Source: Polytrichum commune (lineage: Eukaryota; Streptophyta; Polytrichopsida; Polytrichales; Polytrichaceae). Taken from it: 64,000 bases of DNA. Where the stretch lies: contig OX485805.1 of the NCBI GenBank assembly GCA_950295325.1, positions 33,779,501 through 33,843,500 on the forward strand, in the 5' to 3' direction. Both the position numbers and the translations under genes were made by a program. Below the pieces are notes generated by a model, which saw nothing but the letters and a program-made list of their open reading frames with translations, did no database searches and was not told where the DNA came from. Below, one piece after another: positions 1 through 64,000 of the stretch. The stretch's first letter is position 1; each line of letters starts with the position of its first letter.

Positions 1-1075
1 CTCTCCGGGCAGTATTGTGCAGATTAAGCGGATGTGGTGAAGGCGTGGATTAGGTTTTTGGCCCATTTAAAAGGGAGGGGGTTGATCTTCCACTAGATCC
101 CATGCGTTTCCCTTGCCAAATTTGTGATCAACTAGGTTTTGAATATGTTAATGGGACTTACATGCCGTAAACATATCAGCATGTTAATAGTGTAGTTTGT
201 TCGTATACACCATGACTTGGGGTTTGTGTACTCAATGTGAACACTTTACATGGTGTTTTGTTACAAACAATGCTTTATATTTGAATTATTTTGTAAAGTT
301 TTTGAAGAAGTTTGGTCCTTTTTTTCTATTAGGACTTGTTAGTTCATCTCGTGTCGTTGTTTTGAGAGTTGGGTGAAACTTCTTGGACTTTCTCTTTCGA
401 TCCCAATATTATTATGAGAGAATTTTAAGATCTAAAACATGGACTTGTCACCCAAAAATCTCAGGTTGGTATGTATGCAAGGTTGGTTTGGCCCACCTGT
501 CTTGGTACGACAAGCTAGGAAGTTGGTTGGTATAGCCCGTTACCATCCCTTTAGAATGTAAATTATCTTTACATATTCACGTACATTCTCCCGATCGTGC
601 TGAATGTTGAATATGGAACAATGTCTATAGTTTTAAGGACCCAATCCAAACTCATTTTACAAACACATGTCTTTGTAGTAGTGTCCATTACAATCCTTGC
701 AATGTACCAATCAATTATAGATGTCCAACTAAGAAAAGTGATCACGTAAGGCCCACATACCTTAGTGAGCTCTTGAAAACATGGGCTCACACTTTGCCGG
801 TTTGGGCTTCAACATGGTGGGAGACGCCTTTCTTGGCAAGGGTCAAACTAAGAAGCCACCAACAAGGACCGAGGAACTACCGACACATTGACCTTTTACC
901 TCGGACATGTAAAATCGCAATTGGTCCATTCCCAACATCTTAAAGGGGAACCCCCTTTCCATTGGCATTTGGTTGTTGAGCTGACCAATCAAAAAGGCGG
1001 CCCGGTCCTTGGACTTGCAATTCAATAGTTTATTTGAACGGACGTTGGACCAATGTTATGGTTGTTTGAACAATC
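1..1075. other. Intergenic, no gene seen
   Basis: AT-rich sequence with only short reading frames that look random. I see no conserved protein, RNA gene or clear repeat boundary here. Confidence 0.5.
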
Positions 1076-1079
1076 ATTC

Positions 1080-1400
1080 TAACCTCCCTAGTATCATGCA
1101 TGTGGCAACCAAAGTGCACGTGATAGTAAGGAGGTACGTAGTGTTAACATGGATGCTTGATGATAGAGGATCGGTGTAGCATGTGACATTATGGAATAAT
1201 ATGAAGTCAACATTTACAATAATGATAATAATTATAACGATGACAATGTGATGCATGCGAACGTGTGATTTGAGATCTTTGGTGGTTTATTTTAATGTAA
1301 GAGACCATGATATATGGGAGGGAAACATGAACAAGGAGTGAGATTTAAACTGAGAATGTTTGATCCCTAGGGTTTCAGGATATTAGAGAAGGAGGGACAT
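1080..1400. repeat. Dispersed repeat, related to 28,690-28,820 and 29,990-30,100
   Basis: Two blocks (about 1,080-1,205 and 1,300-1,400) recur in the same order and orientation at 28,690-28,820 and 29,990-30,100. Shared words include GTGTTAACATGGATG, GTGTAGCATGTGACA and CCCTAGGGTTTCAGGATATT. The spacing differs (about 100 bp here, about 1.2 kb there), so one copy has lost or gained internal DNA. No coding capacity is visible. It is probably an old non-autonomous transposable element of unknown class. Confidence 0.6.
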
Positions 1401-1439
1401 TAAGAAGGTTGATCTTATGGAGTTTAGAACGTATAAGGT

Positions 1440-1930
1440 AATTGACGTAATTTGGATACTTGGTTTGATACATATACCTTTATTTGAGTGGTGTGTAATT
1501 AGGTGTGTGGATCTACAAACACCAAAAAGATAACTCTACAAAAGAGATTGGATTATGAGTTCATAATTTGTTAACCATTATAGGTTCAATGTTTAACATC
1601 TTTGGGAGGACCTACTTGATAATCTAAAAAGAAAGAGAGTTCTAACTTTCATAATCCATAAGAAGCTCGTATGAACTCAATGACTATGGAGAGTGCGAGG
1701 GAAATGGCAATGGGTGTGATTTGGATTTGCGAATTAACTAACACTAATTGTGTGTTTCATATCTTACGATGAGCGGTTGCAAAGCTAAACATGTCTATTT
1801 GAGGTCGCTTACATAAAGATGCATGGTCACTCTCTTAATTGGAGACCTATGTTTGTGTGGTATGTGGGTAGGCTTGTACTTAAGAATGGACACTCAAAAG
1901 GCATGTGTTATGATTAGACTATTTACTCAA
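1440..1930. repeat. Dispersed repeat family R, copy 1 (with a partial second copy)
   Basis: About 350 bp that aligns by eye with 26,640-26,950, 40,190-40,480 and 49,980-50,330. The shared order is a 'CCTATATTTGAGTGGTATG'-like block, a block near 'ATAGTCAACAT.ATTGG', then 'GAACTCAATGA' and a 'TTGGATTTG..AAC..ACTAAT' block. A second partial start of the same family begins near 1,825. Termini and class are unclear. Confidence 0.5.
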
Positions 1931-2094
1931 ACGTGCCTCTCCCGATTTCCTAGTTCTTGAGTGATTATTCCAACAATATATTCTCTCGCTTTAGGAGTTA
2001 GTAACCATGGTGGTTGCTGTATCAATCGTGATTTCTACAACCTTAATTCAATTGTTCTAATACCAAATCGTCACATTCCTCTTTTCTCACAAAA

Positions 2095-3150
2095 GTAATA
2101 TCTTCAAGAGTGCACATAAACACCAGATTGTGTACTTTCAACTTTGTACATTACAAAAGCTTTACAACTCAATCACAAGAATGTGATTGTCTATGAGCTC
2201 GGACCGCCCAACCATAGGAGAGTGACAATAGGATCCTCTCTCCTCCCTTGAACTCCCTTTTATATCAAAAACATTACCTTTACTTTCTATTTTTCGTATA
2301 GACAAAGTCTTCTATTCATAGCTCTATCTTTGGTTCTACTATGAATCTTCTATCTTTTGGCACACTAACAATCCACAAGTTGGAACTATTCTTCCAACTT
2401 GATGCATTCATCTATTCTTCTAGTTGGATTTGTTTAATTCCAACTTTCTCTAATCATTCATTCTTCTAGTTGGAATTGTCTAGTTCCAACTAGATCCATT
2501 CATACACTCTTTTAGTTGGAATTGTCTAATTCCAACTAGATTCATTTATTCATTGAGAGTTGTCTAGCTCCCATGAATAACATGCATTTGTTGGGGGTTG
2601 TCCGACTCTGATCCATATCTTTTAGTTGGAGTTGTCTAACTTCAACACAAGATCTTCTAGGAGGTGACTCATTTGCACACTTCCTTCATGAGTTGTCTAT
2701 TCCTTGTGCATCATTATGTCTTTGGAGTTGTTTGACTCCAAATACCATGTGCACACGTGCTAAGTACGACAAGGAATAACCAATCTTTATTTCCTTCATT
2801 ATCAAACCTTAAATCTTTTAATCTAGGTATATCACAATAGTTGTGATTGAGCTAGAAAATGGAAGAGGGTTACATAGGAACCAAAAAATAGCATATACAT
2901 AGTACAATCAAAGATGGAGCTATGAATACCAAACTTTTATTATAGTTGAAATTGGAAAGTAGACGTACTGCATTCAACATAAAAGAAAGCTTGGGGGAGG
3001 AGAGAGGTTCTTTTGTCTCTCTCTTATGGTTGGGCAATCACAATATGGTTGTTAAGTTGTGAAGCTTTTCTAATGTTTCGTGTACATTTGTAATTGTATT
3101 ATTTTGGTGTGATAGAGAAACCTGACATGGTGTTTCCATATAGACCACAT
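2095..3150. mobile_element. Fold-back-like element with long inverted arms
   Basis: The left arm (about 2,095-2,362) matches the reverse complement of the right arm (about 2,875-3,150) over most of its length. Paired landmarks are the ACATTACAAAAGCTTTACAAC block, the GCCCAACCATAGGAGAG block, the CTCTCTCCTCCC block and the TATTCATAGCTC.ATCTTTG block. The spacer holds short degenerate hairpin repeats and no coding region. This organisation (long, imperfect inverted arms around a repeated core) resembles fold-back elements or a large MITE. I did not find a certain target-site duplication. Confidence 0.65.
2375..2760. repeat. Degenerate tandem array of small hairpins
   Basis: About eight spaced repeats of a palindromic word built on TAGTTGGAATTGTCTAATTC followed by CAACTA. 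The clearest copies lie near 2,420, 2,468 and 2,514, with decayed copies near 2,558, 2,593, 2,625, 2,690 and 2,722. Period is roughly 35-55 bp. Each unit can fold on itself. The array occupies the core of the fold-back-like element. Confidence 0.6.
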
Positions 3151-3159
3151 ACGTCAAGT

Positions 3160-4680
3160 GGAATAAAATGGAGGTTGGATTGTACATGTACCAATCACGT
3201 GTCTAATATTGTTGAAGAAGTAGGTTGATTGGTAAAAGTGCCCGTTTCGAGCCCACATAGGGCCTTATGCACAAAACACTTATAGAAGGACACTTATGCC
3301 CACACATGAAGGTGAACTCTAGTACTTCTTTGTGCTATTTCTTCCAAGTTGATACTACCTAGCATTTGTCTCATGGAGGCCATTGCACTTCGTGACTCTA
3401 CGAAATTGGCCTTTTTATCACTATCTTTATGTACTATTTTTAGTACCGTAAGCTTTTTGACTTTATAGGTTTGAAAATCAATTTCATTGCATTTCATGTC
3501 ACAAGCAGGTGCACCCATCCATGCTACCAAATTACGAACACGAAACCCCTTGCCGAAATCCAATCCAACCCCTTTCTTCGTAACTCGCTCCAAGCAAAAA
3601 TATAAGAAACAAACAAGTACACATGTACACATCCTTCGATTAGTATAGGGTCTCATAACTTAACTTATTGTGGTCACATCATTCTTCAAGTATGAAGTCA
3701 CGTCATAGCCATGAAGGTAGCCAACCCGATCTCAACCACCACCCCATTTTGTGCATCATAATATTGATCTTTGATTAGTTTTTTGACATGTCATGGTCGA
3801 AATCCAACAACCAAATGTCAATATCAAGTCAACAACTAGGTTTAAATTGTAAGCATATTTAGTGTCACATTTATTGAATACGGGAATTAAGAGTTCTTGC
3901 TTTTGTAATTGATCGGCGATTAAAAAATAAGATAGCTCGAGTATAGGTCAAAGAGAATATTTACTTAGAAAAATCAATGTAATACGGTTATAGCTGAATC
4001 TTATTTGAGAAAGCATATGAATTGCTTCTTATTTCAAATTCTCTAAGGTAGACAAACCCATTTCCGATAACCACCCCAATCATAATACACAGAGTCCCCT
4101 AGAGCCGTGAAGCTCCACACGTGTAGCTATCATTTTGTAATCTAGAATGTTGAAAAATAAACAGTGACCAGGTGTGAGAGAGGAGTCTTAGCCATTTGAA
4201 GAGGTGAATGTGGTGGAAAGAGTAAGATAAAAGGCCACGGATTTGGGTCCCTTGAAAACTATAATGATTGTACGCAAGTTCTTGTCCAAGACTTACCAGA
4301 AATAGGTCAACCTACATTGTGAATGTGGGTTGGGAGAAAATTTTACCTTGGAAACCTCATTGTGATTTCAACACTTCATAAGAAATCATGCTGCTTTTTT
4401 TTGCTTAAACGTTGTGATACCAATCTCCAAGCTTGTAAACAATCACTCCAATACCACACGTGTAACACACTTATGCGAGATTGTTTAAGTTATCAGCAAA
4501 TGGATTTGGCTACTGTACTTGGGGAATATTTTCTCTTAATCAAACCTAAACCGCTTATAGGTTAAATTGCTCAACTGGTTGGGGAATGGGTCGGCTACCA
4601 TAGCCATTGCATAAAGACAGATTAACGAAGATAGAAAAAGATAAAAGAAACATATGAATCCCTAGAATCTGCCCAAGAGC
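3160..4680. other. Intergenic, no gene seen
   Basis: AT-rich sequence. Short open frames (for example 3,294-3,656 minus) lack recognisable domains and show no conserved motif. Confidence 0.45.
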
Positions 4681-4682
4681 TT

Positions 4683-5005
4683 GGGAGCGGGCCCCACCAG
4701 GGCTGGAAACGCCATTCTTTAATTGGGCAATGATAAGGCACTGGGGAGTAGTTGACGTGGCCCTAGTGAAGGGGGAAGGGGGGGCAGTGTGTGGGGCCCA
4801 ATGGCCGCCCCCAAGGCCCACAGGGGTAAAATCCCCAGGACGACCCTCCACTTATTGGTCAGAAGTGAGCCCCTCGTTTCGCCGGGTCCCGCCCGAGGGC
4901 CGGGCCACGGCGGGCCGCCCATGTTGCCGACCCTGGAGACTGGAGGTTCGAGACTGATGCCGAGCCTACGTGGGAAGGCTGGTTGCCAGGGTGGCCTTGG
5001 AATAT
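4683..5005. other. GC-rich patch of unknown origin
   Basis: About 320 bp that is much richer in G and C than its surroundings, with runs such as GGGCCGGGCCACGGCGGGCC. Several overlapping short frames on both strands are by-products of the composition and resemble nothing I know. A GGTTCGAGACT word near 4,945 resembles a pol III B box, so a SINE or retrotransposon fragment is possible. Confidence 0.35.
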
Positions 5006-5009
5006 TCTT

Positions 5010-6040
5010 TGTATAGCTCCCCTACTAGCCTAATCAAGACCATCTCACTAATGAAGAGCATTTCATTGGCCCACAAATAAAGCATAATTAGGTAGGGTAA
5101 GTTTGTGGGCCATGTTGACGTGGATATGATTTATGTATCTACACTGAGCGTCTTCAGGCCCGGTTTAATTGTTCACATGCCACAAGGCTCCTTTTTGCAC
5201 CCGTCACAAGCAAAACGAATGGCATTTAAAGTCCAAAATCAATATTTTCTGTTAAAAATAAAATAAAAATGAGAATATGCCCGTCACGTGTAAATCAACT
5301 TGTTAAAAGAAAGGTCATGTCAATCATAAGCCATAACTATGGGCAGACAATGTAGTATTTCGTAAAATATAAGTTGTGCTTATGTATCACGTTGACTTAG
5401 GAGATACAAGTAAGCTTTTGCACTTGTAAGTTTTATGCACCCTGTATTCAAGCAAGTTGTTCTTGCAATCTTCTGACCTACCCCCCTCGCCGATCAAATC
5501 TTATCTCTAGGATTTTCACATCCACTGCACTCAATGGTATTGACCAAGTGGAGCTTGGAGCGATTTGTGCATTAAGTGTTAATAGCAAAACGTTTGTCTA
5601 GGAACGTGTTTGCAAATTTTTTTTTGCAACAGAGTCCCCTGACTTCTATCGAATTTTTAATCTTTTTGAGGCATGATGGTTCCATCATTGATTAGTTGTC
5701 TAGTTAGTAAACCATTGCTTGCCCTTATGTTGTGTCAGGTGTGGATGTGTGCGTATCTCTCTAGACAAGGAAAAGTACTTTATGTGTTTAGTAGCTTGTC
5801 ACTTGTTGTAACAAACGTAGGATGTCATGGTTTAGAGGAGTGGTGGGTGTGAATAATGATTGTACATGGGTTCAGTAAAAATTAAATGATTCTTTGCAAT
5901 GAAGGACAAGGAAATGCACATGTGTTTGTATGAGTGTGGAATTGTGTTGTTAGAGTTACTTGATTGGTATATGAGTTCATATTATGTCAAAAGTGCAGTT
6001 CCACATAAAGATTATAAGTTATTATACATTAATGCATCTT
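5010..6040. other. Intergenic, no gene seen
   Basis: AT-rich, no supported gene, RNA or repeat boundary. Confidence 0.4.
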
Positions 6041-6042
6041 AA

Positions 6043-7301
6043 TTGTTTGTTTTTTTCAAACTAGATTATCAAATCAACCTCGAGATGGCATTGGGATGTG
6101 ATTCAAGGTTGGGCATGCCAAGGAGAGATCCTCACCAACTCTCCATAACATCTTTATTTGGTTCTCAAGGTTCACAAAGCCATGAACCTTCTCAAGAGGT
6201 ACATTTTTTTAAATCGTTTCCTCTAGGCTAAGTAAGTTTTGAAGTTGTTGACTATGTATATTTTTTTCATATGGATGATTGAATTGTGAATAATAAACAA
6301 AAATAAATAAAATTTGTATTATCTTACTTAGAAAAAGAATACCGTGTGATTTTTTAAAATAAAATAAAATTTATAAATGTGTTATTTCACATCATGTCAT
6401 TTTATTACATTTTTTTTTAGTTTTCATTTTCTTACACTTTGATCGATCAAGGATGGGTTTGTACAGATTGCATCACAAACTCAAGTGAACCAATTGTTTT
6501 CAAGCAATGAACAATCACCTTTTGATGATGATTTATTGGACTCCGAATAAGTTCAACAACATGCACTCTCAAGAGCTTGAACATGGGCATATGAAAAGAA
6601 ATTCATATCATCTTGGAAAATTGGCAGGAATTGGATCATGCATATGCGGCCACAAGGTGGGCTTACACATGCTTGCATGAAATGCTCGGCATGTGAGGAA
6701 TGCTTTGTTAATTCACCAGGGGGGTTTGGGAAGCAAGTTCCAAAAGTATACAAAATTCATTCATATGTGACCACGAGAAAAGCAATGTTCACAAATCCGG
6801 GGTGGCTAGACGAGAGGCTCTTCATTTTCCTCCAAGTAGTTTGGTTTCTATTCCTTGTCATATATGTGCAAGTAGTTGTGGATAGCTTGAATGAAAGGTT
6901 TCACGATTTACCTATTTTCAACGCATTAATTTTTTTTCAATCCAAAGTATGATCCAAATGATAAAGAAGTTTGCATAACTATGTTAGTCCAATGGTTGGA
7001 GAGATTGATCATAATATTTGGATTGAAAACACTCGAAGGCGATGCAAGTAGAGCCAACTTGCTTGAGTTTGTAGAAACTTTGAGGCATGAATGTGGAAAG
7101 AAATAAACTCATGAGTCATAGCAATTTGGTGGGGGCATCAACAAGTGGTATAGCAATTGGCCACATCTCACGAAACTTTGGCAGAAAAATCCTTGTCACT
7201 TCCTCAAATATTGCAATTTGTGTAAGGGGATTTTCAAAACAAATACTATCAAAAACTACTTGTGAGCTTCATCAAAGTTGGACACTTTGGATGCTTTGAT
7301 G
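6043..7301 (+). pseudogene. Decayed hAT-like transposase region (tentative)
   Basis: A broken plus-strand coding stretch lies across several frames. One frame (about 6,938-7,085) reads as NPKYDPNDKEVCITMLVQWL, then further residues up to a TAA stop. After the stop it continues with a tryptophan-containing stretch (FGGGINKWYSNWPHLTKLWQ) and ends LDALMRVS just before the MITE. The order 'NPKY - spaced acidic region - W-rich block - LDAL' is reminiscent of the C-terminal half of plant hAT transposases, but no diagnostic dimerisation motif survives. Stops and frame changes show it is not functional. Upstream short frames (6,043-6,231 and 6,638-6,952) may be earlier parts. Family assignment is an inference. 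Confidence 0.35.
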
Positions 7302-7309
7302 CGAGTATC
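7302..7309. repeat. Target-site duplication, left (CGAGTATC)
   Basis: The 8-bp word directly abuts the left end of the 410-bp MITE and is repeated at 7,720-7,727 directly after its right end. Confidence 0.85.
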
Positions 7310-7719
7310 CACGGGGAGGTCACTTCATTGTCAAGTTGACACCACGTGCGGACAAAGTTTGCTACCCCTATATTACATGCCATACATAATTTTAAAATTT
7401 ATGATATTTTTTCTACATATACATAACCATTGATAGTATCTTTTGTATACTTTTTTGAAATTTTTAGTCATCTTTATTTTTTTTAGTAATTGTTTTAGTT
7501 CAATTCTGTGTCATTCTAGTTAGAAATGGTATGTTTTATGAAAAAAACAAATCATCAAGTTAAGTTACCACTTTTGACTATGTCATAGGTACTGTGTATA
7601 TCTACTCATGAAAAAAAATTGATAAATTTTTGACCCATTTTGGTGGTGCAACTTACCAAAAGAAGATTTTTTTTGGTCGCACGTGATGTTCAACTTGACA
7701 ATGGAGTGATCTACCCGTG
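7310..7719. mobile_element. MITE family A, copy 1 (hAT-like, 8-bp TSD)
   Basis: A 410-bp non-coding element. Its left end (CACGGGGAGGTCACTTCATT...) is the near-complement of its right end, with terminal inverted repeats of about 45 bp, mostly identical, sharing CATTGTCAAGTTGA. It is flanked by the 8-bp direct repeat CGAGTATC. A second, about 95% similar copy is at 35,887-36,295 with a different 8-bp duplication. An 8-bp duplication is typical of the hAT superfamily. It interrupts the decayed transposase-like reading frame just before this position. Confidence 0.88.
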
Positions 7720-7727
7720 CGAGTATC

Positions 7728-9130
7728 ATTATGTAGGACAGAGTTAAAGAATATGGATTGGAGGACAACATTTGAGTCATGGTGCAACATGAGGAATTGG
7801 AGAGTCCTTAGTTTGGATTAAGTATTGTAAGAAGTTCAAACTTATCTACATTTATTTTTGAAAGAATACAATTTGATCTTAATCTTTTGTGTAAAAGCTT
7901 AAGATTTTCTCAACCCATCATTTGAAAGGTAGTTTTTTTTAAGAATATATATTTTTTAATATTGTCTGTCACATTGAAAGGCAAAAAAACAGTAGTAACC
8001 CATTACATGAAATGAAGGTGGACCCGCCAAAAAATATCATTTTCACTATGGTCCAAGACAAAAGAACCTTTGAAATGGAGCAAATCAATTGGTAAACAAC
8101 AAGAATCTAGGACTTGAAGAGTTTACACTAGGATCTAGGACCAAAGTATGAAATAATGAAGTGGCCTTATAGTGGCATCACTTTTCGGCCAAGTCCCAGT
8201 GGTCCCCACAAGAGAATACTCCTCCTAGTTTGAAAAACCAATTCTCAAGCATTAGTCCAATCAGTGAGTCCGAAAGTAAGCTTCATTTAAGGGTGTTTTG
8301 GACCCCGAGTTCCATGGACCCGAACCCCGATGAAATTAATCATGTTACAAGTCCATGAAGCCAAAAAGCTTGTGGGGCTATAAATACACTTATATGATGT
8401 CAAAAGAACTAATTTCCTGGAGTAACAAAGTGCAATGGTTTCTATGCAATACCTTCTAACATTACTTTGGTAGTCCACTGAAAAGAAAGACTCGAGACTA
8501 CTTAGTACTACATTCTAAAATAGGGAAGGAAACTTGTATCCACCCTTAGTCCAAGTCACAACATTCATCATTGATCCACGACAATTGACATTGAACTATT
8601 CAACATGGGCCACATTATTGTTATGGTAACACATATTCTCAATAATGTTTGTTATCATGGGTCACATGATTACTACAATGAACTTATTATATAAAAAGTG
8701 GGTTAACAAATTATGGCAAGTGACATAGACAATATGACATGTGCATTATTTGAATAAGTCAAACACCTTGGTTATATTGAGAATTTAAGTTCAAATATGC
8801 AACCTTGGATGCAAACCCATACTTTATATTTTAATCATTTATTGTCTAGTATGAATATATATTTTTATATTTCCTTGAAATAAGATAATGTGTATAATAA
8901 GGTATCAAACACACAAATATATGAAATATGATTTATGAACTTGATGAAACCCGTCTAAATTATGTATATAGCCGTATATTGAGATCCCATGTCCTCTAAG
9001 GTGTGATGTAATTGTTCTTTGTTAAATGGTAACAAGTCTAAGCACCATGCCGCGTTTGAGCAATTGTTTTGATTACCTGGTCGTGTTGAGGCAATTGCCT
9101 TATCTCCTTCTTGCCTTGCAATAGGAAGAG
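7728..9130. other. Intergenic, repeat-derived, no gene
   Basis: Sequence right of the MITE continues the interrupted element for about 60 bp and then becomes anonymous AT-rich DNA. Near 8,350 a short word related to GAAGCCAAAAAGCTTG belongs to a dispersed repeat also seen near 38,680, 48,620 and 58,490. No gene seen. Confidence 0.45.
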
Positions 9131-9143
9131 AATGACCTTCATT

Positions 9144-9512
9144 CATATGAACCTTATGGCGGTGTCTTGTGGTACCGCATAAATTTCATGTAATTAGGGG
9201 TTTAATTATTCAATTGGTCCATGGCCTCTATGTGAGATTTGGGTCATTATCATGTTGAAGCTATGCGAGGAGGAAGCGAATGGTCCTAGTGGTGATGGAA
9301 CAATGTCATCTCTAATGTCACTATGTCACAATGGATCTCAACAAACAAATTATCCTCTCAATCTTCAAAACATTTGGGCAATAAATTCTTATGTTTTGGT
9401 TGGTGATGAGATTGTGCTCACACGAAATTGGAGTTATATTGAGTAAGACTTTGACTTTACTGGAAAGCCGGGGTATTGTGGTACCCCGAGGTACCGCCAT
9501 AAGGTTCATATG
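9144..9512. repeat. Inverted repeat, 20-bp perfect arms
   Basis: CATATGAACCTTATGGCGGT at 9,144-9,163 is exactly complementary to 9,493-9,512, and both arms continue imperfectly inward through GGTACC-containing sequence for about 20 bp more. The 369-bp span could be a small MITE, but no target-site duplication is evident. Confidence 0.6.
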
Positions 9513-10619
9513 TTTGTTATTGTGGCCTTGGCAGATGGTAGGTGTTAGAAAGCTTAAATTACCCAATATGTCGTGTAAACTAAGATCGTTAAACACAACA
9601 GATCGAGTGTCGTTGTCAACATCAATTAGCAAAATAAAATAGCAAACTAAAATGCTAAACAACCACCTCTTCAAGATGAGGGTTTCTCTCTCCAAGCTTA
9701 AGAAACTAAAATGTCTTCTTACAAAGCTTAAGAAACTCTGAAATTCACACACAAGAGTCAAGCTATCTCTCACTCCACGAAGGAAGAGTGCAAGTGGTGG
9801 AGAAAGAATGCAAAGGCTTTACTCATAATCTACTACACCATAGCCATGAGAAAGCAACAATAAGCTCTCTCTCTCTCTCTCAAAACACACTCACAAGACT
9901 TGACTTGACAACAATGGCAAGTCAAGAGGCCTTCCTCTCCATACAACCCCAATCCTATGTGGAGTTCATCCATGGAGTGGATGAACAACTAACTAGGACT
10001 CCCAATGGAGTCCGTTACTCATCCCAACACACATGGACTCCTAATGGGGCCCATTTACTCCTAAATTGACGTAACTTAGCCCCCGATGTCACCTCACGTG
10101 ACAAATAGTTGCAATACGTGTTGCAATACCAACTTGGCATCAAGAATTACATTGTTTATGGTATGTAGGTGGTACGTAGTTTGATGTATTATTTGAAATG
10201 CTCATAATGACACAAATGAGATACGTACATCTTGTTGAATCAAGAAAATTTAGATGTTAAAACAAAAAAATGTTGTATCGATGCTTGTATGTATATTTCA
10301 CAACATTGCAATACAACTTCTCGAACACATGAATCTATTTTTTAAAGCTATTTCCACTAGTTCCCAACGCAAGATTAGTGTAACTCACATTAAAGACCAC
10401 AATCAATGAAAATGTGATATGAATTAATGAACTATTTGATACTGTCAAATTTTGGTTCATGACACCTACCAAGAGGGGTGTGATATAAGCTTGCCCCTCC
10501 CAAGGTTTGTTGTTGATTCTATTTTAATTGGGTCCCACTCAATTAGAACAAGGACTCTAACCCCAATTTATGAGTTCAATGGTCCTTCAACTATCGTACA
10601 TAGGCCACTTACCGCTCAC
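9513..10619. other. Intergenic, contains a (CT)n microsatellite
   Basis: No gene supported. A CT dinucleotide run lies near 9,870-9,885. The plus-strand frame at 9,788-10,069 has no recognisable domain. Confidence 0.4.
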
Positions 10620-11448
10620 AACCACTAACCGTGCACTTTACCGTGCACTTCACCGTTCACTTTTAATCTCGACCGTCCAATCTCCGTGCTTCCATGGTAA
10701 TTTTGAATCTTTTTATGATTGAACAGTTAAGGAAATTGAAGTGGGAGCTCAAAAATGTTACATTTCAAGATTTAGAAGCAAATGCAAAGAGAATAAGCAT
10801 CAAACAAACAATATTGATGCTCCAAGGTGGATCAATTTTCTCGTCAAATTCCAATGACAAGTAAGACAATATTTTCAATTTGATTATGTAAACTTGATTT
10901 TTACTTCATTGTATGTCATGTATGTTAGTATGTCAACCTCTCAATTTTTACAAGCATTATTGATTTTCAAATATTCGATTTTGTATGTTGTTACAAGAAC
11001 AATGTCCATCAACAAGAAGACCTTTCCAACATCTTGAAGATTCCTTCATTCCCTAAAGCTTCTAGAAGAAAACCTAAGAATCCTAAAAGATTGAATCCTC
11101 ATGGAAAATGCTTAACTTCACAAACATATACTTTGGAAAGGCAAAGAGTTGCAAACGAGTTGGAAGATGAGTTTAACAAGCAAGAAGAGAAGAAGCAAAG
11201 AAGAGCAAACCTTGCAAAAGCGAAGAATGATGAAAAAATCTGGAAGCAGCTTGAAAGGGAGAAGGTAGCAGAACTGAAGAAGAAAGAAAAACAAAAATGC
11301 CCAACAGAAAATAAGGTTGAGAAAAAACAAGAAATGAGGCTTAAAAGCCAACAACGTCCAACAATCGTGTTTGCCAAAAAAAAAGAGCTTCTTTTGTAAT
11401 GCCTCTAGCAAAAGTTGAATGAACATTGATAGTGCACGGTTAGTGGTT
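10620..11448 (+). mobile_element. Decayed DNA transposon with Lys/Glu-rich reading frame between inverted repeats
   Basis: AACCACTAACCGTGCACT occurs at 10,620-10,637 and, perfectly inverted, at 11,431-11,448. Between them are two plus-strand coding blocks: about 10,735-10,860 (including LKWELKNVTFQDLEANAKRI) and 11,034-11,396. The second is a highly charged, probably coiled-coil stretch (TLERQRVANELEDEFNKQEE..., then K/E repeats) ending in TAA. The second block has no upstream ATG in good position, so it looks like the 3' end of a gene that has lost its front. The combination suggests a transposon remnant. Its superfamily cannot be named with confidence. Confidence 0.5.
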
Positions 11449-14400
11449 AAGGTAGTTAATTTCCAATGCCCAATACAGTTGTATAAAGAACTATGAAAAG
11501 GTCATGATTTTTCAATAAAAATTTCCATTTTACTTTTCAACTCTAATATTAAGTGAACCATTAATTTAATTCAAATACCAAATTCGGAAAATTTTGCTAC
11601 CCACCTCAAAAAATAAAACATCAAAGTCAAATGTGCACGGTTAGTAGCATGCCTACGATAATGATCATATGATTTTACAATATTTAGGAGTGTTTTCACC
11701 CTCCCCTCAGTAGGTGTTGTAAAAAAATCACCCATTGCTATCACAAGATTTGGAAATTCATTTCACATATCTATTTATCTATCTATCTAATGTAGAGCCA
11801 AGCTTGGTAGGCTTATAAATGCATTGCATACATTGTATAGGATAACCGTAAGTAGGTTACTAGGTTGGGAGACTCGATCGAGGCCCAAGTTTTCCAAGGC
11901 AAGAGTCGATTCACCAAATCAAACCCCATGGTTTTATTATTCCACATTTGTGATAAGAATTGGACATTAGTTGCGGCAACATGGTAGAGAGAGAGAGAGA
12001 GAGCGTCATGTAAGCCATGTGTTCCCAACGAGCGTTCTAATGACTAGATGAATGCCAATCAAGCTAGATGTAAGGCTTCATGTGACACCATCAAATGCCG
12101 ATATGACCCACATGAATTTATAAAATTTTGAAGTATAAAAAATCATGCATGTCTTGAGGTAAAGTATGTTAAAAACAAGTGCGTTGATGAGTGACTTTAA
12201 TCTTCAATAGAGCCCCCCCCCCCCGCCAAACACACACACCTTAATTGCTCTCGAACTTGGGATCTTGACTAGATTAGTTTGATTCTTTCCACCATTGCTA
12301 CAAACACCCTAGATTGAACAAGTGGTGTAGTAAAAACGTGAAACACAATGCAATCGTGCGTTGTGGGGTGCCATGACATTTCAATCTTCACAATCATTGG
12401 GCATGCCACTTAATGTATGGCGATGAAGATGATGATAACAAGAATCAAGTAATATAAATGCGTGGGTTCCGGGCCGGATATTGGATGGCACCCCAACATT
12501 TGGCTCCATCCTATAAAGGCCTTTCACAAGGAGATTCCACCATCCAAAATTCCAAGGGAATGTAAGGACTGCTTTTTTTGGAGGATGCCTACAACCGGGG
12601 TGTTGCACCACAATTTTTTAAGTTCTCGTGAATTTTTGGGGATCGCTTCAATAGTGTCGAAGGTTTGTAGTAGCCCTATTGTGGGCTCTTCCAACTCCAT
12701 ATGCATACTTGGCCGTTGGACTAGCTCAAGAGTTGTCTCATTTGATTATCAATTGCAAATCACAAAGATTATCGTTATAGGTTTTACAAGTAGAGTAAAT
12801 ACTACTTTGATAAGTTCTTTTTTTAAAGTAAGCAAACAGACCCTTCCAAGTGCAATGTGTCAGCCATGAAACTCATAATGTTATCTATATTTTGATAAGA
12901 TAATCCAATCTCATCGTAACACATGTCTTTTCGGTCCATTTTTCACTCCATGCCATGCCATATACCACTCAAACATAGATGTTCATTTAAAGAAGAATGC
13001 CCACATGATAAGGTTCACATGAGCTTACCTTGGATTGAAGGCCACAAACTCCAACAAGTACATCCAACTTATTTGGACTTAAAGACGAGGCTTCCATCTT
13101 GATCTATCCATGAAATCATTCCAAGTCATCTGAAAATTGTTGTGGATTTGGTTTTAAATAGTGTTATGATTTGAGTCTAGAGGACGGCATAAACCATACA
13201 TAACGCAATTTGATTTGCTTGGATTGAGAGATTAGAAGAGATGCAAGTTTATCCTAATGTTGTGGAAGTCCATTTTTGGAAATAAGTTAAATATTCAAAT
13301 GTTGGATGTGAAACCACCCCATATGGAACAATTTGAGGGCTTGAAGGAGAACATTTCAAAAAAATTGAGCTTTGTACTTGCGAACTAAGTAATTTTTTTT
13401 GGGAGGAATTATGAAAATTAACTCACCCTTGAACCCTTAAAGGACGCATGGTCTCAATATATGGTCATATATACAATCTATACATGTCTTAGTCCATATC
13501 ATATTTAAGTAAAATTGGACTAAGTATAAGTCTATAATTAGAACATGTTGAATTTTATCATAAGATCCTTTGATAGAATGTGTAGAGTTGATCATGATAG
13601 TATTATAGTGGTTGTTTTATTTTTATTTGTATTATTCTCTCTCTATATATATAGTTATAGATATAAGAAATAAAATTTTGTCCATCATACGTTAGTAGCA
13701 TGACATTCAAGTAATCACCAAGGATTCATATATCCACCATAAAGTGTAGGTATTTCATAAGTGTATTAACAGATCCATCGATAGAAATGAAGCAATAAAA
13801 ACTTCCAAATTTTGAAAATATGTCCAAACTTGTTTCAATATGTCATGCCTTGTCTTAGTGCCTCACTAAGTTAAAAAACCATGTTTTTATATATTTATAT
13901 GTTTGAAAGCTTACTTTATACATTTTCTTATACCAAGGAGAAAATGAAAATCCACTCGTACTTGACATTGATTAACATGCTTATTAGCATCCAAGGGCAC
14001 CCATGCTACATATTTAAACTAAATGCATCACTAACATCAAGATATACAACCAATCCAAATAATGTATTTGAAGATTAATTTTATTTTAGATAGGGTCATA
14101 TTTGGCATAAGTAGCTTAAAACGGACCCTTGTAGCTCAAATACGAGTTTCTATGCATGGAATGACTTAGTTTGAACCTCTTGGGTGCTAACATGATCATC
14201 CATGCTTCAAGGTTGAAGGTCCAAGATGTCCACTATAGACCTCAAGGTGTCATATGGAGGGGAATCCTATTAAATTTATGTTTGATATTCTAAGTTAAAA
14301 TTGTCAAAGTAACCCTACCCAAAATTGACCCATTATCATATGCATTGTTTCAATCATAACATACATGAATATTAGACGAATCGTAATGACATTTGAGCTC

Positions 14401-16340
14401 ATATAAATGACTTAAGACTCTAATACATACCATGTTTATCTAATCACCAATATCATACATGTCTTTATCTTCACATCCTCTTTCTAGAAGCTAACTGTGG
14501 ATTAATATCATAGGTTGTATTAAAATTCAACACTTGTTGAGGATTTGTACACATCGTCATATATCTTGTATTAAACATATATACAGTTCATCAATGATTA
14601 AACTTCATGGAATATCTCATCGCAAGATGGGCTTCACTAAGGGCATGTCTACATTACTGACCAATGACCATGATCACCGCTTTCTAGAATCTCTCATTGG
14701 TTGAGAAAGGAGTGGTGGTCCCACTTGGTTTTACACAAGGCCACCCCAAAAAAAATCAAGCATAGGTGAGCATGGAACGTGGTGTTTACATCTCGTGACC
14801 ATGACTTTTGAAAAGTTATGTGGACTTCTCCCAGTCGTGGTCTTTAGACTGCCAACCATGACCACAAGAAACCCTAATTCAAATTTTCTTGCAACCCTTG
14901 GTCCCGCGTGTAAATTGGCCCTAATTGGCATCAAGCCGATAGCTTGGATATTTTGAAACTCATCTCCACATTGCAAGTGGTGTGGATTCTTCCATTTTAA
15001 ATTGAGCCACATGCTAAGATACTCACTGACTAATTTTATTAATTCCATTGATTTTATGGTCCACCTGTTTATTATCACGGGGGTACCTTTATGAACTCAT
15101 TCTTTTCAAGATGTGGTCACCAAGGGGCACAAAGAACTGTAACATGCGAAGGTCACCGGAGAGTTAAGTTGGCCTAATCAAGGCAACATAGATGCTTACT
15201 TCTTAAACGATTGCTTCTAGACATTATTTAGCCAAGTTTGTACGTTGGGTGGGGTTGGGAATAAGCCAAATTCTATTCAAAATTATACTATGTTTATTCT
15301 CATAACAAAACATTACATTGGCAAATTCAAGCTAAAAAAAGTTTCAAATGACCCTAAACTATCAGGCGATAGTGGAGGCGTAGCCATTTCCGATAGTGGT
15401 TGATAGTGGTGATAGTGGTTGGTTGTTCAATTCCCGCTCTGAAATCTTCTCTCTACTTGACGGAAAATAACTAGGTAGGTAGGTAGGAAGCCAAGAGCCC
15501 ACCCACCGCAAGGCATGTAGTAAACCCCACCCTGCACTAAGAGGGTTCTTGAGCAAGGTAGGGCTAGCAAGCTCAATTTCACGTCATATTGCTTGACATT
15601 GGTTGTTTATTTATTTATTTGAGCTAAAAAACTCGGGTGAATTAATATATTGGTATTATTAGAATGGAATGGCTAATAGCAGCTAAATAATGTTATGAAC
15701 ACGACTACGAGATAAAGGGTATGTTTACATAAAAAATCATTAGGCCATGACTCTTGAAATTCCTTGAATGTCATTGATGAGAGTGTCACATGCCCCCACT
15801 TTGGATTACATCACGGGAGTTTTGGATTACAACATATGAGCCCAAAATGGTTGCTCATATTTGTTTTATGTTTAGAATTTATTTAGAATTGCATTTGGAG
15901 TGTTATTGAAACAATCAAAAGTATAAAAAGAGTGAGGCTTGGTGTGGTTTATGTTTTAGGCCTTAAGCCTATTTTGTGTGGTTAATTAGAAGCTTAGTGA
16001 CATTAGGGAGTGTTTTGGTTAAGTGAGTAGTGTTTGATGAAGCAAGGGGAAGGGCCTTGGATTTAAATGTTTGAATTAGAACATGTTCTTGTTGGTTTAG
16101 AGGGTGAGGATTTAGTGGATAGGATAAGGTCCTACTAAGAAGGAGAAGGTTAAGGGGTTGTGGTCTTGGGTGTCCTCTCCTCTCACTCTCTCCCTCTCTT
16201 CTTCTTCTTCTCTCTCTCTCTCTCTCTCCTCTAAGAAAAAGTGAGCTCTTAGAGCTAGAAAGGAATGTGGGAATTAGTTGGGGCTTAGTGGAATTAATGG
16301 CTTGGTTAGGATAATTAAGTAGGGGGCTTGGTAGGATTAG
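11449..16340. other. Long gene-poor interval
   Basis: AT-rich DNA with microsatellites: GA near 11,988-12,004, a C run near 12,212-12,224, and CT/CTT near 16,175-16,230. A further GTGCACGGTTAGTAG word at about 11,634 echoes the end of the preceding transposon. Short frames such as 12,462-12,869 (+) and 14,731-15,078 (-) have no recognisable domains. No gene supported. Confidence 0.45.
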
Positions 16341-16349
16341 GTAGATAGT

Positions 16350-16757
16350 TAGGGTAAACTTGCTGGTTAGCTCGGCTGAGGCGAATTCAGGTTAAACTTG
16401 CTGGTTAGCTCGCAGAAGGCTGAGGCGAATTCAGGAGGAGGCCGAGGTGCATTCTAGGTAAACTTGTTGGTTAGCGCGGCAGAAGGATGAGGCGAGTTCT
16501 GGTTAAACTTGTTGGTTAGCTCGGCAGAAGGCCGAGGTGCATTATGGGTTAACTTGCTGGTTAGCGCGGCAGAAGGATGAGGCGAATTCTGGTTAAACTT
16601 GTTGGTTAGCTCGGCATAAGGTTGAGGCGAATTCAGGTTAAACTTGCTGGTTAGCTCGGCATAAGGTTGAGGCGAATTCAGGAGAAGGCCGAGGTGAATT
16701 CTGGGTACACTTGTTGGTTAGCTCGGAAGCAAGGCTGAGGCGAATTCATGGGTTAAG
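16350..16757. repeat. Minisatellite, about eight units of roughly 40-55 bp
   Basis: Units are built from GGTTAAACTTGCTGGTTAGC, then TCGGCAGAAGG, then a TGAGGCGAATTC or CGAGGTGCATT block. Units vary in length because the last block is present once or twice and the AGAAGG piece is sometimes absent. The array is GC-richer than its flanks. No coding frame runs through all units. Confidence 0.85.
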
Positions 16758-18011
16758 CTGCAGCTACTAGTATTTAAGGTGGTTGGTGACGGTTGACTAG
16801 TGAGGCAATTGACGGGTGATGACGAGTGTATTCCCGAACCCATATATCATAGTACTTCAAATAATAAGGAGGAATGGAGTCATAAGAAAGAAGGGTTTCA
16901 TTAGTACTCAATCTACATTATATCATGGCTAATTACCTAGTCTTAGGAGGATGGATTAGTGTAGATCATTAGCTATTAGTGTAATTGGGTGCGCACTTGT
17001 GTGGGTTGTTGGTAGGGTAGTTGAAAGGACAATAAAAGAGAAAAAGCGTTTATCAACGCTTGTACTCATGATATGGAATAAATTGGTGTGACCAAAGTGA
17101 TGTGTGATGTAATGGGGATGAATGACGGAGGAAGGATTAAACTAAGATGAGTATGAATGCGATTCCCATGCCCTCACCCGGACTAGGACGCTTAAGGGTG
17201 GGTGGTTTGGCCTCACACAACACATAACATTTTCACTGGATGAAAAATCTACATGGAATCGCACATGGCGAGTATGGATAAAGTTCGTTGGGATTGTAAG
17301 GGAATTTTCCGGGACTACTCTTGAAGGTAGGTCGATCAACATATGCGGCGGGAATTTGGGTTTAAACTAAGGGCTTATGACCTTCACAAGACTTTGGGCT
17401 ATAGTCCATGGACTTCTCTATGCTTTCATCCAAAAAGTGGGGTACCATGGTCATTCAAGAGCCATGGCCTGCAGTGTAAGAGCCCTAAGTAAGAGAAGGT
17501 TAGCAAATTCAAATTGAGGTCGTAGTCATGTTCTTTATAATCTTTGAAGCTCATGTGAATGTCTTATTCATTATCAAGTAAGGATTATCGTGCTCATCAA
17601 ATGGTTATATAAGTCCCTTCATTATGTTGACTATTAGGCCTATAATGGCTATCATTTTTGAGCACACAATTCAATCTCTTTTATATATGTGTGTGTGCGG
17701 GTGTGTGTTCTTATTGCCACATGTCGCGACATACACTAGATGGGCATATGGACAATACTCCCCCCCCCCGTTTGGTGTTCCCATGTACTTGGCTATGTGG
17801 TGATTGGGGGGAGGGGGGGGGTGTTTTGTTGGGCTTTGCCACTCTCCCAAGCCCCACCCCCACAAACATATAAGTGTGAGATACATAACACAAATATCAT
17901 TATCTTTGCTAGACAATGCCCTTGTCCCTCCATACACCTTGCCATGCTTGGTTTTTGGTCTTTTTTATGGTATTGTTTTCCTCGAGTGCATGATATTTCA
18001 AAGTTGACATA
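16758..18011. other. Intergenic, no gene seen
   Basis: Contains a C-run and G-run pair near 17,760-17,820 that creates several low-complexity short frames on both strands. None resembles a real protein. Confidence 0.45.
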
Positions 18012-18097
18012 TCTTGCACTATATATTGGCGTCTTGTCCTTCCCTAACTAGGTTTCTTGCACTATATATTGGCGTCTTGTCCTTCCCTAACTAGGTT
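18012..18097. repeat. Perfect 43-bp tandem duplication
   Basis: The segment beginning TCTTGCACTATATATTGGCG and ending CCTAACTAGGTT is present twice in a row (starts 18,012 and 18,055, offset 43 bp) with essentially no divergence. This points to a recent slippage or template-switch event. Confidence 0.85.
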
Positions 18098-21000
18098 TCG
18101 TGCACTACTTATGTTCTTTGATAGTATTGGGAAGGCATTGAGCACTATGCATGTTACATGATGTGGGAATTTCGCGCCTTCTCAATCACATTTGTACATT
18201 GTTTATTATGGACATAATTTCTTCTTCTTCTTCTTAATTTCATTTGTGGAAAGACATGTTCAGATGTGCTTGTAATGATTCTATTTGTTTTTTGGAATAT
18301 CATATATGCCTATGATTTTTGGGTGGCTTTATGGACATTTTGCCAAGATGCCGTGAAGGACGGTCTACATTGGGAATGCACAATTGGTGTTACATTCGGG
18401 GTCTAGGTGAAATCGTACAATATTGTCATTTCGATTAGTGTTGGGGGGGGACCATCTCAAATGTTGCTTGCAATTGGGGGATGTCCGAGATTTCATTCAA
18501 AGTATACAATACATATTCTACATCATTATTATGATTGTTGCATACCTTATTTTTGTAAGTGTTTCACTATGCACTAATGATTATAAATTGCTTGGGTGTT
18601 GGAAGTAAACCACGGTGTCCCATATGAATTCCCAGACAATGTTGCCATCACGATCCTCCCATTTTTACAATATTCTATCACTTCATTGGTGTCAGTGGTC
18701 AATTGGCCATTGGATTGTGCAAACAACCATAAGGAAAGTGTTAATGTGCAATGATTCTTTTATAACCCCCTTAGTTTTGTTGTTGGCGATTTCACATGTT
18801 TGACATATTGACATTTACATTCGTTTCATGCACACATGCTTGTACTAATCATGTTTAACATGATATCAAATTTTTGTTTTAAAAATGTGCAGATCACACC
18901 TCCTTTTGTTTGGGATTCAGTTTATTGCGCCAAACACATCAATTTTAGAACAAATTGAAAGATAGTCATGCTTTTGGATAGATGTTCTCACAACATTGAT
19001 GCGGTGTTGGATGTTGTGTCCAGTCTTTCCCGTTTCCATATGATGCAAGATGTACTTATTGTACAACTCACGATTTCTACCCAACATGTGGCTATGTTTT
19101 GTTTGCTTGTAATCAAATGTACTAGTATTTATTTATATCTTATGCATGCACAACATCCTCCTCTTCTTGTGTGAGCAACGTTGTCTTCAAAAACATGTGG
19201 AGGCTTTGCTTTTGAGAGCTTGTCCCTATGGCTAGTCCGATTGTATCATTAGTGATTGCATACATTAACACCACAAGTTGCTTCTAGGCCTAAGCATGTC
19301 ACACATCACTTCATGTTTGTAGTGATTTGCATCAATGTGAGACTTTTATGAGGTTTTCAAGTGTCCTTTGAATGTTGCGCATGTGACCCGTTCATGGAGT
19401 GTGCATGTTCCGGATGATGTGCCCAACATTGTCACACTGCGACACATTGTATGCATGTGGGAGGCGTACAAGTAATTCAATGAGCTTCAAAAATTATATG
19501 AATATGTGGAGTCTTCCTTGCAAGTTTTGTTTTTCTTCTTCTAGCACAAGCATTTTCCCACGCCCTTAAGTGTGTGTTCATTTTCCACAAACCAAAAAAA
19601 AAAACCAACTTGTGTAATATGTAAGTTGTGCATGAATTGTTAATTATTTTTCCATTAGGTTTGCATGATTTATGTTGCAGCAAAATATTTCATGTAGTGT
19701 GCATCTCAGTGCTTTGGCCATTTCACACCATATATCCATATCCAAGTGGCACATGCTTTGTCCACATCTTGGACATTGTCACCCTAGGAGGATTGAAGAT
19801 CGAAGTGGTGGAGTGTAAGCATAGAGAAGAAAGGAATCTTCACACAATGTAAGGAGTAGGACACGACAACCCCACTTCATGAATATGAGGGTTGATTGTT
19901 TTTTCTTACATGTTCACTTACTTTACACATAAAATGGTAGATGTGTTCATGGTATTCTCAATTTCACATTAATGAGTCTCACTTGGCTATCATACATTTT
20001 CACAAACATTTGAGTGGGATAGGATGGACCTCCACCAAGAATTTTTGTCTCAATACATGTAATTATGCATAGCATACAAGGGCATGCTACCGATATGGTT
20101 TTAAAAGTTCAAACTAATTGTTTGTACTTCAATGTTAGCTGAACCACACACAATGGACCAAACTTATAAAATTTTATGATGCAAAGGAAAAAAAAAAAAA
20201 AAACATACCCACAAGCAAAATTTGAATATGGCCTTGAAGAAGATCTTTTTTTGATGAGGGTTTTTGAAGATTGGAGTGGGAGGAGGTAGAGTTGTTTTCC
20301 ATCAAATTTTGTGTTATTATCACCTTGCTTGCACTTTACCAAACATTCAAGAACTGGGCACACAAACACATACAAGGGAGAATGAGCATGAAGCCGGTCC
20401 GCTACGCCCCAACGATACTATGTGCAACCTATTGTGCATCATTGTGTTTGACTCCCTGAGATGTTAATAATGACTAATTTGTTCTCGGTGTTAGTTGTTA
20501 CATATGACTACCAAGAATGAGAGGTTGTTAAAAAGGTCAAGAGGCATCATATCAGCAACAATTGAAGCCAAAAGTGTCGTTAGCTCATTTCAACACATGA
20601 AGAGGATGCCACTTTCGGCAAATGCACTTGACGTCGACGATAACTCTTCAACGTTGTTGGCAGTATCCACAAGGTGGGGGATGGCAGCAACATCGAGGGC
20701 ATGGAGCGCCGGCGAGGAGTTGGACGAGGGCCACGATCTTTGAGTTTCACTAGACCGGTGGTTGATTGGTGTTTAATATTTTATTGTTCAGGGTTTGATG
20801 GTTTAGGGTTTAGGATTGGGGTTTGTGTGTATATTGTACAATTTTATTAAAATGTATGTACACTATATATATATAGCATCCAATTTTGTATATTCTTCAA
20901 GAGAAATTGCAATGGAAGTGGTTATGACTATATGTGTGAAATCAACAACGAGGTCATTATAGAAATCAATATGAATATATTATTAGAAACATATGTGCAA

Positions 21001-24000
21001 ACTTATACTATAAATAATTGTATATGTACTAAAACATATCGTGCTTAAAAGCATTCCAACATGTATCACCAAAATATTTGGTAAAGAAACCCGGTAGACA
21101 CGTAACATAAATCAATAGGACTCCATATGTATATATTCCATGTGAAATGAATGCGGAGATGTGGTGCCCCTCTCGATAAAGGGTAGGAAGAGAATTTGAC
21201 ACATGGATCCACATTTGCTTTGAATGGATGGGAGTGACCATGCTAAACATGTGTGAGCAACCTATATGGGAAAAACAACCATGCCCTAAAAAAATGACGT
21301 TGCAAGAGGTCATATATGGACATCCACCATATGATGGACGAAGCGCGGTACTCTAAAACGGCATCGGGTATGACATGGCTGAAACTAAAATACCAATTAT
21401 CACTATCACATAGTACATCCACAAATGACCTAGATGTGCACACCCAATGGTGTTTCTCATCGCCCGAATGGTCAAATATCAACTTGGTTGTAAATGCCAA
21501 CCATGTAGAAGCTTGCACATGTGGTTGGGTAAACGATGCTGGGAGTAGACAACCTAGTTGCAAAACATGGCTCACGGCCATACAACGTTGAACCACATCC
21601 GAATCACCTTTGGTGTCCAGTGCCCTCCATATTGATTTATCACCACGCAAATGCATCATGTATTGACAAAAACATGCTTGGTGGATATGGACACAATCAA
21701 ATCAAAGACTATAAGAGCCAATTGAAGAACACGTCCACAACATCTGCAAACACAACATGAAAACGCAAAGCTACTATGAAAATATCAATTTTAAGGATAA
21801 CACAAATGAAAAAAATGGTATAACAAAAATTCAACTCACCATGCACAAGAAAGAAAGAAAGCATAGTACAATGTGTAGTCTAGAACTGTTCTTGCCCCAA
21901 GCATTTGCAACCACCTTCTCCACCATCGTGGATTGCCATATGTATATAACTTAGTAACTAACGCAATGCACGTCATTTCATTCAAGGAAAGTTTTGCATA
22001 GGACAACATGACAACCATCACGGGTGTCGACCAGTCACTGGATAATCTTCATAACCCTCACCCATAGAGCTAGACACACGCTAAGCACAAACTATCTTGG
22101 ACTCATTAGGATTGTACGCCCCCTCCCCCCTCCCCCATGGAGGACATGTGAGCAGACCCAACAAAAAACCAAAAACCCCCATATCATATGGTATGTTCGC
22201 TCCAATGGTCAGAGAGGGAAGACACCTATAGGGAGGGAAGCTAGCATGTAAGCGGTGTGCAATAACACTTGAGCAGTGTGCAATAACATGAGCTATAAGT
22301 TCCCATTTTTATAATATATTCCATGAAATTCAAATAGTTAATCTATAAGTGGAATGCAAGAGGACATTTGACATTCGAGAAATAAATCCTATTATCATGG
22401 AATTCATGCTCAACATTTTGTGAAGGGCTCTATTATCATGTAATCAACTTGACATTTGTAAATCTAGGAATACGCCTTGATATAATATTGTAGCTTAAAT
22501 GTTAGTGAGTGGGCCTCAAAAATATATGCACTTGCCTACATATACTTAAAAGTTCATAAAAATTATATATCAACAATGTATTAACATCACAACCTCATTA
22601 TATATATATATTATTATTATTACTCAACAATTGTTGCAACCCTATATGATGCGCATAACCTTGTTGTAGGTTAAAGTTACGGTCACATACATGATAATCT
22701 GACCATACAACATGCACTATTGAAGCTAAGGAAATGATAGCATGGAGAACTACCAACAAATGATCGTTTATTTCGGAACAACATCAAACATTAGTCAAAA
22801 ACTAAGTTTTGTAATAAGTAGAGCGTGCCTATTTTGGTATCTGAAATCATTGAAAGGTTATTTACATTTGATTACAGTTAATTAGCTTGAATGTGTATAA
22901 ATACTGGTAGAAATTCACTTGTGAAAGGAGCAGACAATAGTAAAATATTATAAGACACTTTGTCTATAATTAGCACGTTATTTTAAGCTCAATTTTATAA
23001 TGACAAAGGCCCTTTCCAATGGTAAGTCAAACAAATTATCACCTCAGCGCTAATGAGGAATTTCCCCCCAGGGGTGGACTCTTCATTGGAAACCTAAATG
23101 ACGTGCATGGTTCACTATGAAATTAAACCCCCTTTATACAAGGAGTTTATGAGAAAAACATATGTATACATACTAATAACATGCTAAAAATGAACTCATG
23201 CATTTATATTAAGCTTTTCAATTTGATGTGTTGAATACCTCCACTGCGTATACAAACTATACATCATGAAATAAAGAATCCTTCGTTACATATAGAATCC
23301 ACTTTCATTTTCCATCCATAGAAAGTCATCATATGTTTTAAATCCATAACATGTAACTCAACAATTCTAAAAGTAGAATAAGTTAGCCACAATCTACAGA
23401 GAAAAACTAAGGGAAGCCCATGAGAGCTCCAAGAGCCTTTAGTTTGTAAAAACCTATAACCTAAATGCAAAGCCTAACAAGAAAACACATGGTAGTCATT
23501 AAGGACTATGACCATATGAAAACAATGGATAAAAATATGAAGTGAATGAACTAACGCATCTATTGTAAGAGAATTCTCTAAAGTTTAGGGACCCCTTTTG
23601 TACATCTACCTTTACTTCATAAATTTGTATAGCCTTTAAGATATACATACTAGAGGAAAACAATACCTCCGTCTTATGTAAACTATGTACGCTAATGCCT
23701 CAAATAACACCCCTTCTTACACTCACGTTAGTTCATACGTGGTATGAAGAGTCTAACCCCCTAGGAGAATTTCATATCTTTAACTTCTCATTAAGTACAT
23801 AGTGAGAATTTCATTTTGGGAATGAAATCCAAATCAATTGCTTATTTACTAAGTAGAAGTGAACATATATATTCAATGGATTGTGGGCCTTGAAGTTGAG
23901 GTGTACTCATTTTGGGTTTTTGCGTGATCTAAGTGGCCTTCAAGAATGCAAGGACAATTATTATTATTATTATTATTATTAAATCAAGTAGGGTAGGCAA

Positions 24001-24065
24001 TATTTTCTGGTTGGGTTTAGAAAATAAAGTTTTTATGTGGCTTCCTAAGGGTTGTGGGTCATGGG
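18098..24065. other. Long gene-poor interval
   Basis: About 6 kb of AT-rich DNA. Features seen are a CTT run near 18,220, a poly-A run near 20,188-20,202, TA and TTA runs near 22,598-22,622 and a TTA microsatellite near 23,958-23,980. Many short frames exist (for example 21,243-21,659 minus and 21,316-21,591 plus) but none shows a domain or an exon-like context. No gene supported. Confidence 0.4.
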
Positions 24066-24081
24066 CCCTGGCACTTATCCT

Positions 24082-24284
24082 TTTTCTTTTCTTTTTTCTT
24101 TTTTTCTTTTTATGAGACAGAAGGCCGACATGCCAACGCCAAAGCACAGGAGGTAGTTGACCACCTGGCAAGTTTTCCGTCAAGTAGAGAGGAGATTTCA
24201 TAGCCGGGATTCGAACTACCAACCTCTTTCTTGAGATTTGGGTATCTCTCCACCATCATCCGGTAGTTCAAGGTCATCTCGGAC
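24082..24284 (-). mobile_element. tRNA-derived SINE with 16-bp target-site duplication
   Basis: Read on the minus strand, the element starts at 24,284 with a tRNA-like head. A box-A-like TGGTGGAGAGAT and a clear pol III B box (AGTTCGAATCC) are visible. The body follows, then a long A-rich tail (plus-strand TTTTTCTTTTCTTTTTTCTT...) at 24,082-24,115. It is flanked by CCCTGGCACTTATCCT at 24,066-24,081 and 24,285-24,300, identical over 16 bp, which is the hallmark of LINE-mediated retroposition. The layout resembles Au-type plant SINEs, but that family name is from memory and not tested. Confidence 0.87.
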
Positions 24285-24300
24285 CCCTGGCACTTATCCT

Positions 24301-24735
24301 CTCATGGGACCCCTTCTTTGAAAAGCTTGTTGGGGGTGCTTTAGCGTCCGCCTCAAGTAGTTGGGTGGTGCTTCTTACTGGCTCAATGTCACCATTTGAA
24401 AACCCTTTGCCGCCTTTTGCCATCACTTGGGGGAGGGTTTCGTGGGGGCTCCATGGAGCAAAGCCCGTCTCATTTTCACGTTCCGGGACCCAAGACTCCT
24501 TTGTGCACCAAATGCGAGCCATATCCATGAGGAAAAGTACGTGAAAGTGTTGTAAATCCAGATTAAATATGAACCTTAAAGTGGGTTTGAAGGAAGTAGG
24601 GATCAATGTTGTGAATGTTCAAATTTTGGTTTCTTGTGCCCAACCCCCCCTTGCTCAAAAGAAAACCTTTGTGGTTTTCTGGAAATTTTGCATTGACGGA
24701 TCGAAGGTTAGTTGTGAGGATTTTCCAATGTTGAG
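24301..24735. other. Intergenic, no gene seen
   Basis: Continuation of the DNA that received the SINE. Short minus-strand frames lack recognisable domains. Confidence 0.35.
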
Positions 24736-25565
24736 ACTTTGAAGCGATCCACACACGTGAGGGGAGAGACAATGAGTGGCAATTGGAATGGACAAAGAGA
24801 GCCAAAGACCCACAATGTTAGATTGACCTCAGTATTCTCCTGGCAGCCAAGAACTCAGGACCACACATATTTTGGGGTTTTGCTAATAGCGAGGATTGGA
24901 GTGCGAAAGGCGAGAGCTAAACTTCAAACACACAAAAGTTCGAGTTCCTCCTACAAATTGAAACCTCTGAGCAGAAAAGAAACGAAGCTCCAAATAGTCG
25001 AACTTTGAAGCAAACTTCATCATTACATCTCGAAACACTTGAACAGAGGCAATGAATGACGACAAGGGGTTCGATTCGATTCAATTCAATAGATGAATGA
25101 GCAGCAACGACGACATTGAAATGATATAGGCCAGGGAATTCAAGCACACCTAAAATCAGTTGCGGACTAAAGCCTCAACCCTAGAATGTGGCCAATCTCG
25201 AAACTCCATAGCCACCAGTACGTAGCTTGTGTTGAGTAAACCCCAACCCAGAAAAACGCGATGATCGATCAACAATAAATTTGGAAATTAGCACCGCAAA
25301 CTTGTGGAAAACAATGCTGGATTTCATCTCGCAACAGGAACCCAATCTTGGTCCGACAGCAACCTCCCAGGGTTTGATGCAACGCCCTGAAACCTTCCCA
25401 GCAACCTTCCTCACTACAGCCCCAAAGCAGGTGACGTGGCTTCACATCCACACTCCCTCGTACCCAGAAATCGCAAGGGCCCACGTGGCGCCCAACCCTT
25501 GCACCGAGGTCCTCCAACGGTGGCCCCAACTGCAGTCCAGGAAACCATGTAAACACAATTTACTC
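24736..25565. other. Gene-like, GC-richer island without an identified gene
   Basis: About 830 bp with higher GC and less homopolymer than its flanks, containing G-box-like words (CACGTGGC near 25,480, GACGTGG near 25,432). Frames such as 25,281-25,643 (+) and 25,269-25,556 (-) are open but resemble no protein I know. It could be a promoter/leader whose gene has been lost, a non-coding RNA locus, or a retrotransposon LTR. Confidence 0.35.
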
Positions 25566-26012
25566 GACCCATTTCCCCTTTATTTTCTTGCAGAGGTTGC
25601 GGCACTTCAATTTAGAATGGAGCATCCTTATAGAGTTGGGTGATGTTATGAGGGCCCAACAAAAATTAAAATTTCCGGCTTTTAATGAAGGAACTTCAAC
25701 ACTATTACATGAATGTAGTTTTTGTCTCATCGGGCAGTATGGGCACATTTGTACACTATCTTTACCTTGAGGGTTTGTGGCCAATTCATCTCAAATTATA
25801 ACTTGGACTCTACTAGTTTGGGGTCTTGGAAGCTGATGTCGGTGTCAAATAGAGAGAATAGCATTCGGGTTGCATATTATTTCAAGGTTTTTATGTTGCA
25901 TGAATGAGAGGTCCACTTGTATGCGATGATACCCTCTCTCCTTCAATATCATAGAAAAGTTTGATAATAGAAAAAACTAGCTATTTAAGACTTGTCCACC
26001 TTGCTAGACTAA

Positions 26013-26395
26013 GGCCAGTTCACACGGGGTCCCAAGTCCCAAGTCCCACTCATGTTAGGAAGTCCCAACATGGAGGCAAAGTCTCAACTTGTGAGCCTCG
26101 AGTAATCACTAAAATATGGTTAAATATCATTGAATTTGGATCTTGATTGTTTTATGCAAAAATATTCGTGGGACTTGGGTTGAGAGTTGGGTGTAGTTTT
26201 TTGCTTGACCCAACTCGCAACACAAGTCCCAAGCCTCACCCTCCAGAAAGCGTTGCCATGTAGGCATCCATGTCATAGTTGGGACTTAGGACTTGGGACC
26301 CCGTGTGAAGTGGTAAGTCCTTACTTCCATGCTCTCAATGGTTGAGATTGCATGGATTGACCTCATATGACTTGGGATCACATGTGAATTGGCCC
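26013..26395. mobile_element. Tourist-like MITE with internal repeated ends
   Basis: The left end GGCCAGTTCACACGGGGTCC is complementary, with a few changes, to the right end (GGGCCAATTCACATGTGATC on the other strand). A second, better inverted match of the left end lies inside the element at about 26,283-26,312, so 29 of 30 bases pair there. The flanking trinucleotides are TAA and TTA, an imperfect version of the TWA duplication expected for PIF/Harbinger-derived elements. Confidence 0.6.
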
Positions 26396-26639
26396 TTAGA
26401 TTGACCTCGCGTATAGGTTAACTCTTTACCCGTGCAAATGAGCATAAGTCAACACCAGATTACAAATTATAACTACCTATAACATTTTTTTAATCTATTC
26501 ATGTAGGACCCATAGTAAAAAATTGTTACTATGGTAATATATACTTAAACTAAAGTGGAATGTCAATAGATTAGTGTGAGTCTACCTCATTGCACGTTAC
26601 CAATCTACATGAGTCATTTTTCCACCCAAAAATAAATTT

Positions 26640-26950
26640 GCCTAAATTGAACATAGCTATAACTAGGACACATATGTTTGAGTGATACTACCTGCTCAAA
26701 ATATGTTAAGCATTCAAAGTTCAATAGTCAACATAATTGGAGGGACATATATGACCACTTATTCAAACCCGAGAATCTTCACATTGAACACGAATAAGTG
26801 ATTCATATGAGCCCCATTATTTACAAGAAAAGTGATTATGGCCTCGATCTGGATTGCTAACCAACTTGTACTAATCGTGTGTTCCATATTCTACGAGAAG
26901 TGGGCTAATTGGAAAAAATAACCGTTTAAGACCCATCTACATAATCCGTG
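26640..26950. repeat. Dispersed repeat family R, copy 2
   Basis: Aligns by eye with 49,980-50,330 in the same orientation. It shares a TCAATAGTCAAC block, a GAGGGACATATATGACC block, a GATTCATATGA block, an ACTAATCGTGTGTTCCATAT-like block and GTTTAAGACCCAT. Non-coding. Confidence 0.6.
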
Positions 26951-28689
26951 TACATGAGTCATTTTCCGCCACCTACGAGCTACAATAGTGGCATGCATGG
27001 GCCTTGTGCGGAATGGACAAGGAAATGGTGACCACCATTCAATATTGTACAAGGCAAGGTTCACGGGCTCCCGGAATTAGATTCCGGGTGGGCCTCATTG
27101 TGGATTCTATTCTATGGGTGGAGCCCAAGCAAGGAGGCCACCATTGGGTACCCAACTCTTCCAAACCCATGTCACTATAGATTTTATTCGTAGTTTGCAT
27201 GTGACAATGGCCACACTCATGTGGGTGGCACATTGGACATGAATACGATGACCGTTTGGCTCCTTCCCTCTCTTTCAATGTCGTTCTCAAATTTCTAGTA
27301 GGTGGTTCCGTCATGCATTTCCCGTGAATTTTTTTTACACTCTATGATTTGAAACTAAACAAGTCATATGGTCATTATTGCTTATGTTGGGCAAGAAAAC
27401 CTTTTGACAATTGAGGTGGCGTTCCGAGATTGGGGAAGAAGATGAGTTTCCTCATAGCATGACCCTCGCCGTCTCACATTTTCAATATGGGTTGTTGCAC
27501 TTCATGATTTGAGGGTTAAAAGGGATGAAATCCAAATAGTTTGTGTCCAGTGATCCCATTGAGGGATCCCACCCCAAAAGATACTTAGTCTAGTTTAAAT
27601 TCACGTGGGCCTTATATATTTGCACATGTGAAATGTGATATACTACACGGTTCATGAATTCCATGATGCCTTTGAGTTGTTACAGTAGTACAAACAAATC
27701 AGATAATGCTTCATATTGCAACGATGTCTTCATGCGTGTCAATGTTTTGATATTTCAGTCTACTTCATGTCCACATCTACCAACTTGTACGCTATAAGTG
27801 GGTGTCCAAACAAGGACACCCATCATACAAGTCTCTTGAGTTGCTTGTGTGAATTTGTGAACATAGCATGTCATCATCCTTGGTTCATTTAACTTACTTT
27901 AAGATCATGTTAACCCCTAAAATCTCAAGCCTTACCCACACTACAACATATACTATTCATTTGATATGAAATGAAGGTAGCATGATGATTGAAAAATAAG
28001 AAACAATTGTTGGTATTGATTAAAAGATCACATGCAATATAATTGTTGTTCTCACATTCGATGTCTCACGTCTAAGTACACTCTTCAATGACCTATCATA
28101 TTTTTTGGTTGAATTTAGAGAATTTCCCACATAACATATACTCTTAAGCTCATCATCATGGTTTTCAACAATGGCTTTCCCATCTACCCTCCTCTTGGTT
28201 AGTAAGTCATGCAACCTCACTTTCTTCAAACCTGGCCGAGCAAGGATTACAATCTAGTACAAATCAACAAATATGTGGAAGGCATCACGGGATATAGCTA
28301 TGTCATTAGGAAACCCATGACAACCCAACAACATCAAAAATCACATAAGATGATATCAAGGAGGCTTTTCTTGCTAAAGGGTGGAGTTCTTTCTATCTCT
28401 CGGGGAAGAAACTAGATTATCTCCACCTCAAAGATTTTCTCAAATACGAATGTGAATTGTACTTGAAGCAACCATAGACACCACCACAATGCAAGAGCAT
28501 TGTTGCTTACCACACCGCGAACCATAGACTTGCGATTGAAATTGGACGATTCTTGACTATCCTTATCTCTAGAGATAATAGACTATGCCACTTTTGCTCT
28601 TATGATGTATTTGAAAAAAAAAACACTTTTTGTTTAGTGTCCCCCTATATAAGCCCATTCGAGATAAGTTTTCATCACTATTTGAGAAT
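26951..28689. other. Intergenic, no gene seen
   Basis: AT-rich DNA without supported features. Confidence 0.4.
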
Positions 28690-30100
28690 GTAGTATACTC
28701 CAGACTCCGTAGTATCACACATGTGGCAATCAAAGTGCATGTGATATTACGGAGTTCTCTAGTGTTAACATGGATGTGTGATAATAGAGAATTAGTGTAG
28801 CATGTGACAAAATGAGATAACACATTGCAATGATGAAATTGATGATTTCATACATTGAGCATGGATAATCTCTCAAAGTTGGACACATACGCAAAGCTCA
28901 AACTTTCTCGCATAATATAGCTTTATTAATAGAAAAATAACATGATAACAATATGGCATCTATAGCTAATTTTGTCAACTATTTACATCGACTTAATTCT
29001 TTCAAATCATGCGTGATGCTAGCGATAGCAATCAACTTACGGTACGATTGATGCTACGAACTACCTAGTGAACAATTTACATTTTTTCAAAAAAAACTCA
29101 AAGTTCACACTCTTCTTGTAGTCATTCAACCCTCAACTCTAATCCTAATCCTAATCCTAATCCTCATAGGGGTTTCTTTCTTGAGGCACCTCAAAGTTGT
29201 AAAAGGGGATTATTCTCTAGATCTTAATAGGAATGATCTCATTAGCGATCTTTGTGTTCATACAAGACAACAAGACATTCTCCGTCCAACCACCGTCTAT
29301 GTTGCTTGAAATTTGGTTAGCTAGCTACATTCACTCTGTTTTTTATATTATCTCTAAAGCTAGCACTACAATCAAACTAGGCAATGTTTGATGCTACATG
29401 TACTACTTAGTGAACAATTTGAATATTGCCAAAAAAACTCAAATTTCATCTTCCTTATTGTCAACAAGAAATGAGCCCATGTATGTCAAAGTGCACTCCC
29501 TAGTTAATTACACTAGTTGATGTTGTGCTTAGCCTCAGCCAATGCAATCACATTGGAAACATTGCATATCTAAAGCCACCGAGTACTTACATTCTCTATT
29601 GCTATACTTAGCCTCCATTGCATATCAAAAGCCACTGAAAATATGTTCCATGGCTTTATTGGTAGCAAAGTACCTCACAGTAGTGGAACACTATGTCACC
29701 TAGAAGTCAATTACCTATCTACATCCACTATGTTCTCTCAGAATGTATTTGTTGCTCTTGATTGCAATTGACTGAGGCAACAATTGATGCACCTGAACCA
29801 CTTAGTGAAGGTCCCTTGACTTTGTCATTGAAAGCCATTAAAAACTTGATGTTCCATAACATTTGCAAGACGTTGATTTAGTTTGAGAAGTGCATGCACA
29901 TGGTGCAATGCAAGATATATGGCACAATGCAAGACCCACGATGCAATGTGAGTGTGGGTTGACTTCTTGGGTGGTTTGCATTAGTGGCAAAACCTGTGAT
30001 ATAAGGGACATAAATGTGACAATAAGGAGTGAGATTTGAACTAAGAACATCTATTCCCTAGGGTTTCAGGATATTAGAGAGTGAGTGACATTATGGGGTT
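28690..30100. repeat. Dispersed repeat, second copy of the 1,080-1,400 family
   Basis: Two blocks (28,690-28,820 and 29,990-30,100) match those at 1,080-1,400. A short hexamer run (ATCCTA, about four units) lies at 29,137-29,162. It is not the plant telomere repeat. Nothing coding is seen between the blocks. Confidence 0.55.
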
Positions 30101-30679
30101 TGATATTACGGGGTTTAGGGTGTATTTGGAAGCCTCAAGTTTTTCTTTCAATTGGATCATCAAGTTGACATCTACCTCTATCTCATGGAGACTACTGTAC
30201 TCCCCTAATCTAAAGATTAGTCGGTTTGAAGCCATCCTGATGTACTTTTAGTCCCATTAGCATTTTGACTTCTTGGACTCTAAAATCAATAATATCATTT
30301 CATAGCCCATTTAACTTTGTTTACATAATTTTCAGCTTTAAAACTAAATGAATACTTCACGATCAAACTTTAGTGGGTTCAATTATTAATATTGGGTTCT
30401 AATATTTTATAGCCACTCCACAGTAGCACTTACATAGTCCAAACATCACTTAAATAGGATTTGACAACCAGAGAGAGAACCATGCCCATTTGGACTTGTC
30501 CCATCATTCAAGAGACTCCTGGGATTTTCGAACTAAGGTATGTGGGTGTTATTCGGGTCGTTTTGCATGTTCTCCAACTTCTAACAATTAGATTTCCACA
30601 ATGAAACTTGTGTTGCATTAGCAATCTATGATGAAGCATCAACAAAGAACATGTTGAAAATAAGATTTCCCCTGATTTA
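30101..30679. repeat. Dispersed repeat shared with 58,385-58,515
   Basis: The segment near 30,140-30,290 (GGATCATCAAGTTGACATCT, TACTGTACTCCCCTAATCTA, TTTTGACTTCTTGGACTC) matches 58,395-58,515 in the same orientation with moderate divergence. Class unknown. Confidence 0.5.
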
Positions 30680-30822
30680 GGGCCACTTTACACATGGACC
30701 AAGAGTCACGAGCATGACATTTTAAGGGCGCTTGAAATCATCCAAAGACAATAATGTGGTAAATAAAAATATGTTTTGCAATCCATGGGCCTTCAAGCTT
30801 AGTGTAAAGTGAAAGTGGACCA
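30680..30822. mobile_element. Small inverted-repeat element (Tourist-like, tentative)
   Basis: The left end GGGCCACTTTACACATGGAC after TTA, and the complement of a right part near 30,784-30,820 (CACTTTACACT, AAGGCCCATGG), form an inverted pair. The right boundary and target duplication are unclear. Related ends occur at 32,201 and 34,330. Confidence 0.4.
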
Positions 30823-32200
30823 TGTTAAGGGACCACAATATATTCTATGGACACTTGTAGGTAGTTCCCATATCTATGTAACTTCTTACATTTTCACATC
30901 CTGGAGTTTCACCACTAAAAGTCCAACCCTTTTCACATGGCAACACACATTCATTTTCTATTAAAAGAAATGTACAACACATTAAGAAATTTGCAAAGAA
31001 TACATGTTCATATCAATTTAAATTTCTTTCTCGAGGTTTTTGTGCCTCCACTGCATTTTGTTGCATGTGAATTTTACATACATTTGTGATTTTTTAATAA
31101 ATAATACAACTAGCCCTTTGCTATGTTTTTGATTCAAGTTTTCCTCACAAACAATTCCATATGCCATTTATTATCACCCAAAAATGAAGAAAATGGATAT
31201 AATGTGCATCCCCATCTACCCTAAGTACACATCAAGTTGATATAAATCTTGGAAAAAACATACACTTTTAACCCAATGAAACCCCAAAAAGGTTAGAATA
31301 GTCATTGTATACAAGAGAGACAACATAGTGGACACATTGAACTTGACCAACTTTGGTTTAAGTATGATATCAACAACTTACTCTACAAAAAAGTGGCTTG
31401 GTGACACAAGCCAAGCTTCCTCTCCCCAAAATTTGGTTTGAAATCCCAAGGTCTTGGGCTCTAGTCCCCACCATGGCAGCATAATATTTTCAAAAGTCAA
31501 TAACTAATTAATGGATTTCTTGGGCCCCTAGTTTTGCATCAGACCCACCTCTTTTTGTTGGACTTGATGCAATGTCCGGTAGACCATGAAATATCATCCA
31601 CTAGGGGCCATGTAAACTTTTCATCCATTTAAATTTCTTTGTTCACTCAAACATTGAGACCCTCAAAATCTAGTATAAATTAAACTTGGACTGTCTCCGA
31701 CTTCTTGATCAATCATGTAAGTTGTGTATGGGTCAAGGAGCCCTCAACCTTTCGTGCAAAGTGCCCATTTGTTATTTTTATTCAATATCATGCATGTTAA
31801 TTGATTCTTAATTGAATACATAGGTCCTCCAAATTATGTTCACTATTGTGGAGAAATTAATGAAATTTAAAGACGTAATCTAATCTCATCTAAACATGTA
31901 CATTTTTGAGGTTTGTTCTTTGATACTCACCGTACACAAAAACCACAAATGTGTGTATTTAAAGCTAATAACACCTACATACATTATTATGAATCAACCT
32001 AGTTTAGTTGCCTTTTGATTGTATGAGTACACAACATGGTTTGTGACTGGAGGTTTCCTTGTTGAATTTAAAGGCCTCCTCCCTACCCGGGCTTTTTGTC
32101 TCCACGTCCTCCTCATGAGCAATTTAGGGTTGCGATGATCATTTTTGTTGTATTTTCATTCACATCTCTAAGGTTTCACATCTCTAAGGGTCTTATATAA
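30823..32200. other. Intergenic, no gene seen
   Basis: AT-rich DNA, no supported features. Confidence 0.4.
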
Positions 32201-32350
32201 GGGCCACTTCACACATGAGCCAAGAGCCATGACCATGGAATTGTGAGAGCCCAAAAGAAGTCTCCAAAGGCCGTTTCAAGACACTTCCAAAATCATGTAG
32301 TGTGGTCATGGGTCCTTGAGTGTAGTGTGAAGTCATATGTGACTGGGCCC
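32201..32350. mobile_element. Small inverted-repeat element (Tourist-like, tentative)
   Basis: GGGCCACTTCACACATGAGC follows TAA on the left. The right side, read in reverse, gives GGGCCCAGTCACATATGACT then CTTCACAC and a CCCATGACCA block that pairs with CATGACCATGG of the left side. A further related right-hand end (about 32,615-32,655) suggests nested or tandem copies. Confidence 0.4.
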
Positions 32351-34326
32351 TCCAACCAAATGCTACTAATGCATTTCTATTTATGTGGGGTTCACACATG
32401 ATAAAATATAAGAAATCAATGGTTGTGGGATTTCAAAGTGCCATGATGTCCTGGTTTTGTGTTAGGCCAACCTCCAAGAGGTGGTTTTTGAAAGTAATTC
32501 AAGTGACCATGAAACATGATCCATTTGATGCCATGTAGGAATCCATGTAGACTTTACATCCATCTTGCATTCACTTACTCCAACTTTTCCACCAATGAGA
32601 GTGTTTGACGTGCAATGGTCATGGGCCCTTGGTGTGGTGTATGAAGTGGCCGTAGGCATACAATGGTTCTCTCCAACATTCTCAATTAGCCAAAAATGAT
32701 TAGAGAAGAGATAGATAGGTAATTATAAGTGTGTGTCTATGATGGAGTGATTGTGAATGAAGAGCCACAACTTTGCTCAGAGTTTTAGAAGCTTATATAA
32801 ATATTGTCGGATGTGGCAGTTGTGGTTGGTAGAGAGAGGGAATTATCACATACGAGTGTACCTCTCATCCATCCAACATAAAACTTGACCTCCCATAGGT
32901 TTGTTCCCGATTCATCTCAAATGATATCAAGTAGATTAATTCCGGGTTGTTAAAGCTAATTCTAGTATCAAACTAAAAAAATGTTAACCTCTAGGCTACA
33001 TACTGTATGAGGGGTTTTATGTTGGATGAATGAGAGGCACGCTCGTATATGATAATTCCCTCTCTCCATGGTATGGGTAGTAAATAATCATATGGGTAGG
33101 ATGGTTGGTGGGTGCCGTGGTTTGTCAAATGTCAACGTCCATGTTTAGAACCTCGAAATGCCCCTAGTAAACTTAGTGACACATGAAACTCACTATTCAT
33201 TCGAGATTGTCAACGCTCAAGTTTTGTTAGTCATGGTAGTTCATAAATAGCTCACATAACATTATGTAGTGTTGTACATTTGTGGACCTTGAGAATTATG
33301 CTAGAATAAAACCATGAGATGCGAAACTTATTGGGAGCTTAGTCTGAATTTGAGTCTCCTTGCACATGGTTTCAATGTTGATCACAATAGAAAGAGAACA
33401 AAGCAAGGGTTATGAGTAATATTATGCATGAAGATCATGCACAATGGGTTGTATAATTCTTTTTGTGGTGCATCTAGAAGTATCGATTTAACTATCAATT
33501 TATCCATCACAACAATTATTCGATACCTGTATCCTAAAATGAGAGATTATCGTGACACACATATCCAACAAATATCAAGAAACCTTATGACTAGAGTTGC
33601 AAATCTCATATTAGTTGTGTGGGATATCATTTCCAATATGCATCGATCTAAAACTTGGTCCAACGTGGGTCATAACTTCCGGACTTTTTGTGATGTCTGC
33701 TTGGGGTTCATGGGTCTTCGCAAACTTCTCCATTGTGAATGGAGTGGTTCTAGTAAAAACAAGTTCCTTCCATGTTGAGGGTGGCTAATTCATTCCAATT
33801 GAATCACTAGACTAAGAAAGCATTTCCACATACAACAATTCTTTAAAAAATACACCTATATATAGACTATGCATGAACTATTTCGTGTTTTCACCTTCCC
33901 AAGGGATGTGTTTACACAGACGTCAGGAATCCCTAGCCCCAGGTGTCAGGGATTCGGGCGAACCAACCCAAACACTCGTTCCTTGCTGGATGCTTAAACC
34001 CTTGTCTCCAAGGAACCAGTGTACGAGTTGGTTCGCCCCCAAATAGGTGTCAGGTGGATAGTACTCTGGGAAGGTACCTTGGGAGTTTATTGTAAATGTC
34101 TTTTGTTATCTCGGAGTCCATAATAAATACAACAAAGACCGGTCCTGCTGCCTGCTGAGCTGCAACATGAGCTGCAACATCTCGAAGAAGTGAGGCGAAG
34201 AATGTCTTTAAGTCTTTAATGTCCTCTACCTCAGCATGCTACACTTGCAATGTCGCACAGTATCATGCAGCTTCGCAGCTCAAAGATTTCTCGTGTTCAT
34301 AATTATGATGTCAAACACTCCTTTGG
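32351..34326. other. Intergenic, no gene seen
   Basis: AT-rich. The frame at 33,428-33,778 (+) is open for 116 codons from an ATG but has no domain that I recognise. Confidence 0.4.
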
Positions 34327-34329
34327 TAA

Positions 34330-34893
34330 GGGCCGGTTTACACCATGGACCATGCAGTTGGACCATGGAAGATAGCCTTTTTCCATGGCTCGACTTCATG
34401 GTCCAACTTCCATGGTCTGATTTCTTAAAAAACCAATTTACAAAGTCTTTGGGCCTCTCTCTAGGTGTAAATCAAACGTGGACCAAGAGGAATGACCATG
34501 CATCAAAAATTGAATGTGCTGATTTTTTTTAATATATGTCTAAAAAGGCAGTTTTGAAAAAAATTCAAGTTTGACCATTTTTTGTCTTTTTTTGTCTTCG
34601 TCTTTTCTTCCAAATTTTTTTTCATTGAAATTTTATTATAAAAATATTTCTTTGCCATGGGAGCTTGCGTTTTTCTACCAAAGCACCTCTTTTGTCTCTC
34701 CCACCTCAAAACCCATTGGACCATGTCAATGGATAATGTAGGCCTTAAATATGTCTTTTGGGGAACTTAAACTTCACTTTGACTCTTTTTTTCCTTGGTG
34801 TAAACTGAAGTGGTCCCGAGACGAGTTCAACAACCAATCACAAATTTTACTGGGCCTTGGGACAACTTCATTGTCTGTGGTGTAAACAACCCC
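34330..34893. mobile_element. Tourist-like MITE (PIF/Harbinger type), 564 bp
   Basis: Left end GGGCCGGTTTACACCATGGA. The right end read in reverse is GGGGTTGTTTACACCACAGA. Both are flanked directly by TAA (34,327-34,329 and 34,894-34,896), the 3-bp TWA duplication typical of Tourist elements. The termini also fit the GGG..TGTTT pattern of that group. There is no transposase inside, so it is non-autonomous. Confidence 0.8.
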
Positions 34894-34896
34894 TAA

Positions 34897-35829
34897 GATA
34901 AATTCACAAAAGTGCAAACTCGTCTTCATAATTTTACAAACCAATTAGCAATAGGTTCCATCAATTTCATTGGAATCATGAACCAAGTTCATTGTATAGT
35001 CAACCAATTTAATTTGAACTTTCAACCAATTTCACTACATGTTGTGAATAATGTCATGACTTGGTACCTATATTCACAACTTCACAAAATCAATTTTATG
35101 AACTGTAATTTCATGTAGCTAACACTCTTCCGACAACCGAATCCAAAACCACATTACACTCTCAGATCCACAAGATTGCGCACTCCAATTACATTGGGTT
35201 TACGTTGCTTGCTTTGATGTACAACAATCAAAGACCAAAGAAGAACCGGCATGGCTTGCTTCCAGCTTTGAGGTATTATAATCAAAGACTAAAGAAGAAC
35301 CACAAAATAAACACAAAATAAAGAGGAACCAATGGACAACAAGAAGGCAAAGGACGTGTACGAGGAGGCGAGAAGTTGAGAATACGAAAACTACAAAGTG
35401 CAAAAAGATTTATAAAATTGATTTGGAAGATTCATGAAGCTGCTAGAGGTAAACGTCCACTATCATGAAATTAAGGTGTGCCAAATGTCAAGTTGGTTTA
35501 GAAGAATCATGAACAAATTTAGAAGGTTTGCAAAATTGAACAAGTTCTTAACTAAATTCAAACAATTAAGGAGTCTACATTTTTTATTTAATTTAGTTAA
35601 TGATGGTTACTGTTGAGTTAATTAGGAAATCAATAATTGAAGTCCTAAAACATTATAGTAGATAAGAATGGGATCGGGGCACTCCTGACGGCCATATTAT
35701 TCTTGGCTCCAAGTAAGAGGACAAGTATTTATAATAAAAGAGAAGTAGTAAAGTATACTACAAATTTCACAATACATTATCATAACAAGTTTAATGTTCA
35801 ACATCATCGGGAGGTCTCCCCATCTATAA
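34897..35829. other. Intergenic, no gene seen
   Basis: AT-rich. Short frames at 34,912-35,118 (+) and 35,200-35,403 (-) are low-complexity and have no recognisable domain. Confidence 0.4.
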
Positions 35830-35837
35830 CATTGGAA

Positions 35838-36603
35838 CTCGGGGGGGGGGGGGGGGCAGCGTGTTAAAAAGTTAAGGATATAGGTGCACGGGGAGGTCAC
35901 TTCATTGTCAAGTTGACACCACGTGCGGACAAAGTTTGCTACCCCTATATTACATGTCATATATAATTTTAAAATTTATGATATTTTTTCTACATATACA
36001 TAACCATTGATAGTATGTTTTGTATACTTTTTTGAAATTTTTAGTCATCTTTATTTTTTTAGTAATTGTTTTAGTTCAATTCTGTGTCATTCTAGTTAGA
36101 AATGGTATGTTTTATGAAAAAAACAAATCATCAAATTTAGTTACCACTTTTGACTATGTCATAGGTACTGTGTATATCTACTCATGAAAAAAAATTGATA
36201 AAATTTTGACCCATTTTGGTGGTGCAACTTACCAAAAAAAGATTTTTTTTGGTCGCACGTGGTGTTCAACTTGACAATGGAGTGATCTACCCGTGTATAG
36301 GTGCGAACAACCACTATTTTATAGGGGGGTATTACTTTCAATTCTCTTTTTTTTTTCACATGCTATCATTATGTAAATTTCTACTTTGGGTTAATAGGAA
36401 AATGGCTTGCATTACTTATAATTCCAAAGTACCTATTGTTCCATACCCTATAGTACTTTAAAGATGTCCAATGCCATTTTTGATACCCTATATTACTCTT
36501 AAGTCGATTTATAATTTTTAGCTCCCATGTTTTTAAAATACCCTATCATTTGTTCGCACGTATATTGCTACTCCAACCAATGACTACCCCCCCCCCCCCC
36601 GAG
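35838..36603. mobile_element. MITE family B, copy 1, interrupted by MITE A
   Basis: It begins CTCGGGG... with a run of about 17 G and ends in a C run followed by CCCCGAG. Inside the G/C runs the inverted repeats continue imperfectly (GTGCGAACAA on both sides). The flanking 8-bp duplication is CATTGGAA (35,830-35,837 and 36,604-36,611). Without the inserted 409-bp MITE A and its 8-bp duplication the element is about 349 bp, matching copy 2 at 37,143-37,492. Non-coding. Confidence 0.88.
35887..36295. mobile_element. MITE family A, copy 2, nested in MITE B
   Basis: A 409-bp element, same orientation and ends as 7,310-7,719, with few differences. Its 8-bp duplication TATAGGTG (35,879-35,886 and 36,296-36,303) occurs once at the equivalent place in MITE B copy 2 (near 37,186-37,193), which is therefore an unoccupied site. 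The insertion and its target duplication can be read directly. Confidence 0.93.
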
Positions 36604-36611
36604 CATTGGAA

Positions 36612-37134
36612 ATAAAATACACTCAACAAAATACATTATAAAATGAAACACATGTGGAGATTAAAAATGGGATTTGGGAATACAACTTATACATATAAAA
36701 GCCCCAGTGGCATGGTCACTGATGGTCATGGCAAAGATGCATACACTCATTACGCAATTGACTTGCGGCCTAAAGATTCGAACTTCACTATATTGTCTTT
36801 GGCGAGGTGCCTTTGTGCATTGAAAAAACCTCTAGTACGTAATTCCAAAAAGCTATTTAATGAACGGCCATTGAACTATTATTTAGAGAAACTTTTATGG
36901 AGCAAAGCCAAGTGAGCATATCTTTTATTTATGTTTTTTGAGATTCATTTTCTTTCACACTTGAGTATGGGGATGCCTCCCGATGCATGTGCGTTGGACC
37001 TAGATGTTGGTCACTGTAAGTTATGCTACAAAGTATATGGATAGATTAGGAGGCTATTGATTTCAATTATTTCATTAAAGGATATGTTGAGGAGCTTGTG
37101 AGGTTGAAGGAAATGCATATTTTCCAAGTTCTTT
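36612..37134. other. Host sequence between two MITE B copies
   Basis: It includes an ATG-started open frame of 90 codons (36,643-36,915 +) rich in basic and aromatic residues, with no domain that I recognise. It may be part of a larger decayed element that continues right of 37,501. Confidence 0.3.
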
Positions 37135-37142
37135 GTGGACAA

Positions 37143-37492
37143 CTCGGGGGGGGGGGGGGGGGGCAGTGTGTTAAAAATTTAAGGATATAGGTGCGAACAA
37201 CCACTATTTTATAGGGGGGTATTACTTTCAATTCTCTTCTTTTTTTCACATGCTATCATTATGTAAATTTCTACTTTGGGTTAATAGAAAAATGGCTTGC
37301 ATTACTTATAATTCCAAATTACCTATTATTCCATACCCTATAGTACTTTAAAGATGTCCAGTGCCATTTTTGATACCCTATATTACTCTTAAGTCCATTT
37401 ATAATTTTTAGCCCCCATGTTTTTAAAATACCCTATCATTTGTTCGCACGTATATTGCTACTCCAACCAATGACTACCCCCCCCCCCCCGAG
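37143..37492. mobile_element. MITE family B, copy 2 (intact, empty of MITE A)
   Basis: A 350-bp element with ends CTCGGGG.../...CCCCGAG flanked by the 8-bp duplication GTGGACAA (37,135-37,142 and 37,493-37,500). It is about 97% similar to copy 1 outside the nested insertion. An 8-bp duplication is typical of hAT elements, but the poly-G termini are not the usual hAT ends. Confidence 0.9.
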
Positions 37493-37500
37493 GTGGACAA

Positions 37501-40189
37501 CAATGTATGGCTTGTTTTTTAGTACAAAAAAATTACACTTGATTCATAGTAATTGTTGCGAAACAATTCGGTTCACATGTGGAAGGACAATGGTCGTGGT
37601 CGGCCACTCATTCCCAAAGGCAAACCACCCGCTCTCCAAATTAGGCCTCCTTGGGGCCATGTTCTCGATGGACATTATGAAGACAAGAAGGTGACTACTG
37701 AGGATGCTTATGATGCAAACTAGTATCCATTTCTCTTTTACTAATTACATTTAATGATAAATTAAGGGTACTTGTTTACTATCTCAAACCCTAAACTTTA
37801 TTGCTAAATTAATCCCATTTGAATTCAAAAGTTTACTTTTAGTTGAATATTTGTTATTGGTAAAACACTGTCATAACATTGGTTGGAAGGTTCAAGAACT
37901 AGCTTGCAACCTTCATGAATTTGAGTTTGCACTTCTTTGAAGTCGTCTTACCAAAGATGAATACACTACTTTAGACTGTGACCGTAGTAGTACCATACCC
38001 ATTGCACATGAATTGTAATATATGCTTTTGTACCATGTCAATTTCACAGCTGGGTTCAATCAATGGTTCAGTGACACAACCATTGTTGCTTAAGAAATGA
38101 ACTAGGTAGTGTTGAAATTGCACTACTAATTTACAATGGATTCTTGTGACCATGTACCTTATATTGACTATGCTCAAAATTCATTGACATTGTTGGCATC
38201 TAATTTCTGAACTTTAGATGGTTTCATGATTAATCCATTATGTTGACACTAGTGTTGGGTGGAAATTGCCATTGAGCTGACGTTAGCCTTACCCTTCAAC
38301 ATCATCCCAATCTCATAGCATTTCTTTGACATGTGTATCCACATCATTGGTATACTCCCATGTCTACCTCAAATTACCATTGTATAATGCCTAATCACAA
38401 GAGGCAACAAACAAACAACCACTGACTTGAATTCATCAAATTTCAAAGGTGATGAGAGTGAAGAGCTTGTGGAATCATGATGATGAGAAGCTTTTTGTTT
38501 TTTGTTTTGGAGGAATCAAAGCTCTAGTCAAGCAAGTGTTGTGTAGAGAGAGAGACTCCTTAGGACACTCTTATGCCATTGGAAGTACATGGAACGATGA
38601 GCAGAGACGCAAGCGGAGTGGCTTTGCAGAGCGCCTGTACGTGGATCAAATGAAATGAAATTGATTTTAAAGTCCAAGAAGCCAAAAAGGCTATTGGGAC
38701 ATGATTATGAAGACATGATGCAAACCACCTAAGGAAACTCAACATTTCCAACCAAAAGTTGCACACGAATCAACACAATGTGGCTAGACAAATGCATGAC
38801 AAGGGATCAAAACAACAAGTGACACAAGATTTACACAAACATACACCAAATCTCCATTACAATGGTCACTCCTCATCTTTGACTCCTAGATTTGGGCAAG
38901 AAATACAAACCCGTAATGAGTGGGTGCACCATCTCCCACCAGGGATGCATTACTACTGCTAAAGTGCAACAAATTTTTACAAACCCTAAATGAGCAACGT
39001 TCATCAATGCTCAAGCCCAACCCCCTCACAATCCCGATGTCAACATACCCCCCCCCCACACACACACACACACACGCACACACTGAGCCACTAACCCCAT
39101 ATGTGATGTTGCACCAACCACCATCTCACCAACAAGTACCGTTGAAGCTTGCACCCAACATGTTGCCAAAGGACCATCACCAAAAGCCACCATGTGGCTA
39201 CCAAAGGACGAGTGGGCAAATAATATCACCACCACCACCCCCCCGGAAAATAAAAAAATAAAAAGATAAAAAATTCTAACTCACAACAATGATCATCACG
39301 AGCACATACACTAAAACAAGGTATGTTACAACCATCACATACCATACTTATGCCAACTTTACACCAAACTGCCTCACAACATATCACATAAGTTTCATAA
39401 CCACAAATTATTAACTTCTCTATAACTTTCAACTTTTTATAACCATGATTGCTATAGAAACTTGATAACTAATCAACACTCATACATGCTCTCGATGAAA
39501 TTGCAAAACCATAAGAATGTATCTTTGTTCCTAGTATTGTTGAACACGAGATATGTGGGCCATAAACTCGACATGTTGTCACTTTTCAAAGTGGACACCT
39601 ACATTTGAGTAGTATTTGACAAGGTTTGTAGTTAAGAAAAGACACAAAAACGCAACCATGACATGTTGAATATATAGTTAACACAAATGGCAGAACCTAT
39701 GTCATCACTTAAGAATTTACATAAAACAAAGAAAAGAAAAACTTCAATTTTATCTCTCCTAACTTTCGCACTTCAACTCCAATTATGGAAACTTGAAATG
39801 AGCAATATTCATATTCGCCATTATGAACAGGATGAGACAATTTTCCATCCAATCCAATGGCCGAAATTGTCCATGAAGGTAGAAGTGGCCACGCTAAAAT
39901 TGCATACCTTACATACAATTCAAGCACAATATGAGAGGAGGTGAATGTTGCGAGTGACAAAATGTGCACATGCTCCAAAACGTGGCAAATGATTAAGTGA
40001 CAAGACCGAATAAGGACAAACATGTCCTCATGGACACTAAGTTATAATGAAGGCGTGTGTGGGGAGGACCCACGATCATGGGCCTCCTTCAGTTGGCCCC
40101 GACAAACTTTCCATGTCACCATTTCACCACAAAACCCAATTGCCATGTACACTCCGTGTTTTGATTACATTTCTCTCTTAGAATTGGTA
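37501..40189. other. Intergenic, no gene seen
   Basis: Contains a C run followed by CA repeats near 39,049-39,082 and a dispersed word AAGTCCAAGAAGCCAAAAAG near 38,672. Open frames here are short and without domains. Confidence 0.4.
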
Positions 40190-40480
40190 AGCAAGGTAAT
40201 CGTGCCTACTTGGTTACTTGTCTTAATCGGGACCTATATTTGAGTGGTATGTGGTTAGGTGTGGCTCCAAGAACAGATATCACAAATGCATGTGTTAAAA
40301 AGAGAATGGACTAAGTGTTCAAAACATGAAATCATTCTAGGTACAATAATCAAGGTAATTGGAGGAGACGTATATGACCTTTATGGTCTTCTCTTTGATG
40401 ATAGATAAGATATTCAGCTGAGTTTCAAAAGTTATGAGGCAAATGGCTATGGGCACAATTTGGCATTGGCGATTATATGC
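40190..40480. repeat. Dispersed repeat family R, copy 3
   Basis: Matches 49,980-50,240 in the same orientation: a CGTGCCTACTTGGTTACTT-like start, CCTATATTTGAGTGGTATGT, CTCCAAGAAC, a GGACTAAGTGTTCAAAACATG block and a TCAAGGTAATTGGAGGAGAC block. Non-coding. Confidence 0.6.
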
Positions 40481-42663
40481 CAAAGGAAGCAAGACATGAG
40501 CGTTGAGCATTGAGTGATGAGCAATGATCAGTAACACATGAGCAATGAAGCATAACACGAGCATTGATAAGTTTCACACAACTATAGGGATTTGACTCTA
40601 CATTGTGCATTATACTAACAATATTTATTCATTTGTATATACTTGCAGTCATGAAAGTCACTAATCAGGGGCCTATTACCATGGATTGTTGGAAAACACT
40701 TAGTCATTTGCTGAGTTTTATTATGATAATCCGAAGCATTATAGCATGCAACAAAAGCAACTTGTACAGATTACATGTCATAGACTGATATGCTCAAACA
40801 AATGGATGCACATTATACTACCATCACTACTCGTGCTCAACAACATTGGCAAGCTCAAATAGCCGCATAACCTTGTTGTAGGTATAGGTTGGAGCATGAA
40901 TGAACTTGTTGTTCTCGTAATCCACCTTGCATAGGAATCGGAAGACATAGTATAGGTGTTCACAATATGCCTATTTCTTTCTCTTTCCCAAAGCACCGGA
41001 TGACATTTTGGTGAAGTCATGATAGGTGCATTGTGGCATGTCACCAATTATGACATGGTAAGAGTTGTCATATTTTGAGATGATGTTGATGGTCACTCCA
41101 AATCTTGGATATAGAATGGCAGTGACTCCAATAACCTAGTACATATTCAGGAGTCCAACACTCTCCCACTTGTCTTTGTGATCTATAGTTGGTGATGTTG
41201 GATTCGGACGTACTATTTTTGAGAATATGGAAGATGGGTTTGGTGGCACCCGGAGATGCAACATGGGGATGGGGAGTGTTGCAATTACCGAAAGCATGCA
41301 CTGCAATCAAAGTGCCTCCCTCTGCTGCAATTAAAACTCGACATCCTCAAGCGCTAACACCTCCTTCTTCAAAAGATTGGTTCCTATCTTCATTGGCCAT
41401 GTCCTAGGTACTATAGGCCAATCTAGCACATATTTCTCCTTGGTGCCACTCACGCAACACTTGATGTTATCAAGGCAAAACCATAATTCATGTTACATAT
41501 TATTGGTGGATTTGACCTCTTTCTTTGTCGCATGTATGTTGGAGCAGGGTGCCATGTTTACCAAATCCGACTTTGGCATGCCAAAAATGAATTTGGCCCA
41601 TAATGAACCAATATGGAATGTCCTTTGTTCAAACCTCTACTCCAACTCCAAGCATGCACCAAAAACTTATCGAACATAGAAAGTATTGTATGCAAAACAC
41701 CTAACTCTTGACCAAAACTGTAGTTGAATTTGAAGGATAACTCTAATGTGCATGTATCGATGGTACAAACAATGCGCTCAATTGCATCATTTCTCATGGA
41801 CAAAAAAAAAAAAAGTCCAAAATTCTTGATGTCCTAGTTTTTCACAAAAAAAAACCCGAGAATGGTGCAATACAACCCTCCTTGAGGACAAAGGTGTTTG
41901 TGGCCTAGAGCCACTACAATGCATGTTTTACATGGATGCCACCAATGCGCCAACAACAATTGGTTGTTATTTTCTAAACCTCAAACTAATATAAAAACGG
42001 AGCATTATTGGGGGGGAAAGAGAGCAACAAACTCATGTTGAATGATCATGCTATGTTTATATTAAGGGAGTTATTTCGAATCCTTCCATTTCACTACAAA
42101 AGTATTGTTGGCAAATGAAAGTTTGCCTCATTGTAGGCATTTCCAAGGCAACCCTTGGGGGACCTGTGCATATGTCCACATCAAGAGCGAGGCAAGCATT
42201 TTTTGTGGAGGCTCTTCCCTAGTACTCTCATCCTGTGGAGCCCTACTAAACAAAACTCTCACGGACTATGTTGTTTTCATTTATGAACAAGCTTTGGACT
42301 TACTTAATATAATTATCGGTATGGCAATCTAGTGACAAGTCACTGATCACATATAGGGTACCACTAACATTAAGAACGATATGTCATCTATTGAGAGCAA
42401 ATGAACATCCATTTGGAATGTTGAGAGCCGTGTTTTGACAATCTCTTAAACGTTTCGGCAACATCCCACAGTTTCCAAATCATTACCAACATCATCGTTG
42501 ACATGTTTTCTCTAGAGGTTCTTTGGAGCAATATTTTACTTGTGATTTGATGACAATTCATTTCACATATAATATGGCTCCATGTAGGTTGTATAGGCCC
42601 CCCACCTTAATTAGCAGACACCTCTTGAGATTTGGACACCTCTTCCAATTTGAGGAGGCATAT
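40481..42663. other. Intergenic, no gene seen
   Basis: AT-rich, with a short array of GAGCATTGA/GAGCAATGA words near 40,498-40,567. No gene supported. Confidence 0.4.
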
Positions 42664-43419
42664 GGTAGAGGGTGCTAAAATCAACACCCTACCCAAAAGC
42701 AACATCTATAAACGCCTCCCAAATACCAACTCTCTACTACTTTGAACTGCTCCCCATGGAAAAGGGGTGCTCGGGCCCACAAAGTGATAGGTTTAGGTGT
42801 CATTAGTGATGTCGTCTCATACCAGCCTCCATTACCTTTATATAGGGTAGGTAACATGCTTCACTCTATCTTGCGATAATTCAAGATAGGTCTAAGGTGG
42901 TTTGTCAATACCTATTCTAGCCATTCTATTCATTGGGGTGGGTGGGCGGGACGGATCTAGCCATTTTATGAACAAAGTGAAGGAGGTAGGTCCACAAAAC
43001 ACAAAGTGGATCGGTACCCAGTAAGCAAGGGGGTTAGTACATGGGATACATCGTGACGATTTTGCACCCGAACCGAGTGGGATCGTGGAGGTGGCCATGT
43101 GGCTTTGCTCGCCATTAATAATTGGGCTTTGATCTAGATTGGGCCTAGTACCCAACTATGTTATGTCGGTACTAAACAATGAAGACAAGGTCCTTATCAT
43201 ATGCAAGGTCGTCATACATGGGCCTTAGAGACCAATTTAAAGAACCTAGTGGTTTTGTCTTTTGCAAATTCATCATATATTCTATTGAGGCTAAGAATAT
43301 TGTTCTTTTCTTATACCTATGTTTAGCCCAAAGGCTAATATGATTAATTTTTTGTATATCAAACACAAAGCCATATGTATGTGCAATAGCTTAAAGTGCC
43401 GGTTTAAGCACCCTCTACC
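42664..43419. mobile_element. Element X, copy 1 (inverted-repeat element, 756 bp)
   Basis: It starts GGTAGAGGGTGCTAAAA and ends in the complementary TTTAAGCACCCTCTACC (about 13-bp terminal inverted repeat). A diverged copy in opposite orientation lies at 55,180-56,801. Shared internal landmarks include the GGTGGCCATGTGGCTTTG block, the GAATGGCTAGAATAGG-type block, the CTAGTGGTTTTG block and the AGCCCAAAGGCTAATAT block. Internal short frames are not conserved between copies. Class not assigned. Confidence 0.6.
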
Positions 43420-44832
43420 TTATAGAAGGTGAGACAGAGCAATGAGGGTTGCCTCTTTCTCTCAAAAAATGTTACCAAAAAATCTCTATGACATTCGAAT
43501 TTTATGGGTGATGAGCACATGACTTTACTCCCAAAAACAAAATTAAAACCCCATTTCACAATGGTTGTTAGACATGCTCTTAGCTGCTACAAACCGCAAT
43601 ACCTTTATCAATTTTGACCAAAAATAAAAATAAAAATAAGAAGGGTTCTCTTGAGTGAAGGTGCTACCGCATCTCACATGATAATGGTTGGTTGAAAACA
43701 TGTGAAAAAATTGACATGGCATAAAATCATATTAGATGGGGCATGTAAAGAGCCTAATAGGGCCTGGGATATGCGGTGTCTATGCAAACTCATCCATCAT
43801 GGCTCAAAGGGACTTCAATTAAAAAAAGTTTCCAACAAGATTGAGGACTGATTCATTCCAATTTGACCTCCACTAGATTAATTTGGGGTCTCTAATTTTA
43901 TTTATGAAATAAAAATGTCTAAAATAGTCATTTACATGTTATAATGTAATTCACTTGCTTTTCACCTTCACAACGGATGAATTTACATAGACACCACAAA
44001 TCCCTAGCCACCCAATAGTGCTAAGAACATAGGTTGTGGGTACAACTAAGTTATCTTCCTAACAAAGTAAATCATGTGGAATAGAGCCATGCACTTTGAA
44101 TACACCATGCAAAGTGCAGTGATGTGCATGAATCGTGAGATTGGATGCATGTTGTAAGTACATAAGTACCATGAAATGAAAAGTGTGCCAAATCCAATAC
44201 AAGTTTCCACCAATGTGATGTCCCCTATGATTGAGTGGACTCTCAATGACATAGTTGTCACCTATTAAGGCATGGTTCGAAATTTGTGCCACCCGCTTTT
44301 TACATTTTTGTTGTAGTGTACCATTTTTCATCAATACCTTTACCATCCATGCTAAGTTATTGACATGGCTTTATATGTTCACACCACAAGCTATTTATAC
44401 ATTCATCTCTCATGGTAACTTACAATACTTCGCATCAATGCTATAATTGTACGTGTGTCTTTGAAGAGGGGTAGTCGCACACGCCTCATTCGTATCTAAA
44501 GCTGCTCTCCTCCATATTCTAACTTACCAATGTAAAAGGAGGAGTTTCAACGTATATGTCAAGAACTTGCCATTGACTTACTTTTACATTGTTAACATTA
44601 TGTTAGTTACCACCAGGACTTGGTGTGAAGAAGACTAACTTTATCATCGGTATCTGGTGCTATAAATTCTACCTAAGATGGTGCTAAAACTGTCACTTTA
44701 AGTGGTAATAAGTTTGATTACTTTACTCATGGTTATGTCATGGAAATACAAAGTGCACTTCATATGCAAAAAGGGGATCAAGTACACGCCCTCCATCGGC
44801 AAGATTGATAGGAGCTCCCAATCTACATAGAT
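43420..44832. other. Intergenic, no gene seen
   Basis: AT-rich, no supported gene. A T5 run on the minus strand at about 44,767-44,771 could end pol III transcription from the tRNA-like gene further right. Confidence 0.4.
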
Positions 44833-44906
44833 GTCTGATCCCGGGTTGGAACCGGGGACCTCTAGTGTGTGAGACTAGCGTGATGACCAACTACACCAAC
44901 CAGACA
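44833..44906 (-). tRNA. tRNA-Val(CAC)-like gene, possibly a pseudogene or SINE head
   Basis: The 74-nt cloverleaf reads on the minus strand. Acceptor stem GTCTGGT pairs with ATCAGAC (one G-T pair), followed by discriminator A. The D arm contains TGGTGTAGTTGG (a good box A). Anticodon stem CTAGT/ACTAG encloses loop CTCACAC with anticodon CAC (44,870-44,872). The T stem is CCCGG/CCGGG. The T loop is TTCCAAC, where a purine is expected at position 57, so box B carries one mismatch. No T run follows within 20 nt; the first is about 60 nt downstream. It may be a functional variant, a pseudogene or the head of a SINE. Confidence 0.72.
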
Positions 44907-46628
44907 TGTTCACTTTAGAGGATTATTTACTTATCAATATTAGCATGCATAAAAGGAAGTCTGACTTCCGCTGTTGACGAGGTTGTTCTCTCAGCATGTC
45001 AACTTTTACTATGGACTGCAAGTGGTCAGAAATAGTTGATTTTGTAAGGACATTGACCAATGCAAAATCAAAGGAACCAACACTTGACAGAAGTGGGGAT
45101 AACTCTTAAACAGAGAAGGAATCCTAGGATGTCCGGCCACTTCCAGAATCGTGAAATCATACATTCATAAAATGTGTTCTTTGAGGGTTGGATGCCAAAA
45201 CCAAACTATGAAATACCACTACCATGTTTGCCCCAAAGGAACAAACTTCCGACCAACAGGTTGCTGGGTTCTAGAATTGCACAAGAGCTAGAGTAAGTTG
45301 ATGGGTGCTGACGGTTGAGAAGCAACCTCTTGGGAAGTAAAAAGACGATAGGTTAGTTGAGTTTAGAAAGGCCCACTCAAATTGAGACTAACGAGAATCT
45401 GGTACTGAAGCGTATCCTTCACGAGAAACATCCCCATATCATGGCTGTGCAGTCAATAGATGACTTCAAAGGTCAGCAACTGTTGAATGCCATCAAACTA
45501 AGACACGACTTGACATTCCAGAATGATGTGAGGAACTATTTTCTATTTGAGCGCTTTCTGTTTTTGGAAGCAGCTCTGGGTGCTCAGGGGGTAGGGTGGG
45601 GGGATTAAAAATACAACAGTTCATAAAATATTTCCTTTGTTTACACTGATTATCCCATTTAGTGCACGTGGTTATAACTCCCGAAACATGTACTATATTG
45701 CCAAATCTCAAAATCAGTGAGCTGAATTTTTTACCAAGTGATAGTAATTTCATGAAGGCATGCTCATTTACCATACATTTCAAGAAAATTCGTGCGTAGT
45801 CTAAGGTGTTCGTAGAGTGCATAATTTGTTTTGATCAGCTCAAGAGGCTTCTTCTTCCAGTCAGTACTACTCAATCCTGAGGCATCTCCTCACAGTAAGA
45901 AACTGAAGAGAGCTTGCATTTAGAGTTTCCGGCACTCCAGAACCCTTTTCTTCTGGTGGCACTAATTTCATAGCATAAAGAAATTTAGTAACACCTTCAC
46001 TAATTTCCCACACTCACTATTAGCCCACCCTCTCTAAATGGACTAATCAGTGTATTGTGCATATGAGCAGCAGTAGTGGATCAGGGAAAAGAGCCCCCCA
46101 ATACCTGAAACAGTTGGCACTTTCTGTTTTTTTGAAAAATCTCTGGCTCATAGCAGAGAGATGGGGAGTTAAAACAGACTGGCTACTGCTTTGAACCTGC
46201 TTAAGGATGTGAACATTTATCACACCTTTCCTGTGTCTACTTTGTGTAGAAGTAGCAGTAATATGTCGTGGAAAGAAGCAACCCCATACATGAAACAGAT
46301 GGTAGATTTCTGTCATAAAACTGGTAATCACCTATGTCACACAGGTTCTGGCCTGGTTCAAGTCATTTGACTGTACATGGGACACAAGACCCAGAAAGGA
46401 ACCCCCTTACATTGATCTCCTTCTCTGGAGCTGAACTTCTAAAACCTAACCCTCACGGATGTGCACTTCTTTAATGCAATTCAGTCCACAAACCCCTCTA
46501 CTACATGAACAAATAATAAATATCATAAAAAGACCTGTCAAAAATGTAGTGGAAACAGATTCTCCTCTGCTCTGCCCCCCAAACTGTAATCTCCTCCCTA
46601 CCATCACAGCTGAAAATATAAATGGAGC
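44907..46628. other. Interval between tRNA and TRM112, with gene-like fragments
   Basis: An open plus-strand frame (45,357-45,608, 83 codons if the non-ATG start is ignored) has plausible protein composition (DDFKGQQLLNAIKLRHDLTF), but I do not recognise it and it has no clear exon context. It may be a decayed gene or retrocopy. The part nearest 46,628 probably includes the TRM112 3' UTR. Confidence 0.35.
46066..46312. repeat. Degenerate direct repeat, about 185-bp offset
   Basis: The 60-bp segment at 46,066-46,125 (AGCAGTAGTGGATCAGGGAA... ACCTGAAACAGTTGGCACTT) recurs at about 46,253-46,312 (AGCAGTAATATGTCGTGGAA... ACATGAAACAGATGGTAGAT). This is a partial tandem duplication downstream of TRM112. 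Confidence 0.6.
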
Positions 46629-46885
46629 TCAAACTTCATCTTCATTTAGCAACATATTGGGAACACCTTTTGTGACGGGGAATCGCCGGCCTGTCTCTGG
46701 GCAAATTAATGCTCCTTCCTCCAAATGCACCTGCGCACATACAAAGTTTTTGTACATTCATATGTTGGAGATAGCCCACAGCAAAAGGAAACCCACCTCA
46801 AACCTCATCGGAGATCTTCAATTGCCAACCATATTCAAAAGCTAATAACCAAGAAAACCCATCCAAATGCTCCCAGAGAACAATG

Positions 46886-46917
<32 letters not shown>

Positions 46918-47879
46918 GAGAACAAATAAAGATTGTTACCTCGAGAAGAGCATGATGAAACTTTTGAAGGAAGTCATCATCTTCGAGCATTGCAGGCTCT
47001 ACCTGTTCAGGCAAATCATCGAGGCCCAGCTGCAAAAAGAAATGACCAAACGACATCCTCAATTTATTTGCAAACACCGCATGACTGGAACTCCGTGTGA
47101 GGACAAGAAATAAATCACATTCTCGTGATTCGACTTTACTATACTAGGTTGGAACCGTGCCATCCTGCCCCTGTTGTATTCAGTACATCGAAATTGATGT
47201 GCTGAATCGTCTGCTCAAGATGCCGCCATCGAAGGCCATCCGTTCCATTGTATTGAAACTTTTGGAACAAAGACCGCATCAGCACCCATGTGCCCTTACC
47301 ATTTTAAGGTTCCAAAACATCTAGTAGATTTCCTCAAGCAATACATCGAACTCTTGTAATTAAACTAGGTTGGGCCCATGCTGTCCCACCCCATTGCAAT
47401 CGTGCATATACATCATACCAACATACTGCCATCTCCTCAACATACCAACATACTGCCGTCGTCTTGGAACTTTGGACCGTTGGCCACATCAACACCCATG
47501 AGCCCTTGCCATTCCAAAGTTCCACAACGTAGATTAAATATTCTAGACAAGATTCCCACCCAATACCCACCCAATACCCAGGCGATAAACAAGAAAAATT
47601 CCCCCAAAAGCACACTTCCCACCAAGACGCTTCACTGCCGAACGCCGATTAACATAAAACAAGACGCAATTCACAAAACTGCAGAGGCAGAGATTTTCAT
47701 ACACTGTGCGCAGCATCGTGAAATGCCTTCCACTCGAGCTTGGGCAGAATATGTCTCAAGAACTCCGCATTCACTTCCGAGTCCTTGGTCTCCAACTTCG
47801 TGGCCTCTATTCCCAGGGGGAAACCCTTGGTCACTCCTTTGATGTTGCACGCCAGCATGTTGTGCGTGAGGAGCCTCAT
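46629..47879 (-). CDS. TRM112 homologue (methyltransferase activator subunit), 3 exons
   Basis: Exons on the minus strand are 47,703-47,879, 46,940-47,029 and 46,629-46,730, all with GT donors, AG acceptors and phase-0 junctions. They give a 122-residue protein, close to the usual 120-135. The start [16 protein letters not shown] and the end [20 protein letters not shown] then LNEDEV are the family signatures. The middle, [17 protein letters not shown], also fits. Trm112 is a small cytosolic and nuclear protein that binds and stabilises methyltransferases acting on tRNA, rRNA and release factor (Trm9, Trm11, Bud23 and Mtq2 partners in yeast). The Arabidopsis homologue is SMALL ORGAN 2. Only two cysteines (C11, C99) remain at the positions of the yeast zinc site. 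Two TAGGGTTT telo-boxes lie 90-140 bp upstream, as is common for translation-related plant genes. Confidence 0.96.
47143..47580 (-). repeat. Tandem duplication inside TRM112 intron 1
   Basis: The block starting CTAGGTTGGAACCGTGCCAT near 47,149 recurs near 47,367 as CTAGGTTGGGCCCATGCTGT. Both continue through an ACATCA(G/A)CACCCATG, a GCCCTT(A/G)CCATT and a GTTCCA(A/C)AAC block. The offset is about 217 bp. A smaller 25-bp repeat (CATACCAACATACTGCC twice) lies at about 47,415-47,455. All of it is within intron 1 (47,030-47,702). Confidence 0.65.
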
Positions 47880-47968
47880 TTTGATACGAACACTGAGATC
47901 CTTGTGTGGAATTCGATTGCCTGCAAAGCCGTGAGCAGATTCAGAGTCCGGCGCTTGAGCAACCGGCG

Positions 47969-48016
47969 TAGGGTTTGGGAATCTCCAGGAGAGTGAGTGA
48001 GTTTGGATTAGGGTTT
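47969..48016. promoter_or_regulatory. Two telo-boxes upstream of TRM112
   Basis: TAGGGTTT occurs at 47,969-47,976 and 48,009-48,016 (AAACCCTA in the gene's orientation), 90 and 130 bp before the start codon. Such boxes are typical of plant promoters and leaders for ribosome and translation genes. Function here is inferred. Confidence 0.55.
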
Positions 48017-48045
48017 GAGAGTTCGGTAACCTACAGCCGTAGGTA

Positions 48046-48406
48046 CACTAAATATGATACTTATTAGTGTCACTATGGTAACTTTTTGGATGACACTTCT
48101 TATGAATAATAAGTGAACAAATATTGTCATGGGTGATGGATGAGTTCATCCATTGGCCAAAACCCTACCTTCTCTTGTTAGCAACTTGTGATAAAATATT
48201 GTCATGGATGATTGAGATTTGGATGAAAAATCACTTGGTAAGCGACAGTAATTGCACCACTATAGACCTATACTCCCCCATAAAATTTACAAGGAATGAC
48301 AAATAATGTTGGGTTAACATTGAGTGTTGGTGACACTATACTGCAGGGTAGAATTAGTATTGAGCAAGACAATTATAATTGGTGACACTAAATATCACAT
48401 TTAGTG
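48046..48406. mobile_element. TA-flanked MITE family C, copy 1 (361 bp)
   Basis: It starts CACTAAATATGATACTTATT and ends with the near-complement, flanked by TA on both sides. The interior (ATTGTCATGGATGATTGAGAT, TTGGATGAAAAATCACTTGG) is shared with copy 3 at 57,275-57,566. It sits about 170 bp upstream of the TRM112 start codon, directly next to the telo-box region, so it may overlap promoter DNA. Confidence 0.75.
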
Positions 48407-48875
48407 TAGTTCTCATACATTTAACTTATGTGAAGGGCAACAAAGTGTTGATGCTTGCTTTGCTAGCCAATAAAAAAATTCATATTAAAATCCTGCAAAT
48501 ACCTAGCTTCAAAGAAATTACAAGTTCCAAGTAATAAATACACTAAACAGTCCTATTAGTGTGGGTGAGAAATTCGTATAGAAATAAATAATGTGGATCA
48601 CACTAATTGTCTACTCATTAGCCTTTTGGCTTCTCGGACTCTGAGTCAATTTGATTTCATTTGATGATGGTAATGATGTGGTTAAAGACCCCGGTCTTCC
48701 ACTAAGTCTTCATGGTAGTCCGGGCATATTTCTGGTCACAACCAGTCGATATCCTAGTGCTTCCAAATCCAACCAGTTACATATTGACATTTTTGTTTTT
48801 CTTTATTAATTTGGGTATATTCTTTAGATTCTTCTAAAATGATTCGTAATTTCCTGAAGTCTTGAACTTCAACTA
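48407..48875. other. Intergenic, old repeat fragments
   Basis: Holds a further pair of CACTAAA...TTAGTG-like words near 48,540-48,606 that may be a decayed family-C relative, and a copy of the dispersed AGCCTTTTGGCTTCTCGGAC word near 48,620. No gene seen. Confidence 0.4.
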
Positions 48876-49204
48876 CACTAAATATGATATTTAGTGTTTG
48901 ATTATATTTAGTGTTGTTACCACCCTATCTTGCTCAACATTAATTTTCAATTCTTTGATAATTAGTGTTAGACATAAATGTGCCGCCACCTTCCCTACCG
49001 CCACCTCCCTTCTCCTTTTATCATTGTTAAATCTTTTTCATATCCTTACTAACACTAAATTCGTGCATGTAACTTCCACACATTACCATAGTTGATATTT
49101 AGTGTTTGAGTTTACATTTAATGTTACTTACTTTCATAGGGTTAGTGATATTTAGTGTATGCATTCGTATTTAGTGTACCAAACACTAAATATCATATTT
49201 AGTG
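48876..49204. mobile_element. TA-flanked MITE family C, copy 2 (329 bp)
   Basis: Its two ends are perfect inverted repeats of about 25 bp starting CACTAAATATGATATTTAGT, and each end is itself a palindrome that can form a hairpin. TA flanks both sides. Extra TTTAGTGT words are scattered inside. The interior differs from copies 1 and 3, so it may be a sister subfamily. Confidence 0.82.
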
Positions 49205-49979
49205 TAGTTATTTCTCAGACTTATCCAGTTCATCTGTAACTAGCAGTCAGTAACTTGCTTTGTGGAGACTCCCAACAAACTCCATTGATACAAATGTGAT
49301 TTTCCACTGGATGTGTGATTTTTTGAAGGTTAGAAGACATGGCTGTAATCAAATGTCAAGTGAAATTCAAGTTTTTTATAATCCATTGGCATGTGTCTTC
49401 TTCACACACACGAGATAGTCCATAAAAAAATTCAAAACAGTTGGGAGCTTATTTGATAGAAAGAGTTATAGCCAGATTTTAGCACATTTGGAGCTCATCT
49501 GCATACTATGCCAACGAAAATCTGTACAATGAAACATTTCTAAAAGCCACAAATTCTTTTTTGATTCGAAAATTTTAAGCACTATTGAGTTGATTGCCAA
49601 TGCATCTCTATTTGCCCCAAACGCTGTTGGAGTCGAAGCAAATCATGGGACATAAAACAACATTTTCCCTATTTTGGGGTCATGACCCCTGGGGCATTTA
49701 CAGGTTTAAGGATAAATCTAGAATAAAATGAGTAAACAACCCACATTATAGCACTACATAACTTCAAATAGTAATATGTACAAATTGGGATAATCAGTGT
49801 AGCTTATAATCAAAAATATAATAGAAAGGTTTTCCATGTGGTGGATCAGCCTTACCCTAACTTCACTCCATGAGCAATTGGCTGAAAACAGCTCACATAG
49901 AATATGGGTCATTGGATGGACTCGGACATCATAGATTATAGATTGCCAATTTTGCGGATTACCACAAAGCATCACCTAA
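49205..49979. other. Intergenic, no gene seen
   Basis: AT-rich, no supported features. Confidence 0.4.
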
Positions 49980-50330
49980 GGTAGACGTGCCTAGTACGGT
50001 TACTTCTCTTAATCAGACACCTATATTTTAGTGGTATGTCTCCAAGAACGGATTCCAAAAAGACATGACAGCTTAAAAGGGATTGGACTGCGTGCTCAAA
50101 ACATGATAAACATTCTAGGCTCAATAGTCAACGTCATTCAGGGGGACCTATATGACAATTTAATGAGCACGAGAATCCCTCACTTTGATAATGAATAAGA
50201 TTCATATGAACTCAATGAATTATGAGGAATTGATTTGGATTTGTTAACCATCTGATACTAATCACATGTTTCATATCCTTGGAGAAGCAGGCTAGTAAGA
50301 AAAAGTAGACATTTAAGACCCATGTACCTT
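49980..50330. repeat. Dispersed repeat family R, copy 4
   Basis: Matches copies 2 and 3 in the same orientation from GCCTAGTACGGTTACTTCTC through TCAATAGTCAACGTCATTCA and GATTCATATGAACTCAATGA to GACATTTAAGACCCATGTAC. This is the longest copy visible in the window. Non-coding. Confidence 0.65.
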
Positions 50331-51424
50331 ACTGGATTAACGTGGGTGCAGAGCAGTTGCAAAAGGAAGCTATGGCAAAATGGAACCCTGGAACAGAATG
50401 CTGGATACCTCAATCTGCTATTGCCCTGCCTAACCTCTCCAACACAACTTGCAAAGAAAGCAGTTGTCAAATAAAGGAACTGCACTCATATTAAGTATCA
50501 AGTTTTGGAATCCCAGCAAGTCTTGACCTGTACATGGATAGAATCACGAGTGCTAGATTTTGTTTGTGCCTTTAATGCTGCTCAACCGCTGATAACTCCA
50601 GACACAGCATGTCTCCAGCTTATGAATTTTGAAACCTAGGTTCACAATCCCATACTGTAAAGCCACTTTCTGGTTCAGTCAAAAGTTTCTAAAAATCTGG
50701 CAACAAGTACTATATTGCGGCTACACTGGATAACGTATGTAAAATGCATCGCAATCAGAAACACAGGGAACTGAAAGTACAAGTTGCACTGCTTTCACTT
50801 TGGAAATCCTTGAGTTGCTTAATTTGCAACGACAAGACAATGAAATTATCAGCCTTTCCTGGCTATCAAATGAATACCTTATGCCTGTAGAGGCAATTGT
50901 ACAGAGAAGTTAAGGCTCTGACTTCATACAAACTTCTCGTGTAACCAGACTATTCGATGAGCATTGTATGCACTCCGAATTGGGATCTAACCACAAAAGC
51001 CCATCATGACTGGCATAAATCTCTAGAGTCCGATGTTACCTGCTGTGGCAAGTGACAAAGCATTAGACGCACACTTGAACCTTAACACACGACCATGTTG
51101 GCCAACTCCTTCATGTGTACTCCAAGAAATTTCTGAAAGTGGGTCCACATATCATAGCAGTAATTGCTTCATAGCTGACACAGACTTTCGGTCGATACAA
51201 TATCAATGTCCATAATCTCGCACCAACACCTGCACCTCCCCTGTCCACAAATCTCGGTGGGACTGGTACACGCTGGCAGTAGTGCACTTTCTTTTAGCAT
51301 ATGCCCACAGGCCGGTATTTGCAGTCAAAGCTCCATTGTCTCCAAGGACAGTTTGCACACTGTACATTGCAGATTGCAATGTTCCAAGTGCTCTCGAATA
51401 CATGTCGGCTCAATGCACAGTTCC
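50331..51424. other. Interval 3' of the 562-codon gene
   Basis: Less AT-rich than the repeats further left and without clear transposon marks. The part next to 51,424 probably includes the 3' UTR of the minus-strand gene. No separate gene is supported. Confidence 0.4.
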
Positions 51425-53113
51425 CTAATCCATACTTGCATCGTCCTCGGAGATATCAGAGGCCAGAGCTTCATCCTCAGTCCGTGTAGTGACAACTCCC
51501 TTCTTGCCGGATTTCGCACCCCTTCCCTTTGCTATCAGCTTTCGCTTCCTTGGCTTCACTTCTACTTGACGAACCCCATGAAAAAGCACTCCCCTCCCTC
51601 CTTTGCCTCGCAGTGTTCCAGCCGCCTTAGCAAACTTCTGGTCTGCATCAAGAACCCCAGGTTCTGAGGCAGCTCCTTCACTAACCCCTGTTGTGTCGAA
51701 GAAAAACAAGGGCTCATTGTTGGCACCTTCACCCTCGCTCACCATTTCCGCATCCTCAGATATCGTAATCTTATTGTCCTGCTCTTGTGGTTGTCTCATT
51801 GACATCATCATTAACACACGGTTGAAATCGTATTCCTCGGCATTGAGGAGCCAGTCCAGTAGAGCTTGTGGTTTTTTAAGAACAGCTGTGGTTATCAAAA
51901 TCTTCAAAACACTTCTCCCACCGAGCCAATCGCCTAGCTGAGATGGCGCACTCTGCCTACGCAAACTTGACAATAAATCTGACGCTCTAAGGTGCTCGTT
52001 CTTCGACCTGAAATACGCAGCCGTCTTGCGGGCGATGGAGAGCCTATTGAGGAACGCAACACACTCATTCTGCGCACCGAGCTTTGAAGGTGGTGATGGA
52101 CCATTCTCATGGTTAAACATTTCAGAATTTGGCACCCTGGTAACCACCATCTCACCAAGGATGCCACGCAATGTGGATTCCTCGTCCGCACTCAAAATGC
52201 TGAGGACAGGAAGAGGTGGTTCAAGAAGGGCATCCAACATAACCCCTGAGCTCCCTAAAAACTTCCCATACACAATCAACTCATGCTTCAACTTCTTCTC
52301 AAGCTCACTACGGCCGAGTGGCCGCTCATGAACCACATCTGCAAGCAACCTCAGCAATGCAACTTCAGCCTCAACAAGAACTCCTAACTTACATACTGTC
52401 TCCGCAGAACTAATATCCTCCTTAATGCTGCTTTCCAACGAGGTTGAAGCAAACGGAAACAGAGAAGAGAACTCTGTCCCCTCTGCAATCCACTTATCAA
52501 GTCCCGCGCATACGGATGGAGCCTTGAAAAGGCCACCGGGAGCAGGACATTCTTTGTGGTGGCAGAGAGCTATGAACCCTGAAACCTCCCGAATCAACTT
52601 CGTCAAGCTTTTCCAAAGCTTGGGCTTATTCTTATCCGTCATATCTGCACCATTCTTGCTCTCTGAAGAACTATATGTCACCAAGGCTTCAAATGCAATG
52701 CGTACAATAGGAGCCATGGTCGCTATGGCCATGGGTCCATCGCAAAACCCTGATGTCATAAACTTCAAAGATTGCAATACAGAGTGAGCTGTCGCAACCT
52801 CGCTGTCCGATGCAACCTTTGCTTCTTCATTGGTTAATACGATTCTCTCGATTACAGCAAAAGACCAAAATAGAGAAAGAGGGGGATTAGCTCGAGACTG
52901 CAAGAGACGGACTATGGCCTCTCGCCATGGAGTTCCTTGCTTTTTCTTCAGACCACTTTTTGCTGCCTCAACCGCAGCCTCAACCGCGCGAGAGTATGCC
53001 AAATTACTCAACAATGGACCTTGTGCGACTTCCAGGAGCGATTGGCGAGCTCTCTCTGCAGCCAACTTCCGCTCCGCCCTCTCTGCAAACCACTCCCTAA
53101 GTTGGCCCGCCAT
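51425..53113 (-). CDS. Conserved-looking single-exon protein of unknown function, 562 aa
   Basis: An uninterrupted frame ends at 51,425. The open frame extends upstream to 53,146, but that start is GTG. The first in-frame ATG is at 53,113 and gives MAGQLREWFAERAERKLAAE..., so I use it (562 residues). No ATG lies between it and an in-frame stop upstream, though an unseen 5' exon is possible. The N-terminal half is Ala/Leu/Glu-rich and probably helical. It contains WREAIVRLLQSRANPPLSLF then WSFAVIERIVL, suggestive of HEAT/ARM-like helices. The C terminus has a basic stretch (KPRKRKLIAKGRGAKSGKKG, about residues 519-538), which could be a nuclear or nucleolar signal, and ends in an acidic tail (TEDEALASDISEDDASMD). 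I do not recognise a named family. Composition, length and lack of stops show a real gene. Confidence 0.88.
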   Translation of the reverse strand: MAGQLREWFAERAERKLAAERARQSLLEVAQGPLLSNLAYSRAVEAAVEAAKSGLKKKQGTPWREAIVRLLQSRANPPLSLFWSFAVIERIVLTNEEAKVASDSEVATAHSVLQSLKFMTSGFCDGPMAIATMAPIVRIAFEALVTYSSSESKNGADMTDKNKPKLWKSLTKLIREVSGFIALCHHKECPAPGGLFKAPSVCAGLDKWIAEGTEFSSLFPFASTSLESSIKEDISSAETVCKLGVLVEAEVALLRLLADVVHERPLGRSELEKKLKHELIVYGKFLGSSGVMLDALLEPPLPVLSILSADEESTLRGILGEMVVTRVPNSEMFNHENGPSPPSKLGAQNECVAFLNRLSIARKTAAYFRSKNEHLRASDLLSSLRRQSAPSQLGDWLGGRSVLKILITTAVLKKPQALLDWLLNAEEYDFNRVLMMMSMRQPQEQDNKITISEDAEMVSEGEGANNEPLFFFDTTGVSEGAASEPGVLDADQKFAKAAGTLRGKGGRGVLFHGVRQVEVKPRKRKLIAKGRGAKSGKKGVVTTRTEDEALASDISEDDASMD

Positions 53114-53141
53114 CTCTGCAAAATACTCCCTAAGTCGGAAG

Positions 53142-54050
53142 CTCACAACATTCTTATCAAGAGAACAGATGCAAATCCCTGCAAACCTACGAGAAGTGCT
53201 TCCTTTTGATCAACCACCTATGAAGATAAACTTGGGGAGCTTCGAAATCCGAGGCTCTGGAGTCCGACACCTTTGTGATGTGAGCTGAAGATGGCTAATT
53301 CCGTGAACCCTAATTTGAGAGAGCTAACCTGGAAGACGGAGAAGAAGAAGAAGAAGAAGAAGTAGGAGGAGGAGGTGTGGTGGCTCTCCTTAAACCCTAA
53401 ACCTCACAACATTCTCAACAAGAGAACAAATGCAAAACCTAAAAGTCCTACTTTTGATGCAACCAGGAGTGCAGGAAAATTTATGGATCTTCAAAATCAA
53501 TCCAAAGCTCTGGAATTCGACACCTTTATGATGTGAGCTGAAGGTGGATAATTTTGTGAACCCTAATTGAGAGATCTAAGGGCATGTTCACACGTTGTAC
53601 ACCAAACACAAAGGGGCGCTAAATTGGGTTATATTATTTTAGAGGGGCATAGTTTCATTATGTGTTTCACACATTCATTTTATATGAGTTTCCTAAAGTG
53701 TGAGTTCCATGATCAAACTAATATCTTACAATACATAAGAGTTTACATAGAAATTATTGAAGCTAAGATCCTATTTGGTCAAAGATTATGAGGAATTGAT
53801 AGTTGATTCTCTTATAAAGGATTTGAAAGCCAAGCTGCAATAGACCCAACCCATTATAACTCGGGAAAGCTTTCCAAGTCCTACCAAGCATATAATAGCA
53901 ATTGCGCTTGACACATGGGTCCATCACCCAGGTTAAACCCACCATCATCATGTTGCAGAAGCCTATATTGATAACATGTGAACATGCTCTAACTTGGAAA
54001 AAGCAACCAAGGGGAGAAGCGACCAAGGCTCTCCTTAAACCCTAAACCCT
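53142..54050 (-). promoter_or_regulatory. Duplicated promoter/leader of the 562-codon gene
   Basis: The segment 53,142-53,402 is followed by a diverged second copy, 53,403-53,579, which resumes at about 53,993-54,050. Shared landmarks are CTCACAACATTCT, AAGAGAACA(G/A)ATGCAAA, CGACACCTTT(G/A)TGATGTGAG then CTGAAG(A/G)TGG, GTGAACCCTAATT, and GGCTCTCCTTAAACCCTAAA then CC. Each copy ends with a telo-box (53,392-53,400 and 54,037-54,050). Copy 1 has gained a GAA/GGA microsatellite (53,337-53,375), which is a pyrimidine tract in gene orientation. Copy 2 is interrupted by a 410-bp MITE. Promoter function is inferred from position. Confidence 0.75.
53580..53989. mobile_element. Tourist-like MITE (410 bp) in the distal promoter copy
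   Basis: Left end GGGCATGTTCACACGTTGTA. The right end in reverse is GAGCATGTTCACATGTTATC. It is flanked by TAA on both sides (53,577-53,579 and 53,990-53,992). The proximal promoter copy carries the unoccupied site (GAGCTAACCTGG near 53,323-53,334), which confirms both boundaries and the 3-bp duplication. No transposase. PIF/Harbinger-type by duplication and ends. Confidence 0.85.
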
Positions 54051-55179
54051 ATTAGTTTACTAAAAGATAATCTTCCCAACAAACATTACTTAATTACGAC
54101 GAATAGTTGCAAATAGCTCACTAACAATTTGTTTAGCACTTCATATGGAGTAGTTTTAATTTTTGAGTCAAATGGAGTAGTTCTATTATTGATTGGGTAA
54201 AAATACACCTAAATTGCCATCCCATCACTCCAATTTGGTTTAATAACCCCTACCAAGGGGTAATAGTAAAAACATGGCCCTATAGATTTTGGTTGCCGGT
54301 TCATCCTAATTTAAACTCACAACATAGACTAATAGGGAGACTTTGACCTCGATGTAGGGGTTGATTTGGATTAAAATAATAATACCCGGGCTTTACAATA
54401 GAAATCAACATTTTCACCCTCCCCTCCCATGGTGTGCCCTCCCTTTAGTAGGTGTTACAAACATTCACCCCAGTCACCTTTGAAACTAGACTTGAGAGGG
54501 AGAAACTAGGATTCAAAGTATATTTGGATTTATGCATGAATTTTGAACAATATCAGCCATCGATATGACATACATTAGATAGTAAAACTACACAAATATG
54601 GTAGTTGGCGAACTTGTAATACAAACATTTGAAGTTGTGATTGTTATGATGTTGCTTTATAGTTGTTATTTGATGTTTCCGCCCCCACAAAGTGCACATC
54701 CCTTATTATGGACTAGTGGTTTGTCCAAAAATATGTAAATGCCAATTGAGAGCATAAGGTTAGCTTAAACAAGAAGCACTTCATACAAATATTAGACTAT
54801 GAAGCTTTGTTTTTTTCTAACTCAGTAAAACCTATTTCCTTATACCCTTCATAGTCAACCTAAAGTTGAATCAAGATTTTCCATCTTGCACATTTGTCCT
54901 AGAACCCAAGTGTAGCCAACTAAGATTATTCCTAGTATAGAGAATAGGCTTTTGTAACATAGTTCTATTCAAGCACGTTAAACTATTCACAATCACCAAA
55001 ATCTCACTTGAAACTTACTACACAAATAAGAATCATTTATTGGCTTTGCCATTTGGGAAGAGACTTAGGGGTGGTCTTTGAAATGGGCCAAAGTTTGGTA
55101 GCTAACTAGAAGCAACCACACATGGTGATAGTAACTCGCTCTTCAAGTGGAGTTTGGTTGCAAGTGATTGTTGATTTAA
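54051..55179. other. Intergenic, no gene seen
   Basis: AT-rich. A word near 55,066 (GGTGGTCTTTGAAATGGGCC) recurs in the same orientation near 56,808 just right of element X copy 2. No gene seen. Confidence 0.4.
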
Positions 55180-56801
55180 GGTAGAGGGTGCTTAAACCAA
55201 CATTTTAATTTATTGCACATACATACGGCTATGTGGTTGATATAAAAAATTTATATTAGCCTTTGGGCTAACATAGGCATAAAGAAATAGAAAAAAAACC
55301 CTCAATTAAATATTTGATGAATACCGTACGTTAAGGGCAGCTTCGGCACAAAATAATTCTAAAAATAGACGCCAAAATTTTTGGAATATTATTGGCATTT
55401 TTTGCCGAATATAAAATTAATTATTTTTCAAAATTGCCGAAAAGTAAGAAATTTTTACTTCTCACTAGAGTTTTACTTACAGTGGAAGCATATGTGAATT
55501 TTGAAAGAGAGAAGGTGCTCCTTTTGTAATCAAGCTCACTTACATTAGTCCACAAAGAATATGGGTTAAGAAGTAGCTAGACTCTAGGTGAGGCTTTTCA
55601 AATGTGTTGTACACAAATTATTGGAGTCCAATTGAGCATAGAAGATGAAGTTTTATAGAATTTTGTCCAACTAACAAAAGTTGAGAAATCAATCCTTCTT
55701 CCACCTCCAATAAGTTTTGTGTCAAAATAAGTCTTTATGCAAAAGATATGGACAAAACATTGCAGCCGTGTAAAGATCAAAAAATTAAAATGCGTTCATA
55801 ACAGTTTTTCGGAGCTCATTTGTGCATAGAAGATCAACTTTTTTGGAATTTTGTTGGTCTAAGAAAAGTTTACAAATCAAGTAATCTTTCACCTCCAACA
55901 AATTTTATGTCATTTGAAGATTCTATGCAAATGTTATGCGAGTTATAAAAATGAAGTCTAACTCGGTGCTTCACCTCAAAGTTTACATATCCCATATGCA
56001 TTGTTGAACACAACTCCACTCTACTTGCATAAAGCACAGAGCATTCTCTACTCTTCACTCACATCTTACTTGTCATTCAATGCAAGAGAGATGTACAAGA
56101 TATAAGCTTAAAGAGAAATTTAAAAACGAATTTAAGCTGAATTTTAAAAATTAAAAGAGAAAATTGCTGAAAATATGAATATACTATTTCTAGGTGCCAA
56201 ACACGATTTTTTTACTTTTAATAATTATTCGGCAAGAGAGCCCCGAAGCTGCCCTTAACGTACGGTATTCAAAGTCAAAACCACTAGCTTCTTTAAACCA
56301 ATCTATAGGCGCCATGTATGATGACCTTGCATGTAATGAGGACCCCCACCTTCATTGCCTAGAACGTACCCAAGTTAGATGGCCCAACTAGTAACAGTGC
56401 GCAAAGCCACATGGCCACCTCCATGATCCCACCCAATTTGCTTGCAAAACTGTCACCTTGCATCACACGAACCAACCCCCTTTGTGCTTTGTGAACCTAC
56501 CTCCATGGCTTTGTGATATAGAATGGCTAGAATTGTCCTCCCCGTCCATGTGTACAGAATGGCTAGAATAGGCATTGACAAGCCACCCCAAACACACCTT
56601 GAAGCAACCCGAGATAGAGTGGAGCCCATTACCTAACCTATGTGGAGGTAGTGGAGGCCACTATGAGGTGGCATCACTAATGGCACCTTAAAATGTCACT
56701 CCATGGGCCTGGACACTCCTACACCATGGGGAATAGTTCAAGATAGTAGATTGTTGGCAATTGGGAGGGGTTTATAGGTCTTGGTTTTAGCACCCTCTAC
56801 C
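55180..56801. mobile_element. Element X, copy 2, interrupted by a 942-bp element
   Basis: Ends GGTAGAGGGTGCTTAAACC and its complement. About 680 bp of element X remains, in opposite orientation to copy 1 at 42,664-43,419. The two parts (55,180-55,320 and 56,268-56,801) align with the two ends of copy 1, which is uninterrupted and therefore shows where the insertion occurred. Confidence 0.62.
55324..56265. mobile_element. 942-bp inverted-repeat element inserted in element X
   Basis: Left end CCGTACGTTAAGGGCAGCTT then CGG. The right end is the exact complement over about 22 bp. TA flanks both sides, which would fit a Tc1/mariner-like duplication, but the empty site in copy 1 is too diverged to prove it. 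The interior is non-coding and includes further AT-rich self-complementary parts. Superfamily unknown. Confidence 0.72.
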
Positions 56802-57274
56802 TCAAAGTGGTCTCTAAAATGAGCTAAAGTTTGGCCTTGGTTGGATAGCCAACCATAACTAGCCACAAGTACAAGAGAATACTAGGGCATAGCACTCTTG
56901 TGACTAGCCATTTGTTGATCTAAAGACTCACCTCCCAGATAACATTACTCAACGACATGGGTACTCATAATATAATTGTGGGATGTTGTGAGTGTGGTTA
57001 GAATTTGATTCTCCCTACGCATCTTTTTGAGCATTCCATTGGTATATTCCGAGGACCCACAAAACAAGAGTTGAACGTTGAGTAATATTATGCAACATGA
57101 AGATACACACAAAACATAACAAGTGTGTCCTTAATGTAACTTTTACATGCTATGTATAGATAGGGTTTTGGAGAAAGAGAAGTCTCAAATCTTACTATAT
57201 GTTGACTAAAGTCTCCTTGTCTATATACATAGATCATTTCACTTTAAGATCCTCTTTCTCCTATGTAGAAAATA
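56802..57274. other. Intergenic, no gene seen
   Basis: AT-rich, no supported features. Confidence 0.4.
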
Positions 57275-57566
57275 CACTAAATATAGTATTTAGTGTCACA
57301 TGGTGTTTCATATTGCTATGGTAACACTTCTAATGACACTTCTTATGGATACATTTACAAACATTGTCATGGATAGTTGAAATTTGGAAGAAATTCATGT
57401 TAATTATTCAAACAAAGCTTGATATATTATGCATCCTAACAATTTTGTAATGAAATATTGTCATGGATGATTGAAGTTTGGATGAAAAATCACTTAGTTC
57501 ATGACATTAACTGCAAATTTGCATATCTACAATGCTCAATTTTTATTTTTTTTACAATAATTAGTG
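57275..57566. mobile_element. TA-flanked MITE family C, copy 3 (292 bp)
   Basis: It starts CACTAAATATAGTATTTAGT (a self-palindrome) and ends ...AATTAGTG, with TA on both sides. The interior matches copy 1 (TGCTATGGTAAC, GACACTTCTTATGGAT, ATTGTCATGGATGATTGAAG, TTGGATGAAAAATCACTTAG). The right end is more eroded than in copy 2. Confidence 0.72.
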
Positions 57567-58300
57567 TAGTGATCCAACTTCTCTTCATCCACGCTCCTTA
57601 GACTTGTGCTAACACCTACACTAAATTAAAGTAATTTTGAATTGTGTAGTCCCATTATATTCATAAATGCAACTATACAAACCCTCCTTGATCGGACGGG
57701 AACATGGATCCCCTTGGTTGTGAATTTATTTGTCAAAGAATATGCCTTATAGTTGATTACTTGTTTTATGTAGTACATCTCATGCAAATTGCACAAATCA
57801 AGATGTTGGGTTAAAAATTGTTCTCAAAGGTAATTAAATTTTGGACTAGCAAACATTTGTTACATGAGTTGTCTATAGTGTTGAGTCAATGAATATATGT
57901 TGTAAGTTGTGATATTCTAAGATTCATTAGAGCAAAACAATCAATGGTTGTAGAATATGTGCGTACAATGTCTTATTACAATTTGGACGCATATCTTAGT
58001 GCCAAAAGATCATTTAGACCCAATTACATTCATAGCCACCGACCACCTATTTACCATGTGCATCATGGAATAATACTAAGCAAATGAGCATTAGTTCAAG
58101 GACAAAATTTAGCATGTAGGTGATAAAATAGTCACCCACATCAATTTCATGCAATATTAATTACTATGGCCCACAAACGGTTTTGAACTAGAGATGTGAC
58201 ATGGGTTGAAAGTTAGCGTAACCCACTTTATTCTTACAAGGGGAACTAATGTGGGTTCAAGAGAAATAATGTTGGGAACAATAATAAGACAACAAAGTGT
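57567..58300. other. Intergenic, no gene seen
   Basis: AT-rich, no supported features. Confidence 0.4.
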
Positions 58301-58307
58301 GTTACAA

Positions 58308-58414
58308 TGATGGTCCAACTGGAAGAGACTTACAACTCAATCATAGATAAGTTTCCTTCCCTATTTAAGATTGTAGCACTAAACAATTTCAAGTCTCTTC
58401 CAGTTGGACCATCA
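58308..58414. repeat. Hairpin with 24-bp perfect stem and 59-nt loop
   Basis: TGATGGTCCAACTGGAAGAG then ACTT (58,308-58,331) is exactly complementary to 58,391-58,414. A short extra pairing (CAA/TTG) follows after a bulge. Arm length and loop size are compatible with a small-RNA precursor, but the right arm continues into a dispersed repeat also present at about 30,140-30,290, so a MITE-like origin is at least as likely. Confidence 0.65.
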
Positions 58415-59103
58415 AGTTGACATTAGCCTCTTATCTTATCTCACAGATGCTACTGCATTCTCCTACTCCAAGATAATTGCACTTTGACACTATAAGCCTT
58501 TTGGCTTCCCAAACTTCAAATTCAATCCAACTAGCTCTAATTGGTTATGGTATTTTATTTCTAATAAATTAGGACACCCCAAGCTAATGATCCCAAATGG
58601 AAAAAGGCACATAACCTGTAACCATGATTCCTATACTAGATAAGCTTTTCCAGATGCATCAAATTCAAGATTTTTAATGCCATGTGGTTTACTCAGATAG
58701 GATTGATACTAAGAGGTGAGGGGAGAAGGTGACAATGAACTATGACATATTTTCCTGCACAGAAGGCATATGACTGAAGAAGTATCTGTAATGTTTGATA
58801 CAAGCTCGACGAAGCTCAAAGAATGATAAGTAACAGCTAATGGGGGAGAAGAACAACTCTCCATGAAGACCAGCTGGCTATCAGATTCAACATCTTTGTC
58901 ATGTCTACAGTCTGACTAGTGTACACCATAGTAGCTCTTTCATGGTCCTCCCGAAAACCTGTGAATAAAATACGCTCCCATGCAATATGTGAATTTCCTA
59001 AACCTGGCCTCTCCAACCTTGGTGACTTCTGCATTCATTTCATGACCCTGAATATCTGTATAAGTTCTGAACTGGGTGATAGATAGCATCAAAGGACGCT
59101 GTT
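58415..59103. other. Interval 3' of TMEM214-like gene
   Basis: The left part is a dispersed repeat (to about 58,515). The right part, from about 58,600, is less repetitive and probably contains the 3' UTR of the minus-strand TMEM214-like gene. No separate gene seen. Confidence 0.4.
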
Positions 59104-62100
59104 TCAAAACAAAGAGTGAGTCTTGCTCAGAAGTAGCCAACCATCCCAGTCCCAAGGATTTACTCCAGGGCTCAGAAGATAAAACCCATAGGCCATTGAT
59201 GCACCAACGGCTACAGTAAGGGTTGCAACTGCACATGAGGGAAGAGTGGACATTTTGCTCAAAATAACTTTGCAATTGTTATCTGCGGTCTTCAGCTGCC
59301 CCTCCAATTCAGAGGATCCTTTAGCTGTCTCCATTGCTGACTTGTGCTGTTTGAGCATACAGTATGTTCCAAGTACTATTAAAGACTGAAGATCAGTATC
59401 AGAAACATGTCTCGTAACTCAAACAGCCACACCAATAGTGTCCACATTCATAACATACACTTGTCAAATAGAATTCAAGTTAGGTAAAGAGAACTCTTGA
59501 GTGAATGTACCTTCAATCTCATGGCCTGGACTGTCTTCTTTAGAGACGCCAATGGCGAAAGGCGAGAGGAAACTTCCCTCCACTCGCTGCCAATGTAACC
59601 CAGAATTTGTGAACTTCCTTTCAGACTCTCCATGTGAAGCTTCTCCTGCAGACACCAAAATTTCACTCATTAGCTTCACACAAAAACAAACCACAGCAGA
59701 CCATAAATATTCTATTGAACCTAGTTGAGTAACAGACATATCGATGAAAAATATTGGAGAGGGGAATCCATACCCATTGCTTATAGCAGTCTGAATTCTG
59801 GGAGAGACACCAAATGAAGTTGCTGCAGGCCTCTCGAGATAGGGCATCCACATCTATAGCAAAGAGATGGGATCAGTAAAATGATGATGCTTTATCAGCA
59901 ATAGAGCTGAAGGGTGAAGAAAAAACTATCACATACAAACTGTCACAATACCCACCTTCTGAAACTGCTGCAATGCTGAGAGAAAGAAGCTGTTGTGCTA
60001 CAGGTCGAGTTGTTTTACTGTTTTGAGATCCTGCCAAAGCAAGCTCCCTGACCATTGGGTACACAGCTTGAAACCTCTCTGTAGCCTGTACATTAAAACC
60101 TAGGATTATTCCCAAAAAGCATAAACCACCAACACAGCATAATCACCTGCTTATCTACAAAGATGTGGTACAACTGAGAAGAATGCCTGATTTTCTCCAA
60201 ACATATTAGTAATAACTAAGAGAAAGATAGCTGCAAGTAATTTCCAATCCTATTGGCCTACCTTGGTACGGGCTGACTCAGCAGGGAAGGATACTCGCAT
60301 CAATGAATCAAGAGATGCAGCAGGTACTAATCTTTCCCCTTTCCTTGAGACACCATTCAGCAGAACAGGACGTGCCTTCTTCAAATTCGCAAACAACACA
60401 CTGCACCAAACATGAAAAATTATTACAACTTGACAACCTCATAATACACCTGTCATTAAAATCAAAATCCATGTATGTGTATCAGCTCACAAGAAAAGGA
60501 ACCCATGTCTATGGCCATCAATCAATCAGGAATCATTGATCATCTTACAATATATCCACCACGTAGATGGACATCTGAAAAATCCCAAGAATTAAACCAC
60601 AGATGACAAGTAATCCATTGCTTCTATATATACCTCTCTATGAATTGCAGAGCAGTATCTCGCGACACAGGGGTGCTGGACTTCCCAACAGCAAGTGGCA
60701 ACAAGTTTTGAACCCATAGAGACATTCCAATCACCAGGTCACCTTGAGCAGCCTGTCAGAAAGCAAGATGTTCAAAACACATTAAATATAGGTGTATCAC
60801 AAAATTATTTATGACTTGTTAGAAAATGTTTAGGGAAAAGTATCCTCTCCTATAAAGCCCAGTCTTAACAAGCTCACACTGTATTCTATATAGAATAATG
60901 TCACAAAGCTGATATTGACAAGTGAAATAGGAAAAAACAGAAGACTCCTAGACAGTCAAAAGAGCAACCTGTCCATAAGCCCACACTAATGTAGGCAGCT
61001 TGTCTTGTCCTTGAAACTGTGTGCGCAGACAGGCAGCTTGCTGTTGTAGAACATCTGGTCTTCGTCTCAAAACGATGGCCAGGAGTACAAGACAACCTAC
61101 CTGGATATAGAAACATTTTTACAGGTCAGGAATACACATTACAAACATGTCATGCATTCACAGAGTGCTAACCAAGGAATGTGCTGTTATAATAACAAAC
61201 TTAACCGAAGTAAAGTATGGGGTTGTTCACCTTAGTTTTCTGTGATGGAGGAGCATGTGCCTTGGAATTCTTAAGGGACGCAGCATGAGCTTGAGGGTCG
61301 TCTAATATTTCCTTAAGTAACCATACAGTGAATTTTGACAGGGCATCAACAGGCCTTTGTGAAAACCAGTCAGCCAAGATCTTCTGGAGAGCATCTGGAA
61401 TATAGGTCAAAGGAATCTGCACAGAGATTACTCGTATTCAAAGCTGTGGGAGCAAGTTGCAAAAGTACGAGCAGAAAATGCTGCACTGAATAGCTGAAGC
61501 AAATAAAAATCAACTTTTGGTTATGAAGTAAAAAAGCCACTTACATCAATGGCCTTTACAATAGTATTCTCACGAAGTATCTTATTCCACCCAAACTGGG
61601 CAGTTGTAACAGCTGCAAAAGCTCGACCAAAATAATCGGCACAGCGCATGAGTTGAACATCAGGAACAGAAGCAAACGATTCCTGCAAAAATTCAACAGG
61701 CAAATTGAGACCAGCCTCACAGGAATATTGGATGTAATGGTTTCTAAATCCACAAAAAACCACCTCAACAATGTGGACCAAAATAAGAGCAAACACACAA
61801 GTTGAGAGAAATCGGCGGACACATCATAAGCACCAGTCCTAACCTAACTATGTCACTTCTTACCATTCATAAATACCAATTTAATCTAATCTTTGATTCC
61901 GGTTCTGACATCTAGAAGCACAAAAGCTGAGGTAACCAAAAGTACTGACTTTCAAGGTTCAGGTAGTGTCCAGGTAGGTTGCCTCTGAATATTGCAATAA
62001 GAGGCAATAACAATCACCCCTGGTACCAAAAGATCTAGGCTAGAGAGAAGAAGCTTAAGCTTGACCAATTTCCAGAATGCACTTCTAACTGCTGCCAAAA

Positions 62101-63366
62101 GGAGTTGATTTCAGCTTTGACCTAATCATAAAATGGTAATAATCAATTTCATCGATGGTGTCCCTGCTACACTTATGCCTCAAGAAGCTTCAAGCATTAC
62201 CAATTTCATTATCTAAATCCGCACCCTGGGACGCAAAGAAACAAGAGAAGTTCTTCATCGGTGTTGACATATCAAAGGTGCAAAATGCAATTGAATACTA
62301 GGTTCATTACTAGTAACTTAGTCTGCCGTAGGTAGATTGACAAGTGTTTATGTATTACTTACCATTACGCCTGAAAGGAAAATCAATAGATCTGCTGAAT
62401 AAATGACAGCTGCGGCCTGGGCGGCAGATGCTTTTGACTTCTTGGGTTTTAACCTAATCTTCAATTCCAGGTTTCTGACATATAGTAGCAGAAAAGCAGA
62501 GGTGACCAAAGGCACTGACTTTAAAATTTCAGACAGTGTGCAGGGTTTTACCAAAAAACTCGCACAAGGTAGGGTTGCTTCAACCGTTACCAAAATTTTC
62601 TCTTTAAAATTGGTATTTTAGTGCAAAAAAAAAAAACAATCCGGGTGTTTCAACGGTGTTGACGTAACAAAGATGGAAATGCAGTTGAAGGTAGATTGAC
62701 AAGAGTTTGTTGATTGCTTACCGTACTGTCTGATAGGAAAAGCGATAGATCTGTTGGATCAAGACCGATTTTCTTGTCTAAAATGGTACCTTAGGATGCA
62801 AAAAAGGAGACATGTTCATCGGTGTTGACGTACCACAGGTGGAAATGCAATTGAATACGAGGTTCACTAGTACTAGCTTAGTCGGCCGAAGGTAGATTGA
62901 CAAGAGTTTGTTTGTTGCTTACCGCAATGTCTGAAAGGAAAAGCGATAGATCTTCTGGATTAATTGCAGCTGCGGCCTCGGCTACAGAAACTTTAGGCTT
63001 CTTGGCCTTCTTCACCTTAGGTTTCTTCACTTCTCCCTCCGCAGCTCCATTAGCTTGGGCGCGAGCCTCGCCGTCTACATCGCTATCCTCCTCGCCTGAG
63101 TGAGATTCCCCTGCAGCTTGGGCAGCCGCTATCCTGGCTTCCCTCCTCGCTCGCCTGTCCTCCGCTTCGTGCTCCAAAGCTTGGAACGCCTTCGAATCAG
63201 TTGATTTCGACTTCGACTCCGCCTCCTGTCCTGCTGTTCCAGTTTTGGGTTTCCCCTCCTGCCGCCGCTGTTTCTTCGCATTCGTCACCTTCTTCCACCC
63301 GTGATCCTTGTATCCTCCGTTCTCAGTCGCTCCATTACTCTCTCCTTCAAATGCCTCAGTCGTCAT
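59104..63366 (-). CDS. TMEM214-family ER membrane protein, 10 exons, 581 aa
   Basis: Exons (minus strand): 62,923-63,366; 61,545-61,682; 61,231-61,416; 60,969-61,100; 60,634-60,752; 60,262-60,400; 59,956-60,085; 59,774-59,853; 59,511-59,645; 59,104-59,346. All have GT-AG borders and consistent phase, giving 581 residues (plant homologues about 600). The N terminus has the family's HGW motif (residues 22-24) and a charged, low-complexity region. Residues 149-500 carry the conserved helical part: VQLMRCADYFGRAF, IPLTYIPDALQK, DWFSQRPVDAL, LVWAYGQAAQGDLVIG, ARPVLLNGVSRKGERLVPAA, ATERFQAVYPMVRELALAGS. Residues 539-559 (CAVATLTVAVGASMAYGFYL, then L) form one C-terminal membrane segment. Human TMEM214 is an ER protein linked to caspase-4 docking; the plant role is unknown. 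The last acceptor could instead lie 6 nt downstream, removing two residues. Confidence 0.95.
61880..62810 (-). repeat. Tandem duplications of the exon-1/intron-1 junction inside TMEM214 intron 1
   Basis: The real exon-1 end with its GTAAGC donor is at 62,818-63,010. Two decayed copies lie inside intron 1: copy B at about 62,655-62,790 and copy A at about 62,245-62,450. Each has the GGTGTTGAC..., GGTAGATTGACAAG and GCTTACC..(A/T)..GTCTGA blocks. Copy A even keeps a recognisable exon reading, KPKKSKASAAQAAAVIYSAD then LLIFLSG. A further pair, 61,880-61,970 and 62,452-62,540, repeats intron sequence with an offset of about 570 bp. The copies carry stop codons or altered donors and are not part of the mRNA model used here. 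Confidence 0.8.
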
Positions 63367-64000
63367 TGTCTTCTCTTCGTTTTCTTATGTGTGCAACAGG
63401 TTTTCCAGCGTCTTTTAAATCGATCCTACCCCAGGCTCCACACCTGCCTATAAAGAAACAGATGCAAGCAGGCAATCACGAACACGATCCAATCAGCTTT
63501 TTCTCTCGTCACCAGCCCATCCTTCACGACCGGAGCTACAAACCACAATACACCACACCGCGACAGAACTCACTCAAACAATCGCTCCCTTGCTGAATCA
63601 AATCAAATCAAATCAATCAATCACAGAGCAAAAAGCACGGATCTGATTTCATCGGATGAGTCCAAGCCCCCCGCAGTGCAAGAAAACCCTCCCCGCCTAC
63701 GGCACTAACTTAAACCAGTCCTCAACAACAACAAAAACAAAAAACGACCGAGATCTCAGCTAGAGGATGTCTTCTCTCACACAAGCCCATGCGCTTCCTA
63801 CACTCTGCGAAATTGCGATGCACAGAACCAAACCGCACCGCAAACACAAGTACTTAGCACACCGGAAGGGAGCAAAATCAGAAATATAGACCCAAAAAGC
63901 TGGAAAAAAAAAATGAAAATCGGGGAGTCATAGAGATTCCGGACGTGCAGTTTGCGGAGCGGATCGGATCGAGGGGGAGAGAGGGCGGTATGCGTACCGG
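63367..64000 (-). promoter_or_regulatory. Upstream region and probable 5' UTR of the TMEM214-like gene
   Basis: GC-richer than the transposon-rich part, with C- and CT-rich tracts, and a short AATC/AAATC repeat at 63,597-63,624. In gene orientation there are pyrimidine-rich stretches. A leader intron or another transcript beginning beyond the window edge cannot be excluded. No TATA box is convincing on the minus strand. Confidence 0.45.

Follow-up and report, generated by a model that had tools for sequence, protein, structure and literature searches.

A nested MITE pair in Polytrichum commune and the long elements, encoding a putative transposase, that share its end anatomy

P element transposase is described as having catalytic residues D230, D303, and E531, a signature that adds D339-xx-H, and D528 among the residues that bind GTP (PMC7776569, PMC8230255); the first of these accounts also gives the P superfamily an internal transposase site that lies tens of bp away from either end (PMC7776569). 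Merlin repeats begin with GG, and Merlin proteins carry a DDE_Tnp_IS1595 domain (PMC8101967). Plant MITEs are sorted into five superfamilies according to their termini and the length of their duplications, Micron being set apart (PMC12550479), and the six superfamilies that a review names for plant transposons with terminal repeats do not include P (PMC9033089). By such sorting rules, the two MITEs described here, A and B, would probably be filed as hAT.

Both lie in a window of 64,000 nucleotides (the whole stretch of DNA analysed) on a 59-Mb contig of Polytrichum commune; a single assembly of 408 Mb in 64 contigs, seven of them large, is the whole basis of this analysis. The rbcL gene found on contig C8 is of green-plant type and resembles that of a bryophyte or a streptophyte alga more than that of a seed plant. 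Our main reading, to which we give a probability of roughly 85%, is that MITE B is a deletion derivative of an 8.4-kb family, that MITE A is a MITE of the same clan, and that the long protein encoded by the long elements would be their DDE transposase.

The nested locus and its copies in the genome

The initial annotation described the locus as a MITE within a MITE, and so it is: the 409-bp MITE A sits within MITE B copy 1 with 8-bp duplications at every junction (Table 1), and the proposed order of events, B first and then A, holds as well. The sequence TATAGGTG, present once in B copy 2 and twice (around A) in B copy 1, falls inside the left box of B, and the inserted A has terminal inverted repeats CACGGGGAGGTCACTTC.. 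and CACGGGTAGATCACTCC.., with boxes CACGTGCGG and CACGTGCGA lying some 37 bp in from the ends. Both the flanks and the duplications differ between the two B copies, so that these are no assembly duplication, an alternative that had been raised from the start and is now excluded; being independent insertions, they also make copy 2 a paralogous empty site, not a pre-insertion allele. Thus the empty site said to be preserved 1.3 kb away is indeed an uninterrupted B with a single TATAGGTG, but it is an independent second insertion of B; similarly, the G runs of about 15-18 reported for the ends of B are right for the left tracts (16 and 18) but not for the right ones (14 and 13).

Table 1. Coordinates of the nested locus and of related elements. 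Plain numbers are window positions; positions with a C prefix refer to contigs of the assembly.
Feature	Position	Strand	Remarks
8-bp target duplication CATTGGAA, left side of B copy 1	35830..35837	.	
MITE B copy 1, whole span including inserted A	35838-36603		bounded by CATTGGAA on both sides
MITE B copy 1, left part	35838..35886	+	ends with first TATAGGTG (35879-35886); G16 tract 35841-35856
MITE A, 409 bp	35887..36295	+	bounded by TATAGGTG (35879-35886, 36296-36303)
MITE B copy 1, right part	36296..36603	+	starts with second TATAGGTG (36296-36303); C14 tract 36587-36600
8-bp target duplication CATTGGAA, right side of B copy 1	36604..36611	.	
8-bp target duplication GTGGACAA, left side of B copy 2	37135..37142	.	
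MITE B copy 2, 350 bp, uninterrupted	37143..37492	+	G18 tract 37146-37163; C13 tract 37477-37489
B copy 2 part matching E80 3' end	37155..37320	-	E80 8420-8259, 86%
B copy 2 left subterminal box ATATAGGTGCGAACAA	37185..37200	+	putative transposase site
Deletion junction within B copy 2	37320/37321		
B copy 2 part matching E80 5' end	37321..37484	-	E80 166-4, 94%
B copy 2 right subterminal box ATATACGTGCGAACAA	37440..37455	-	putative transposase site
8-bp target duplication GTGGACAA, right side of B copy 2	37493..37500	.	
Second MITE A copy in window	7310..7719	+	98% identical; own 8-bp duplication CGAGTATC on both sides
E1, 2,344 bp	C6:31197899-31200242 (L070/L068)		CTC-G8-CACT ends, GGAGAAGG on both sides, similar box; beside a hAT
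E75, 5,802 bp	C3, in L075		complete; duplication TCTAGATT
Long element, 6,351 bp	C3:22477311-22483661		complete; duplication AAAGAAAC
E77, 6,994 bp	C3, in L077		complete; duplication ATTTCAAC
E82, 6,880 bp	C3:38708370-38715249		complete; duplication TGCCACCC
E80, 8,423 bp	C4:41298156-41306578		complete; duplication GCAATGGT
C5 sister of E80, 8,426 bp	C5 50059283-50067708		complete; duplication GTGATTTC

Boundaries and duplication length proved the same in other genomic copies as in the window: 8-bp duplications flank 40 of the 41 copies of B that were read (34 exact, 6 with one mismatch; L020 has none) and 22 of 22 copies of A (21 exact; L044 with one mismatch). The B copies comprise 39 fetched from the best-scoring 40 of 1,613 first-look candidates plus both window copies, and the A copies 20 fetched from the other 39 best-scoring plus the two in the window; since these are the best-scoring copies, the sample is biased toward young insertions. 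For B, a script placed 34 duplications (29 exact, 4 with one mismatch, 1 failing), and seven irregular right ends were read by eye (5 exact, 2 with one mismatch). Automatic choice of the duplication length gave 9-10 bp for many copies, where bases beyond the boundary matched by chance or the right end had been misplaced; with the boundary fixed, the length is 8 bp. All junctions of A were read by eye from the printed sequence.

MITE B is young and abundant in this genome. The best 40 of its candidates that were scored are all 99-100% identical, the inner 305 bp have a mean identity of 99.3% among 40 copies (lowest 98.4%), and a 34-base pattern for the left end, allowing at most 3 mismatches, found 1,549 matches against 0 for a control pattern. 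Short, non-coding, with inverted ends and many near-identical copies bearing target duplications, B is a MITE in the usual sense; MITE A, with 1,976 first-look candidates and at least 40 full-length matches (the best 40), is classed alike on the duplications of its 22 copies, its origin from a coding element being judged by shared ends only. An Rfam search of the window found no match. Elsewhere in the window, the only frame of at least 170 codons is one of 573 codons on the minus strand (51425-53146), and there are tandem arrays at 16439-16679 and 2392-2554 with units of 45/90 bp and 46 bp, respectively.

Long elements and the deletion origin of MITE B

The path from the MITEs to longer elements runs through E1, which has frames of 120 and 103 codons without a Pfam match and tandem CTAGTTAACTATAGTTGTT-like repeats. 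A genome-wide search with the E1 frame, which gave 976 first-look candidates, uncovered longer, degraded relatives (whose own frames gave weak Pfam matches only). From the domains of these we reached a protein family for which 150 of 205 first-look candidates were scored, many of them in open frames of 1,100-1,549 codons. A gapped pattern for E1/B-type ends found 674 matches, against 1 in the control; several subfamilies appear among the 100 matches listed, and one of these (CTCGGGGGGTGCACTCCATTGTCAAGTTGAACACCACGTGCGA) bridges the B-type termini and the terminal repeat of MITE A.

Ten long copies were examined with their flanks: six are complete elements with exact 8-bp duplications (Table 1), L081 has a duplication matching at 7/8 bases, and three others (L074, L076, and L079) include one, L079, with a B-type 3' end and a left end that was searched for and not found. 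For the C5 sister of E80 and the element at C3:22.48 Mb only the ends were fetched, their frames of 1,518 and 1,493 codons coming from the genome-wide family search; one of the two complete 8.4-kb copies has an open frame of 1,518 codons. In E77 the coding region is divided between two frames. Between E80 and its C5 sister, identity is 99.7% across 3,405 bp of the 5' part (7 mismatches) and 98.2% across 619 bp of the 3' part (7 mismatches), and such near identity means recent movement of the long element. We considered and rejected a captured host gene as the origin of the 5' part of E80: this part resembles window positions 48721-48873 and 49206-49242, with no clear shared frame. The two window stretches resemble neighbouring parts of the E80 5' region at 75% and 86%; they lie 333 bp apart in the window and are adjacent in E80, perhaps owing to another nested insertion.

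MITE B is an internal-deletion product of this 8.4-kb cut-and-paste transposon family: B 13-178 aligns with the 3' end of E80 and B 179-342 with its 5' end (E80 positions and identities in Table 1), with neither gap nor overlap at the deletion junction. Because its ends are 86-94% identical to B, E80 itself is a close relative of the source of B and a candidate source at most. A pattern for a long element departing from B just after the left box, with B itself excluded, had 0 matches.

A common anatomy ties the clan together. All 16 ends tabulated for B, A, E80, E75, E77, the C3:22.48-Mb element, E82, and E1 start C[ATC]CGGG; [GT]TG[ACT]G stands at position 37-49 in all 16; and CAA follows within a few bases in 13, the exceptions being both ends of E1 and the 3' end of E82. 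In all six complete long elements the ends read C[ATC]CGGGG, a GTG(A/C/T)G box follows about 40 bp further in, the duplications are 8 bp long, and the encoded protein is of one family. MITE A belongs to the clan because its ends, box, and duplication length agree and a subfamily bridges it to B, a kinship that the initial annotation had missed; no long partner of A was found among the long elements examined. A probable further MITE at about 7788-8372 of L077, with CACGGGTAGATCACT-type ends, would represent another A-like subfamily of the clan, and similar ends occur in L074 and L090.

The long protein and P transposase

Ten members of the protein family were aligned; an eleventh (T079), nearly identical to that of E80, was left out. 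Four conserved blocks stand out, namely DETK, SDGD, QDxxHxGKKLxN, and SDxCExFF, within which the following are invariant: i) E700-D701-E702-T703; ii) D820-G821-D822; iii) Q866-D867-x2-H870-x-G872-K873-K874-L875-x-N877; and iv) C1061-E1062-x-F1064-F1065. D1059 and the K that follows DET are conserved too, though not in every member; residue 1059 is Y in E80 and D in the other nine. All ten have the D, D, and E, with [C/D]xxH after the second D, that characterise the P superfamily, as D701, D820, D867-xx-H870, and E1062; D701, D820, and E1062 would be the putative catalytic residues.

Neither the domain libraries nor the PDB sequences gave a credible match. For three members searched against Pfam at E ≤ 10, the sole match was Thioredoxin_4 (E 0.52, under its cut-off), and for all ten at E ≤ 1, Thioredoxin_4 matched two (best 0.038) and Polysacc_deac_2 one; no THAP domain was seen by Pfam in the long protein. 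NCBIfam (two members, E ≤ 1) and PHROGs (two members) gave no match, the best hits among PDB sequences were to unrelated molecules (E 0.59 with the E75 protein, 1.3 with a profile), and viral contigs and prokaryote genomes yielded pattern matches among which no relative was confirmed. Nor did a search of the literature, with Repbase, Dfam, and UniProt outside its scope, find any description of these elements. One locus, L086 (C7:23870900-23875900), encodes a distant member of the family, 26-34% identical, in a 1,189-codon frame; the family has deep branches in this genome.

The four blocks do resemble those of P transposase. DEMK, SDLGTGN, DTPHLIKLVRN, and DIVEHFF of P align in order with DETK, SDGDSRRR, QDFIHNGKKLIN, and SDSCEIFF of the long protein, with the same internal spacing; the DxxH aspartate and the final glutamate are 195 residues apart in the long protein and 192 in P, whereas the first and second D are separated by 119 residues compared with 73. 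The motif pattern in this order, composed after both sides were known, is found in 8 of 11 members and in P (3 of the 11 lack part of it), in 0 of 24 control frames, and in 0 of 5,000 shuffles of one member. An hhalign score of 18.7 for the long-protein profile against P lies within the range of the controls (eight hAT controls score 15.5-23.9, a window frame scores 19.3, and five shuffles of P score 13.7-17.8) and is therefore not significant. A global profile alignment to P, a low-threshold realignment, is uninformative; it places D701, D1059, and E1062 on D230, D528, and E531 and misses the second D and the DxxH block. No Pfam P model matched any of the ten members, although the Drosophila P transposase of PDB 6p5a, as a positive control, matched four; PF21788 and PF21787 had no match genome-wide, with their controls silent too.

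From these motifs we consider it rather probable that the long protein and P element transposase are related, though highly diverged; its anatomy seems P-like as far as compared, with exact 8-bp duplications in the six complete elements and no significant similarity to P transposase or to the Pfam P models, and it is a candidate member of P. Less probable, though a serious possibility, is a DDE transposase outside P, either of an undescribed superfamily or of an unrecognised branch of Kolobok, MULE-like, or other elements. The silence of the Pfam P models on proteins of this family when Drosophila P matches four, and a profile score no higher than controls, both speak for it, and a [C/D]xxH motif after the second aspartate is also found in other superfamilies. 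Against it stand the four blocks, which agree with P in order and internal spacing, and the closely similar DxxH-to-E distance; and the 3-5 bp duplications that one study gives for one Kolobok lineage do not fit the 8 bp found here (PMC9587614).

Other alternatives, proposed mechanism, and known systems

Next to the ends of B, 36 copies have a G tract of 7-18 at the left and 6-18 at the right; in 31 further pairs it ranges from 6 to 19, most often as G8 (18 of 62 ends); one end outside those pairs has 21, for an overall range of 6 to 21. The 31 pairs were counted by hand from 100 listed of 2,163 pattern matches (control 28), excluding matches whose run was interrupted or that had no partner at a distance of 250-400 bp. 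Since tract length varies, the distance from end to box differs among otherwise nearly identical copies, and the G tract may be a slippage-prone spacer, slippage being the simple explanation. Long G runs are error-prone in sequencing, and the variation might mainly be homopolymer error rather than biology; we think this unlikely, given the wide spread (6-21), the sharp G8 mode with long tails, and the 98-100% identity of the adjoining sequence. A coupling of left and right lengths suggested by the 36 copies (rho -0.41, p 0.013) was dropped after the second set (rho -0.18, p 0.34, in the 31 other pairs; G8 stood at one end only in 16 pairs, with an expectation of 13.0, p 0.19).

Still less likely is that the long protein is a passenger, a captured or host gene, and that another transposase moves the whole clan. 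The 3.1 kb before the frame of E80 without an obvious role, and the frame fragments carried by shorter clan members such as E1, would suit a passenger, but one protein family with its acidic motifs kept occupies six complete elements of several subfamilies, and a passenger is not expected to follow the ends each time, so that this constancy counts against it.

The suggestion of the initial annotation, a hAT transposase that moves A and B as hAT MITEs, is hardly credible. Duplications of 8 bp would suit hAT, and the genome is rich in hAT genes (the dimerisation domain has 1,060 first-look candidates), but the ends of B belong to an element encoding a different protein, none of the ten members has the dimerisation domain PF05699 or any hAT-domain match at E ≤ 1, and the three hAT elements with paired ends among 10 hAT loci read start CAGTG or CAGAG, compared with C[ATC]CGGG in the clan. 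Ends of the CAGNG/TAGNG type are characteristic of hAT. The hAT partner that had been anticipated thus gave way to a B-related long element; no MITE-type end pair was seen around any hAT gene at the 10 loci, and the hAT locus L068 shows a CTC-G8 end because the separate element E1 adjoins it. At three loci (L060, L063, and L065) the hAT element is complete, measures about 5-5.8 kb, has CAGTG/CAGAG ends, and is flanked by 8-bp duplications.

Under our main reading, a clan of long elements and their MITEs, the protein of about 1,500 residues would be the DDE transposase of the long elements, binding the GTG(A/C/T)G box some 40 bp inside each end, cutting at the C[ATC]CGGGG terminus, and inserting with an 8-bp stagger. 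B inserted twice, independently, and A, presumably moved by a relative of the long protein, later inserted into the left box of one of these copies. We lean slightly toward the broader view that this is a recently active cut-and-paste superfamily, new to plants and possibly to science, with a very long P-like transposase unseen by current domain libraries, an end-to-box distance made elastic by the hypervariable G tract, and well over a thousand derived MITEs. If true, hAT in plants cannot be recognised from an 8-bp duplication alone, the domain libraries searched lack a transposase lineage, and green plants may have P-type transposition too. The long copies, being nearly identical and having open frames, allow the reading to be tested directly.

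Among known systems, hAT resembles the clan in its 8-bp duplications, MITE derivatives, and plant hosts, and differs in the CAGNG ends of the hATs read here and in a domain that the clan protein lacks. Merlin is alike in duplications of 8 or 9 bp, but neither its terminal GG nor DDE_Tnp_IS1595 was found in the clan. Deletion-derivative MITEs such as mPing/Ping and internally deleted P similarly join both ends of a coding element into a MITE that has multiplied to many copies; these systems depend on a different transposase, and B differs in having a hypervariable G tract inside its terminal repeat. The P superfamily (Drosophila P, THAP9, and zebrafish Pdre2) shares 8-bp duplications, internally deleted non-autonomous derivatives, and the motif blocks DExK / SD / DxxHxxKxxxN / DxxExFF in the same order, and the putative box would correspond to the internal site of P in lying tens of bp from each end. 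P transposase proteins are shorter than 800 residues. The clan differs from the P systems compared in this size, its protein having about 1,500 residues; in its ends, C[ATC]CGGGG with a G tract where P has a 31-bp perfect repeat; and in its host, a green plant.
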